Below, piece after piece: positions 1 through 64,000 of a stretch of DNA of 64,000 nt (its first letter is position 1; each line of letters starts with the position of its first letter). The position numbers were made by a program, and so were the translations under genes. The DNA comes from Watersipora subatra. Lineage: Eukaryota > Bryozoa > Gymnolaemata > Cheilostomatida > Watersiporidae. Location of the stretch: contig NC_088711.1 in NCBI RefSeq assembly GCF_963576615.1, positions 2,294,001 through 2,358,000 of the forward strand. Reading direction: 5' to 3'. The notes below the pieces were generated by a model. That model was not told the DNA's origin. It saw only the letters and a list, made by a program, of their open reading frames with translations, and searched no databases.

Positions 1-23
1 GGTGACCCGCTAAGGCAACTAAC

Positions 24-3000
24 CTGATCTAGAGTTCTGCAGCAGTTAACAATGACTCCCACAGGCTGTGTATCCTCTAAAGACTGCTTGAGTTCTGTTA
101 GCTCTACCTCCTTAGGGGTGGGTGGGTCCTCCTAATAAATAAAAATGGTTATCAACAGACCTGCATAGACATAGACATAAACTCTTTAGCTACAGTAAGC
201 CATTATGTGCTCAGTTGTAGCATTAAGAAAGCACTGGTTACAGGTGACCATGGCAAAGACTCGTCTAAAACTGCTACAATGAAGCTAAGACACTGGGTTA
301 TCATTTCACCTAATAAAACAGCGCAGGCATATTTTTGACCCTGAACTCACAATGAACTATTGTAGTCATAATCTTTTCATTTCCTGTTGTAATGAATAGA
401 AAGGAAAATCTTCGCTATGCCCTAAATGTATTTCGGCAGTACAAGCTATTCAAACTCCTCAACCTTAGGCCTTGAGAGGTTTGTCATAACCATATTACAG
501 ACGGCGATATCAATCCTGGACATTACAAACTCTCTTCACACAACTCAGAGTCTTATTTGAATAAAACACTTGATACAGGCGTTCATGTAGTTGTAACACC
601 AATTGTGCTACTAATAGCAATGACAATACACTTTGACTTCCTACAAAAGTTGCTACTAGAAGTTAATGAAATTCCACCAATCAACCGTCTGATTTTACTA
701 TGACTAGTGCTGTAAGTTGACTCTCAATTTACGCTAGTACTTGCCATAGCATCAGTCATGGCATAATAAACCTAGCGCTGGTGGGTGTGGGGTAGCTGCT
801 AAGGTAAAAAGAAACATCCCTTATGCTGAAAAACCTTGTTCTGATGTTCAAAAACTTTAATTGAAAGTTCTCAAACAAAAACTCTCACTTTCACAGTGAC
901 AAACTAAATACATGCAGACAAAATGTTCTGAAGACTGAAGGGAGTTCATAAAGATTAAAGAGTGAGACTTGCAGATGACTTTGGAGGAAGCGGAGTTATG
1001 TTGGCATTTGTAGATGACAGAGGCAGCACATTCAAGTCATCGTCAATGACCATACAGCTGGGGCAGGCAGCGAGAGATAGGATGAACCTAAAATATACCG
1101 CATATGATAAGGTTCCACAATTGGAAAACAGTAGAACCAAACACCAAAGCTTCAGATTCGAAAAAAAATTGATTTTAAAGCAAACTATGCTTTCAACAAA
1201 AGGAATTTTGGTATAAAACGCTTCAATAATTGAAGTTTTGACAATCCAAAAACAGACAACTTCCTTTAGCTTTTTGATATTGTACCAGCCAATAGAGGTG
1301 GAACGAGACACGAGACGTCTCGAGTATCGACCTGTCTCGTCTCGTATCGGTCTCGAGTTAACTATTGCCAAACTCGAGACAGGAAATAGAACTAAAGCGC
1401 CTGCGCACGGTTGTTAAAACATGGCTTCTTGCGGTAGCAACAACTCCATATATTGTAATGGATTGCGGGCCAATGCCTTTAAAGTTACACCCGGCCCGTT
1501 ACTACATGTTGCTATTGATTATGTTGTCCACTGAGTCTAATCATGTAGTCCGGACAACGGCCCTGTTATATTTTAGTTCGGTTCTGTGTCCTTAAAACAG
1601 ATACCGGGTCGTATCTAATTACTCTTCGGATAATCCAATTTAATAAATAACACTTTTGCGGGTAAAATGTCTGTATTTTATCGTATCGTGTCTAAACACC
1701 AACCGCCCTTCATAAAATTCGGGCCTCTTTTACGTATATACTACCAATCGCGGGTAAAACTTGTCCGGACACGGAGAAACGAACGAAGGCCGTGTCGACC
1801 ATAGTCCGTGTTCGGTTAACAATGACGTTTTGTTAGCTCAATATAAGAATATACATGTGCACGTATACAGTAATTAATATAATTTCATGAGTACAATTTA
1901 AATATAATTCACATACTACAGTTAATACACAAACAACACTTAACATTAATGAAACGATAAGAATGAAAGTGTTATCGTGTGTTCTTTTAGTTGCGGTATT
2001 TCTTTGTAGAGCGACGGCTATCGGTTTCATTACACATTACATTAAAAAGTAAGAACTATTCAATAGATGGTAAAAATATACATGTACAAAGCAATATGTT
2101 TATAATAATTATGATCAATCAAGCTCAAAATTCTTAGAATATATAACTTCGGTATTTTAGAGCTGTTTGTGTCACTTTTGTTTACAAAAACTACATGCAT
2201 ATCACTATTAAAATGTTGTATTTAAATCGTTTACACCAGGTGAAAATTCAATTTAAAAATAGTTTTATTAATTTTATATATACCAAGTAGCTAGTACTTG
2301 TGTAGTGAAATCATCACCAAATGTTCATTATTTTACTGTCTCGTGTCTCGAGTCTCGAATTTTTACAAGACAGTGTCTCGAGTCTCGTCTCGAACTTAAA
2401 AAACCTGTCTCGTTCCACCTCTACCAGCCAATTTAGCCACTAAATGAACGTATTTACTATTTAGATAAGTGTTTACATGGTGCGCATGTGAGCCAATAAT
2501 ACCAACCTTTCATTGAACCGAGCTACTATATCCTGACTAGCTTCAGTCCGATATCGCAGATGCACATCCTACAATGCACAACAAATTAGTAAGGTACTGA
2601 GGCTACCCGAACAAATGGCCTAACTGTATGAATGATATCGAAACTTTCTATGAGTTACAATTTTTCAAGCTAGTCTGAGAACTTGAGACAACGGACGTGA
2701 GAACTGACCATAGTCATTGTATAGAGTTGCCTTAGAGAGTCGACGCCCTTGAGTAGTATAACCACAGCCCCTCCTCCCTCCACTGTCTCTATTGTTCGTG
2801 CTAACAGGTTAGGAGTCATCGCTTCAAAGTCCTGTAAATTCAACCATAAACCAAATTTTGAAAATATTTTCAAGATTCTCTAATCAATGTTGAACATAAA
2901 GTAGCCGTGTAAAGGAACTCGACTGTCAACAAGATGTTGTAAATGAAGCAACTCATATCTTTTTGTCAAAAGAGGGAGAGTTAGACTGATGACCAGCATT

Positions 3001-6000
3001 CAGTGCTCTGCTTGACAACGAACTAATCACAAATAGACCTACAATACTTCTTCCAGAGTACATATTCACTCAAACCTATTAGCTTTTCATACACAAAATG
3101 TTTCAACATTGCAAGGTGTCTGTACTCTGTTGTAGAGACAAGATATTTGAGGAACTATAAAGATAGGCAGTGCTCTGAGAGATAGCTAATAATAGCTCCA
3201 GTCACCATATAAGACTCTACATACAGTCAACTCTCAATTTCTGATCACCTTACCATACGAACATTCGGACAAGCAATGTTTAATTTGAACAGTTATTTGT
3301 CTTGAGTGGCGAAGTAATTCCAAGCATATGATGTCTAAAGTTACTTGAAACATTCCAGTTTGTAAGACAACACGTATGTACACAGTTCTCCTTTACACAA
3401 TCCGATTCTACATTGTTGACTATTAATAAACAGTGCTTCATATTGTCCTTTTATCGTTTTAAAGTCATGGATTCCACAAAAACTAATGTGAGTAGTGCAC
3501 GTTTTTGGACTTGGGAATGAATTATCACTATCAACACTAATAATACCATAAATAACAATACTTGCATCAACATACGACATTAGATTAACTTCCTAAGCTG
3601 ATTTATGACTGTATCATCATGTAAGGAATACTTGCTAGAAGGAATTCAGGCTAGAAAATAAGCGATCTAAGTAACCTGGAGTATGCACATCCCATAAGTG
3701 TTGCCAAGAATTCTGTGTGTCTCATTGTAGTAGCAATATCTTATGTCGGTGGAGGAGACGAACATCTCCAGCGGATCATCCTCTCTCACATTAATCTTGC
3801 CTGTCTTTATCTTCTTTTGAATTTCACGCATCCGCTTCTTTCGGTTGCTAACAGAAAGAGAGAGAAGTATATGTAAAAATAGCACTGCTGAAACATACAA
3901 CACACAGAAATATAGTGTGAAGCACTGAGAAACACAGACACTCACCTGCTAAATCCTAAGTCCTTCTTGTAGCACCAGAGCACTGTAGGCCGAGCCTTCA
4001 CAGCTGCTTTAGACATGATGTGATGCAGTATAACAACCTGTAAAACACCAGCATGCACTGTCTTATTCTGACAACCAAATAAGCTAAGTATGCCAGCCAG
4101 AGTTAACTATATATGTGTGTGGCGGCCGAGTTAACCAGTCTCTAGGAAACAAACACAATTTTAGAGTTATCTGCTCTTGCAAGATACTAATTTATTATCA
4201 AAACCATTTGGCAAAATATCTTCTCAATAGTTGCCAATTTCTATCCTGCAAAGATGTATTGTAAGAAAAACCTGCAATATACATATATAATACATTATAT
4301 ATATATATATCTTACAATTATTTACTTAAGTAACTTAAGCTAAATTTATTAAAATACTTGAACAGACAGAATAGCAATGTTTGGGATAAAATAATGACCA
4401 GCGTAAATAGACCAGTAACTTAATTGGCTGATTGCGGAATTTCGGATCCTTTAACGGACAACTGAGATAATCTATTGGGTCAAATGACCTTATGACCTGT
4501 CTCACATGTGCTGTGCAGTAATGGTCATTGGTTGGATAATAGTGTCAGCCACGACATGTTGAAATGAATTGTTACTAAAAATTAACTATTTAATGGCTGT
4601 TTCAAGTGTTACGAACGCATGCATTGTCACCATTGGTCATATTAGTGCAGCAAAGATAGTGATGGTCAACACAAAAGTTTAGGTGCAAATCTTCCTTAAG
4701 TACGTTACTCTAATATTTTGCTTGCAGCACCAGAATGTAGGTGTACAAGACAAATAATCTGTAACCAGATTGGTGACAGTGTATCTTGTATTAAAAATGG
4801 AGTGAAAACGCCAGGCTTAATGGTAGACCACATAATTTAGATGAGGAACAGTTTTTGTTAAGAAAATTTATAACCATTTGACACACAAGATGTAGAGCAG
4901 GTCAATGTCACACAAGATGTAGAGCAGGTCAATGGCAATGATGAAGTATATTTGACACACAAGATGTAGAGCAGGTCAATGGCAATGATGAAGTATATCT
5001 GACACACAAGATGTAGAGCAGGTCAATGGCAATGATGAAGTATATCTGACACACAAGATGTAGAGCAGGTCAATGGCAATGATGAAGTATATCTGACACA
5101 CAAGATGTAGAGCAGGTCAATGGCAATGATGAAGTATATCTGACACACAAGATGTAGAGCAGGTCAATGGCAATGATGAAGTATATCTGACACACAAGAT
5201 GTAGAGCAGGTCAATGGCACACAAGATGTAGAGCAGGTCAATGGCACACAAGATGTAGAGCAGGTCAATGGCAATGATGAAGTATATTTGTTAGTTTTAT
5301 ATCTACTCAACTAACTAAGAATTACTCACTATGGGTGACAATTTATCACAGTGTGCCGGTATTTATCGATATATAGCTATCGCATCGATATAATAGCTAT
5401 CGCATCGATATATAGCTATCGTATCGATATAATAGCTATCGTATCGATATAATAGCTATCGTATCGATATATAGCTATCGTATCGATATAATAGCTATCG
5501 CATCGATATATAGCTATCGTATCGATATAATAGCTATCGTATCGATATAATAGCTATCGTATCGATATATAGCTATCGTATCGATATATAGCTATCGTAT
5601 CGATATAATAGCTATCGCATCGATATATAGCTATCGTATCGATATAATAGCTATCGCATCGATATATAGCTATCGTATCGATATATATAGCTATCGAATT
5701 AGTGCATGGGTCAGCTTAAAATACTGTTTTATTTTCATCAAAGTTATTTAAATGTTACATGAACAGCACAAGCAAAATGTTCCATTTTTAGACGCACCAT
5801 AACTTTTGGAGCAGCCGTATTGTCAGTTTTTCTTTATATTTTATACCAAGTATCGCATAAGCATCAGCAGGACGTAAAAACGGCAGACAGAGGGAGGCAA
5901 ATCTAACATCAGTTTTGAAACATGCAAATATTATAAATCTATAATCATTGCAAAATGCCGATGTCACACCCTCCTTTAATATTGGAGGCATCTACAAGGT

Positions 6001-6437
6001 GCATCTACATGGTGCGCACAAGTCACAGAAACAGCGTTTTAACATAGTTCCTTTCTCCATGGTATCCAAGGGAGTCATAAAAGATTACATTGCACCATCA
6101 ACCTTGTACTCTTTTATATAAGACAATCAATTTAATATTCTACAACTTTTAGATGTCATTAGTGAAGAACCAGAAATGAACCAGAACTAGCCTGAGTGAA
6201 AGGTTATATTTAGAAGGTCTTCCGTTATATTCATGTACCTTATAAACATTTCGCTATCTATTATATTCTTCAGCTAACGTATAGCAAGAAGGGCATACAT
6301 GTAATACTGTAGAGTGTGTAATATAGTACCTGGTCTCTCCCCTTGTCACCAACCACAACAAAGAAACTTCTCATGTTTGTCTTCACATTGTTTTCTATCA
6401 TCACACGAATTCGGTTGTCTATCTTTTTCCTTACCAT
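24..6437 (-). CDS. NAT10: RNA cytidine acetyltransferase NAT10/Kre33, 5' part (truncated by window edge)
   Basis: Seven coding exons on the minus strand join in phase: 6437-6330, 4037-3946, 3847-3676, 2831-2709, 2568-2507, 1087-973 and 131-24, giving the first 260 codons. The protein starts MVRKKIDNRIRVMIENN and contains RYCYYNETHRILGNTYGMC, DFEAMTPNLLARTIETVEGGG and CMVIDDDLNVLP, which match the N-terminal (DUF1726/TmcA_N) region of animal NAT10 closely in order and spacing. NAT10 acetylates cytidine in 18S rRNA and tRNA in the nucleolus using acetyl-CoA and ATP. The helicase and GNAT acetyltransferase domains, about 750 residues, lie beyond position 1. The start ATG at 6437 fits the family start. 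The junction from 973 to 131 keeps phase only with a GC donor (GCAAGT). Introns carry a hAT-like element, a MITE and two tandem arrays. Family assignment is very secure; exon ends are inferred from splice consensus and phase. Confidence 0.95.
1293..2423. mobile_element. Non-autonomous hAT-like DNA transposon, 1131 bp, with 8-bp TSD
   Basis: Both ends carry the terminal inverted repeat TAGAGGTGGAACGAGACA (at least 17 bp exact). The element is flanked by the direct repeat CCAGCCAA at 1285-1292 and 2424-2431. An 8-bp TSD with this kind of terminus fits the hAT superfamily. Inside each end is a cluster of GAGAC/CTCGAG motifs (1304-1380 and 2338-2412), which may be subterminal transposase-binding sites. 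No transposase-like reading frame is present, so it would have needed a transposase in trans. It sits in the NAT10 intron between the exons at 2507-2568 and 973-1087. Confidence 0.85.
3224..3611. mobile_element. Probable degenerate Tc1/mariner-like MITE
   Basis: The left end reads TA then CAGTCAACTCTCAATTT, and the right end reads TGACTG then TA. Internal sequence (for example around 3405-3470) resembles the better preserved element at 10942-11627. It lies in the NAT10 intron between exons 3 and 4. The right terminus is eroded, so the boundary is tentative. Confidence 0.45.
4879..5289. repeat. 47-bp minisatellite in NAT10 intron 1
   Basis: About nine tandem copies of a 47-bp unit beginning TGACACACAAGATGTAGAGC. 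The last few copies are shortened: two or three units lack the 3' half (5205-5260). No coding potential. Confidence 0.95.
5365..5697. repeat. 19/20-bp AT-rich satellite with palindromic unit
   Basis: About 17 tandem copies alternating between 19 and 20 bp, of the type ATATAGCTATCGTATCG. Each unit contains the palindromes ATAGCTAT and TATCGATA or CGATATCG-like sequence, so the array could form many small hairpins. It lies in NAT10 intron 1, about 75 bp from the 47-bp array. Confidence 0.95.
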
Positions 6438-7262
6438 GTTGACGCTTTCCACTCGCTTATAACTGTTGAGATAGTTGTTCTGAAACCGACTAGAAAACAA
6501 ATGACACTCCAATATCAAGTAAGTAATTTACCTTCAAACAAATGGTTTGAACTCAAAGGTGTACAAAATATTAATATATAGGTAACCTTTACGCAGTATC
6601 TAATGACCAATTATTATAAAAAATAAAACTGAATGCTCATTTTCTCAAATAGATGCATACCGTATATACTTTAATACAAATTTTCCATTCATTAAATATT
6701 CCAAGTTTGCAGTTATAAAAACTCTTGCGTTCTATGCGGAAAAATTTATTTAACATAATAACTGTCTGAAAATGGACAATGCTGAGCAATACAACTCTTT
6801 ATAGGCATTAAAGTAGTTGCAATAAAACCTCTGTTTATGATTGCCTTAGCATACAAGTTTTTCAGCAAATGATTTAATTCTACACCAAAAGTAAATTGAG
6901 TTAGAATAAATTTCGTCCATTCAATTAGAGTAAGCTAAGCTGTGTGTCTCTATCACCACCTCTTCCTCCACACCTATGCATCACCTAACCTACACAACTG
7001 TTTGTGTGTCTCCAAGAATACGTAACAATGAAATATTTTATTATTAATTATTTGTTTAGTAATGCATTTTTACAGTTATCTTTACCTCTCTTTACAATGC
7101 ATTTATTTTTATGTGAAATTGTAAGCAGCAATTACAAAGGAATTATTGTAGGCTGTTGAATTAATTAATTGAATTAATTAATTGAATTGCACTGTGTTCT
7201 TATAAGAATATTTTATCAAACAATAACAAGCAAAACTGATGTAAAACAATAACAAAGATGTA
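6438..7262. other. 5' flank of NAT10; no gene seen
   Basis: The 5' UTR and promoter of NAT10 should lie here. An AG followed by plausible exon sequence just upstream of the ATG could be a UTR splice acceptor, but I cannot fix the transcription start. A short imperfect GAATTAATTAATT repeat lies at 7159-7189. No other coding signal. Confidence 0.5.
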
Positions 7263-7479
7263 GAACCCAGTCCCATCCAGTCATCTGGATGGACTGTCCA
7301 TACGTGGACTGTGCATCTAGTCCACGTATGACTTGAATGATAAAACAGAATCCCAAGACCTTCCTTGCTCCAGGCAAGGAAGGTCTTGGGATTCTGTTTT
7401 ATCATTCAAGTCATACGTGGACTAGATGCACAGTCCACGTATGGACAGTCCATCCAGATGACTGGATGGGACTGGGTTC
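7263..7479. repeat. 217-bp near-perfect palindrome with nested hairpins
   Basis: Arms 7263-7368 and 7374-7479 (106 bp each) are reverse complements around a 5-base centre at 7369-7373. Each arm holds smaller inverted repeats: CCATCCAG/CTGGATGG at 7273-7292 and CATACGTGGACT/AGTCCACGTATG at 7299-7330, with mirror copies in the right arm. The central motif (about 22 bp, 7362-7383) recurs directly at 7478-7499. The two arms translate to the same peptide on opposite strands, which is a consequence of the palindrome and not a gene. Confidence 0.95.
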
Positions 7480-7499
7480 CTTGCTCCAGGCAAGGAAGG

Positions 7500-8865
7500 A
7501 GAACCGCCAAACTTGTAAGAAGAGAAGAACTAAAACGTTTCTTGCACTAAAATGGTTATAAATCAGACCCTCTTACATCTCTAAAAGTTCTAAGTAAAAA
7601 GCTGTGTAAGTAAACCTGATTGCTTGCAGTCACAGCTAGAGGAATTACTGAGTCAGACACTCTAGTATTGTGGTCATAAAGGTTTGACTCATTAGCAAGG
7701 AGGTTATCAAAGTTTTTAACAAGGGATGAATGAATGTCAACAGTTAAAATTTTTACAAGGAGATTAATACAGGCCACCTTCCTTCTATCCTTTAATGGTA
7801 CTAGACCCAAAGAATGCCTAGCCTCGGTAATCCCCTCCCTATCCTCAATCTCAAAACAAAATAAACAGCTTTTCTTTGAACCATTTCTACTTTGTTAATG
7901 TGCTTTATTAAATGAGGGTTCAAAACTTGACTTTCATACTCTAGCAAAGGCCTACACAGGAAGATGCAGGCTTTTTTTAATAATCCTAATCAGAGATGGG
8001 CACTCGAGTTAACATGCTTGCTCGAGGAAGCCATAAGGTTCATCTCACAAATGAATTGAATCGATTTTCTGATTATTTTTTACTTACTGTAGAATCGAAT
8101 TGGTTCGGCACATCCTACTAGTAAGAATTAAATCGGCTCTTTATTGCCCCAATAGACGACTTGACTTGCTTTTTTGCTTTCAATAAGCAAAACGACTCAA
8201 CTCAAAATGCACCGATGCTCTTATTTATTATTACTACTTTTATGATTGTTACTGCGTTGAGGGAAAATCCATCATGGACAGTGATATCCAAAATTACCAA
8301 TCTGATATTTGATGTGCGCCAAAATGAAGATGTCAGTGCGGTCCCACATTGCTAGCCGCACGCGTTTTCGCAAAACCTCGACATTACTGCGTATATTTCA
8401 TTGTCAATAATATGTACTACACGCTAATATATTACATCGTTATGGTCTGTGTGTGCACTGAAAATTGATTTTGTCTATTTGGAAGAATGGAGTCGATTCA
8501 TTAAAGTTAAGATAGCTAAAGAGTTGAGAACTGAATTGTGGTGTTTTGCAATGAATGGTGAAATGAATCGATTATTACATGATCCATGATGCAAAAGAAT
8601 TGGGAATTGAATTGTTAATTTTTTAATGAGAGTTGAATCATTTTTAAAGCCTTATAAATATCTCTGAACCTGATTTCTGACAAGCCCTAGATGTAATGTT
8701 TTTGATGTGTGTGCCCATGATAGATTGTTTGAATTTTCCACTCTTCTAAGTAACAAAAACTCAACAAAAGTAATAAGTTCATTCTGCAGAGTATAGCGCC
8801 AGTCAATCTATCTATATATATATTTGATTGACCAATCTATATACATACATATATATTTTTCAATG
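7500..8865. other. Intergenic DNA, unassigned
   Basis: No supported gene. A sequence at 7991 (CAGAGATGGGCACTCGAG) looks like a hAT 5' terminus, but no matching right end is visible. Several GAATTGAATCGATT-type imperfect repeats occur at 8040-8640, and a TATATA-rich stretch at 8815-8865. Confidence 0.4.
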
Positions 8866-9010
8866 TTGGTCTGTCTATGTATTTGTCCAGGTAGAGCTAT
8901 TAAAATCTTGGAATAAAAAATCCGTATCGCAGAAGATTTGATCTCGGACCCTCTCATTCACCAGTCCGATGCCCTACTAAGTTAACTACACGTGCTTGAT
9001 AGATTTGCTA
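8866..9010 (-). mobile_element. tRNA-derived SINE, copy 1
   Basis: Read on the minus strand, 9000-8935 is tRNA-like: a box-A-like TAGTTAACTTAG, a GGACTGGTGAATGAGAGGGTCC stretch corresponding to the anticodon-variable region and a degenerate box B (GGTCCGAGATCAAATC). It is followed by TGCGATACGGATTTTTTATTCC and a tail ending near GGACAAATACATAGACAGACC-like sequence. The same order of blocks occurs at 50843-50985, so this is a dispersed family and not a tRNA gene. Confidence 0.7.
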
Positions 9011-10026
9011 GGCGATATATGTTGCTATATGGGAGCAAATACTCTACTGCTTTAGGTCACGACACAGGATGATTGCTTAAAGTAACGAGAAGCTGGTAGT
9101 TCTTATTAGTACGCTTACTCAAATTATGCATTGGCAATGTGCCAGGCTAATAGCAAGTGGCAGGCAACTTTCATTACCTCTCATTGTTTATAAGCTGATT
9201 TTTAATGCCTGGGCAATGCCGGGTAGCCCCGCTAGTGAGTCATTACATTTGATGACATGGCATTTTTATTATTAAAGGATATCATCCATATGTAAACTAA
9301 TACTTCCAAATTAATGAAATCTTGATGGAAGTTGAACACGTCCGACAAGAAGTTGATTTTAGCATCGAGTAGAGCATGATCGGTGAATAACGTAACTGAC
9401 TACTAACTGTACAAAACTTCAGAACGTCACAAGAGTAGACATGAAACAGTGAAGAGTCCAAAACAGAGCCCTGCAGAACGCCCAAAGCAACAGACAAAAA
9501 TCAAAATAATACCATCAATTACTACGCTCCAATACATATTTATCAATTTTTTTCCAATACGTTTGATTATAGATGTATCAATCTCAGTTTTTAATAACTT
9601 ATAGATAACCAGATGTTACGATAACATCTAAATGTTAATAGATAACCACGCAATTATGAACAAACAAAAATGTAAAAATGCCTTCAAATTGACAAATTAA
9701 AAATAAGTTATGCATATCACTCGCATTCACGAGTCTAAACAGGTGGAATGTCTATAGCTAGTTCGCGAATCGACTTTCCATGAGTTAGACGCTAGGTTAA
9801 TTCGGAAAACTTGAAGTAGTAATTCATACCAGTCTTTGTAAGTATTCGATTTTAACGAAAAGGGTTTACAAACTATTATCAAACGGTTTTTTTAATATTA
9901 TGCTGTTATATCAAATATTTTTAACTTAAGTAGTAATACATTTTTGTATTTCTATGTTATATATGTTGCATCGATTTAGTTCGAACAGTTTATCATCGAC
10001 TCACATTAAATAGTAGTGTAGTTTAG
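9011..10026. other. RPL32 upstream region
   Basis: No gene recognised. A GC-richer motif GGGCAATGCCGGGTAG at 9210-9226 resembles a repeat-derived sequence also hinted at near 63066. Immediately upstream of RPL32 the motif TTAAATAG (about 10006) is at a suitable distance to be a weak TATA-like element. Confidence 0.4.
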
Positions 10027-10036
10027 CCTTTTCCGG
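10027..10036 (+). promoter_or_regulatory. 5' TOP transcription start of RPL32
   Basis: CCTTTTCCGG is a pyrimidine tract of the terminal oligopyrimidine kind found at the cap site of ribosomal protein mRNAs. It opens a short non-coding exon that ends at 10056 before GTAAGTG. TOP mRNAs are translationally controlled through mTORC1/LARP1 in animals. The start is inferred from position and motif. Confidence 0.7.
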
Positions 10037-10220
10037 CCATATTTTGGTTGCGAACCGTAAGTGTTTTTGAATGACTGTTTGTTATCTATAGGTTTCAAAC
10101 CCATCGCATGCCTTCAACATTTTTGGATATATGTGGCTTATATAATATCTTTGCCCAAGATGTTTTACAGTTTAACTATACGTTTTGTGACTCTTATTTT
10201 AGATCCAACTGTGGATTAAT

Positions 10221-13200
10221 ATGGCTCTTCAAAAGGTCAAGCCTCTGAAAAAGCGTACACAGGTGAAGAAACGTTACAAGAAATTCATTCGCCATCAAAG
10301 TGACAGATATGTAAAAGTCACGGTAAGAGCCTATATATGTGCAGAATGTATATCCGATTAGAATCTGCAGTGTATATGCAAATAGTATTTTAAGCAAGCA
10401 TCTATTGCTGAGGTGAGCGATATTTGTCGGAACACACGTTGTCTTCGAGAATACAACTTTTTATTAGTTTCGGACAGTGAGTTTCACCGTTTTCTCAAGA
10501 AGTATACATTATTGTCTAAATAGGAACGTGTAACGTCAACCAATTATTTTCAAAAAATTTCATTTTAAAACCCTCATGTACCATGAACAAACTGTGTTTA
10601 TAGAATCTTGCTATACCTAACCGGTATTCTAACACGTACCTAACAAAAGTCTTCTCTTTTTGGAAGAATAGGCAATCATTGCCATTCTTACTTGAAAAAT
10701 ACCGCTGCACATTTTTGGTTTATTACATCCATAAATACTCATGAGTATTAATTAAGCATTTTCTTTTCAACGATAACCCATTTGTTTCAATTCGCTCTTG
10801 TTAGTAGCAAATTGAAAAACATGCAAATGAAGGCTTGAAACAATTTAGTTGCCATCATTTGTACGAAGCATAACATATACTGCAATTTTGCTTTGTGATT
10901 TTGAAAGGAAATCATTAGTAAAGTTTTTCAGTTCTCATATACCCTCAAACCTCGACTCTTGCATATTTTTTGAGCAAATATAGGTCTTGACTAGCAAAGT
11001 AATTTCTAACTACAACATCAAAAGTTTTGAAAACACTAATTCGTATGTATGTATGCAGCGCTGGTTCACATAGTTTAATTCTACGTTGTTGAAATAATAT
11101 TAAACATTGCTTACTTATTTTACTTTTAACATCACGAATACCAAAAAGAATACTATGAAGGTTAGTAGTTATGGAAAAATGAATTAAGCAATAGTTTCCT
11201 CACAACTAGAGAAAAAATGATGAAAACCCATGAGCAACCATATTCTGCTCAATTTAAAAAAATCTAACAAGCTGTTTATGAGGAATTGTAACGAAGAATG
11301 TGAAAGGGATGTCAAAGAATCTAAAGCAAATTTAAAATGAAAGGAAAAATCCTACAATCAAAAATTTTGCCTGTTTGTCATGTGAACATGAAATGTCAAT
11401 GAAGCCTCATTGTATTTAGTTAGACTCCTGTCCATAGTGTAGTTTTTACATAGTTTTATAATTACGCAATTGTAATACTACATGCAAATGCATGAACTTT
11501 TTAAGCTGTGAAACCAATTGTAATTATACAAAATATTTGAATTACAATAGTTGCTCCTACAAATGATGAGTGGGACTTGTAAAGTAGATATCGGGACAGG
11601 TTAATTTTTTATGTCGAGGTTTGACTGTAGGCGTATAGCGTAACATATAACTCTGCGTTGAACCCGCATACAGTCATGCCATATCATGCAAGCTTAATGC
11701 GTTTCAGGACTGAGCTTGTATGCCAGTTTTCTCCTAATTCAAAGCGATATTTCCTATATAGAAGAACTAAATGCAAATTAATCCGTTTCCATTTTCTAAA
11801 AACGGGCCTTAATCGCTCTAATTGACTCCCTGTTCTCCCAAAGTAACAAATATCTATCTAGTGCTTATGATCTGCAATAAAATTTAACCCTTTTGCAGGC
11901 CTAGCGACATTATTGTCGTTTTGCGATACCAACGTTAGTGGTCAAGAGCGACAATTATGTCGCCACGCGAATACGTTTTATAAATTGATTTTTTGTTAGC
12001 TTATTGCCTTTTTTATTTAATTCTTTTTACGAATAGTAAACTACAATGGCTAGCAACATGTTGGCAACCAAAAATAAGCCGTTTTGGGGAAAAAACCGAT
12101 CATTTTTGCAATACTAAACAAACAAAAAATCCGAAATAAAATCATATTTAAATAACATTGGGAATTTTGTTTGTAGCTTCTTTCTGCTTTTGTTTCTGCT
12201 TTCTGAATGTTTTCCCAGAGTGCAAAAACTTTGTTTTACTGTCATGGCGTCCTCCTAAGGCTATAGGCAAGGCTATAGAAGAACAAGAATAAGCACATGG
12301 TGTCAAGACTGTGGTGAAGACCTCTGCAAGGGCAAATGCTTCCAAAAGTACCATAGCTAGAAAAACAATTGTATGAGGAATTGACTTGAACAATGTTTAT
12401 TTGTATTTACATGTATCATAAAAACACAATACACGTATACAATATCGTGAATAAGAATGTATCAAGGATTTGTTAAAAAATTGATTTGTGAAAAATTAAT
12501 TTTCCCAGGGGGTCTCAAATAGCCCCAAAAATCTCGCCTGCGAAATGGTTAATATTATTTACAGTAATGCATGAAGTTCTTACCATCAAGACATATGTAG
12601 CATCTAATGGCTGTGTGAGAGACTTCATAGCAACATGTTTAATTTGAAAATAAGTTTCAATTTTACACTAAGCTTAATTCTAATTTTGTCTGTGTTTTCA
12701 TTTTTATTATCTTATTCCAGCTGGTGTTTCTGTCTCATTTTCACTATCACTTTTAGCTGGCCTTTTGCAAACCGGTCTAACGAGATAGACTGAGCTATGC
12801 TCTTCTCAAAAGCGGCCTCTCGTATACTTGGCCACCTAATGGCCACATCGAGAACTGTCCTGTATGCTTGTATCTCAAGGCAATAATTTTCAAAATCGTA
12901 CTCAGATCTCAAATCTCTCATATACTGGGACACTCATATGTCAATGTATGACTGTACTTATAAAACACAAAGGTATAGTTTAAAATGAGTGTCTTGGGTT
13001 GGCATCAAAACCTTTTTACTATATAGCAACTTAGAGATATGAGCATTTTCGCTCATGAAATTATTGACATGTTTTTTTTAGCAAGCATGGCGTAAACCCA
13101 AAGGAATTGACAACAGGGTGAGAAGACGCTTTAAAGGTCAATTCCTTATGCCATCAATTGGTTATGGATCAAATAAGAAAACAAAGTTTCTGATGCCTGA

Positions 13201-15300
13201 TGGCTTCAAACGGTTCCTTGTGCACAATGTTTCTGTAAGTATTGACTAACCGATATCAATTTAGTCGTTCTTGCTCAATTCTAAAAACTTGCAATAAAAG
13301 CTTAGAACATTCCAAAGTAACTGTGCATCCTTTTACCAAGTGTCAGTGCAATCGTGTTTGTTTAAATTGCATATTGGTATGGTATGTGCACGTCTGTGTC
13401 AACTAGGAATTCTAAGAATTCTCTGGTTATTCGTCCAACTACTCTAGCACGGTCAGTATATTTTGGAATGTTTTGCATGGTTTGGTAATGTAGTTATGTT
13501 TGAAGTTTAAGTAGCTAGGCTATTATGATTATATTTAGGTTTTTGTTGTATTCTAATTTCTTTACTCGCCCTTCAACCTAAGCCATGTTTTTGTTGTGTT
13601 TAACAGTTTTATCTGACTTGAGTGCTGCCTAGATATCCGAAAATAATTGAAATTTTAAAGGTAACAGTTCTAAGTTAACAAAGAATTTAAAACATTGCCA
13701 TAATGATGAAAATGTTCCAGACTTATTAATGCGTGCCAATGTTATAGTTGGTAACATTGACTTTTCATATTTTCCATGTTGATAAAATCATTTAATTTGC
13801 ATGTCAGCATCGCACTATGGCTAGGAACTGCAATCCCATGTTTATAATCACACTGAATTATTTACTTTTGTTTATTTTCATATAAGGCATAAACAAACTG
13901 GTACCTGGTCAATGAACCTGTAAAGAGCTTATGATTTACATTAAGTCGTCGTCTTACGACCTGTGCGATGTATGTCCACCCGACTTCATGACCATGTCCG
14001 TGGGAAGGTCAGGTAGCGCAGTGCGAAGCATAAGCCAAAACTGTCTTTTTATGAGCAATAGAAAAGGGGTTATGAGCATCAATCCATCGTAAGCCAATTC
14101 AGATTACCATAATGGTGTTATCAAATAGTATGCTACAAAACTGCAAGTTTAGAAGTTATAAAATGATAATCTATCAAATGCTACAAATATATACCGTACT
14201 TTTCGGACTATTAGCCGCTACTTTTTTCTGATGATTTTAGCCATGCAGCTTATATAAGGGTGCGGCTAATCTGTGGCTTTTTCCTTCACCGCTAGGGCGC
14301 ATTAACGGGAATCTCTAATTAGTGCACTTCTAGCGGTGAAAGAAAATACGAAACAATGCTTCACAGTACAGTTACGTTAGGCACTAAAAAAGCGTCGGAT
14401 AATACGAAACTGTGCTGTTCGGCACTGTTCCGTTTTAAACAACGAAGTTGCTGCCGCATTAAAAGCACAGTCTTGAGTCCTGCGGCCTATACAAAAGTGC
14501 GGCTTATGTATTGTTTTGTTATCGGTTTTCGGAAAATAAAGCAGGTGCGGCTTATATAGGGGTGCGGTTTATAGTCCGAAAAGTATGCAAGAAAATATGA
14601 CATAAACAAAACCATAGCAAATAAAAAGAAGCCGTGTGTAATCAAAATAGCCTCAAACACGTAGGAGCACAGATTCCATCGTGAATGCGAAAACTTTTCA
14701 CGTGCATCAAAGTATCAAGACTGTTAAACAAGAAACTACTATTAGCCTGATACAGTTACTAATTATTTCTATGGTTTTGCATTCAAAGTTTTAAGTGACA
14801 CTACAGAATCGACTTGTGTCCAAATCGTCATACGGCTGGTCAGAACCAAACGCAGCCGTACGTGAAGGAGGACCAGTATCTTTTGCTAGTATTTATTTTG
14901 GCTCAGTATTATGTGGGGGAATCTCTCAATTGCTAAATGTTGAAATATATGTAAGTCAGAAATTATAGGTTTTTTTTAATTATGGAATTGTATTGTTTTT
15001 GGGGCATCACAACATTGTTTTATGTAGGTGTTTTATATGTTGAAGTTGTTTTATTTTCCATTTGCAACCGCCTGACCTGATTAATGTTTTTTTCTTGTTT
15101 TGGTTGACTCTTTTCATTAATCACTGCTTTTTTATTAACAGGAGCTTGAAGTGTTGCTCATGCAGAATAGAACATACGCCGCTGAGATTGCCCATGATGT
15201 CTCCAGTAGAAAAAGGAAATCAATAGTTGAGCGTGCCCAACAACTGAATATTAAAGTGACCAATGCCAATGCAAGACTTAGATCAGAAGAGAACGAATAG
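10221..15300 (+). CDS. RPL32: 60S ribosomal protein L32 (eL32)
   Basis: Three coding exons, 10221-10322, 13082-13234 and 15142-15300, all cut at phase 0, give a complete 137-aa protein. A non-coding exon (about 10027-10056) is spliced to 10203. Diagnostic segments are [53 protein letters not shown] and the C-terminus [10 protein letters not shown], characteristic of eL32. The protein is part of the large ribosomal subunit. Length matches the family (about 135). All junctions have GT-AG sites (GTAAGA, GTAAGT; TTTTTTTAG, TTAACAG). Introns 2 (2.8 kb) and 3 (1.9 kb) are swollen by at least three DNA transposons. The N-terminal 15 residues differ from vertebrates, as usual between phyla. Confidence 0.98.
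10942..11627. mobile_element. Tc1/mariner-like MITE in RPL32 intron 2
   Basis: Termini TA|CCCTCAAACCTCGAC and GTCGAGGTTTGACTG|TA are inverted repeats (core TCAAACCTCGAC) flanked by TA, the mariner-type target duplication. The 686-bp interior has no transposase frame. The CAGTCAAAC terminus also ends the element at 25293-26053. Confidence 0.75.
11888..12548. mobile_element. piggyBac-like MITE (TTAA target) in RPL32 intron 2
   Basis: Flanked by TTAA at 11884-11887 and 12549-12552. The termini CCCTTTTGCAGGC and, on the other strand, CCATTTCGCAGGC match at 11 of 13 positions. TTAA duplication with a CCC/CCA start suits piggyBac. No coding frame of the family is visible in 661 bp. Confidence 0.7.
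14197..14585. mobile_element. 389-bp MITE with TACTTTTCGGACTAT termini, in RPL32 intron 3
   Basis: TACTTTTCGGACTAT at 14197 is the exact inverse of ATAGTCCGAAAAGTA ending at 14585. GCGGCTTATA motifs follow inside each end in mirror arrangement (14205-14290 and 14480-14575). No clear target duplication is seen and the superfamily is uncertain. The ORF at 14356-14559 is an incidental frame inside it. Confidence 0.8.
14831..14860 (+). ncRNA. Hairpin in RPL32 intron 3, possible snoRNA part
   Basis: TACGGCTG (14831-14838) pairs exactly with CAGCCGTA (14853-14860) over a 14-base loop. Introns of RPL32 host an H/ACA snoRNA in vertebrates, so an intronic structured RNA is conceivable. I cannot identify a convincing H box, ACA box or guide target, so this is only a candidate. 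Confidence 0.2.
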
Positions 15301-15324
15301 TTTTCTATCTCGTTGTCTGTTCTA

Positions 15325-15330
15325 AATAAA
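15325..15330 (+). terminator. RPL32 polyadenylation signal
   Basis: AATAAA lies 25 bp after the RPL32 stop codon. The short 3' UTR is typical of ribosomal protein genes. Confidence 0.85.
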
Positions 15331-16139
15331 TAACATTTGAAAAGCCTACAACAAAACCTCTCTGCGCATAATCGTGTGGTACAATTGGTATTAATCAATT
15401 TTTTATTAAGGCTATGCATACCTATATTTAGTGGTAATCTGCTCCATAACTACAACACAGTGCCTCTTCGCATCAAGTTCAAAGTGATCACACTCTTTAC
15501 TACAATTAGTGTTTACATTCAGCCATAAATATATAAACCTAGATTGGCCAATAGGGAAAAAGCCTGTCAGACTTAAATAGCATGACGTAACGTCATTGTA
15601 TTGTACCTCACGCTTGACTGCACTGTTGTTAACAATGAAGCTAATGAGGAGAATTTGACAAAATCCCATTTATTTTCACATAAAAACCTTCTTGGAAACA
15701 TAATCCAGTAAACTAAAACAATTCTGTGATAATATCTGATAACCACCTTAGATTAAAACTATAAAAGCTATGAATTGTTGCGAACAAATCATGAGCCATC
15801 AGGGCTTTATTTGCCACCCTCTCCTATCCCTATTCTCTCTTTTCCCCTTCTCCAAAGAAGAAGTGAGAAGCGGAAAGAGAGAAGGGAGAAAGGAGGGGGC
15901 AAAGAGCCCGCCCACTCACTCAAAGAGCCAGACCCTGGCTAGGTAAATAGACTAACATCATGTTGAACTAAACATGACTAAATATGATGAGCCTGTGAAG
16001 TTTTGATCTGATCAGGGAAATGGAATCAATGGCTTTCTTAGCTAGAGCTGGAACGAGACCAAGGAATGCAGGGTTGGACCAGACTCAGGGTCAGACCCAG
16101 AGCCGTATAGTTTCACAGAGTCCCGCGACTAACAGAAGC

Positions 16140-16180
16140 CATAGACCTATTAACTATACTAGACTGGGCAATCCAATGCA
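16140..16180. mobile_element. Truncated copy of the 92-bp CATAGACCTA MITE
   Basis: CATAGACCTATTAACTATAC and the following ACTAGACTGGGCAAT match one end of the short element at 26211-26302. The partner terminus is missing. It is present only in the left arm of the P element, so it inserted after the arms formed. Confidence 0.65.
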
Positions 16181-16652
16181 TCACGGCTCAGCATGGTGTG
16201 TCATCACTGTTTACATTGAAAGAATGACGGAGAGAGACAGCTTTGTTGCTACATGTAATTTGACATAACTACTAAAGTACACAAGATATTAGTTTAAAAT
16301 TTTGAATGCAAAGCTTATACACTATGCATTTCCTACCCTGCAAATTTGTAAAGATAAAGTTGAATATTTCATATGTAAAGTGCCAGTAAAAATGTATATT
16401 GATCTATTCAAAAAATATTGCCAAATTATCAATGTTGCCCTATGCTATGGACTAACCTGTCAGATAGTTAGGTGTACAAACTGATTTCAAATGCATACAC
16501 ACTGGTAAATGGTACACTGATCGCAGTCTGCCATGAATATAAATGTTGGGTCTTAGGTGTTATGCAAACAGCATCAGAAAATAGGTTTTTATGTTCACTT
16601 TGTTGCTTTGTTCACTTTGCATAGTCCAGGCCACAGTTTTAAGTAGGAAGCC

Positions 16653-18863
16653 ATGGAGAGTGGAGCAACTACCAGCACTGGAAATGATTCGAAGGTAAAT
16701 GTTACTCCAATTGTTTTCAAGTGTGGTTGTGAGAGGTACCTAGATATGAAGAGCAAGAAATCTTGCGGATTTTTCCGAGATAATCATGCAAATAATAGTT
16801 TTTTCCAAAATGTTTTCTTAAAGCTCATTGCTGGCACTAATAATTGAAAAGTTGCTTCGCACAAAGAGGTGCCAACCGCGAAGTAGACGAAGTGTTGCCC
16901 ATTTCATGAAGTTTTTCATCACCATGGCAGGTGGACATAGGCTAGTAAATGAGTATGGTGATGGCTCTGCTATATTTAGAAGTGTAGCTAAACCCCACGA
17001 AAAGATTTTTACTTTATGATGGTCTCATAAGAATGCAATTATTTACTGATTATTTTGCAGGACAGGAGTAACAATTTTTGCTGTGCATTTGGTTGTTCTA
17101 ATACTCCAGCAAAAGACAGTTAACTCAGTTGCCACACCTTTCCATCGGAAGAAAAACACCGAGACATATGTAACAAGCGGATAGACGCCGTGAAACGTAA
17201 GGACTGGATGCCCTCAAAATACTCTGCGCTTGGCAGTGATCTCCTGCAGATCTCCTGGTATGATGATGGCTGCCATACTAAAGCCTACTGCTGCACCAAG
17301 GGTATTTGATTCTCTGCCAAAATATTTACAACCAACTCAACCAAAGCATAGATGACTGTTATGCCAACCAACACTATCTAACTCATCCCCACCAGACCGA
17401 GATGAGCCAGTCCTGGAACCTTCACTTTGCTATGAAGAGCCAACAGCCGCCAAAGCAATCTGAAGAGATCATTCCCGACTCTCTACATAAGCGTACCTCG
17501 TACCTTGGCATAGGGAAATAAATTTTTCAAACATTTCGCGAGGCCAAGTATCTACTTCTGTACAAGCTTAGACAGAATCGTATAGAAACACTGTTCTCAA
17601 AGATTCGGGCCAAAGTAGGTTTCAACAATAATCCAGATGTCCGTAGCTTCAAATCTGCACTGAAAGCTCGACTAGTGAAAACAGACATCACACCTAGCAC
17701 GAGTGCTAACTGTCTTGATTGTGATAGCTCAGATGGCTCCTGCTCCCTACTTCTCTTATCTAAACGAAGAAAAATTCATGTAGAAAGTGACGATGACTTC
17801 CATGATTATTTGGAATCAAGCGAACGGCTGGAAATTGATCTGTGAAAATCTGTCTCGGACATAGCGGAATACATCGGTAGGTAAATACAACCAATTCCTC
17901 TAAATTTTCTACAACACAAGAGATCTGGCGCACATTGCAGCCTTGCTGCATGTGCTAAACTGCATGACTGCCCATATTGTGGTACATGATTTAGGTATGT
18001 ACATGTATTTTGGTATTAGCTACTTTCACTTGTTGTTAGTGTTTAGAACAGATATACAGGTAGCAGAGTGGCTTGAAATAATACTGCAGCAAATCAGTGA
18101 GATGTAAGTAACTTTATTTTACGGTTGATACATATACTTTTTATAATAATATTAGCATATGATATTTATTTAGCAGGTTATGTGGTACAGAGCTTAAAAC
18201 TCAATCCTTCGTTTTTTCGTGACGTCATTTTATCGTTGTCGGCCATCTTTATAGACAATTTTTTCGTTAGAAACCGGAAGCTTTTGCAATGATAATTTAA
18301 AAACGATGTTTTTGTTTGCAATTCTTTATTTTAGTATCAAAACAACACTTAAAAGTACTAATAAACCAAAGAAAAACGATCGTTTTCTACAAAAATGGCG
18401 GCTTTTCCGTGAACGAGCGCATGTGCAAACGACTTGATAACGTCAAAAAAACGATGGATACAACTACAATGACTGCACCAGCTTTATAGCCTCCTGTCTA
18501 GATTTACGCACCAGGGATGATTCGACACTAACCAGTGTAAAAGATAGAGGTGGTCTGTTTACACCTCATCCTGTCATCACAAAGATATGCCTAGGCTCAG
18601 AACAGATCATACGGCAGTGTGTCGACTTACAACGAATCACTGCAGACATACACAAGCTGGTGGCCACTAAGACTCTTTCATCGGTTTTACAAAGCAATTT
18701 GCATCAGGAATTTTCACGCTCAAGTCACAGCGCAGCGTTAGTTAAAACTATCACATCCATATATGTCAGAATTAGAATCCACCATGAGGCTACAAAGATA
18801 GCAGCTAACAAGAGTAATCTTAGATCAAAGCTCAGCCGACTGGTCATCTTTAGTCATGTGTAG
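16653..18863 (+). pseudogene. Decayed P-element transposase (THAP domain plus C-terminal part)
   Basis: A short first exon (16653-16694, then GTAAATG) can splice to 17061. There a THAP zinc finger begins: FCCAFGCSNTPAKDS, then after an in-frame TAA at 17121, CHTFPSEEKHR and AVKRKDWMPSKYSAL. The expected C-x-x-H-F near the end is lost (LGSDLL). A frameshift follows and then APRVFDSLPKYL, the AVPTIF-like end of a THAP domain. The RNase H-like catalytic core is missing. From about 17545 the C-terminal region appears: RQNRIETLFSKIRAKVGFNNNP, where GFNNNP is typical of P/THAP9 transposases. The last piece (about 18470-18863) has RGGLFTPHPVITKIC and ends at TAG. Stops, shifts and deletions make it non-functional. 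Confidence 0.8.
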
Positions 18864-19299
18864 CCTGTCACAATATGTCCAGAAAAGTGTACCATTTGTC
18901 ATTTGTTTTCTACGATTTTTCTGATGCTGTTTGCATAACACCTAAGACCCAACATTTATATTCATGACAGACTACGATCAGTGTACCATTTACCAGTGTG
19001 TATGCATTTGAAATCAGTTGTACACCTAGCTATCTGACATGTTAGCCTATAGCATAGGGCAACATTGATAATTTTGCAATATTTTTTGAATAGATCAATA
19101 TACATTTTTACTGGCACTTTACATATGAAATATTCAACTTTATCTTTACAAATTTGCAGGGTAGGAAATGCATAGTGTATAAGCTTTGCATCTAAAATTT
19201 TAAACTAATATCTTGTGTACTTTAGTAGTTATGTCAAATCACATGTAGCAACAAAGCTATCTCTGTCATTCTTTCAATGTAAACAATGATGACTTGATT

Positions 19300-19890
19300 G
19301 TTGTATCATGAACCATTTGAAAGAAAACAAAATTTCCTACAAAAAGCTGCTAATAACGTTTTTGTAAAAACGTAAAGTAAATGCAAAAAAGAGCGATATT
19401 GAGAGCGAGGTATGAATATTCCATTAGAGATCAGTATGTCGATCCGGTTTGTTTGGAATCCGATGTTTTTGTTTCCGGTTTTGGTCGCGAGACTTTTTAA
19501 AGCTATATGACTCTGCCAGTACAGAGCTGTATAACTTCACAGAGTTTCACTGCTAACGGATGCGCATATCGGAGCTCGCACGGCTCCAAACAAATAAGCC
19601 GGGCCCACTATTGTTTTATATAAGTTATAATGGAGAGGCCGCAACACTAACCAACAAAAATGACTCCCATTGGCAGTCGCTCTGAAATTGATTGTTGTAT
19701 TATACACCATTTGAAAAAAGACAAAATTCTCTACAAGAAACTACCAGTGATTTTTTGTAATAAAGTAAAGTAAATGCAAAAGAGTGAGATGTTGAGAGCG
19801 AGGTAAGAATATTCCATTAGAGATCAGTATGTCGATCGGGTTGGTTTGGAATCAAGCGTTTTTGTTTCCGGCTTTTGGTCACGGGACTCT
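19300..19890. repeat. Direct duplication of about 200 bp inside the P-element right arm
   Basis: The segment from about 19300 to 19500 (CATTTGAAAGAAAAC through GGTCGCGAGACT) recurs at about 19697-19890 with scattered substitutions, about 395 bp apart. Both contain GAATATTCCATTAGAGATCA. It enlarges the right inverted-repeat arm relative to the left. Confidence 0.8.
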
Positions 19891-20623
19891 GTGAAACTAT
19901 ACGACACTGGTCAGACCATACTCAGGGTCGGACCAGACTCAGGGTCAGCAATGAGGGCCAAGATCGGGTCGGACCAGGTCAGCACGATTTTTTATTCATT
20001 TAAGGTTAAGAGATAGTTCTATTACAGCCTAATGTTGTTACATCGATAAACTAAGATAAAAGAAACCGTTATAACACCAATCGTTATATTTTGTGGCTTG
20101 GTTTATAGATGCAATTTACAATTTATGGCTAGACATTGGTGGATCAATTGACATGTAGTCTTATTAGTCATGTAGGATATTTGCATGTGACTGCAATTAT
20201 ATGATTTCAAGGCTTTTCATGAAGGTCAGAGCATTGTAGGCATAAACAGTTTAATGTTAATTTTATAGCTATCTAAACCATTCTATCGTTTTGCCTTCAG
20301 TTATGTGTTAACTCTCAGACTGAACAACACACAATAAATACCTTATTTCAAGCACTACTCAATAAGTCTATACTATTTGCTATTCAATGGGTGATAGATT
20401 AATGGCATGATTTGGCTAGTGTTTTTATTACAGATTTTATTTTCAACTGCTATTATAATCAACAAGAGATTAGTTAAGAAATACTTTACAAATATAGAAA
20501 TAGATAACCCAGCATAGTGGAAAGCAAAAATCCATCACTTCTCTAAAACTTCTGGTATTAGTGAAAGAAACTAAAAATAAAATTAATTTGCTGGATTGAA
20601 GGTTCTTAGACGCTATTGTTTAA

Positions 20624-21477
20624 AAGTTGACTTGCAACAAAATTGACATTACAGTTATTTGGTATCAAAATATTCACTATGCCTTACTCTGTTGTGTTGT
20701 AGGTGCCAAATACGTGGAAATGTGATTACAAGCATTTAAAAGCTCAAAAACGAAAAGCCGCCGTAGATTGGAATCTCTTTATTTCGATGACGTAGTCATT
20801 ACAGTTTGGTGAATTGAAAAGCCAATAAAAAGCTAAATACATATAAAACTTATCATAGTACTAGTTTATGACAAACACTTCCGGTTTCACCGAAGACCCC
20901 GTATCAAATATAGATGCTCGCTACTTTACAGTTTTGTTTTGGCATTATTCAATCGTCAAGTCGTAATCTGATCACGTGACCCAATACTTCGAAAATAATT
21001 TTTGCAGCACTTTTCGATTATCACAGGTGACCAACAGGCTCGTCATGATTATCAGACAATGATATGTACTCCTTCGAGCTAAGGTTAAAAAGTTTAACGA
21101 TTTTTTACAGTAAGTTATAAGATATCAGTGCTAAAAGTGACAGCATTACAATGACGATAAAACAGACGCATAAAAACAATAGACATGGTTTTATTGAATG
21201 CGTGAAGTATATTTATGAAAATATTTTGACGAATGAGGTTGCATGAAAGTGTAAACAGAAACCATCCTGTAACAACTACTTCCCATTTGAGCCGTTTTGG
21301 AAAGAGAATCCAAACTACGGCGGTCTTGTGTGGCTGCAATTTTCTGTTCGGTTTTGAGCTTTTAAGAGCTTGTAATCACATTTCCACATATTTGGCACCT
21401 ACAACACAACAGAGTAAAACATGGTGAATCTTTTGATACCAAATAACTGTAATGTTAATTTTATTGCAAGTCAACCT
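20624..21477. mobile_element. TTAA-flanked foldback element, copy 1 (854 bp), inside the P element
   Basis: Bounded by TTAA at 20620-20623 and 21478-21481, with termini AAGTTGACTTGC and GCAAGTCAACCT. The inverted repeats continue inward for about 130 bp, with mismatches, through GTTATTTGGTATC and ACTCTGTTGTGTTGTAGGTG. TTAA duplication is used by piggyBac and Kolobok elements. No transposase frame is visible. Flanks join to the 20-bp palindrome GCTATTGTTTAAACAATAGC when the element is removed. Confidence 0.85.
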
Positions 21478-21479
21478 TT

Positions 21480-21789
21480 AAACAATAGCATGATGTTGAA
21501 CCTCAGCAACTTCTCCATGGTGACAATTAGTGCTAGCCTGGGAAAGTTTTTCACCAATCCAGCACTACTAAGCAACACTCTCGTCGCTTTCTCACTGTGG
21601 TTGCAAACCTCAATCACCACAGGCGAAGACAAAATCAAGTCATCACGATTCTTAACTGTGATTAGGGAATTAGTTGCTTGGTTTACATCACAGTTGGCAA
21701 CATCCACGATACTAGTGATACAATCACCACATTTCAGCTTTGGTGACCTAGCCAGCTGTAAAATAATCATTGTCTCATTTTTGACTTAA
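21480..21789 (-). pseudogene. Second P-type transposase fragment, antisense, in the right arm
   Basis: The minus strand is open over about 100 codons and reads CDVNQATNSLITVKN, then LILSSPVVIEVCNHSEKATR. This corresponds to the C-terminal GGL-x-PS-x-V-x-x-C-x-x-x-E-K region also seen near 18550 in the other transposase relic. It runs opposite to the main relic and is interrupted at its 3' side by the TTAA element. It is probably a fragment of another P-like copy nested here. Confidence 0.55.
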
Positions 21790-22293
21790 GACATACTTGC
21801 ATACTCATCATATTTAGTCATGTTTAGTTCAGCATGATATTAGTCTATTTACCTAGCCAGGGTCTGGCTCTTTGAGTGGGTGGGCTATTTGCCCCCCCCC
21901 TCTCCTTTCTCCCTTCTCTCTTTCCGCTTCTCACTTCTTCTTTGGAGAGGGGGAAAAGAGAGAATAGGGATAGGAGAGGGTGGCAAATAAAGCCCTGATG
22001 GCTCATGATTTGTTCGCAACAATTCATAGCTTTTATAGTTTTAATCTAAGGTGGTTATCAGATATTATCACAGAATTGCTTTAGTTTACTGGATTATGTT
22101 TCCAAGAAGGTTTTTATGTGAAAATAAATGGGATTTTGTCAAATTCTCCTCATTAGCTTCATTGCTAACAACAGTGCAGTCAAGCGTGAGGTACAATACA
22201 ATGACGTTACGTCATGCTATTTAAGTCTGACAAGGCAACTGATGGGAATAGCTATTATTGGCCAATCTAGGTTTATATATCTATGCATTCAGC

Positions 22294-22746
22294 TCATTGG
22301 CCAGACGCTCACTCGCAAAAATTGTAGCCCACAACTACCTTGCCATAAACTTGGGCATTATTTTCCTATGGCTAGATATAGATAAGTTTACCCGGTAGCA
22401 TAAGATTTGAGTGTACTATCTCCTGAAACAGAATCAGTGGTTGTCAGCATTATGGTAAACATTATGGTAAACAATACCAATCATATGATTGGTATTGAGT
22501 GGTAGCATATGATAAATGAAGTAGATTTAATGTGCAAAAACGCCAAGGAGGGTCAGTATAAAAAGCACTTTGAAGCCATCGATGGAAAATAGGTTAAAAT
22601 ATTGGCAAATGATTACAAATTTGTAGAATTAAAGCACGTCTAAATTGGACAAAATGCGTGTCACAAGATTGCACCCGTGTAGATGTAGGCTTAGTATAGA
22701 GAGCAGTTTGAGGCATATTAAATGCAATGCCTTAAATTGTAGACGG
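22294..22746. other. 3' flank of the DyP peroxidase gene
   Basis: About 450 bp between the P element and the peroxidase stop codon, which should hold the peroxidase 3' UTR. No clear AATAAA is visible on the minus strand. ATGATTGGTATTGAGTGGTAG and its neighbour ACCAATCAT form a small inverted repeat at 22480-22500. Confidence 0.4.
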
Positions 22747-25700
22747 CTAAGCCACACTCTTCAGTTCCTTTTTGCTAGGGAAGTACCAGTAGGTTCCCTT
22801 CACGCAAGAGGTCATGGTCATTATGAGATCGCTGTGGCCATCACCCCCAGCTCCAACCATGCGCTCCAACATGTATTCAAAGTTTTCCGGAGATGCTGCA
22901 TAGCCGATGAAAAACAGACCAGAGTCACCGCTGACTGTGCCCCATGGTTGTGATTGTCTAACAATCTCGTATGCCTTCTTCTGTTCAAATGCATTGCCTG
23001 TAAAAAAAAGGTTATCAGAGATGATTAAAGGTTGACTTGCAACAAAATTCACATTACAGTTATTTGGTATCATAAGATTCACCATGTTTTACTCTGTTGT
23101 GTTGTGGGTGCAAAATATATGGGAATGTGATTACAAGCTCTTAAAAGCTAAAAAACAAACAGTTAATCGCAGCCACACGAGACCGCCGTAGTTTGGATTC
23201 GCTTTCAAAAATGGCTCAAATGGGAAGTAGTTGTTACAGGATGGTTTCTGTTTACACATTCATGCAACCTCATTCGTCCAAATATTTTCACAAATATACT
23301 TCACACTTTCAATAAAACCATGTCTATTGTTCTTATGCGTCTGTTTTATTGTAATGCGTCATTGTAATGCTGTCACTTTTAGCACTGATGTCTTATAACT
23401 TACAGTAAAAAATCGTTAAACTTTTTAACCTTAGCTCGAAGGAGTACATATCATTGTCTGATAATCATGACGAGCCTGTTGGTTACCTGTGATAATCGAA
23501 GAGTGCTGCAAAAATTATTTGCGAAGTATTGGGTCGCGCGATCAAATTACGACTTGACGATTGAATAATGCCAAAACAAAACTGTAAAGTAGCGAGCATC
23601 TATATTTATTACGAGGACTTCGGTAAAACCCGAAGTGTTTGTCATAAACTAGTGCTACGATATGTTTTATAGTGAGCTTTTTATTGGCCTTTCAATACAC
23701 GTGAGAACATCATGTGACAAGACAATAACCAAACTGCAATGACAACGTCAGATAAATAAAGAGATTCCAATCTACGGCGGCTTTTCGTTTTTGAGCTTTT
23801 AAGGGCTTGTAATCACATTTCCACGTATTTGGCACCCACAACACAACAGAGTAAGACATAGTGAATATTTTGATACCAAATAACTAATGTGAATTTTATT
23901 GCAAGTCGACCTTTAAGTGTTAATGGCCTAGAGGATACTACATCATTCACGATTCTGGTACTTGTGCATGGATGCCATTACTAAAATAGACAAGAAATGA
24001 CTATAATGTGAGGCAGAATTACAAATTCAGATATTAAGATTGCAAATGTAAATGGTGTAATAAAACTGCATGTTCGCAGTACAGAAGAAAAGTCAAATGC
24101 AAAAACTGAATCTCTTTGGTAAAGCAACTATCAAATGCTTAATAAAGAAAAGTATTGGTGGGTTGTGTGACTGGGCCCTCGGTTAGATTTTTTGCCTGTC
24201 ACATCGCTGATTAAAGGTTGTATGGTTTTACTTTTACATTCGCTTTTAATTTTTAAAGTGAGTTAAATTTTAATAGATTGGTTTAGGAGATGACAATCAT
24301 TGAAAAGCAAATGTGTGATTATGCTTGAAATAATAATCCTATTTCACCAATCTTCTAGAGGAATGGGATCCACCAATCTTTAAAGGAATGGGATATATGA
24401 TACTGGAAGAATTCTAACAAATGTTGCAATAAGTAAATGTTCTCCCCGAAGTAGCTGCAAAAGTAGCGCATACAGCTAACAAATACGTGAATGCCTTCTC
24501 ACTTTGTTAAAATAGGTTTTATGGTAAATCATTGCGAAGAACAGGCTAGAAACTCTGCATCTACTCATGCCCTTCAGCAAATCCTAGTAACACCTTGAGC
24601 CGTCGACAAAACTTGGAAATCAAATTGATTGTATCGTGTTACTAGATTGTCATTGTCTCAAATCTATTAAAAAGAATTGTGCATATCTTATAAAGGTAGT
24701 GCTATCACATCCACTGCAGGGACAGATAATATTGTTATTAGTTGGAGTCATTTCCATTCGGACTAATTCTTCGATTGGTTGACATGAATATGCACGATTG
24801 ATGAATCATGGTTTTCATTCAATACCTTTAGATCTCATTTATGTCTACTAAAAAACAAGCTTGTGACAAATATGACAAAGACAGTTACAAAACACAAGGT
24901 TTCCATTTATTCAATGCTCGACATCAATATTTAGCATTAACATCTGATGCTAAAACTGTCAGTCAGTTTCCAATTTTAATATGTAATAATGGGGGTTCCA
25001 AAAAGTATTATTTTGTTTTCGTAATTCATTAGCTAGTCTTATCATGTAAAAATAACAACAGAAAACAAAAAGGCAATGGCTTTGAAGTTTTGCTGTCGGA
25101 TTTACAAAGCTGACATCAGTGGCCATGAGCTGACAAATCTTACATCGGTATTCTCAGCGAGACAGAAATTGAAAGTGATTCATCAAATTTGGACACTCTT
25201 GCTTTTAAATCAGATTGTTTTTTCACTAGTTGCTATTGTAAAGATGTGTCACTGAACCAAAACATAGAAGGAAAAATTGGACTCTCTACATACAGTCAAA
25301 CATGGATAACTCGAACTTCACGGGACCGAGCAAAAATGTTCGAGTTATCAGAGCGTTCAAGTTATCAGAGCACTGTCACAAGTCCATGTATTTATTTATT
25401 TATTAGCAGATACATGTACATATACAAACTATAATATAAATTGAAAGCATAAACTGCTTGTTTCAAATTACATGCTTCTAATGTAAAGTTTAAAACTTTT
25501 TTATCAAATGGTATAGAGATTTTTCTATCACTTGAAATTGGTTTGTTGTTTGAGGTGATGCTATTGCCAGGACGTTTTTTAGATTAAAACTAGCAAAGCT
25601 TGATCGTTGTTGAAATGCTCAGAAGAAAAGACATCTTTTTCTTTTGAGCGTTTTAACCAAGATCAATTTTGCCGATTTTTCTTGAAGTTTATGCGAAGGT

Positions 25701-28700
25701 TACCTCACTTTTCCTTGCTTCCGAAGGACCATCGCTAAGCGGATGTTTGTTAAAAATCAAATTTCACCAAACCTTTAGAAAAGTCGTTGACAAAAATATT
25801 TTGCCGATGGTGGTAATAACGACGCCTATAAATTACGAAAAGTCGAGGTTTACCTCTATGGCTTGGAACAAAGTGATTTTTTAAAGCGATAACAACAGTC
25901 TCAGTAGCCGTTGGGCAAAAAACTTTTCGAGTTAACAGAGCTGAGGTCGAGTTATCTAAAGCAATTTATCATTACGTGGGAACGGACCAAAGAAACCGTT
26001 CGAGTTAACCATGTGTTCGAGCTATCCGAGGGCGAGTTATCCATGTTTGACTGTATGTCTCTTTTAACAACATAGCTTTGTTAAACAGAACAGATCTTAA
26101 AACTACTTGCCAGAGTTTTCTATGTGAAAATGGGCAGCTGAAGAATCATATGGATATCAAATAAAGATATTCATTACCGAGTTCTACGATGTTCTAATGT
26201 TAGGTCTAACCATAGACCTATCAACTATACAAAGAATGTGGCTATTTATATAGGACACCGTGGCTTGGCATTGCCCAGTCTAGTATAGTTAATAGGTCTA
26301 TGGGTCTAACTGTCCATGTCGAGATGAACTAGAGAGTCAAAAGATATTAATAACGCACTTGATGATATCAGTAAAAGAGAAAGTCCCCAAGTTGAAGGTT
26401 CATCATAATTCAGTAATTATTAAGTTCTCTGTGATGCCCAAACTCAGTTAATTGTAAATGCTCTTTAGGGGAACAAGAATCCGTACCCTGTTAAGACTTA
26501 CCTCCAGTCATACGTGCCACATGTGATTGTATGTGTTTCCGGCTAAGTTCGATGCTGTCAGCCCGATCCCGTCCAACTGCAGTCTCCAGAGTCTTGGCTA
26601 CCAGAGACAAACAGTTGACACAAATGACAGCCAAATACATGTAGGTAAAGCATTTCATGAAGCAAGCTACTGGCACCAAAAAAATCACAAGCCAGTCCAT
26701 GCAAGATGGAAATGACAAGATTTCTTACTCGGAGTTGAGGCCAAAAACTTGTGATCATGAATCCACTTTTGTGTGATGACATAACTTCCTCCAGTACCTT
26801 TCTCGACAGCCACATTTTCCCTTGACTCGTCGTCAGCTGGATTCTCCGTGCCTGCAACAAACTGGCTGTAAGCACTTTGTAAACATGCTACAAACATAAC
26901 TATCCGAGGTGTCTAGCCCAAACATTCTCAAAATTACGTGAATAAAGCAACAAAACTAACCATTCTTTTTTAATGTAAGGTATTGATGATATCTTCGAAA
27001 AAGCCGTAGCCATAATGTCAAACCACACGACTTCTAACTAAATATCAGTGAATAAATTCTCACTGAATGCCTCACCACATACATGCAACTAAGACAAAGC
27101 TCTGCAGCATGTGTTGGAAAAATGAAGAATGCAATTGAACAGTGTACGACAAATAAATTTTGATTAGAATTTGGAAAGGCAGCTTAACAGAGAATTGAAC
27201 AAATGCATCCGGTCAAAGTGAATCCTCATTTGGTGCTGGTAAAGCCTATGAGTGACTTTTTTGCGAAAAAAAACCTTGAAAGATAAACCTATGTTGCAGT
27301 TGTCATAATTGCCAAAGTGATTACATAACTGCAAAGGTGACATACAGACAACTCTCACTGCAACACTGCAACTTGGTATAACTAAAATAGCTTCAAAGAA
27401 TGATATTGGCGTACCTAGATAGAAAAGTTAACACCAAAAAATATGTTGACTTGAAAAAAGATTACAAGTTGACTGAGGGCCTTGCAAGCATTGAAGAAAT
27501 CTGAAGAGGTGGCCACTTGTGAAAAAAAATTACTGGTGGTGACAGCTAGACAGGTTGGCTAATGTCTGGATGTATGGGGCTGATGTTGACATATATATGC
27601 ATAGCCATCAGGAAGGAGAGTATGACATAACTAGAATGTATAAATTTAGTATTATAATCTTGGCATTCAAGGCATTTGAACAGAGTTTATAGACAACAAA
27701 ATGAGAGGTAAGATGATTATTTTAATATTATGGGACAATTAAGGAAGTTCACAGACTAGCAACAGTTACAGACAAATTTCTTTGTTTCCTTGAAATATAA
27801 TACGACGCATTGCAGCCAACATAGGCTTTCCTTGCCAGCAGATACACTGTATTGCTTGGTCGGCATAAAACCTTACCCATACTTGAAAAGTTGTTGCTTA
27901 CCAAGCCAGCAATAACTATATAAGGAAACCACCAATGACCATATGAGGATACCAACAATGACCATATAAGAATACCAACAATGACCATATAAGAATACCA
28001 ACAATGACCATATACGGAGATCAGCAATCACCATATAACGAGACCTGTAATGAACAAATAAGGAAACTGGCAATGGCCATATAACGGGACCAATAATGGC
28101 CATATAACGGGACCAATAATGGCCATATAACGGGACCAATAATGGCCATATAACGGGACCAATAATGGCCATATAACGGGACCAATAATGGCCATATAAC
28201 GGGACCAACAATGGCCATATAACGGGACCAATAATGGCCATATAAAGATATCAGCAATGACCGTATGAGGAGACATGATACAATATTATAAATGAATAGT
28301 GCAAGGCTGACATAAGTGCATTCGGTCAGAGGGACAAAACCTTAAAGGAACAATAACTGTAATGTGAATTTTGTTACAAGTCAACCTTTTAAAGAACAGA
28401 GAATGTACTATGTTAACTGTAGCGCAAGTGTAGCTAGAGTCTAGCTGGTCAGTCAATAAGAACCAATCATCTTACCATCAATAAATCCTGATAAATCTTT
28501 TCCATTCTGGTAGACCCATCCGTATATGTCCTCAAATGATTGGACACTACCGGCTGGCAGCTGGGCCATTATTCGCTGAGCTAACTCGAACAGTTTACTC
28601 CTGCTGTTGCTCTTTGCGTGTATGAAGATATCTCCACCTGTATGGCATATATTATTACTTGTACAGAAAATAATATAACCTGTACAAAGTATATCATTAC

Positions 28701-29831
28701 CTGTATAAGATATATCATTATAGGTGAAAAATATACCTCCACATGTACATCAACTAGCATAACCTGTACATCATATATTATTACCTGCATAGTGAATAAT
28801 ATTACCTGTATTGCGCATATCCTCACATGTATAGCAAGTATTATCATGTGTATGGGAATATGGCTCAAACTGCATAGAATATAGCCTCACCTATGCATGT
28901 ACATGTATATTAAAACATATTGTGCAGAGCATATTTCCCCATCAAAAAGTGTACCTTCCTGAGAATGTACCGTGTAATTTTCTGTGTAAAATATGCCCTT
29001 GCCTGCATACAAGGAATGGTTACTTGCATAAATATATACTGCCTACAGTACGTAGAAATCCACTACAAGGCAATTACACGTTGTTATCATTAAAACATAC
29101 ATATGATCCAAACAACAAGACGCAGACTCACCAGAACTAGGGAGCTCCCCATAGTCTCCTTGTCTGTGCGGATAATGAAAGCTCTGAGCAGGCTTCCGGC
29201 CATAGAGCTAACAAAGAGACGCGGACAAGTGAGTGTACGGTTGTCTATATCACAGCATAAAAAGTAGATAGTAACTAACGATAAAACATTGAAGATCAGA
29301 GATAAAACATTTAGAGTACCTGATTGAAGAAATTTGGCCCAAAGCCAACACCTGCGAGCACCTCATCATCTTCATCCCTCATGTCAGGTGGGCACACAGC
29401 GTCCACATGAGCCTGGAGGTTTGCGACCACTTTGGCACATTTTTTCCTGTCAGCTTTGGGTGATAAGTATATCCAGAGGTATAAAGCGTTCTCCTTCGTG
29501 CCAGATATCACCTGTTATGATGAGAAGTATGATTACTATATGCTTTAATTCTTTATCCCAGCAAACACAATTCAGTGATTAGGAATTGAAGATAGAACTG
29601 TAGAATTGAAGTCTAAATAACAAGGAAGATGTTAGAGAAAATGCATGCTGATAGAAATGAGAGCAACTACATAACTTGCAGTAGTAAAAATACACAAGTC
29701 ATTTGTTTAGCACTTGATGCCACCTAATTTCGTAGCAGTCCCTTCAACCTACCTAGTGCCTACATAGTATCACCTCATGTGCCTATCCTTTAGCAAACCT
29801 ACCTAAATACAGTATACATGTATATCCCGAG

Positions 29832-29862
<31 letters not shown>

Positions 29863-30420
29863 ATATATATATATATATATATATATATTGATATATATAT
29901 ATTGAAGCATATCTTGACAAACTAAAACCTGCCTTAAGTTGCTCTCAGTTTTCTGTGACTGCATACAAAGCATTATTTTAAGCCATCTTCAACAGGTTCA
30001 TCTGATACCCAATCAATGTAAAAACTATCTTGACATCACTAACAATTTTGAACCCAAATAGATGATTAGGTGACTTGCAAGCTGACAGAAGGTTGGCCGA
30101 AAGTGGGTAGCAGAGAAATGGCATAGCCCAGTGTCAGTTACTTAGAATGGAGCAGACACATTCAGTCGGAGAGAAAGATGTCATATTATTCTTTCTGTAA
30201 ATATGAATTTGCGCAAGCTTGCTACACTTGATTTGTATACACGAAGAGTTCACTCCACTCACACTGTCCTGGAACTGCTCCGACTCTGCAGCAGAGAGCC
30301 TGAGTGATGAGATGGAAACAGTCTCCTTCAGTATATCAGCCTTAGCATACGCCAGTGCAGTAGCTGTAGCAGCTCCGCCTAGCATCAGTGGCACTACGAC
30401 TCTGCCTCCAGCAATCGCTC
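22747..30420 (-). CDS. DyP-type (dye-decolorizing) heme peroxidase, 5' end not found
   Basis: Seven exons agree in phase: 30420-30263, 29511-29320, 29207-29132, 28637-28476, 26851-26729, 26576-26502 and 22997-22747 (TAG), giving 344 codons. The order of motifs is that of DyP peroxidases: GGDIFIHAKSN; the GxxDG motif as GFIDGTENP (its Asp is the catalytic acid-base, and the last Gly is split by an intron); GGSYVITQKWIHD; IGRDRADSIEL; SHVAR with the likely proximal heme His; RQSQPWG with the distal Arg; GLFFIGYAASPENFEYMLERM; and the C-terminal GTYWYFPS. These enzymes use hydrogen peroxide to oxidise organic substrates. The first visible exon starts in mid-codon with a hydrophobic, Ala-rich stretch (VVVPLMLGGAATATALAYA), possibly a membrane or mitochondrial leader; an upstream start exon remains to be located. 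Confidence 0.9.
23039..23912. mobile_element. TTAA-flanked foldback element, copy 2 (874 bp), in the last DyP intron
   Basis: TTAA at 23035-23038 and 23913-23916 flanks termini AGGTTGACTTGC and GCAAGTCGACCT. It is the reverse orientation of copy 1 at 20624-21477 and colinear with it throughout. It ends only about 40 bp from the acceptor of the last peroxidase exon, whose pyrimidine tract and CAG are intact. Confidence 0.85.
23917..25292. other. DyP intron sequence, nothing assigned
   Basis: AT-rich intronic DNA without recognised exons, RNA genes or clear transposon ends. The ORF at 24841-25032 has low-complexity composition and no splice context. Confidence 0.4.
25293..26053. mobile_element. 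Tc1/mariner-like MITE, 761 bp, in the last DyP intron
   Basis: TA then CAGTCAAACATGGATAACTC at the left and GAGTTATCCATGTTTGACTG then TA at the right are exact inverted repeats. Sub-terminal GTTCGAGTTATC-type motifs recur at 25340-25365 and 25925-26040. No transposase frame of useful length. Confidence 0.88.
26211..26302. mobile_element. 92-bp MITE with 8-bp TSD
   Basis: Termini CATAGACCTATCAACTATAC and GTATAGTTAATAGGTCTATG are inverted with one mismatch. The direct repeat GGTCTAAC flanks it (26203-26210 and 26303-26310). The CATA start and 8-bp TSD suit a P-type (or hAT-type) miniature element. A truncated relative lies at 16140. Confidence 0.8.
26852..27896. other. DyP intron sequence, nothing assigned
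   Basis: Intronic DNA between peroxidase exons at 26729-26851 and 28476-28637. I see no exon, RNA gene or bounded element before the tandem array that starts near 27897. Confidence 0.4.
27897..28270. repeat. 23-bp minisatellite in a DyP intron
   Basis: About 16 copies. The centre (28068-28240) is regular, with unit AATGGCCATATAACGGGACC plus AAT. The left half is more diverged (AATGACCATATAAGAATACC). Because 23 is not a multiple of 3, three overlapping minus-strand frames stay open and give repetitive WPLLVPLYGHYWSRYMAIIG peptides; these are not genes. Confidence 0.95.
28342..28394. mobile_element. Terminal remnant of the TTAA foldback family
   Basis: ATAACTGTAATGTGAATTTT, then ACAAGTCAACCTTTTAA, matches the right terminus of the elements at 20624 and 23039. 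No other end is present nearby. Confidence 0.6.
28620..28880. repeat. Degenerate tandem repeat of about 27 bp
   Basis: Eight to ten diverged copies around TATTATTACCTGTACA at about 27-bp spacing. It starts inside the 5' edge of the peroxidase exon boundary (28637) and runs into the intron. It keeps a frame open on both strands by composition only. Confidence 0.75.
29829..29904. repeat. (TA)n microsatellite
   Basis: Nearly pure TA dinucleotides broken by two TTGATA interruptions, in a peroxidase intron. Confidence 0.95.
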
Positions 30421-32970
30421 CTACAAAAGTCAAGTAACTGATACAAATACAAACCTTGACATACGAAATTGATCTGTTTCGATATTTGCGTTGAATGTCA
30501 AAACCATTTTAAGTTGGAACAATTATTCTTTTAAAAACACATTGTTTCTTTGGTCCAATCTGTTTCAGTGTAAAAAAAAGACGATAAGCATCTCAAATAT
30601 TTACACATAACATAAAAACAAATGCATTATATAAAGCTATATAAAAAATGTAAAAACCTTAATTCTATGCAAAACTAAATTTATCAAGCAATACTCAGTT
30701 TAATTAGGCTTTTACTGTTATTTTACCAAAGCAATGCTTTTAAAAGCACCAGCCATCCGCTCGATGAGCCTTGAGGCTCTATGAAGGGGTGGGGGGGTGT
30801 TTGACCTCGGAGTGCATTCTGATTTTTTTACCGTCTTAGAATAAAGTGTAAGTATACTCACTACGTTAAGGTGCACTGGTATTGGCATTGTCTAAGTGTG
30901 CACAGAGAGCGTTTGCTCTGTAATGTAGGAATTTCGTTTGCACGGAGGGCGCGGGCCATGAACAGTGCAGGAGTATGAAGTGTTAGATATTTTATGTTAC
31001 GGTTGAAGACACATGAACAGAAGTGTAGGCTTGGCATCGCTATGGCTCACTGGTAGGGTGAGCGATAGAAACACACAACAATAACCTACTGCACATTACA
31101 CTAAATGTAGTTTCAATTAATCTATCTTATACACTTTTTAATATTTCTACATTTTACTTCAAATTTTACCAGTTTTTAGCTTTTGCTCACAAAGCTGTGA
31201 CGTTTCGAGAAAGTTTTTATACCTAAAGCTGGAAATTACTTCAAAGGAGAAGGAAAAATTTTTTTCAAACTAGGGATCCTATGTTGAAAAATACAGAGTT
31301 GATCATAGGGCCAAAGTTTGACAGTCCATTAATAATACTATGCTTATAAAGCTGCTCATTGCACAAGTGGAAACGATTCTAAAAATAATGAAGACTAATA
31401 ACCAACTTCGGAAGAAAATAATTGCTGATTTATTGATGCATGACTTCGGCAAACATGAGAGTAACAGATTTTTTTAAAGTCTGTAAATTAAAATACGAAG
31501 GAAGACTTTAAAGTAAAACTAAAGGGCTTCATGTACATTTAGTACTGTTATGTTATTTTGATAGGCTTTTTGGGGTAGATATCACCGTGGAGCAAGCGTG
31601 AGGTGATTTATCTCACTAATACAAATAGCAAAACCTGTTGCACAACTACATAAACCATTCAGCTTAATTGAACAGTTTTAGCAATGTAAATGAATTCAAA
31701 TCCGACGGATGCCTAACATGTTCATATGGGTCTTACTTCATCACAAATTAAAAATATAGAAGGACATACAGTATATATACATAAAATACACATATGGTTC
31801 TACACACACGATAATCAAAAGACGATCGTTTCGTTGTACCTGTCCTTACTCGTGCAATAAAATAAATCGTTGTAATCTGTTACCAAGAAAAAACGACACC
31901 ATATGTATTTTTTAGTTAACCATGGAAACTAGTGGCAACAATTAATTTGAATGTTGCAATTTCAAATTGAGGTAAGTTGGCCAACACAGCAATGAAAACG
32001 CCGCAAGAGAAAAGCCGTAACTGCATGGATGAGTAAGAACTAGAAGTGAGCTTAAGAATTTGATAAGTTGAGGAAAACTTGGGTTATTTAAAAGACTTAT
32101 ATAGCAACTTGTTTTGTAGAGAAATTTATTGCATAGTCCATAGAATTTTGGTTGCTTTTCTGCTGATTTTTCAGTTACATTGTTATGTGGGATTTGGTAG
32201 GAGTTATGTTATACATGATTAACCATCTGTATCTACATAGACATCTTTGTTGAATTTGCTTTGTCACCTTGTTCCATTTTGACTATGTTTAGCTTTGCGC
32301 TTTGCTTGGGTTGTGTGAATTGAATTGTTAGTGACTCAGACACAGTGAAGGTGTCAAACTATTACAAGCAATATCAATATTTGCCAGTAAAAGACACTTC
32401 TTTATTTGTGTAAGTCCAACAATTAAAATACACAACTAACAAAATTTTAAAACAATACTACTAATGACAAAAGGTTGGAAATAGCTAATGAAACTTACAC
32501 CCTTATGCGAAAGGTTGTCCATGTTCTTTCGCGCAATTCCGTGCACCTACGAGTCTCAACAGCCAAAAGAGAGTCATAACAATCTATGCATAAAGAAGCT
32601 CAACAGTTGAAATAGAAATAGCCTTGGCGGTTGAAAAAGCCTCAGCAGATGGAGGAGAAAAAAGCTCAGCAGATTAAAAAGAAAGAGGCGGAGTGATTGG
32701 AGCTGTTTTCTTTTATAGATGCCTCTGTTAGACTGTGAGAAAGTGTTTAGGTGCTCAGGTTCTGTATTTATGTTATAGAGGGTTGGTATTTGAGTGCACT
32801 TGTCTTGAGTATGTCATGGAAATGTACTGATTGGAAATGGCTAACTCCTGTTACTTTGGTTGTGTCTGATAGAAGTTGGCAGAGCTGTGTATATCATCAC
32901 ATCTACTTTCCTTTGGCAAATTTCCTGGCAGGCCGGTTGACGCATCTTCTCTGATGGATTCTTTCTATTG
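30421..32970. other. Upstream of visible DyP exons; start exon expected here or further right
   Basis: The first visible peroxidase exon needs a preceding exon ending in phase 1. I checked plausible minus-strand donors near 30860, 31735, 31845 and 32490 but none gave a convincing ATG exon in the required phase. A G-run lies at 30787-30798. No other gene is apparent. Confidence 0.4.
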
Positions 32971-33162
32971 TGTAGTTTTACATTCAGATTAGATTTCTCT
33001 GTTTGAGACTGATGTAACTACTTGTGCACATGCAAGATACGGATGCATGCGCAGTGAGCTTTTGCTAGAAAATAAGCGTTGTTAAACGCTAAATTACCAG
33101 CTTCTTAATTAATCTATAGCATCTAGTTATATAATGACTTAGATTGATGAACAAGTGTTAAA
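32971..33162 (+). repeat. Left LTR of the Gypsy element
   Basis: Matches 37267-37458 with scattered substitutions and small indels. It is followed by TGGCGACAGAGCAG, a probable tRNA primer site. Confidence 0.8.
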
Positions 33163-33206
33163 CTGGCGACAGAGCAGTTTCTTACCCCCATATTGTTGAC
33201 ATTATT

Positions 33207-34110
33207 ATGGCTGCTGGACTTGCTATACCTACTTTTGAGGCTGATGATGGGTTGGAATCTTATTTGGAAAAGTTGGACTATTATTTTGCCGTGGCTGGTA
33301 CCGAGGAGAATAAGAAGGTGCCTGTGCTTTTGATAGGACTGAGCGCCACACAATACCACACTCTCAAGGATTTTAATAGATAATTTCACCTGCAGTACCT
33401 CGTGAAACTGATCTTGATACGTTGAGGTCACATCTGACAACTCACTATGGTAGGACTAGAAAACAGAATTTGGAACGTACCAACTTTCGCTCTGTAGTTA
33501 AAAAGGATGGTGAATCTATTGCTGATTACCAGATTAAAGCAAGAAAAGCAGCCAGATATTGCAACTTTGGTGACAAGTTAGACGAAAACTTGATTGAACA
33601 ATTTATTTCAGGAGTGAATCACACAGCTCTTGCATACAAGTTAGTTAAGGCTGCTAATATTACAACTTTGACGGGTGCCATGGAGGTTGCTGGTACATTT
33701 CAGTTAATGGAGGGAGACAAGACAAGTTTGTCTACAAGACCTGCCAATATTGCTTAAGTTGGTCAACGTAGCTCAAGCAAGAACTACATATCTTCAAAAA
33801 CACCAACTCCTGCTAATAACTATGAAGTTTACATGTTTCCGGTGTTCTAAGACAGGTCATAAGGTAGATGATTTCAGCTGTCCTGCATTAGGTAAAACGT
33901 GCATGGCCTGTAAGAAGGAAGGACATTTTAAAGGATTGAAGTACTGCCGTAAGAAGAAACAGTCGGCAGCCGCTAGTGTAGTCGGTGAAAAACTGCATAC
34001 CAAGAACACTAGCACTACAACTGCTATTCATAACTTCAGTCACAAGTTCACAGTAAGAAATGCTAATAGCTATAAAACACCTAGGTGTAATGCTATTATA
34101 GGAGGTAAGA
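33207..34110 (+). pseudogene. Gypsy gag remnant with zinc knuckle
   Basis: ATG at 33207 opens a frame (GLESYLEKLDYYFAVAG) that stops near 33383. Gag then continues in a second frame from about 33390 (RSHLTTHYGRTRKQN, ESIADYQIKARKAARYC, LIEQFISGV) to a TAA near 33755. The nucleocapsid follows in a third frame at 33822-33940: CFRCSKTGHKVDDFSC and CMACKKEGHF, two CCHC-like knuckles. At least two shifts separate the parts. Confidence 0.85.
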
Positions 34111-36657
34111 CTTACTTTATTGATAGACTCTGGAGCAGTCGACAATATTATTGACAAATGCGGTTATAGTGAGTTGAAGAGCTTTGTTAAGTTGCAGTCT
34201 ACATCTAAACATTTGTATGCTTTTGGGCAAAATTCTTGTTTACCATTATTAGGACAGTTTAATGCTGTTATAACTGTCAATAAGGTTTCCGCTAATGCTA
34301 CATTCTCTGTTTTCGATGGTGATGCTTGTAACCTACTTAGTGCAGATACTGCTAGTAAGCTTAGGATTCTTAGGGTTAATTATGATATCTGTACTGTTAA
34401 AGTAGATGATAAGACTGATCTCGAAACTGTTGTAAGGATCAGATACCCAGAGTGTTTTAAGGGGGTGAGTGAATTGAAAGGTTTCCAAGTGAAACTACAT
34501 ATAGACCCTGAGGTTGACCCAGTGGCCCAGCCTGTTCGTATGTTGCCCTTCAGTTATTGTGGTCGAGTTGAGATGTCTCTAGATAGGTTGTTGGAAGATA
34601 TAGTGGAGCGGAACTCTATCAACACGAGATGTTGATAGAGTTAAATGGTGCCAAAGTCTTTTCAAAGATTGATTTGATTTTTCCAGTGCAAACTTGAACC
34701 AGGTTCACGAGAGATCACACTTTTGTTAGTCATATTGGTTTATTTCATAAGAAATGGTTGGGTATGGGATCTCTGCCGCCCCTGAAGTGTTTCAAAGTCT
34801 TTTCAAAGATTGATTTGATTTTTCCAGTGCGAACTTGAACCAGGTTTACGAGAGATCACAGCTTTTGTTAGTCATATTGGTTTATTTCGTGAGAAATGGT
34901 TGGGTATGGGATCTCTGCCGCCCCTGAAGTGTCTCAGTATACTATACAGACTATTCTTAATAGTCTTGAGGGTGTTTTGATTATGGCTGATGATATAATT
35001 GTCTTTAGGAAAAGCTCTGAAAAGCATAGAGAGCGTTTAGGGCTTGTTTTGTCTCGTTTGTCACAATGCGGTCTCACTTTGAATGGTTCCAAATGTAGCT
35101 TTGGGTTGTCATCTATCAAGTTCATAGGTCGCATGTGATCTATTGAAGGTGTTTCTCCCGATCTAGCTAAGGTTGATTTTATATTGTCTGCTCGCGGGCT
35201 AGAAACTGACAGAGTTGAGAAGATTTCTAGGTTTAGTACAGTTTGTTGGGAGATATGTTAAAGACTTGGCCACTGCTGCAGCTTCTTTGTGATAGCTAAA
35301 TAAGAAGTCTACTGCTTTCTGCTGGTCTAAAGTGCATCAGAGTGCATTTGATAAGGTCAAGCAGCTTATGAGTGTTACTCACACGTTCACTTATTATGGG
35401 AGATGCTCCAACTATTGTAGTTGCTGAAGCCAGTCCTGCTGATTTAGATTGCGTTCCGTATCTAATTCAAAGTGGCATTTCTAGAGTAATAGCTTATGGC
35501 CAACGATGTTTATCTGATGTAGAGTCTCAATATTCTCAGATAGAACGAGAGACTAAGTCTAATGTGGGCATGTGAGCATTTCAAGATGTACTTGCTTGGT
35601 AGAAAGTTTCAATTATTTACTGATCATAAAACTAACTCGAAACCAACTCCTAGATTGGAACGCTGAAGTTTGAGGTTACAGGCTTTTGATTTTGTTTTGC
35701 AGTATAAGCTATAACATTTCAGATCCTCTGTCTAGATTGAGTGTGAATGAGAATGATGTTGTAGAGCCTGTGGTAGATGGTGCTTACATTTGCTCAATTG
35801 CAGAACTCGCTATTCCATGCGCTATGGAGTGGTCAGATATTCATGAGGCTGCCAAGTCTTGCCCCGAGACTAAGCTGATATATGAAGCTTTTCAGTCAGG
35901 TGAACGGAAATGTTGTTCTGCTATCACAAAATTACTAGGAATGAGCTGAGTACATGTGATGGTGTAATTCTTAGAGTTTATAGAATTTTCATACTAGGTT
36001 GTGTCAACAGACATTGCATTTAGCACATGAGGGTCATCAAGGTATTATGACGACCAAAAGAAGGCTATGTTTCAAGGTTTGGTGGCCTGGCATAGATAGA
36101 GAGGCTGAAGTTTCATGTCGTCAATTTTTGCCCTGTCAATTGGTCAGTAATAGTGATCCCCAGTTCCTATCACTCTTACCAAATTGCCCGATGGCCCTTG
36201 GAAGTTCTGTAGTCTAGATTCATTGGATCCTCTTCCTGATGGTCGTTCTGTTGTAGTCATTGTTGATTATTTTAGCAGCTTGTCCGAGTTTAAGTTTTTG
36301 AAGAGTACTAAAGCAAAGAAAATTGTCTCATTTCTGGAAGAAGTTTGTGCTTTATACGACTACCCAGAAATTCTGAGGTCTGACCATGGCACACAATTTA
36401 GTTCTCATGAATTACAAGGTTATCTGAGTAATTGTGAAATTAGATGGTCTCAAGCTAATGAAGAAGTGGAGAGGACAAATCACACCATATTAAAGGTCTT
36501 CAAGATTGCCAACTCTGAAGGTCAAGATTTTCGAAGAGTGTTGAATAAGTTTTGCGTCTTCTTCAAGAGCACACCCCACACACCTACAGGTATGACTCCA
36601 TTTGCTTTAATTTTTTGGCCGGAAGATGAGAACCAAATTGCCAATGATGTCGACTGA
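34105..36657 (+). pseudogene. Gypsy pol remnant (PR-RT-RH-IN)
   Basis: Protease: IDSGAVDNIID at about 34120. Reverse transcriptase: DPVAQPVRMLPF, GISAAPEVSQ and the catalytic box as IMADDIIVF (34980-35010). RNase H: VAEASPADLDCV, AYGQRCLSDVESQYSQIERE (35420-35550). Integrase: zinc part HLAHEGHQGIMTTKRR with VWWPGI (36015-36090) and the core with VVVIVDYFS, RSDHGTQFSS and EEVERTNHTI (36250-36500). Domain order is that of Ty3/Gypsy. A 141-bp tandem duplication (34652-34792 and 34793-34933) lies within RT, and frames change at least five times. Confidence 0.85.
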
Positions 36658-37266
36658 TATTAAGGGTACAGTAGAATAAGCTAGGGACTCCGACTTGCAT
36701 TACAAGCGGAGGATGAAAGAATAAGCTGACAAAGGTGTCAAAGAACGTTCTATTAGTACAGGGGATACAGTGTTGTTGAAGAGAGAAAATGGAGGTAAAC
36801 TAGATACCAATTATAATCCAGGTGGTTGATATTCAAGGTTTTGATATGGTATATTCCAGTTCTGCAGGTAATGTTGTAAGGCGTAACGTCTCAAAGCTAA
36901 AAGAGTTGATCCCCAGATTGCTCCTGCTCTGCTTGACCCAGGTCCTGAACCCCAAGTTAGTAATAGCAGGCCAGTCCGGAAACGTAAATTACTATCAAAA
37001 TATGAGGGTTTTGTTATGGGTTAGTAATTATTATTTCGTCTGTAGGCTATGTTTTAGTTTAGTGCCATAATTTAGTTCACTGGTATATGTTAGTTTAATT
37101 AGTTTCATTTTGTCTAGTCCAACGCTAATACTATTTTCGTAAATGCATTTTTGCTTATATAAGAGTTTGGTTCTACAGTATTTGTATTTTGCTTGTATGC
37201 GTGTTTTGCTCGTGTAGAATAAGTTTATACAATAATTCTCTTTTATAAGAATAAGTTGTGGAGGGA

Positions 37267-37458
37267 TGTAGTGTTTACATTCATATTATATTTTCCTGTT
37301 TGTGACTATAATCTAATTACTTGTGCACACGGGCGGGATACTGATGCGCAGTGAGTTCTTGCTAAAAAATTAACATTGTTAAATTAACAGCTTCTTAATT
37401 AATCTATAGCATATATAGCAATATAATGGCTTATATTGATGAACAAATGTTAAATACT
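37267..37458 (+). repeat. Right LTR of the Gypsy element
   Basis: Copy of the left LTR, lacking some matches in the middle. Preceded by a purine-rich stretch (AGTTGTGGAGGGA) that may be the polypurine tract. Confidence 0.8.
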
Positions 37459-38035
37459 GGAAGTTTCTAATCTGCTTTTGGATGCTTCTATAACTATTGT
37501 TTCTCCTGATGGCACTTTGTTAGACCATGTGCTTTGTCCGGGTCAGTATTGTGTGTCTCTCCTGTGTTTTAGGCGTTGCTTTTTTCTACTGTCTGATTTT
37601 GCTAATATTCCATACAACAACCTCGCATTTTAACCCTGCATGTGTCAGGGTGCATAGTAACACACCACTACTTAAGTACGTATATCTGTCAAATGCATGT
37701 TGCCTATTCACTGCACACAGAGGCACAAAAAGATAAAGCAGTTCTCTAGTTTAATCGTTTTAACCGCAGGCAAAAACCTGCAAAAATTGCTTTGACAATT
37801 TACCCTATTGGAGTCAACCACGTGTCTGCATAAAAAATTTGTAAAGATAAATCGGCTCGAGGTTTTTTAGTATACGTTATAAGAGCTTTGTCTCACAGGA
37901 CCAATGTCAAATTACCTCTATTGTTCTCAATATTGACCACGCATACATTTTCTCAGGTTTGAATTTTCAGGTAAGTGTACTTGGGCAGTCCGGCACGCGA
38001 TTGTTCAAAGAAAAATAAAATATTCAAATTTATGT

Positions 38036-38063
38036 TACCTATCTATCTATCTATCTATCTCTG
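38036..38063. repeat. Short (CTAT)n microsatellite
   Basis: Six to seven CTAT units. Confidence 0.9.
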
Positions 38064-38212
38064 TAAAATATTTCAAGTGGCCGCTAGGCCTGTAGAAATA
38101 AAATGGTGCATTAGGCATAAAAATAAGATCACAAATAAGCATAGACTTATTTATCTAAGACTGAAGGATAAAAGTATAAGATCGCTTGGTCTAGTTATAA
38201 GAGAATCAGATG

Positions 38213-38519
38213 TTAAAATTTCATCGCACGGTTAAAAAAAGAGTGTTTCATTGCACTTGTATTGATTGTGTGTCTGATATTGGAGCCTCGAGTAAAATAG
38301 GATGAGTTCTTAATTACAAATCTATTAAAATCGACCATTAGGTCTTGGCTTAAAATTTTTTGCAGTGTGCTTTCGTCCTTGATGCGTCTTCTCTCTGCAA
38401 GTGTTTGCCATCCCATTTTCACCATTTCTGATGATATACTATCAAATTTTCTTACCTGGCTGGCTTCGAATCGAAGCAATCTTTCTCACAAAACGAAAAC
38501 CTCTAGTAAACATGCTTGC
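38213..38519 (-). pseudogene. Non-LTR retrotransposon reverse-transcriptase C-terminal relic
   Basis: The minus-strand frame reads MVKMGWQTLAERRRIKDES, then STLQKILSQDL, then SSYFTRGSNIRHTIN and KHSFFNRAMKF. The pattern 'LGW-x-x-LxxRR ... LYKI ... TRG ... SFFPR' is common at the end of invertebrate non-LTR retrotransposon polyproteins. The upstream polymerase core is absent. Confidence 0.6.
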
Positions 38520-41185
38520 CATTTCCACGTGTTGCAACGTTATTAATGAGAATATCGTTCTACCTGTAGCTCTTTTTAGCGGCTACGCCTTTTACCGAAT
38601 TAAGAGAAATTAAGCAAAATTGAAAGCTAACCGTAGATTGCGCAACATGGATGTTCACCGTCCCGAAAAGCCTAAACCTATTGTATTGTTCTTAGGCTTT
38701 CGTGCTTAAATTATAGTGCGTTCGTTTAGAATAATTCGTAAAAATGAATTAATAACCGAATACTAAAAGACTTGTAATTACGTGCCAAGTTTAGATATTA
38801 CAGAAGCGAAAAGCCAAATATTAAAGTTGTTTAACCGGAAACGTATTTTACTAAAGTGTTCCACTAAAGTGCATAAAAAGTTACATGAAGTATGACGAGT
38901 CAGCAATTAAAATACTGCAGTTATAAAACGCTTTATTAGAAAATATATATGAAATAAACAGTATTTTAATTTTTAATAGTTTTTTGCTTTAAATAACTAA
39001 TTATTTTCTCTCGTCTTATTCCTTCGATTCTTCTTTTGACGATATAACCCTTCTTTTTTAACCTAGTTCTTCGTCACAGGCTCCTCCCCAATTCGCAATC
39101 CTCTCTTTTCGGTTCTTTCATACTCCTAGCTCCACCCAGATTAGAGTTACATAAGCATCGTCATGTCAAGCGCGTACACGTGTTTGTACATGTAATTGCA
39201 TTGTTATTTTATCGATCTATGTCTGTGCTAACAGGGCAGCAAACCTCTTGTTTGTTTCTCTATCATATTAAAAGGCAAACCTGACCATAGCTCTAGCTCT
39301 GCTGGCCTCTGCTTGCAACATTATTAACAAAAATGTAAAAATCATGCCTAATTTCTCCCTCCTCTATGTCCTATTTATTCTCATTATCATCTTTCTTTCA
39401 TTGATGCTTAAGAGGAGAGCAGTGTTTTGATTTTTTGCCTTAGTCATTATGTCAGCTTATTAAAAATCTTCACTGAGAGCAATGATATACCACCCCATGG
39501 GGGGGGGGGGCTGTATATCATTGCTGCCAGCCAGTCTTAGAATAGTTACTACTATAATTTAGTACAAGACATCAAATCAGCAAATATGACAAATGTACAC
39601 ATGTACCCAACATCCGCAATTTTTACTTAGCCAATCTAAAATGCACCGCCTAAAGGTCAGAGGGCGCCTAAAAAACTTTCGAAATATTAATAAAGTAGCA
39701 AGCCAATAATTTCTGAGCAATTATAAAAATTTCCTCCCCATTAATAGTCAATGCAATGATTGCGGATGGAATTAGTTTATATAATCTCATAAATATTTTG
39801 TAACATAATACATGTAACTTACTTGTTGGCAAATTTATTTGAGCAAAAAATGTTCACACGTTATTATTTGAAAGCTTACCAACTTATATGCAAGAGGCCT
39901 GGTGTTTTCAAAGCATCAAGCAAATGCATAGGACTTGCTAGTAGTTAGCTGGAGCCAACTCACCACCGAGGTGCATGCCACAAGGTCTTAGAAAATTGCA
40001 CACTAGACAAAGAGTTTACTCTATGTAAGCATGCAACAAGAGTGCACCATGCACCTGGCTACTAGCTCTACAGGAGTTGTCTCTTCATCAAGTTGAGAAC
40101 ATTAGCTCCCTTTAATACTACATTGATTGATAAAATGACATCCATTCATGAACTCTGCTTCCGCACAATCGTTGGATGTTTAGCTTATTGAAAAGTAAAC
40201 TTTTAAGATTTGTTAGCTAGGTGTACAGCTCGCACTATACTTGTTAACTGAAGAGTTAGGATGCGAGTATAACCATATCCATAGCTGTTCTCGGTCTCTA
40301 AGTTATCTTCAACAGTATTCTGTCAAAATGAATTCCTTCCTGAGAACTATCCAGGGCTTCTGTTAAGGAATCAGTTCAATGACTTACCTTGCATATAGAA
40401 AACCTAAATAATTGTGCAGTCAGGTTTTCATCTGCTAAACCGTTGCAGAAACTTTTTTTAGCTGCTCGCAATATTAAAAATATCTTGAGTTGCTGAAATG
40501 CTCCTGAAATTTTTACAAATCAGAAATAGCCATGAGTTAAATCCTTACAGCACTAGCAAGTATAACAGGACTGAGAAGAAAGATGTTTCCTTACAAATAT
40601 CAGAAAACTATAATAAGGGAGGAGAGTAGCATTGATTTATTGCGATGTAATATCAGCCATCAACACTTTTGATTCCTGCTTCTCTGAGTAATGAAAACTC
40701 ATTGTATTTCACACGTAGGTGAAGTATAAATTGGGAAGGAATTCATGTGACTGACAACAGCACTGTCACCCTCGACAACTGTTCCTAGTGACAAACTGAG
40801 AATGCCGGCTTCTTGTTACTTTTGTTTGATAGTCAGTCATTCATCTACGACGGATTTATCGGTCTTGTCTACTTGTGTTAGATATTACTAAACTACATGT
40901 ATACGGGACAGAAGCACCATCTCTTTACCAGCGCCACTGTTGATCGTTACAACTAGAATGCCGCTCAATATTAAAGCATAAATTGGCTTCCTTCAAATCT
41001 CATTGATATGATAGCATCTAAATTAATGGTTCATGCAGTGAAACCAAAGTTGTTTGGAAGAATCATTGGAGAGGCAGCTCCCAATAGTGTTGTAAGGAGT
41101 AAAAACTTAATTAGTGTGCAAAAACAAGTTGAAATATAGAGGAGATAATAGTGCAAGCAAGAGGAAAATAATGCAACACAAATGT
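38520..41185. other. Intergenic DNA downstream of the NETO-like gene
   Basis: No gene recognised on either strand. A run of 12 G follows CCCCAT at 39497-39511. The rest is unassigned AT-rich sequence. Confidence 0.4.
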
Positions 41186-41205
41186 AGACAAATAAAAAGG
41201 TTCAT

Positions 41206-41211
41206 TTTATT
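41206..41211 (-). terminator. Polyadenylation signal of the NETO-like gene
   Basis: AATAAA on the minus strand, about 185 bp past the stop codon at 41396. It is the first canonical signal downstream. Confidence 0.6.
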
Positions 41212-41395
41212 TACAAATTAGCTGGGCTGACCAACGGCTAAAAATGTAACACTAAATGTACATAAAAACACAATGGCATCATTTGGCAAACAGGATAATA
41301 TAGCTGACATACTCGACGGGCGACAGCGGCTTACTATATATACTCTGGTGGCTAGGCCTGCCACAACCTGATCAACGATTAAGTTGGCAGCGAAT

Positions 41396-44300
41396 TTAGG
41401 TGCTGGCGGTTCTACTCGCCACCCTTAATCTTTTCATCTCTAATGGATCCGTATAGAGCTCTGGGGAAAGAAACGCTGCTGGTGCAGCGCTCGGAGAAGT
41501 GTTGACAGCAACCTCATTCCTAGCCTTAGCTTCGTTAGAGGTTATAGACAGATTAGATACGCTGCCATTGAGAAACCAGCTGCCTCTCTTGCTATACATA
41601 CTGTTTCTTGCGGAGTGTGGGCAATGACTTAGACGAGAGCACTGAGACGCTGACTCATGGCTAGCGGTGTCTACAAAGTCAGATATAGTTGATGCTAGCT
41701 AGGCGATAAGCCAATGCACTGTATTAATTTCTCTACATGTATATGAAAGAGAAAGAGTTATACAAGTAGGCATAATCTATGAAATAATCTATGAAAATTA
41801 TAAGACGCTAATTCTAGTTTCTTATAAGGTTTAAAGGCTTTTACCGTCTTCCTGAAATCCTGTTTCTTTACAAACAGCAATTGTATTTGCTGGAAAACTT
41901 CGTCTAAGTTACTAATAACCATAATTAATGTTGTTTGATACAGCAAGTTAATTCTGAAATTAAGAGTATATTTAAGGCTGAAACTGGCAATGCATTCAGG
42001 CTATGCTAAGGTATCGTACGGGTGGCCTACACATAGCAAACACCAATCCATGCTTCAAACAGAAAATTACAGAGTTTACTATGGAAGTTTACAAGTTTGT
42101 CTTTTTTATTTAGTCATTTGGCTCCAGATAACAGCTATGTATGTAAACGTGCAGAATAGACAAGAAGTCTGCAGGTAACAGCTATGTATGTATACGTGCA
42201 GAATAGACAAGAAGTCTGCAGGTAACAGCTATGTACATGTATGTATACATGTAGAGTAGACAAGAAGTCTGTAGGTAACAGCTATGTATGTATACGTGCA
42301 GAATAGACAAGAAGTCTGCAGGCAACAACTATGTATGTATACGTGTAGAGTAGACAAGAAGTCTGTAGGTAACAGCTATGTATGTATATGTGTAGAGTAG
42401 ACAAGAAGTCTGTAGGTAACAGCTATGTATGTATACGTGTAGAGTAGACAAGAAGTCTGTAGGTAACAGCTATGTATGTATACGTGTAGAATAGACAAGA
42501 AGTCTGTAGGTAACAGCTATGTATATATACGTGTAGAGTAGACAAGAAGTCTGTAGGTAACAGCTATGTATGTATAAGTGTAGAGTAGACAAGAAGTCTG
42601 TAGATAACAGCTATGTATGTATACGTGTAGAGTAGACAAGAAGTCTGTAGGTAACAGCTATGTATGTATACGTGTAGAGTAGACAAGAAGTCTGTAGGTA
42701 ACAGCTATGTATGTATACGTGTAGATTAGACAAGAAGTCTGTAGGTAACAGTTATGTAAGTATACGTGTAGAGTAGACAAGAAGTCTGTAGGTAACAGCT
42801 ATGTATGTATACGCGTAGAGTAGACAAGAAGTCTGTAGGTAACAGCTATGTATGTATACGTGTAGAGTAGACAAGAAGTCTGTAGGTAACAGCTATGTAT
42901 GTATATGTGTAGAGTAGACAAGAAGTCTGTAGGTAACAGCTATGTATGTATACGTGTAGATTAGACAAGAAGTCTGTAGGTAACAGTTATGTAAGTATAC
43001 GTGTAGAGTAGACAAGAAGTCTGTAGGTAACAGCTATGTATGTATACGCGTAGAGTAGACAAGAAGTCTGTAGGTAACAGCTATGTATGTATACGTGTAG
43101 AGTAGACAAGAAGTCTGTAGGTAACAGCTATGTATGTATACGTGTAGAGTAGACAAGAAGTCTTGTTTCAACCACCACACAAGCACTGAACCCACATGCA
43201 GCATACCGTTTACAGCCCTGCGCTCAGAGGTAGTCTGTAAACACAAGTGCATACATGTACATGTAGTAGTAGTAGTAAACTGGTAGCCTGTCTTGATGCA
43301 CATATACATGTACATATATTGTCGCGGTGTTCCTTGGTTTAGTCTTAGATCAAGTAATAAAATTATCAAACTAATTAATAAACAAAAGAACTCAGGCTCT
43401 GTCAATGTCAATCGAAAAGTTAACATTCTCTAATAACAGATGTAAACAATTTTCATCAGTTTTTCACCATTGCAGCAAGGAGTTCAAAACAGTAGGTTGT
43501 TGTGATATTGCTGCTAATACTTGACCTACTGACTGGAGGCCTTAATTAGTTATGTTTTTGATGAGAGTTTATTATATGTCTGGTCAAGTATAGAGGGCAT
43601 ACTTATAAACATGTTATAGAGACAAGGGCAGGCAATAAAGAAAGTGTTTAAACTGTAGATGCTGTTCATGAAAAATAATTTTGTTTATAGCTTACTGGTA
43701 TAAACAATATCTGGAGTGACATAAGATTAACCGATATTAGTAAGAGATCAATCGAACTGGGAACTCGTGCTTGGGCTGCATGGCTTGGCTTATACCGAGT
43801 CTGTAAGGTACAGGCTCTTTACATAAGGGCTGGCAAACACAGACTCTCTCATACCTTGCAGTGGTTCCGGAAGTCTCCGAAGGATTGTCTGCTGAAAAAG
43901 TCGGCTCGGGCGGCGATTTATTATAACAGTTGAGGATTGTCTTCTCTCTTCAACTTCAATATTTTCTCGTATCATTTGTCTGGCCGACACAATTAAGGCT
44001 ACGGTCACCATTATAAAGAACATGGTTGCTGCTCCAATAAATATAAACTGTAAGCCAAACTTCTGTCCATCTAAAATTTATCAAAACTTTCTTAGGCAAG
44101 ATTCAAAAGCTAACAGTTATACAATAACAAATAACCATGCTCATAAGGTTTGATTAACACGAAAAATATATAGGCCTAAACAATTTTTATCTTAAAATTT
44201 CAGGACAAATTTATGCATATTAGAACAAAAACCTTCAACTAAAAATAAAGGTTTTGGCAAACTCCATAACCTGCAAACCAGATAGCGGTTAAATTGCCAG

Positions 44301-47300
44301 CCATAAAATGGTTTTGCCCTAATAAAGGAGGAAATGCTATAAAATCAAATAGTTTTTCTTATGTGTATTATAAATTTTAAAACAGCCAAACATAAGATGT
44401 CTTCAAAACTATCAGTTTTTATAATTTTTCACCAATGTTTTATTTCTATTACGGCTCACTCCAATACAAATAATCAACTTTTTCTCAAGCGATGTTCTTC
44501 GCATCTTGTTAGATTAGTGTCTGACATAGGTAAATTATAACTAGAACTAGTGAAGAAATATATCTAGAGATAGCTTGAGATTGACATTATACTAAGCTAG
44601 TAAACTCATAAAGTGACCAAAAAGACATTCCATGTACACACAACTCCTTCTACTTGAGATAACAATAAGGCACACGTAACATAATAAAACTCACACAGAC
44701 AAAAAGGTTCGAATTTCAGCTAACACTTATTCATATAAAGTAATAGTGTGATGAGAACAGAACAATGCACTCATTTACCTGCATTCCTCTCCATCCGTCC
44801 GTCTGATAAAACAATAAGAAAGGCTCATGATGCTATGACTGTTAGAGTCGTCTTACACTCACTCACCGTAAGCAGTAAACTAGCAATGCATGGCCATTCA
44901 GACAATTACATAGTATGTCAACAAGCACTTGTCACTGCTGACACGCTGTGTCAGGAGCAGTACAATGTAGTAAACATCATATCGCTTCACGGTCAAATTC
45001 TTCTGGGTCAAACTTGAACACCCGAGCTCCACTACGCAGTCACCCTACAAGTAGTCTGGTTTCCTTGCTTTACATCTAGACAGGACAAGTGAGTCATGTC
45101 TAGACCATCCCCACCATTGGCAGTTATGTCTCAAACACCTACTACATCTTTTATACTAGTTTTTACACAGATGCGTATTAGTGACAAGTAACCTATGTTT
45201 TTCTTACGTTTGCGGTCACAGGCTTCTTGGGATTCGTCATCTCCATCAGGGCAGTTGTATACGCCATTGCAGACTAGGTTTATATCTAAACATAGTCTCC
45301 CATCTTCACAACTGTGCCAGCTTTCATTGCATAGTTGCCCTTCTGTATGGCAAAAGAAGTGTTGAATTCAAACACAAGCTGAGTGTCTTTAGAATTCATA
45401 AACCCAAGGCATAAGTACAACAGCAGCTGTTGCAGTAAAAGGTAACTATTCTACTACTACCTTTGGCGGTAATTAAACAGCTGCAAATAAACTGTAGGTC
45501 AAGGTCACATGGGCCACAAGGTCACATGACTCACCATGCGTAGGCTATACTTTACAGACTGTCTAATAAGCCTTCATTTGCAACTCTGTTTGGTTTCCTA
45601 GCTATTTTGAGTACATTTACCAGCGCATACCATATAATATTCAAAACATATTATAGCAGAATAATAAAAACTTGGAGGCCCCTTAAGGTGATACCTTGGT
45701 TAGAATGCGGCTCTCTGTATGAAGTAAAGTTAATGCGGATGAATGGAAGAAGTCTTGGACGTTTGCTCCTGAGGTGAAACAAGACTCTGGAGGTTCCAGG
45801 AAAGAACTTGCTGCGAATCATGAAACATGAGTTGCTGCCAGATGTCAGTGGCTTAGCAACTTCATACAACCTGCGAAAATGTAAATGCAATGCAAAATTA
45901 CAGCAATTAAAAGTAAATTAAGTACGGAAAATTTTTGTCTTTAAGCTCAAATCCTACTAGTATTAGGGGCAAGCGTACAATGTGGATTTCTGCCAGAGTG
46001 AACAGCAAATGTTATTACATCTTGTCCTAACACTAAAGCCAGCACCTGTTAGCAATGCAACTGTTTCCTCAATGCAATTGTCTCTATACAGTTTTAGAGA
46101 TTGATTCTGTATCAAGCAAAGTGTTCATAGAGCTCATGGCAGTGAGTCAGAGTGTTCATCGCGCTCATGGTAGTGAGTCAGAGTGTTCATAGTGTTCATG
46201 GCAGTGAGACAGAGTGTTCATGGTCCTCATGGCAGTGAGTCAGAGTGTTCATAATGTTCATGGCAGTGAGTCAGAGTGTTCATGGCAGTGAGTCAGAGTG
46301 TTCATGGCAGTGAGTCATGGTGTTCATAGTGCTCATGGTAGTGAGTCATAGTGTTCATACTGCTCATGGCAGTGAGTCACAGTGTTCATACTGCTCATGG
46401 CAGTGAGTCATAGTGTTCATAGTACTCATGGCAGTGAGTCAGAGTGTTCATAGTACTCATGGCAGTGAGTCATAGTGTTCATAGTACTCATGGCAGTGAG
46501 TCATAGTGTTCATAGCGCTCATGGCAGTGAGTCAGAGTGTTCATAGTGCTCATGGCAGTGAGTCATAGTGTTCATAGTGCTCATGGCAGTGAGTCAGAGT
46601 GTTCATAGTGCTCATGGCAGTGAGTCATAGTGTTCATAGTGCTCATGACAGTGAGTCATAGTTTTCACAGTGCTCATGGCAGTGAGTCAGAGTGTTTATA
46701 ATGCTCATGGCAGTGAGTCATAATGTTCATAGTGCTCTTGGCAGTAAGTCATAGTGTTCATAGTGTTCATGGCAGTGAGTCAGAGTGTTCATGGCAGTGA
46801 GTCAGAGTGTTCATAGTGCTCATGGCAGTGAGTCATAGTGTTCATAGTGCTCATGGCAGTGAGCCAGTCTAAACATTTTTATCCAAAGCATAGCCAAACA
46901 GTAGCCATATCGTTGGAAAACAATCATAATTTTTAAAAAACTGTTTCAAATCATAAAACTAAGAACTAAAACAAAATCAAAGTGCACATTTTATAATTTT
47001 TGCAATTTATCATATCGACCTTAACTTAGCTTTGTCATGGCCGCTACAGTTTGCCAGACCATAGAGTGATATATTATAGTGTTACGAACGAGTGAAATGT
47101 CATTTTTCAAGCTTCATCAAAATTGATCTGTTAGAAGATTGACCTAATTTTGGTTACTGAGATTCGCTAAAGTTGCGACATCTTTACGTAACAGCCGACA
47201 TCTCTACGTAACAGCCGACATCTCTACGTAACAGCCGACATCTCTACGTAACAGCCGACATCTCTACGTAACAGCCGACATCTCTACGTAACAGCCGACA

Positions 47301-50300
47301 TCTCTACGTAACAGCCGACATCTCTACGTAACAGCCGACATCTCTACGTAACAGCCGACATCTCTACGTAACAGCCGACATCTCTACGTAACAGCCGACA
47401 TCTCTACGTAACAGCCGACATCTCTACGTAACAGCCGACATCTCTACGTAACAGCCGACATCTCTACGTAACAGCCGACATCTCTACGTAACAGCCGACA
47501 TCTCTACGTAACAGCCGACATCTCTACGTAACAGCCGACATCTCTACGTAACAGCCGACATCTCTACGTAACAGCCGACATCTCTACGTAACAGCCGACA
47601 TCTCTACGTAACAGCCGACATCTCTACGTAACAGCCGACATCTCTACGTAACAGCCGACATCTCTACGTAACAGCCGACATCTCTACGTAACAGCCGACA
47701 TCTCTACGTAACAGCCGACATCTCTACGTAACAGCCGACATCTCTACGTAACAGCCGACATCTCTACGTAACAGCCGACATCTCTACGTAACAGCCGACA
47801 TCTCTACGTAACAGCCGACATCTCTACGTAACAGCCGACATCTCCACGTAACAGCCGACATCTCCACGTAACAGCCGACATCTCTACGTAACAGCCGACA
47901 TCTCTACGTAACAGCCGCACTCGCTCAGCACTCTAGTTTGCTGTCATCTGGATTAATTAGAAACCTGCAGAATAATGGACAGGCAGGCAATCATCTTACT
48001 TGTGCTCAACGGAGTAGAGCTCCATGCTCCTCAGGCTACAGTTGATGAGGTTTGGTTGAATAATCTCATCTATCCACAACCAGACCTGCAGGAATAGACG
48101 AACAAGTGGCAGGAATAGATGAACAAGTGGCAGTGCTGTCCTTCTGGTAGTGTTGTCTTTAGACTATTCAATTGAACTGATGAAGTGCACACCTACACCC
48201 AGCAGTCATCAGAACAAGGCCAACAAACATACCTACGGTATTTTCAAGAAAGATGGTTGTTAGGAAAACGCTCTTGCCCCTGGTAACGTAATGCTATGCT
48301 ACATTTTTGCACTGGAACATTTTAATAAAACAAGAGAATGCACAATCATGCTCGTCACACCTCAAACACGCTCGCTGCTCTCAGCTCACCGTAGTTCCAT
48401 CGGTATTGCGGATATCCCAAACACAATTAATGTCCGTCAGGGAATCGTCTAGATGGCTATAAAACTTTCTGACTGCCTTTTCTGATATCTCAAGCGTCTG
48501 ATTGCCAGTGAATGGCACATCAAAGTAGCAGTCTGTAAAGCACAACGTATCAATTTTAAACTTTATCATATTCTATCCCTTTACTCACTGACTTTTAAAA
48601 CATTTAGCTTATTTATGTCCTCGCTTCTACATTAGATCAAACATGGCTAAATGCACTCTATCAGATATGTATTGGAAATTGGTAGTTGACAGTGGCTAGC
48701 GTGGATTTTGAGTCAGACAGGACAGCCTGTCAAACTGTAAAACACTCCTAGTCATGGAATATTAGCGCAGATAGTAGGCAAATGAGACTCGAGAGAAGTA
48801 TCAATTCTTGCAGTTCTTGTTTGCTCACCTCGGTACTTCTCTCTATTTGTTGCATTTTCTAAAATGACAAAAAGTGATATTTAGGATATTCATATACAAT
48901 GTATATGTATGTGTATATATTCCCATGTATGTGTCTGTAGCCTTTAAAAAACATAAAACTTTTATATTTCCATTAATTCATCGAACACAAATGCTTATAA
49001 TTTGAGGAATGGATTTAGGAAAAAAATGAATGAATGGTTAGAAGAATAACGGAGTAAGTGCTTGAGTGTATGAATGAATGAATGAGTGAATGAATGAATG
49101 ATTGAAATGATACTTATGTAAATAATTTGATTCAAAAAGTTAATGACTAGATAACTGAAAAAAACGCACTTATTAAAATGTGAATAATGAAATGAATGAA
49201 TAAATAAATAAAGGATTAAATGACTGAATGGACACAACAATATATACTATATTATAAGGTATATTGATAAGTTAAAGCTGCAAGACTGAACATTTAGCAG
49301 TGAAGTTCCAGTGAAATATAGATAATGCAGAACACGGCTATAAGGTAAGTGAATAAACAAAATGTAAGTCATTCAAGTAAATCAACTTTATCACCAATTT
49401 CTCGTGCACAGGTTGTTTGAGCAGCGCTGCCATAGGCCTACCTGGTATGTCGATGTACCGGTATGAGATATTGAAACCTTTTTTCTCAATGACATCATCG
49501 GTTATGAAGGTCAGTCTCATATAGTTTGTGGTTGACCTCAGTGTCATAGCCTTGGATCCTTTACCACACAACTTCCTCATCACCGGGGAAAACTCAAAAG
49601 GGCCATCTTGGAATGTCAAGGAATCGTATTTACAGTTCTCTGACTCTTCAATGTCATAGTCATCATCGAATGTAATTTCAACAAGTTGTCCTGCACCAGC
49701 TACAATAAGTCATGGAATATTTACTGTTGATCTCAACCAGTTGTCTCTGGTGAAACTTGATAGAACAGGTGCAGATAATAACAAAATAAATGTCTGTCCT
49801 TGTAGGTGTTTCTGTAGGGACCCCTCTGACGATTCTTGACTAGTGATCTCTGTGTCTAGTGACTCCATATTGTAAAAACTGCCTAATATCCCAGCGTAAG
49901 CAACAGCTAGGCACCTAGAGTCTCTCACCTAAGCTCTAGATATCGATTCTTTGAAATTACTAATATTTCTTGTAAATTGTTTTGGTTAGAAGCTCAGCCT
50001 TGGCTGTGTTGCCAGGGATATTATTAGCTCTATTAAAGACCTGATGACTAAGCTGATGTCTAGTAGTCGGTGCTAAACACATGTGCTGCCGTACAGCTCA
50101 CAGCTGATTAGCTATTCCCAGCAAGACAAGCGCTACTAATGATACCACTTACAGCTCTGATGGGTTCTGAAGCGACACGTACCATTGATGAGCTTCATAC
50201 AGTTCAAGTTTGGCTGGTAGACTTTTGTGTTCCTGACAAGAGGACTATAGACTTTGAAAGTAGAGCTGATTGCGAATTTCATGCAGTCGATATCTTTTGA

Positions 50301-52776
50301 CACTCGTTCAGCGATATCCTTCAAAGTGACATCGATGACAAGAGTGCTCGGTTCTGGCATGTAGCAGGTTGTTACCCCTACATTTACAGGTCAATTTAGA
50401 TCACTTCACTGAAAACACTGCTCATAGAACCATAAATGGCTGATCAAAATGGATAAGATAGAGACAACTCCATCCAATGATTGCACGGACTTATTACAAT
50501 TCATTATTTACTATACACTCGAAATCTCACCCGCTATACACTGTATACATCGTGGAAGCTGACATCTTTGCAAGTTATGCTACTGAAAGTACACTACTGT
50601 TTACCAAGAAAATATGTCAATACGTACATATGTTTGTTGTGCCAGCGAAGTATTGCATCTTACTAAAACTCTACCACTTTCTTGCAAAGGATCACTTATG
50701 AGAGCATGCAGCTAGGTGACGGAGATGGCAAGGAGGGGTTAACATTGTTAATGTAATGAGTATTTTGGCTCTACAGCTGAATATTGATTAGGAAAAAGCA
50801 TATTTTATGGTCTCACCTTACCAATATTTAATATAAATCTCAGGGTTTGTCTGTCGTTCATCTGTCCTGTTTTAGCAATCAAGTTTAAGGAACAAAAAAT
50901 TCACATCGCATTAGATTTGAACTCGTAACCTCCTGGTCTACGGACCGGCGAGCTAACCTAATACACTATGCTGTCCTTGCCATGCTAAGGATTACTAGGG
51001 CACATACTTATGCAGTGCTTGCGAAAACACTATTGGCCAGCTTTGATTTTAAACGAACCAACATTACGCATAACGTTAATCTTTACTATTATGATAGTAA
51101 AGATTTAGACAAGCTTAATTTACCAGGTAAGTTACTCAAATTCATTGGGTAAATATTCTACTATCCCTGTAACACTGGGCATTCATCTAGTGTTTAATAT
51201 AATGCATATATTAATAATTCCATCCCACCAATAATTAATATAATGCATATATTAATAATTCCATCTCACCAATAATTAATATAATGCATATGTTAATAAT
51301 TCCATCTCACCAATAATTAATATAATGCATATATTAATAATTCCATCTCACCAATAATTAATATAATGCATATATTAATAATTCCATCTCACCAATAATT
51401 AATATAATGCATATATTAATAATTCCATCTCACCAATAATTAATATAATGCATATGTTAATAATTCCATCCCACCAATATTTAATATAATGCATATGTTA
51501 ATAATTCCATCTCACCAATATTTAATATAATGCATATGTTAATAATTCCATCTCACCAATAATTAATATAATGCATATGTTAATAATTCCATCTCACCAA
51601 TATTTAATATAATGCATATTTAAATGGTCTTACTGTATCATTGATCAATGTAATATGTGTCTTTAATTTCATCCATGACAACCTTACATAATATGCAATA
51701 AAACCTTACAAATGTTCATTTCAAAAGAGTAGTCCAAGTTTAGAATATTTCATTTTAGATTTGACCCTCACTGGTTGTATCCAGAGGTAAAGGCAGGTTC
51801 AAGCCTTATTACACTACATCCATCACTAAATATTTACTCTAGTTATCTAGACATTGAAAATTAGAGCTTTCCGTTTGTCACTTTTGGTTTAGTGTGTGAC
51901 TAGCGAGTCATAGTGATAACTTAGAAAAAATACCATGAAGCTCTTTCTGACATACCTACTGGCCACCTCTTCAGATGTCTCTATGTTTAGTGTTAAAGTA
52001 TTGTATAACCTGAGGAGAATAAGAAGCTCTTGCTTTCCTCGCTCTCACTATTAACCGACCAGTAAAAATAGTCAGCGGCCGCATAAATCTCTCTAACAAC
52101 CTTTGCTTTTTCTCAAGAAAAATAGACAACCAGTGGTCTGGGAGTCTTTCCTCTGCAGATAGTCACTATTAATGAGCATTTGTCAATTAGAGTTGGCACA
52201 ATATCTGCTCTACACTATGGTTGCCGGACCCCTAGAGTTATCACAGTATCTACTCTACAAGATGGTAGCATTCATAAAGTTATCACAATATCTGCTCTAA
52301 AAAATGGTAGCACCCATAGAGATATCACAATATTCACTGTACATAATGATAGCCATGTTAATTTAACTCTTTGCGCCAGTTCCTTCCATGATGATGGTAC
52401 AGCCAGATAGGTAATGCAAAGCTTATTTTGTTTACTAGTTAGAGAGATGAGATACATATGTCTGTCTGCTTACTATTTTTTATAAAATGTGGAAGCCTAG
52501 CTCTAGTCATTTTAGTGTAATTTATAGATTATAGGTTATAGAATAGGAGTCTGGAAGCTTTCAAGGTTGAATATAAAATACCATACCACACTACCCTTCA
52601 CACAGCAGCCCTGGCAGCGGCACGCTGACTGTTGTCCAGAAACTATGGTACAAAGTACAAAAGCAAATTGTTTTGTATGATTTCTTAGCTTGAGAGTAAT
52701 ACCTGTGATTCAGCTTACCAATGAAGACTGCGGAAATAAAAAGAGTAACGTTGAGTTGCAACGAAGAGAGCCTCAT
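41396..52776 (-). CDS. NETO-like transmembrane protein (CUB-CUB-LDLa-TM), complete, 523 aa
   Basis: Ten exons join in phase: 52776-52719, 50377-50183, 49699-49442, 48858-48829, 48532-48390, 48085-48000, 45870-45695, 45342-45208, 44070-43855 and 41670-41396. Residues 1-20 form a signal peptide (MRLSSLQLNVTLFISAVFI). CUB1 is about 50-170 (NLNCMKLINAGAGQLVEITF, SLTFQDGP, KLCGKGS). CUB2 is about 181-315 (DCYFDVPFTGN, INCVWDIRN, IRINFTSYREP). An LDL-receptor class A module at about 318-356 has CLDINLVCNGVYNCPDGDDE. One membrane helix lies at about 366-388 and a 135-residue Ser/Arg-rich tail follows. This is the layout of NETO1/2 and Drosophila Neto, auxiliary subunits of kainate-type glutamate receptors. 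LEV-10-like proteins have more CUB domains, so NETO is the better match. One exon is only 30 nt. Orthology is inferred from architecture. Confidence 0.88.
42165..43164. repeat. 47-bp minisatellite in a NETO-like gene intron
   Basis: About 21 copies of a 47-bp unit (GTAGGTAACAGCTATGTATG, then a TATACGTGTAGAGTAGACAA-type half). Copies differ at a few fixed positions (GAGTAG/GATTAG, GTGTAG/GCGTAG), and a block of about five units at 42715-42840 is repeated at 42950-43075, suggesting multi-unit amplification. Confidence 0.97.
46113..46866. repeat. 31-bp minisatellite in a NETO-like gene intron
   Basis: About 24 copies of a 31-bp unit built on GTGTTCATAGTGCTCATGGC and AGTGAGTCATA. Some units are shortened to about 20 bp by loss of the inner TCATAGTGC. 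Confidence 0.95.
47178..47917. repeat. 20-bp minisatellite, 37 copies, nearly uniform
   Basis: Unit ACATCTCTACGTAACAGCCG, exactly 37 copies in 740 bp. Only the first unit and two near the right end (TCTCCACG, about 47838-47877) differ by one base each. It lies in the same intron as the 31-bp array. Confidence 0.98.
49065..49215. repeat. (GAAT)n imperfect microsatellite
   Basis: Runs of GAAT/GAGT tetranucleotides with interruptions, in a NETO-like gene intron. The open frame on the minus strand (49240-48995) comes from this low complexity. Confidence 0.85.
50843..50985 (-). mobile_element. tRNA-derived SINE, copy 2
   Basis: On the minus strand a tRNA-like head (TAGGTTAGCTCGCCGGTCCG, AGACCAGGAGG and a box B GGTTACGAGTTCAAATC) is followed by TAATGCGATGTGAATTTTTT, GTTCC and a tail ending in GACAGACAAACC. 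The block order equals that at 8866-9010. The box B is better preserved here than in copy 1. It lies in the first intron of the NETO-like gene. Confidence 0.75.
51187..51620. repeat. 41-bp AT-rich minisatellite
   Basis: Ten to eleven copies of a 41-bp unit (AATTAATATAATGCATAT, then RTTAATAATTCCATCTCACC and AAT). Variants ATATAT/ATATGT and AATAAT/AATATT alternate between copies. In the first intron of the NETO-like gene. Confidence 0.97.
52188..52345. repeat. Degenerate tandem repeat of about 45 bp
   Basis: Three to four diverged copies with GTTATCACAATATCTGCTCT and ATGGTAGCA. It accounts for the open frame on the plus strand here. Confidence 0.7.
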
Positions 52777-53460
52777 GATGATAGCTTAGTCTGCTGCTCG
52801 TAACGTTATAATCCTGTTGCTATGGCTAACAGTTAGGGAGGAGAGAGTTGGTCTAGTTCCCTGGATAATGCAAAATGCTCATCACACTCTTGAAGCGATC
52901 GTCAATGCTACCTTCAGATTGCGGGGTACTCAGGCTAGACATAGAATTACAGTTGATTGCAGCTAACTTATTGGTCAAAATTTGCTGACACGCTGTTATA
53001 TAGACATGGCTTACTGATCATCTTCTGCATTCGCTACCATAAGGAAAGAACCATTTCTTAAAATATTGCTTGCGTGTGAGAGAGGTTGCCACAGTTTATT
53101 AAAGCATAGCAAATGTTTAGGTTCCAAGTCTAATTAGTAACCTTTTACAACTAATATAAACTGACAGAAGAACTAAACTGACATGGAACAGATAAAATTC
53201 AGCTTTGTAGAAAAGGTGATAATGTTAAACTAGTTGTCTAGAGATAGAAGCATGCTATGATCAGTTCACCACTACTGAACAACTTCAAATAGTTCTTTAT
53301 GCTGGTTGTAAAGGCAAAACATATAGAATAATGTCTATAGAGAAATATTTGTAGCCTTTTGTTCAATGTCTATACATTCCAATTATAAAAGTTAAAGGCT
53401 AGCTCAGAAATGGTTACGTGTAGGCTGCTGTCATAGCGCTATGATTGTGATAGCTGATAC
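52777..53460. other. 5' flank of the NETO-like gene
   Basis: Promoter and 5' UTR of the NETO-like gene are expected here. I cannot identify a TATA box or start site with confidence. Confidence 0.35.
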
Positions 53461-53767
53461 AGTATGTCTAGCTGTAACTTACCGATAGATAAAGTATCTC
53501 CTAGCTGTAACTTACCGAGAGAGTAAGTATGTTCTAGCTGTAACTTACCGAGAGAGTAAGTATATCCTAGCTGTAACTTGCTGATAGAGTAAGTATCTCC
53601 TAGCTGTAACTTATTGAGAGGGTGAGTATCTCCTAGCTGTAACTTACCAAGAGAGTAAGTATCTCCTAGCTGTAACTTACTGAGAGAGTAAGTATCTCCT
53701 AGCTGTAACTTACCAAGAGAGTAAGTATCTCCTAGCTGTAACTTACCGAGAGAGTAAGTATCTCATG
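53461..53767. repeat. 33-bp minisatellite upstream of the NETO-like gene
   Basis: Nine copies of a 33-bp unit, CTAGCTGTAACTTACCGAGA plus GAGTAAGTATCTC. Unit sequence contains the inverted pair ACTTAC/GTAAGT around AGAGA, so each copy could form a short hairpin. Confidence 0.95.
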
Positions 53768-54171
53768 CTTCTACACATGGTCGTCTCTTAGTAAGATCTT
53801 ACTGATATCATTAACTATGTTCTGAAAAGTTAGAAAAACCGTCTTATTGAAGTATGCTTGAGGTGCTCCTAGCCTACTAAAGTATTAAGACTAGGCCTAG
53901 CAATTAGCATGAAGATATTCAAAACAATTTGATTGGCGTAAAGTAAACAGGCGCAGGGTGAGATCTTCTCTTACCTCATAGCTACCCTTAATTAGACACC
54001 TCACCTAAAACTATTTGCATTATTTAGTGCACACATACAAGCAGACAGAGTTCTCAGCCTAAACCTTGTATGACAGCACTTTTTTATACAAGTTCAATGC
54101 AATGGATCAACTGCAGCTGCATTTCCTGTTTACAGTTTGGCTACTTGTACTCTCCGACAAAGGGTATTAGC

Positions 54172-54781
54172 ATCCATTCATACACCCCATCTCTATGTTG
54201 GTCTACGCCCTTGTTCATACACCCTATCTCTATGTTGGTCCATGCCCCTGTTTATTCACCCCATCTCTATGTTGGTCCACACCCCTGTTCATACACCCTA
54301 TCTCTATGTTGGTCCATGCCCCTGTTTATTCGCCCCATCTCTATGTTGGTCCACACCCCTGTTTATTCACCCTACCTCTATGTTGGTCCACGCCCCTGTT
54401 CATTCACCCCATCTCTATGTTGGACTACATTCCTGTTTATTCACCTCATCTCCATGTTGGTCCACGCCCCCTGTTCATACACCCCATCTCTATGTTGGTC
54501 CATGCTCCCTGTTCATTCAACCCATCTCTATGTTGGTCCACACCCACTGTTCATACACCCCATCTCTAAGTTGGTCCACGCCTCCTGTTCATACACCCCA
54601 TCTCTATGTTGGACTACACCCCTGTTCATACACCCCATCTCTAAGTTGGTTTACGCCTTCTGTTCATACACCCCATCTCTATGTTGGTTTACGCCTCCTG
54701 TTCATACACCCCATCTCTAAGTTGGTTTACGCCTCCTGTTCATACACCCCATCTCTATGTTGGTCCACGCCAACTGTTTAC
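54172..54781. repeat. 37-bp minisatellite with all three plus frames open
   Basis: About 16 copies of a 37/38-bp unit (TTCATACACCCCATCTCTAT, GTTGGTCCACGCCCCTG). The pyrimidine-rich plus strand lacks stops in all three frames, giving open frames up to 251 codons with repeated HTPHLYVG/CSYTPSLCW peptides. No splice or start context supports a gene. Confidence 0.95.
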
Positions 54782-55370
54782 ATGTCTGTTTATATACCGC
54801 CATCTACCTCTTCCCATCTCTGTTTATATTCTGCTATATATCACTCTATAACTTTGTTTATAGCAAGTCTATACACTACTCTCAAGCGATGACCATATGC
54901 CTCTATATAGAATATGAAGGAAACTGTGGATAAACAGTCAAGATATGAATGTTCCCTGTGAGCTGCTAACTTAGTCATTTCTACGTGCAACTTCTCTTTC
55001 ATAGATTTATCTTACTAATACAATGTGATGTTGTCAAAAACTGTCTTTCCATAATTGCACTGGCTATGCTCTCATACATTGTTGGTGAGGAGTTGTCCTT
55101 TCGATGTTGTATTGGAATAAGGTTACCAACTAAACAGTCATTTCTCTGACACATGTTACAAATGACAATCTCTATTGAACGATTATGCTTAATTGTTTTA
55201 TGGTGCAGAACACCAAAAAGGTGGCTTCTTAACTATTTGAATTAAAAACAATAATGGCCGACTTGAGCATGCGAAGGAACGAATACTAATAATATTACAT
55301 GTATACAAATTCAGTGGTCAACCAGCCTAAATTGCCAAAATGAATGTGCATACAATTCTGTATACGTATA
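54782..55370. other. Intergenic DNA, nothing assigned
   Basis: No coding, RNA or bounded mobile feature seen. Confidence 0.4.
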
Positions 55371-55430
55371 TGTGCGCATGCGTGTGTGTGTGAGCATGCG
55401 TGTGTGCGTGTGTGTGTGTGTGTGCGTGTT
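55371..55430. repeat. (TG)n microsatellite with GCATGCG interruptions
   Basis: Alternating TG dinucleotides with CG-containing interruptions, a potential Z-DNA former. Confidence 0.92.
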
Positions 55431-55559
55431 AATACACTCTATGCGCTACATAATAGGTATTGTCTTTCACTAGCTTTTTATAGTTATGGCAGTATGCCAC
55501 CATACATATACATTGATAATGCATCTAGCTACAATATATATTGCTATAAACTATTGTAC

Positions 55560-55990
55560 TGCGAGTTTATGTCGTTATTTACCACTGTACTGTGCGTATA
55601 TGTTGTTATAACCACTGTGCTGTGAGTATATATCACTAGAAACTACTGTAATGTCAGTGTATGTTTCTATACTCACAGTATAGTGGGTATAAAACATATA
55701 TTACATTTTTATACCTACTGTATAGTAACAAAGTATATGTTACTATCTATGTTCTGTGCATAGAAACTATATAATACTATGCACCGCTGTACTGTGGGTA
55801 TACTGTATGTTGTTATTCACTACTGTACTGTGAGTATATGCTGCTATTCACCACTGTACTGTGAGTATATGTTGCTATTCACCACTGTAGTGTGAGTATA
55901 TGTTGTTATTCATCCCTGTACTGTGGGTATATGTTGCTATTCACCACTGTATTGTGAGTATATGTTGTTATTCGCTACTGTAATGTGTTA
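55560..55990. repeat. About 31-bp minisatellite, right part regular
   Basis: About 13 copies around ACTGTACTGTGAGTATATG, then TTGCTATTCACC. The left half (55560-55780) is strongly diverged; the right half (55790-55985) is regular at about 31 bp. Confidence 0.88.
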
Positions 55991-56867
55991 ATAGGCATTG
56001 TGGTACTGCCACTATATATCCTTGTTATACTGTCATAGCATGAGAAACTTTTTATTCTGACAGAATCTAAAATGCTGCAAAAGCATACATGGATCGAGGA
56101 GGTGAGAATTAATGACACCACCGTCACGCCATGAAATAAAACTAGGAATGAAATGAAAGAATATGAAAACTATTTATAAACTGGTGGTTATTTTGAGAGT
56201 CCTTAAGAATATTGAGGTGTGTACTGACCTCTGTGACAATGCCTCAAGATATCGAAGTGAAAATCAACATGTTGTGAGAAAAACAGATCTGTACCACTAT
56301 ACATAGAAGTTGCTCACCAACTTTCGAGTAGTATTCACATTTCTTGAGTTGACAGCTCTTAAGACAAGAACACAACTCAGTATCTGGTTTTTAACCAGAC
56401 AACAATGGTGTGTCTCCTATTATATGTACTTTCTACTAGCTTAGTAAACAGCTAGATTTTGTATTATACTCATAGAATCAAATCTCAGCCTGCAGAGCTT
56501 TCTGGTTTTCTGCCGAGTTTCTCATCTTTCTCAATAAAATAACTCACACGCCGCGGATATAAATATTGGCTAAAATACTAATACCCTATTTGAACATTAA
56601 ACAACTTACCGATTCATCTGACACTGTGGAACATGAACTTGCTCACATCAAATCATTGGATCAAATGCTGTCCATGAAGAATCTGTTTGTTAGACTCTGA
56701 TATATTACAATACTGTTTTAGATATTTCCGTACCGCCTGCTAGAGATGAATTAACAGCTAACATAAGCAAGTATTGCTGATTGATTAGAATGACACAGTA
56801 CATTATATTTAAGTATGCACATTATATACACAGGAAAAGCATTATATACAGTTAGGCCGCTGCTGTT
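55991..56867. other. 3' flank of the 209-aa gene, nothing assigned
   Basis: Contains the expected 3' UTR of the minus-strand gene that stops at 56868. No unequivocal AATAAA close to the stop on the minus strand. No other feature. Confidence 0.35.
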
Positions 56868-57631
56868 CTACTGCGAATAGCCTTTGAGTCTTTTTATAGA
56901 GGTGCGATACTGCTCCTCTAGTCTCCAAATGTCTACCGTTTCTGCCTCTTCCTTACTTGGCACGAGCAGACGCCGAGTCTGGTTGTCCCTCCGCGTTCTC
57001 AAGAATGCTGCATCTGAATACCCTTTGGATTTGCCTCGAGCAATCATTTCCTGTAGCTCTAAATCCTCCAAAGGTTTTATTGGAGGTAGTTTTGGAGTTC
57101 TGTTAAGATCATGTGGCTGCAATAGAGGCTGGGTGTGGAGCGCATGTGTAGTTGACCGAGCACGACGAGCCTGTTCCATCGCCTGTTTGATGATTTCATC
57201 TCGTGTGAGAATACGACGAGAGACCGGATGTAACTTGTAGCCTCTCGGCTTATCTGGGACATTTGGAACAACTCGCCGTAATAACAGAGAAACAATATCT
57301 TGGACTATGTGATTTCTGACTATTCTTCCAGTTTCTGGGTGCTTGGACACACCCTCTGGTCTTGAATCTGGCTCAAACTCGCTGGAATTATAAATGAAGC
57401 ATTTCAAGATGACCTGCTGATGCTAATCAATATATAATTACAAATTGTCTGCTTTCATAACATCATAGCCAGCAAGTCACAAATATACAATATGCCGTCA
57501 AAGAACCACCCCCACCTGTCAGGAAAGAGATATGTAGAGCCCTCTGCCCCTGGCAGTTCCCCTTCCTCATCAGACTCAATAATAGTTGGGTAGAGGAGCT
57601 TTGATTCTGACTCCATTTCCTCTTCACTCAT
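56868..57631 (-). CDS. Unrecognised 209-aa protein, two exons
   Basis: Exon 57631-57516 (ATG, MSEEEMESESKLLYPTIIES) joins exon 57381-56868 across a phase-2 GT-AG intron of 134 bp. ATG at 57631 is preferred; the open frame further upstream lacks another ATG. The product is acidic over the first 35 residues and basic thereafter (REVEALED segments: VSKHPETGRIVRNHI, SLLLRRVVPNV, RGYKLHPVSRRILTRDEI, KQAMEQARRARS, SDAAFLRTRRDNQTRRLL, WRLEEQYRTSIKRL). Clean splice sites, a long exon without stops and non-repetitive composition argue for a real gene. No signal peptide, membrane span or familiar catalytic motif is visible, and I do not recognise the family. A short coiled-coil or helical region is likely near 105-120 and at the C-terminus. 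Confidence 0.8.
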
Positions 57632-57695
57632 CTTGATGACTAATTGCACTTCACCCAACACTGATCTCTTTCATCTGCCTAGTTTCTGTCTATGA

Positions 57696-57834
57696 CAGTT
57701 CTACTTGACGGGTCTCTCTCACTCTTTGACAGCTCTTGACAGGTCTCTCTCACTCTTTGACAGCTCTTGACAGGTCTCTCTCACTCTTTGACAGCTCTTG
57801 ACAGGTCTCTCTCACTCTTTGACAGCTCTCTAAA
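57696..57834. repeat. 31-bp tandem repeat just upstream of the 209-aa gene
   Basis: Four to five copies of GACAGGTCTCTCTCACTCTT plus TGACAGCTCTT, nearly identical, 65 bp 5' of the start codon, thus in its promoter or 5' UTR. Confidence 0.93.
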
Positions 57835-58059
57835 GATATGTGTTAGAGACACAACATGTAAGACTTGTATGCCTATACCATTAGCTGTAGGCTGTGTGGA
57901 TTAACGACTGCTATCAGAGGATCTGCACAGGCTTCTAGAGTTGGTTAAAAATTGGTTGCAAAAATTGTAAGTCAACAATCTTTATGGTTGAAATGAAGAG
58001 TGTGTAGGGAATAAGAATATAAATTCAGAGTGTAAGTTATGGATGTACTTGCCTAGTAT

Positions 58060-58600
58060 GCTTGTTATATATATTTGTATTAACTCTATGTACCCAGTTA
58101 ATTTACTCTATGCACTTCTTTGATATGTTAGCTCTACATACTTACTTGGTCTACTCACTCTGTGTACGTACTCGGTATAGCTAATTTATATACTTGTCTA
58201 ATGTACTCACACTATGAAATTATATAAGTAACTTACTCCCTGCAATTACGCAGTACAATCTCTCCCTGTACTAACCCATTGTCATACTCCATGCACGTAC
58301 TTTATGCATTTATTCTATGTACTTACTTTATGTGTTTACATAATATACTTATCTAGTATACTTATTCTATGTAGTTACTTAGTATACTTACTTTACGTGC
58401 TTGTCTAGTATTCTTACCTTATGTACTTACCCAGTATACTTACCCTATGTACTTACCCAGTATACTTACTCTATTCAGTTACTAAGTATACTTACTCAAC
58501 ATGCTAACCCATTATACTTACTCCATTTCTTTACCCAGTTGACTTACTTTATGTACTTACTCAATATACTTATTTTGTGTACTTACCAGTATACTCGGTA
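58060..58600. repeat. Degenerate tandem repeat, about 25-26 bp
   Basis: Many diverged copies of TATACTTACTCTATGTACTTAC-like sequence with ACCCAG. Regular only at 58400-58580. Gives a Tyr/Leu-rich open frame that is not a gene. Confidence 0.75.
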
Positions 58601-59820
58601 AACTTTCTCCGTGGACTCAATGAATAGAAAAAATTCGTGAAGCAGAACGTGTTCTCTCACTTGCCAAGGTTACCCTTAGAAGATGTCAAGCAGTGTACCT
58701 CTTCAACTTATCTGTGTTTTAGTGCCAGTTGTTTGACAAATACACATTCGCTGTGTCAGATAAGGAGCATTCATAGAGTGTTGTGCATACGCAAGCGCGT
58801 ATGGCAGGCAATTAGGCTATGACTGTAAGCTTGAGCTTTGTGATAGTGCGGAGTTGCATATGTCAGTGTATGCTAACACAATGCAACCTTGCACGTAGGA
58901 AGGAAGCGTGAATGATTTTAATCCCTTTTCAATCAGGGTTGCTAAGCAGCGGCTAAACATTACAATATATTAAACACATGAGATAAGTTCCCAAGTCAGC
59001 GAATGAGGGCACGATTTATAAAGCTTTCAAGTAGAGTCAATCAAAGACAAGTAATATTTAATTCCTTCAACTATGCACATGCTCACTCTCTAGCAAAAAA
59101 AACTAGCATTGAGCCAATGTAAAACATTGCTTTGACAATCATAGACACAACCTTCAATGATCTGCCAAAAATACGAACAGCATAATACTTGGCTAGCGGA
59201 AGGTACATTTCCTATAACCTCCTTCTGCCACAAACCGGTGTGGTAAGCCACACACGGATCTCTTTAACCTTCAATGTAATAACCTTTAACCTTTAACTGA
59301 GATACTAGAAGATAACAATAATATTTTTTAACAACCATTTTTATTATCTATAGAAATATATGAAATGTAACCACGTACTAAACAACCGACCTTAACAATT
59401 AGCAACTCCATATATATGCTGTCAACAGCGAACTGATGAACCCGCACTTTGTAACCATACATAACATACATGTACATGCAAGTCGTGTCCAACTGTGAAG
59501 TACAAGTAGCGATTCCAGGGGTACCATTTCTGAATTTCCATGATGCTCGTATCATGTAAGTATTGTCAGACCTCTGATGACTTCTACTTAAAATGTTCAG
59601 CAACTACAAAGTAGTAATAATATAATCTCTCACTCCTGAACTCTATTCATCAGTCTGGAAGATGAAACAATAAAGATGCATAAGATTTTGGAGAAACAAG
59701 AAACTGACATGGGCAGTTCAAGTTTTTTAGTTTTATCAAACTTTAAAACTTCTGAGCTACAAAGTGAAGAGTGAGTAGTTATATCTATGGTTATTCTATG
59801 ATGATTGTAAGATGCACAGT
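58601..59820. other. Intergenic DNA, nothing assigned
   Basis: Open frames at 58637-58822 (+) and 59328-59603 (-) lack splice partners or recognisable domains. Confidence 0.35.
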
Positions 59821-59902
59821 GTGACAGTGTTACAGCGTTACAGCGCTACAGCGTTACAGCGATACAATGTTACAGCGGTACAACGTTACAGAGTTACAGT
59901 GT
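59821..59902. repeat. 11-bp tandem repeat (TTACAGCG-type)
   Basis: About seven imperfect units such as GTTACAGCGCTACAGC with 10-11-bp spacing. Confidence 0.8.
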
Positions 59903-61101
59903 TATGAGAGTTGAGAAGGAAGGAATTAGAATTGGCTACTAACGATGTCTATGACTTAATTGACTATTTATTTGTACTAGTTGTCAGACTTCTCGTCATC
60001 AGCCATACTGGAGCTGGTTCTGTTCATATTTATCAAATGACTTGTACTTTTATAGACTCCTTCTAACTTCCAGATTTGTTCCAGTCATGAATATAAATAC
60101 TATAAAATGTAGCGCCGACAGGGATAGCTCTCAACTTTGCAATTTTGTGCATTGAGTTGGGTGATCTCTTTAGCTTTTATAGGCCTACTCATCAAATCTC
60201 CTTTACAAATGGCCATCATAGATATAAAACTTACTGAAATTTTTAATAAAAAAGATCTATTGGTACTGTATAATGGCATCCCTAGTAGCGTGTGAGTTTA
60301 ACACTTTTAAAGGTGCCCGCCACAAAGATGATAGTCCAGACATAAGCATAGGTAATTGATCAGGGGAAAACGACTAAAATGAGCCAAAGCTTATTTTTTG
60401 AAATAATTATAGACTAAGCTACACCAGATCAATTGCATGAGTAAAATAGAGCCTTCCTTCCCGTAAGATAATAGAATTTGTCTGTCAGTTTGTCAGACTG
60501 TCAATCTGTGAGTCTGTCAATTAGTGAGCCTGATAGGACCTCAAGCTTAAGAACCTAAGACTTGACATAGATGATGCAAATAGTAGGCTAAAAACATTTA
60601 TTGACATATTCAGGAGAAAATACGAAGAGTTATTATAATAAGTAGCTTGTCTGGTAGCATTTTTATGTGCAGGTTTCTTATATTCAGCATTTGATTGTAC
60701 TAAGCATATGTAAGCAATACAGTACACCCCCTTGAGCATGGGGTAGCCAATCAGAAGCGCCTATTCTGTATAATTACTATAACTAGAGTTGGAGATCTAA
60801 GGCTGAGTTACAAATATAACTGCAAATATACATGATAGGAATTTGTGCTGCTGGTGCATCAGCCTTTGCTGGTGAGTTCTGGATATCATTCCGCGGATCA
60901 CCTTGTGGATTCGGTATGGACATTTTGAATATGGCCATATCGCTCAGCAGATATGAATGTGCATTCAGAAGTATTTGTGTAGCAGTTTGCTGTGTTGTGA
61001 AGCGATACATCATGATCTAGTACAAAAGAAAGCCTGTGGAAGTTACATTCAAAATGAATCGTTGTCTCACATAGATTTCCTAACATATTAATATCACTAC
61101 A
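59903..61101. other. Intergenic DNA; one two-strand open region
   Basis: At 60783-61020 both strands are open (minus: MSIPNPQGDPRNDIQNSPAK; plus: ICAAGASAFAGEFWISF). Neither matches a family I know and no splice partner is evident. TCTGTCAGTTTGTCAGACTG at 60480-60530 is a short tandem-like stretch. Confidence 0.3.
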
Positions 61102-61498
61102 CAGTGCGCCCTCCAGTTGCGATGTCTCTGTTAGACGACTTTTTTGCCTTGCAATGTCACACACAATATTTTTTTGTCCCTGCCATACAACATTTTTTTC
61201 GCCATACAATATCAACAAAATTTCTCTTGAAATTAAAGTTTAACAGTTGATGAGCTGAATACGTTGAAATAACAAAGATGCCAATTTGCTTTTTGCCGAA
61301 ATCCATCTCAAAACGCCTGATGCTCGCTCACTCAGTTCAACCTTATTCATTATAAGTTACAGCGAAAACGAAACTAGAAACAGCTAAGTGATAGAATATT
61401 AGATGATGACAAAGTTGATGTTCAGTTTAGTATAATTAATACTAAAACTTTGCTTTGTGTATGTGTTTAGTAAGTTAAATTCAATGCTTATGTTATAC

Positions 61499-61538
<40 letters not shown>

Positions 61539-61855
61539 CGAAAATAAGAACTCCTTACTATACGTACTGCACGTAGTAAGTAGTACATTGTATGGTTGCA
61601 ATTTTATTGCAGACCATAACTACTAAATACACTAAATACACTAGTTACTGTAGGTAACTATAGTTACTAAGATTAACATACTATTTTATTACTAATTTTT
61701 AATATGTACTGTACTTATATACAATTTTATTCTTTTTCATCAAGGGGTGTTTGTATTTGATAGTTACTATTGGTTTTTAAACCCCTCTACATGACATTTT
61801 TGCTGTACGATGCCAACACTGAACTGAATTAAAATTGCATGGCGAGGGTCCACTG
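61102..61855. mobile_element. Probable Tc1/mariner-like MITE, 754 bp
   Basis: The left end CAGTGCGCCCTCC and the right end (other strand) CAGTGGACCCTCGCC are imperfect inverted repeats. The right end is followed by TA. The left flank is CA and not TA, and the interior is eroded; it includes a (GTCT)n run. Family assignment is tentative. Confidence 0.5.
61498..61538. repeat. (GTCT)n microsatellite
   Basis: Ten tandem GTCT units inside the putative MITE. Confidence 0.95.
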
Positions 61856-62321
61856 TATAAGGGTCCGCTCTCTTTCTATGGCAATATTAATACCATTATA
61901 AAAAGAATGGTTCCGGTACGCAAACAGTTCTCAGGAATATCAAGCTAGCTTCATTTGTAAAAAGACATTTGTACAAACATTTTTTTTACATTCACAGAAT
62001 TGATCAATGCTTAAAAAGTTGAATTACCGCAATATATCTGGTAGCAAATGGAGTGTACATGAGGCTAATCATAACCCAAATCAGTTTAGCAGTAACTTAC
62101 TATGTTTGTTTGTATACCACAAACAGTATTTCTGATGGTCTTTTTTTCTATGTCAATAACAAATTTGAATAAAATGTGGAGGCTATTTTAGGCTAACATT
62201 AGATTGTAAACTAGAATTTATGATTTATTAGCAGAGCCTAGAGTTACATCTAATACTGAAAAAATATTTGTCAGAAGCAAATGACTCAATCACTAAAGAA
62301 AAGAAATAAAAGAAAGCAGTT

Positions 62322-62329
62322 GCTTTATC

Positions 62330-62361
<32 letters not shown>

Positions 62362-62722
62362 CCTATCTATCTATCCATCTATCTATCTGTCTACCTATCT
62401 ATTTATCTATCTATCCATCTATCTATATATCTATCCATCCATCTATCTATTTATCTATCTATTTATCTATCTATCTATCTACCTATCTATCTATCCAACT
62501 ATCTATCTATCTATCTATCTATCAATCAATCAATCAATCTATCTATCTATCTATCTATCTAACTATCTATGTATCTATCTATCTATCTATCTAACTAACT
62601 ATCTATCTATCTAACTATCTATCTATCTCTCTATCTATCAATCTATCTATCTATTGATCTATCTCTCTATCTATCTATCTATCTCTCTATCTATCTATAT
62701 ATCTCTCTATCTATCTTTATCT
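62322..62722. repeat. (CTAT)n microsatellite, about 400 bp
   Basis: About 100 CTAT units with scattered CCAT, TTAT, CAAT and CTCT variants. The Ile-Tyr-Leu-Ser repeated open frame on the plus strand is a by-product. Confidence 0.97.
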
Positions 62723-64000
62723 CTCATCTCTATTTCTATTTATGAAGATTTTAATAATTTCAACTCTAATCCATATTAGGGTGCTTATCATTTTCAAATG
62801 CCTTTGTTGATGAACTAGATTTAAAAATTTTTTTTTGAGATTTCTTGCTAGCATTTTACGCTCAGGCACTCCAAGAAGCCAAACGCCTTCTTTTATAGCT
62901 TCTTTACAGATATGCCTTTGTCAGTTTACATTCTTTTCTTTTTTACCCAGAGCAATAGCTAGCATGTCTACATTGTGACCTCAGTGGCTTTCCATTTGGC
63001 AGCCATTCTTGTTTCCGAACTACAGACGTATAAGAGCTTACAACGCACTGGGATTAAGTCTAGCATTGCCCGGGATGTCATTCATTTTTAATGAGATAGC
63101 CTGCAGCACTTGTGAAAATTTTTAAGGCAAATGATTACACCGCTTCCATGACAACAACCCTTCAGAGTGTTCATTAAGGGTAATTGATAAAGGGGTAATT
63201 GTCCTTGATGCACGAGTTTCTAATCAGATCTGTGTTTATCAAGCTGATTCTCAGGAAATAAACAAATTTTTGAAACCTAATATTTTTGAGCTTGGTGGAT
63301 ATATGAGGGTGAATTGTGGACAAAATTGGCCAATAATTGTGGAAACCCATAGCTTGTATACATACAGACAGACAGACAGGCACACACACACCATGACAAA
63401 GTGTGATTTATTACTAGAGATTCATATTGGCAATAGAGTTGTCTTCTCATAAACTATGCAATCATAGAAACACCTTACTGTAAGTACTGTAACACAAGCA
63501 ATATTTAAGACAAACAACATGTCATGCCAAGCAGCATCCAATGGCACAGAGTGTCACTACAGAAGCCGTCAGGCAAAACTAACTAGTTAAAGCAACTCTT
63601 TAATGTAAAAGGGGGGAAAGTCATTATTGGAGTGGAGAAAAATGCGTGATCATAAACTGATCATAGCAGAAAAAAATGCAACATAATTTACTGTTATAAT
63701 ATTAGTAATGTTACTAGTGTCTTTTCTAATAGTGATGAAAGTTCTATAATTAGGTTGCCACTTATGACTTGTCTTGCATTTGCTTATAAAACATAAAGAG
63801 AATATCTCCAATCTGTGTAAATTGCATGTTTTATGCATACCATATATTGTGATGCAATTTATAACTTATAATCTATCATCTGCAATGGTTCAAGGTGATT
63901 TTGCTCACACCACGTAGACTCATAATGTTGGTCTGTTTGCAGTTTTATCCAATCAGGTTCCAGTGCTCAGTTCTTGAATCTGCGCACCAAGCACCAACAT
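62723..64000. other. Right-end DNA, nothing assigned
   Basis: Contains ACAGACAGACAGACAGGCAC and a short CA run at 63364-63391. A TTTGCAG followed by an open stretch at 63943-64000 could be the start of an exon running off the edge, but there is too little sequence to judge. Confidence 0.3.

Follow-up and report, generated by a model that had tools for sequence, protein, structure and literature searches.

In the window, the whole analysed stretch of 64,000 nt of Watersipora subatra DNA, an apparent transposon with concentric inverted repeats of about 1 kb is, with high confidence, best accounted for by a stack of insertions in which one P-superfamily element lies within another. Nested elements and separate TSDs are found at this locus and empty sites in other copies, and the apparent ~1-kb TIR is an illusion arising from two nested insertions with TIRs of ~0.47-0.51 kb each. 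A 12-base difference between the two ends is shared by both nested families, which suggests a common end-pairing rule. Table 1 gives an overview of the features.

Table 1 Features of the nested locus and of a nearby remnant, in window coordinates
Feature	Position	Strand	Remarks
8-bp TSD CATTCAGC, outer element, left copy	15516-15523	.	identical to 22286-22293
Outer left TIR, 468 bp	15524-15991	+	inverted-repeat comparison
Outer left 30-bp terminal repeat	15524-15553	+	short 12-bp spacer 15554-15565; anchor GTCAGACTTAAAT 15566-15578; then shared arm
Outer interior left of nested insertion	15992-16089	+	matches other copies to arm-query base 571
8-bp TSD GTCAGACC, hAT-like insert, left copy	16090-16097	.	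also found de novo in TSD+TIR scan
hAT-like MITE, left piece	16098-16139	+	CAGAGCCGTATAG terminus; broken by inner P element
Inner left (5') arm	16140-16581	+	CATAGACCTATTAAC terminus; 23-bp spacer
Decayed transposase remnant, inner family	16656-18863	+	with THAP region, C-terminal part of RNase H and C-terminal region at 18441-18863
ORF with TNP-like RNase H C-terminal domain	17522-17845	+	PF21789, E 3.6e-9
MITE-like insert in inner element, about 253-256 bp	18205-18460	.	absent from four compared copies
Inner right (3') arm	18917-19293	-	terminal ~114 bp, including spacer and terminus, missing
hAT-like MITE copy 1, remaining part	19294-19515	+	
Tandem second hAT-like MITE copy	19522-19909	+	CAGAGCTG...CACTG
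8-bp TSD GTCAGACC, right copy	19910-19917	.	also in TSD+TIR scan
Outer interior	19918-21803	+	matches other copies at 19923-20148, 20378-20613, 20620-21803 (7 copies mapped)
Component with 146-bp inverted repeats in outer interior	20612-20757 / 21344-21489		also at 23022-23917
Outer-family transposase C-terminus remnant	21471-21785	-	THAP9_C E 0.048, below cut-off; BLASTP E 4e-9
Outer right TIR, 482 bp	21804-22285	-	inverted-repeat comparison
Outer right 30-bp terminal repeat	22256-22285	-	long 24-bp spacer 22232-22255; anchor GTCAGACTTAAAT 22219-22231
8-bp TSD CATTCAGC, outer element, right copy	22286-22293	.	identical to left copy
92-bp footprint-like inner-family remnant	26211-26302	.	20 bp of one end, 72 bp of short-spacer end; exact 8-bp TSD GGTCTAAC

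Two nested elements at one locus

The outer element (15524-22285) comes from a family present in high copy number, with a length of ~2.77 kb when uninterrupted, ~470-bp TIRs and 8-bp TSDs. Its TIRs are inverted repeats of each other at 93% with gaps (451/486), and the exact TSD lies directly outside both ends, as described in the initial annotation. A genome search for copies sharing this terminus, as suggested there, revealed exact 8-bp TSDs at 15 of 20 fetched loci and 7/8 matches at three more, while two lack a full right end. In the window the element is interrupted by a 3.8-kb insert with its own TSD. This insert is a hAT-like MITE (CAG terminus and 8-bp TSD, which we take to be marks of hAT) that in turn carries an element of a second P family (16140-19293). 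Fetched copies of this inner family have a length of 3.08 kb, TIRs of ~500 bp and their own 8-bp TSDs. Both ends were present at nine of 11 loci examined, with an exact TSD in seven of these nine, a 7/8 match in one and a one-base shift in another. The inner arms of the window form an inverted repeat at 96% (16200-16581 and 18917-19293); the left one lacks the anchor region of other copies because of a 73-bp deletion at 16199/16200. A locus with 5.2 kb between its arms (L041) was considered as a full-length inner element and rejected, its long ORFs being hAT-like by eye and located between two inner-family pieces.

The mirror order of the arms and the exact outer TSD would also be expected from a single P element with ~1.05-kb TIRs, as initially proposed, the right arm of which was divided by later insertions. 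Nevertheless, this is highly improbable. In an assembly search with 15524-16577, 39 long matches besides the window all stopped at query base 569-571 (40 scored of 2329 candidates), which does not bear out a continuous left arm; within this scored set only the window matched past base 571, and no other place held both arm parts together. Moreover, all 20 other fetched outer copies run unbroken across the insert point into the sequence at 19923 of the window, and the inner family also occurs by itself, bounded by ends and TSDs of its own. The inverted matches noted earlier do exist at all three places, but they belong to three different elements; the match of 39-47 bp near 16089-16135 and 19872-19917 is the end of the hAT-like element. 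Separate inverted insertions with a coincidental 8-bp match had been named as the alternative. The arms are indeed nested insertions, but the TSD is real and not coincidental.

According to the insertion stack, the first arrival would have been a non-autonomous P-superfamily element with ~470-bp TIRs, at CATTCAGC. It would later have been entered at GTCAGACC by a hAT-like MITE, which has a second copy in tandem, and a copy of the second P family, apparently non-autonomous, would then have entered the MITE and lost its right end afterwards. The inner element itself houses a small MITE-like insert. A scan of the window against Rfam at gathering thresholds gave no matches. As this locus warns, inverted repeats in concentric order can be mistaken by eye for giant TIRs.

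Transposase remnants and a third P family

The 3.1-kb insert of one outer copy (L027) was considered as an autonomous outer element; it represents instead a third P family, flanked by a separate TSD, GGTAGCAC, an exact 8-bp repeat in one copy. This family has a 31-bp terminal repeat, a TIR of ~312 bp and, in one copy, spacers of 21/9 bp; its arms are nearly identical and young.

The decayed transposase is located between the inner arms, as initially reported, but it is part of the inner element and not of the CATTCAGC-flanked one. Its THAP region (~17050-17309) has no Pfam match of its own and was placed by comparison with inner copy L037, in which PF05485 was found below the cut-off (E 5.6e-4; 21.1 vs 23.9 bits). 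The window's own pieces gave no PF05485 match, and the scanned ORFs of the window copies lacked any match to the N-terminal half of RNase H. The THAP domain of the third family exceeds the cut-off (PF05485, E 6.6e-11). Two scanned ORFs of the outer interior showed the weak THAP9_C match alone and no THAP domain; the BLASTP partner of the outer remnant is the C-terminal ORF of an inner-family copy.

At four loci PF21787 is matched in an open frame of 421 aa located 2.1 kb from third-family ends, and a further match (C1:12443744) lies 2.6 kb from an outer-family end. The coding copy on C1 near this outer end contains a stop inside its PF21789 match. The coding copies near third- and outer-family ends are candidate partners, as read from domain matches and not as whole transposases. 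The initial assignment to the P superfamily is borne out by two of its hallmarks: 8-bp TSDs in the outer, inner and third families, and the split RNase H transposase of P/TNP type (PF21789 in the inner remnant, PF21787 beside third- and outer-family ends).

Unequal spacers and putative excision remnants

In all three families a terminal repeat of 30-33 bp is followed by a spacer with two main lengths 12 bp apart, usually one of each per element: 12/24 bp in the outer, 11/23 bp in the inner and 9/21 bp in the third family. Of the 18 outer copies measured (the window and 17 fetched ones, without L011, L013 and L016), 17 have spacers of 12/24; copy L025 has spacers of 12/12 and a 7/8 TSD. All nine inner copies carry 23 bp at the 5' and 11 bp at the 3' end. 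Polarity varies, the long spacer being 5' in the inner family, 3' in the third and, as judged from the orientation of the transposase remnant, 5' in the outer family. The anchor varies as well: the third family has no ACTTAA, and the inner 3' end reads ACATAA.

Exact pattern matches genome-wide amounted to 557 outer, 203 inner and 773 third-family ends, with none for a reversed-pattern control. Among the first 100 listed ends per family, the spacers were 12 (43), 24 (52), 11 (4) and 23 bp (1) in the outer, 11 (54), 23 (45) and 15 bp (1) in the inner, and 9 (45), 21 (52), 19 (2) and 23 bp (1) in the third family. Facing pairs (less than 10 kb apart, within the same listed ends) differed by exactly 12 bp in 74 of 82 cases read (outer 16/20, inner 25/27, third 33/35); the eight exceptions include equal spacers of 12/12, 24/24 and, twice, 11/11. 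Scanning 39 sequences (319 kb) for TSD+TIR combinations returned 66 hits, 22 of them with P-type termini and an offset of 12 except in L017, where a further 5-bp deletion beyond the anchor makes it 17. No fourth P family was recognised in these sequences. Apart from the hAT-like element and an uncharacterised inverted repeat with an offset of 24 in L013, the remaining hits lay mostly within arms or in AT repeats with palindromic 8-mers.

The sole near-fixed left/right differences of the outer TIR are 19 columns, all within the spacer block (the majority holding in at least 13/16 copies per side, with the window and L025 excluded). Two ancient lineages of left and right arms were considered, as the tree separates arms by side (except L025), but were rejected since near-fixed differences are confined to this block. 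Arm-to-arm copying does occur: at one inner-family locus an identical 48-bp insert is present at the same point of both arms and nowhere else in the genome (≤2 mismatches).

The sequence after the spacer is a putative THAP-domain binding site, as in Drosophila P. Related coding copies might provide a transposase in trans that joins one short-spacer and one long-spacer end; gene conversion would copy the long arms onto each other, and elements retaining unequal spacers would keep moving. For such a role of the asymmetry in end pairing our analysis puts the odds nearer even. Alternatively, though somewhat doubtfully, the 12-bp difference was merely inherited from each family's founder and plays no role in transposition. 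Copies within a family share ancestry, so identical spacers among them do not count as independent events, the three families, all within one superfamily, may descend from an ancestor already carrying the difference, and equal-spacer pairs exist; yet spacers and arm sequences differ among the families while the usual difference is still 12, and Drosophila P shows the same 9/21. Furthermore, as the rest of the outer arm has no near-fixed left/right difference and arm-to-arm copying was seen at one locus, an unneeded difference should have vanished, which counts against inheritance.

Short end-to-end structures were found at 217 places for the inner and nine for the third family. All 59 lengths read (the first 50 of the inner type and the nine of the third) are at least 34 bp, although the pattern also admits 30-33 bp. 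Shorter remnants are invisible to it, as 15 intact bases per end are demanded, and it may also count small mobile elements. Excision cutting ~17 nt inside each end would leave remnants of at least 34 bp (2 x 17), and the 59 lengths are such as staggered excision of the P type would predict. It is unlikely that the structures of 34-59 bp are very small MITEs that moved by themselves. Exact 8-bp duplications at the four remnants with flanks seen (one of them the 92-bp remnant) would suit such MITEs, and 217 inner-type places are many compared with 203 exact inner ends; the first 50 of the 217 show 19 different lengths, none of 30-33 bp, which fits a staggered cut with repair instead, and the inner-type remnants seen (L031 and window 26211) keep 20 bp of terminus.

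Taken together, it seems an even call whether a 12/23-like rule is general to the P superfamily (one short and one long end with a fixed 12-bp difference at any absolute length), with selection upholding the difference against gene conversion between long arms, and whether this genome preserves hundreds of past P excisions like fossils, with the 17-nt stagger written in their lengths.

Relation to known P-type elements

Kolobok elements use TTAA as target. Membership in that group was considered and rejected, as the TSDs here are varied 8-mers and there is no TTAA target. The ends of Drosophila P read CAT...ATG, a trait in common with the families here. In the available excerpts, zebrafish Pdre2/THAP9 has an 8-bp TSD, as here, and a terminus, CATACCTGTCAAC, resembling CATAGACCTATTAAC of the inner family; it differs in its 13-bp TIR with a distant 12-bp subterminal repeat, and no long TIR is described in that part of the text (PMC10983969).

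Long TIRs are already known in the P superfamily. According to partial texts, Galileo of Drosophila has TIRs up to about 1.2 kb, with internal tandem repeats in some subfamilies, 7-bp TSDs, and many non-autonomous copies for which arm exchange by recombination was proposed (PMC3573991, PMC3688188). Our families resemble it in their long TIRs (about 470-510 bp; ~312 bp in the third family) but differ in the TSD, which is 8 bp and not 7 bp, and these excerpts describe no end-specific spacer (PMC3573991, PMC3688188).

Drosophila melanogaster P carries, in the excerpted description, a 31-bp terminal repeat, a spacer of 9 or 21 bp and then the transposase (THAP) site (PMC7776569). It shares the 8-bp TSD with our families and 31 bp plus 9/21 with the third; it differs from them in that the inverted repeats here, ~310-510 bp in all, far exceed 31 bp, as initially noted, and that two families have 11/23 and 12/24. 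Unequal ends whose spacers differ by 12 bp after a ~31-bp terminal repeat, as in Drosophila P, are present in three families and are not known as a requirement of the superfamily. The literature draws a parallel between the 9/21 spacing and the 12/23 signals of V(D)J recombination, which concerns one element in the cited excerpts (PMC7776569). With the three families described here, whose spacers and arms differ, the idea becomes comparative and testable, the young, nearly identical arms of the third offering material for testing a pairing code, and the question arises whether P-type transposases use unequal spacing as a code for pairing ends, independently of RAG.

A nest of ordinary transposons

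The feature initially annotated as a single P element is a nest of ordinary transposons, and no giant terminal inverted repeat (TIR) exists. The 1.05-kb left arm is indeed mirrored rightward in three pieces, but it is not one continuous arm; it consists of two. The exact 8-bp target site duplication (TSD) of the outer element was confirmed, CATTCAGC being identical at both ends. When the arm (15524-16577) was used as query against the 784-Mb assembly and 40 of 2329 candidates were scored, all 39 long matches besides the window stopped at query base 569-571. The seven outer-family copies mapped align to window positions 15524-16094, 19923-20148, 20378-20613 and 20620-22285, and the left part joins the part starting at 19923 directly in 20/20 copies fetched. 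Thus, 16098-19909 is an insertion in the window copy. The junction shows a 26-bp overlap (24 bp in one copy), which stems from a local 17-bp tandem repeat.

This insert is bounded by its own 8-bp TSD, GTCAGACC, which was recovered again by an unbiased scan. Its termini are CAG...CTG, and we take it to be a hAT-like MITE; a second, tandem copy lies in its right side. Within the hAT-like piece, position 16140 marks the start of CATAGACCTATTAAC, a terminus belonging to another P family, referred to here as the inner family.

Both ends are present in 18 of the 20 outer copies fetched with flanks, the full right end being missing in two. The TSD is exact (8 bp) in 15 of these 18 and matches at 7/8 positions in three. 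Of the same 18, 14 fall between 2.72 and 2.80 kb in length. Eleven inner-family loci were examined (eight from one set and three from another, window included). Nine carry both ends and measure 3,078-3,087 bp, with an exact 8-bp TSD in seven, a 7/8 match in one and a TSD off by one base in one. The remaining two are L048, whose 3′ end is absent from the stretch examined, and the window copy, which lacks about 114 bp at the right end and 73 bp inside the left arm. PF21789, the C-terminal RNase H domain, is matched by the transposase remnant of the window copy (E 3.6e-9); in the ORFs scanned, an N-terminal RNase H half was not detected. One sister copy gave a borderline THAP match (PF05485, E 5.6e-4) that stayed under the cut-off. 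Since three sister copies share the interrupted layout of the window copy, the amplified inner family appears to be non-autonomous.

Features of the locus and of related copies (positions without prefix refer to the window; L, fetched loci; C1, contig of the assembly)
Feature	Position	Strand	Remarks
Outer-family P element	15524-22285
hAT-like insert	16098-19909
Inner-family P element	16140-19293
Insert in inner copy	18205-18460		~255 bp; missing from four copies compared
17-bp tandem repeat	19909-19948		at hAT-like MITE insertion site; more units than in outer copy L014
229-bp segment of outer copy	20149-20377		missing from seven outer copies mapped; either window insertion or deletion in other copies
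~880-bp element, 146-bp inverted repeats	20612-21489		within outer family
Same element, alone	23022-23917		~89% alike
Transposase C-terminal remnant, outer family	21785-21471	minus	THAP9_C E 0.048; BLASTP E 4e-9 to inner C-terminus
Inner-family remnant	26211-26302		92 bp
ORFs resembling decayed retroelement	33380-36654		zinc knuckle of gag type, frames resembling protease and integrase; by eye only
Inverted repeat enclosing outer copy	L013:246-3418		flanks are palindromic 8-mers; arm offset 24 bp
Third-family copy	L027:2378-5461		TIR ~312 bp
48-bp insert pair	L031:721-768 and 1902-1949		both arms of one inner element
PF21787 match	C1:12443744		precedes outer short-spacer end C1:12446738
PF21789 match	C1:12445397		precedes same end; stop inside match
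PF21789 match	C1:2955027		open 245-aa frame; ~1 kb before inner short-spacer end C1:2956008

Unequal ends in three P families

The real point of interest at this locus is a 12-bp asymmetry of the element ends. In the outer element the two TIRs align over 30 bases (one mismatch), followed by a spacer of 12 bp on the left versus 24 bp on the right, and then by GTCAGACTTAAAT and the remaining arm. The difference was found in 17 of 18 copies measured, the exception being L025 (12/12). In an alignment of 36 outer arms, left and right majorities (at least 13 of 16 copies on each side, window and L025 left out) differ in 19 columns, all in the spacer block. The inner family shows 33 bp followed by spacers of 23 bp (5′ end) and 11 bp (3′ end) in 9/9 copies. 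A third P family was present as a 3,084-bp insert in the outer copy L027, with TSD GGTAGCAC. It encodes a THAP domain (E 6.6e-11), and its terminal repeat of 31 bp is followed by a 21-bp spacer at one end and a 9-bp spacer at the other.

A genome-wide search with exact end patterns, leaving the spacer free at 4-34 bp, matched 557 outer, 203 inner and 773 third-family ends; reversed-pattern controls gave 0. Among the first 100 ends of each family, spacers were 12 bp (43) or 24 bp (52) in the outer family (others 5), 11 bp (54) or 23 bp (45) in the inner family (other 1) and 9 bp (45) or 21 bp (52) in the third (others 3); these ends cover part of the genome, namely contigs C1-C2, C1-C5 and C1, respectively. 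Where two of these ends face each other within less than 10 kb, their spacers show a difference of exactly 12 bp in 16/20, 25/27 and 33/35 cases, the eight deviating pairs being 11/24 (twice), 12/12, 24/24, 11/11 (twice), 9/19 and 19/21.

The 12-bp asymmetry is thus anatomy shared by three families, and we infer from it a rule of end pairing. The long spacer lies 3′ of the transposase in the third family (L027), opposite to the outer and inner families; the same third-family polarity was seen at four further loci, each with a PF21787 match at a distance of 2.1 kb from an end with the long-type match length. Therefore the difference is conserved, but its polarity is not. The post-spacer sequence begins at bp 55/43 (outer), 57/45 (inner) and 53/41 (third). 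The outer and inner families have ACTTAA in this sequence, except that the 3′ end of the inner family has ACATAA; the motif resembles the transposase site of Drosophila.

Remnants, arm copying and coding relatives

The 92-bp inner-family remnant in the window joins 20 bp of one end to 72 of the other, has an exact TSD (GGTCTAAC) and is probably an excision footprint or an extreme internal deletion. Locus L041 carries a 48-bp structure like the outer termini with TSD ACTATACT. A search for pairs of 15-bp termini facing each other across 0-30 bp, a pattern blind to remnants keeping fewer than 15 terminal bases at an end, gave 217 inner and 9 third-family places (controls 0). The Drosophila transposase is described as cutting 17 bp inside the end (PMC7776569), so the smallest remnant expected is 34 bp. 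The first 50 inner places and the 9 third-family places measure 34-59 bp and none 30-33 bp; for the 50 inner lengths alone, chance would give this absence with 0.001 under a flat distribution. Alternatively, the footprint-like structures may be small mobile MITEs.

Both arms of the inner-family element L031 carry, at the same point, an identical 48-bp palindrome with the same 8-bp target, made up of an 8-bp core between 20 bp of each inner terminus. The 48-bp sequence was not found elsewhere in the genome at up to 2 mismatches. One arm was therefore copied onto the other by gene conversion.

With 150 of 342 candidates scored, PF21787 matched at least 175 places in the assembly; four of these matches have an open 421-aa frame and adjoin third-family ends. 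The best-scoring arms of the third family share 99-100% identity across about 315 bp, so this family was probably active recently.

Comparison with Drosophila P

In titles and abstract openings of the papers searched, such spacing was not found outside Drosophila P. According to a review (PMC7776569), THAP domains occur in animals only. Drosophila P has 31-bp TIRs with spacings of 9 and 21 bp to a 10-bp transposase site (PMC7776569), and its THAP sites are placed at bp 53-63 (5′) and 41-51 (3′) (PMC3688188); the two accounts assign the longer spacer to different ends. A parallel between the spacing of Drosophila P and V(D)J recombination, with its 12/23 signals, has been drawn in print (PMC7776569).
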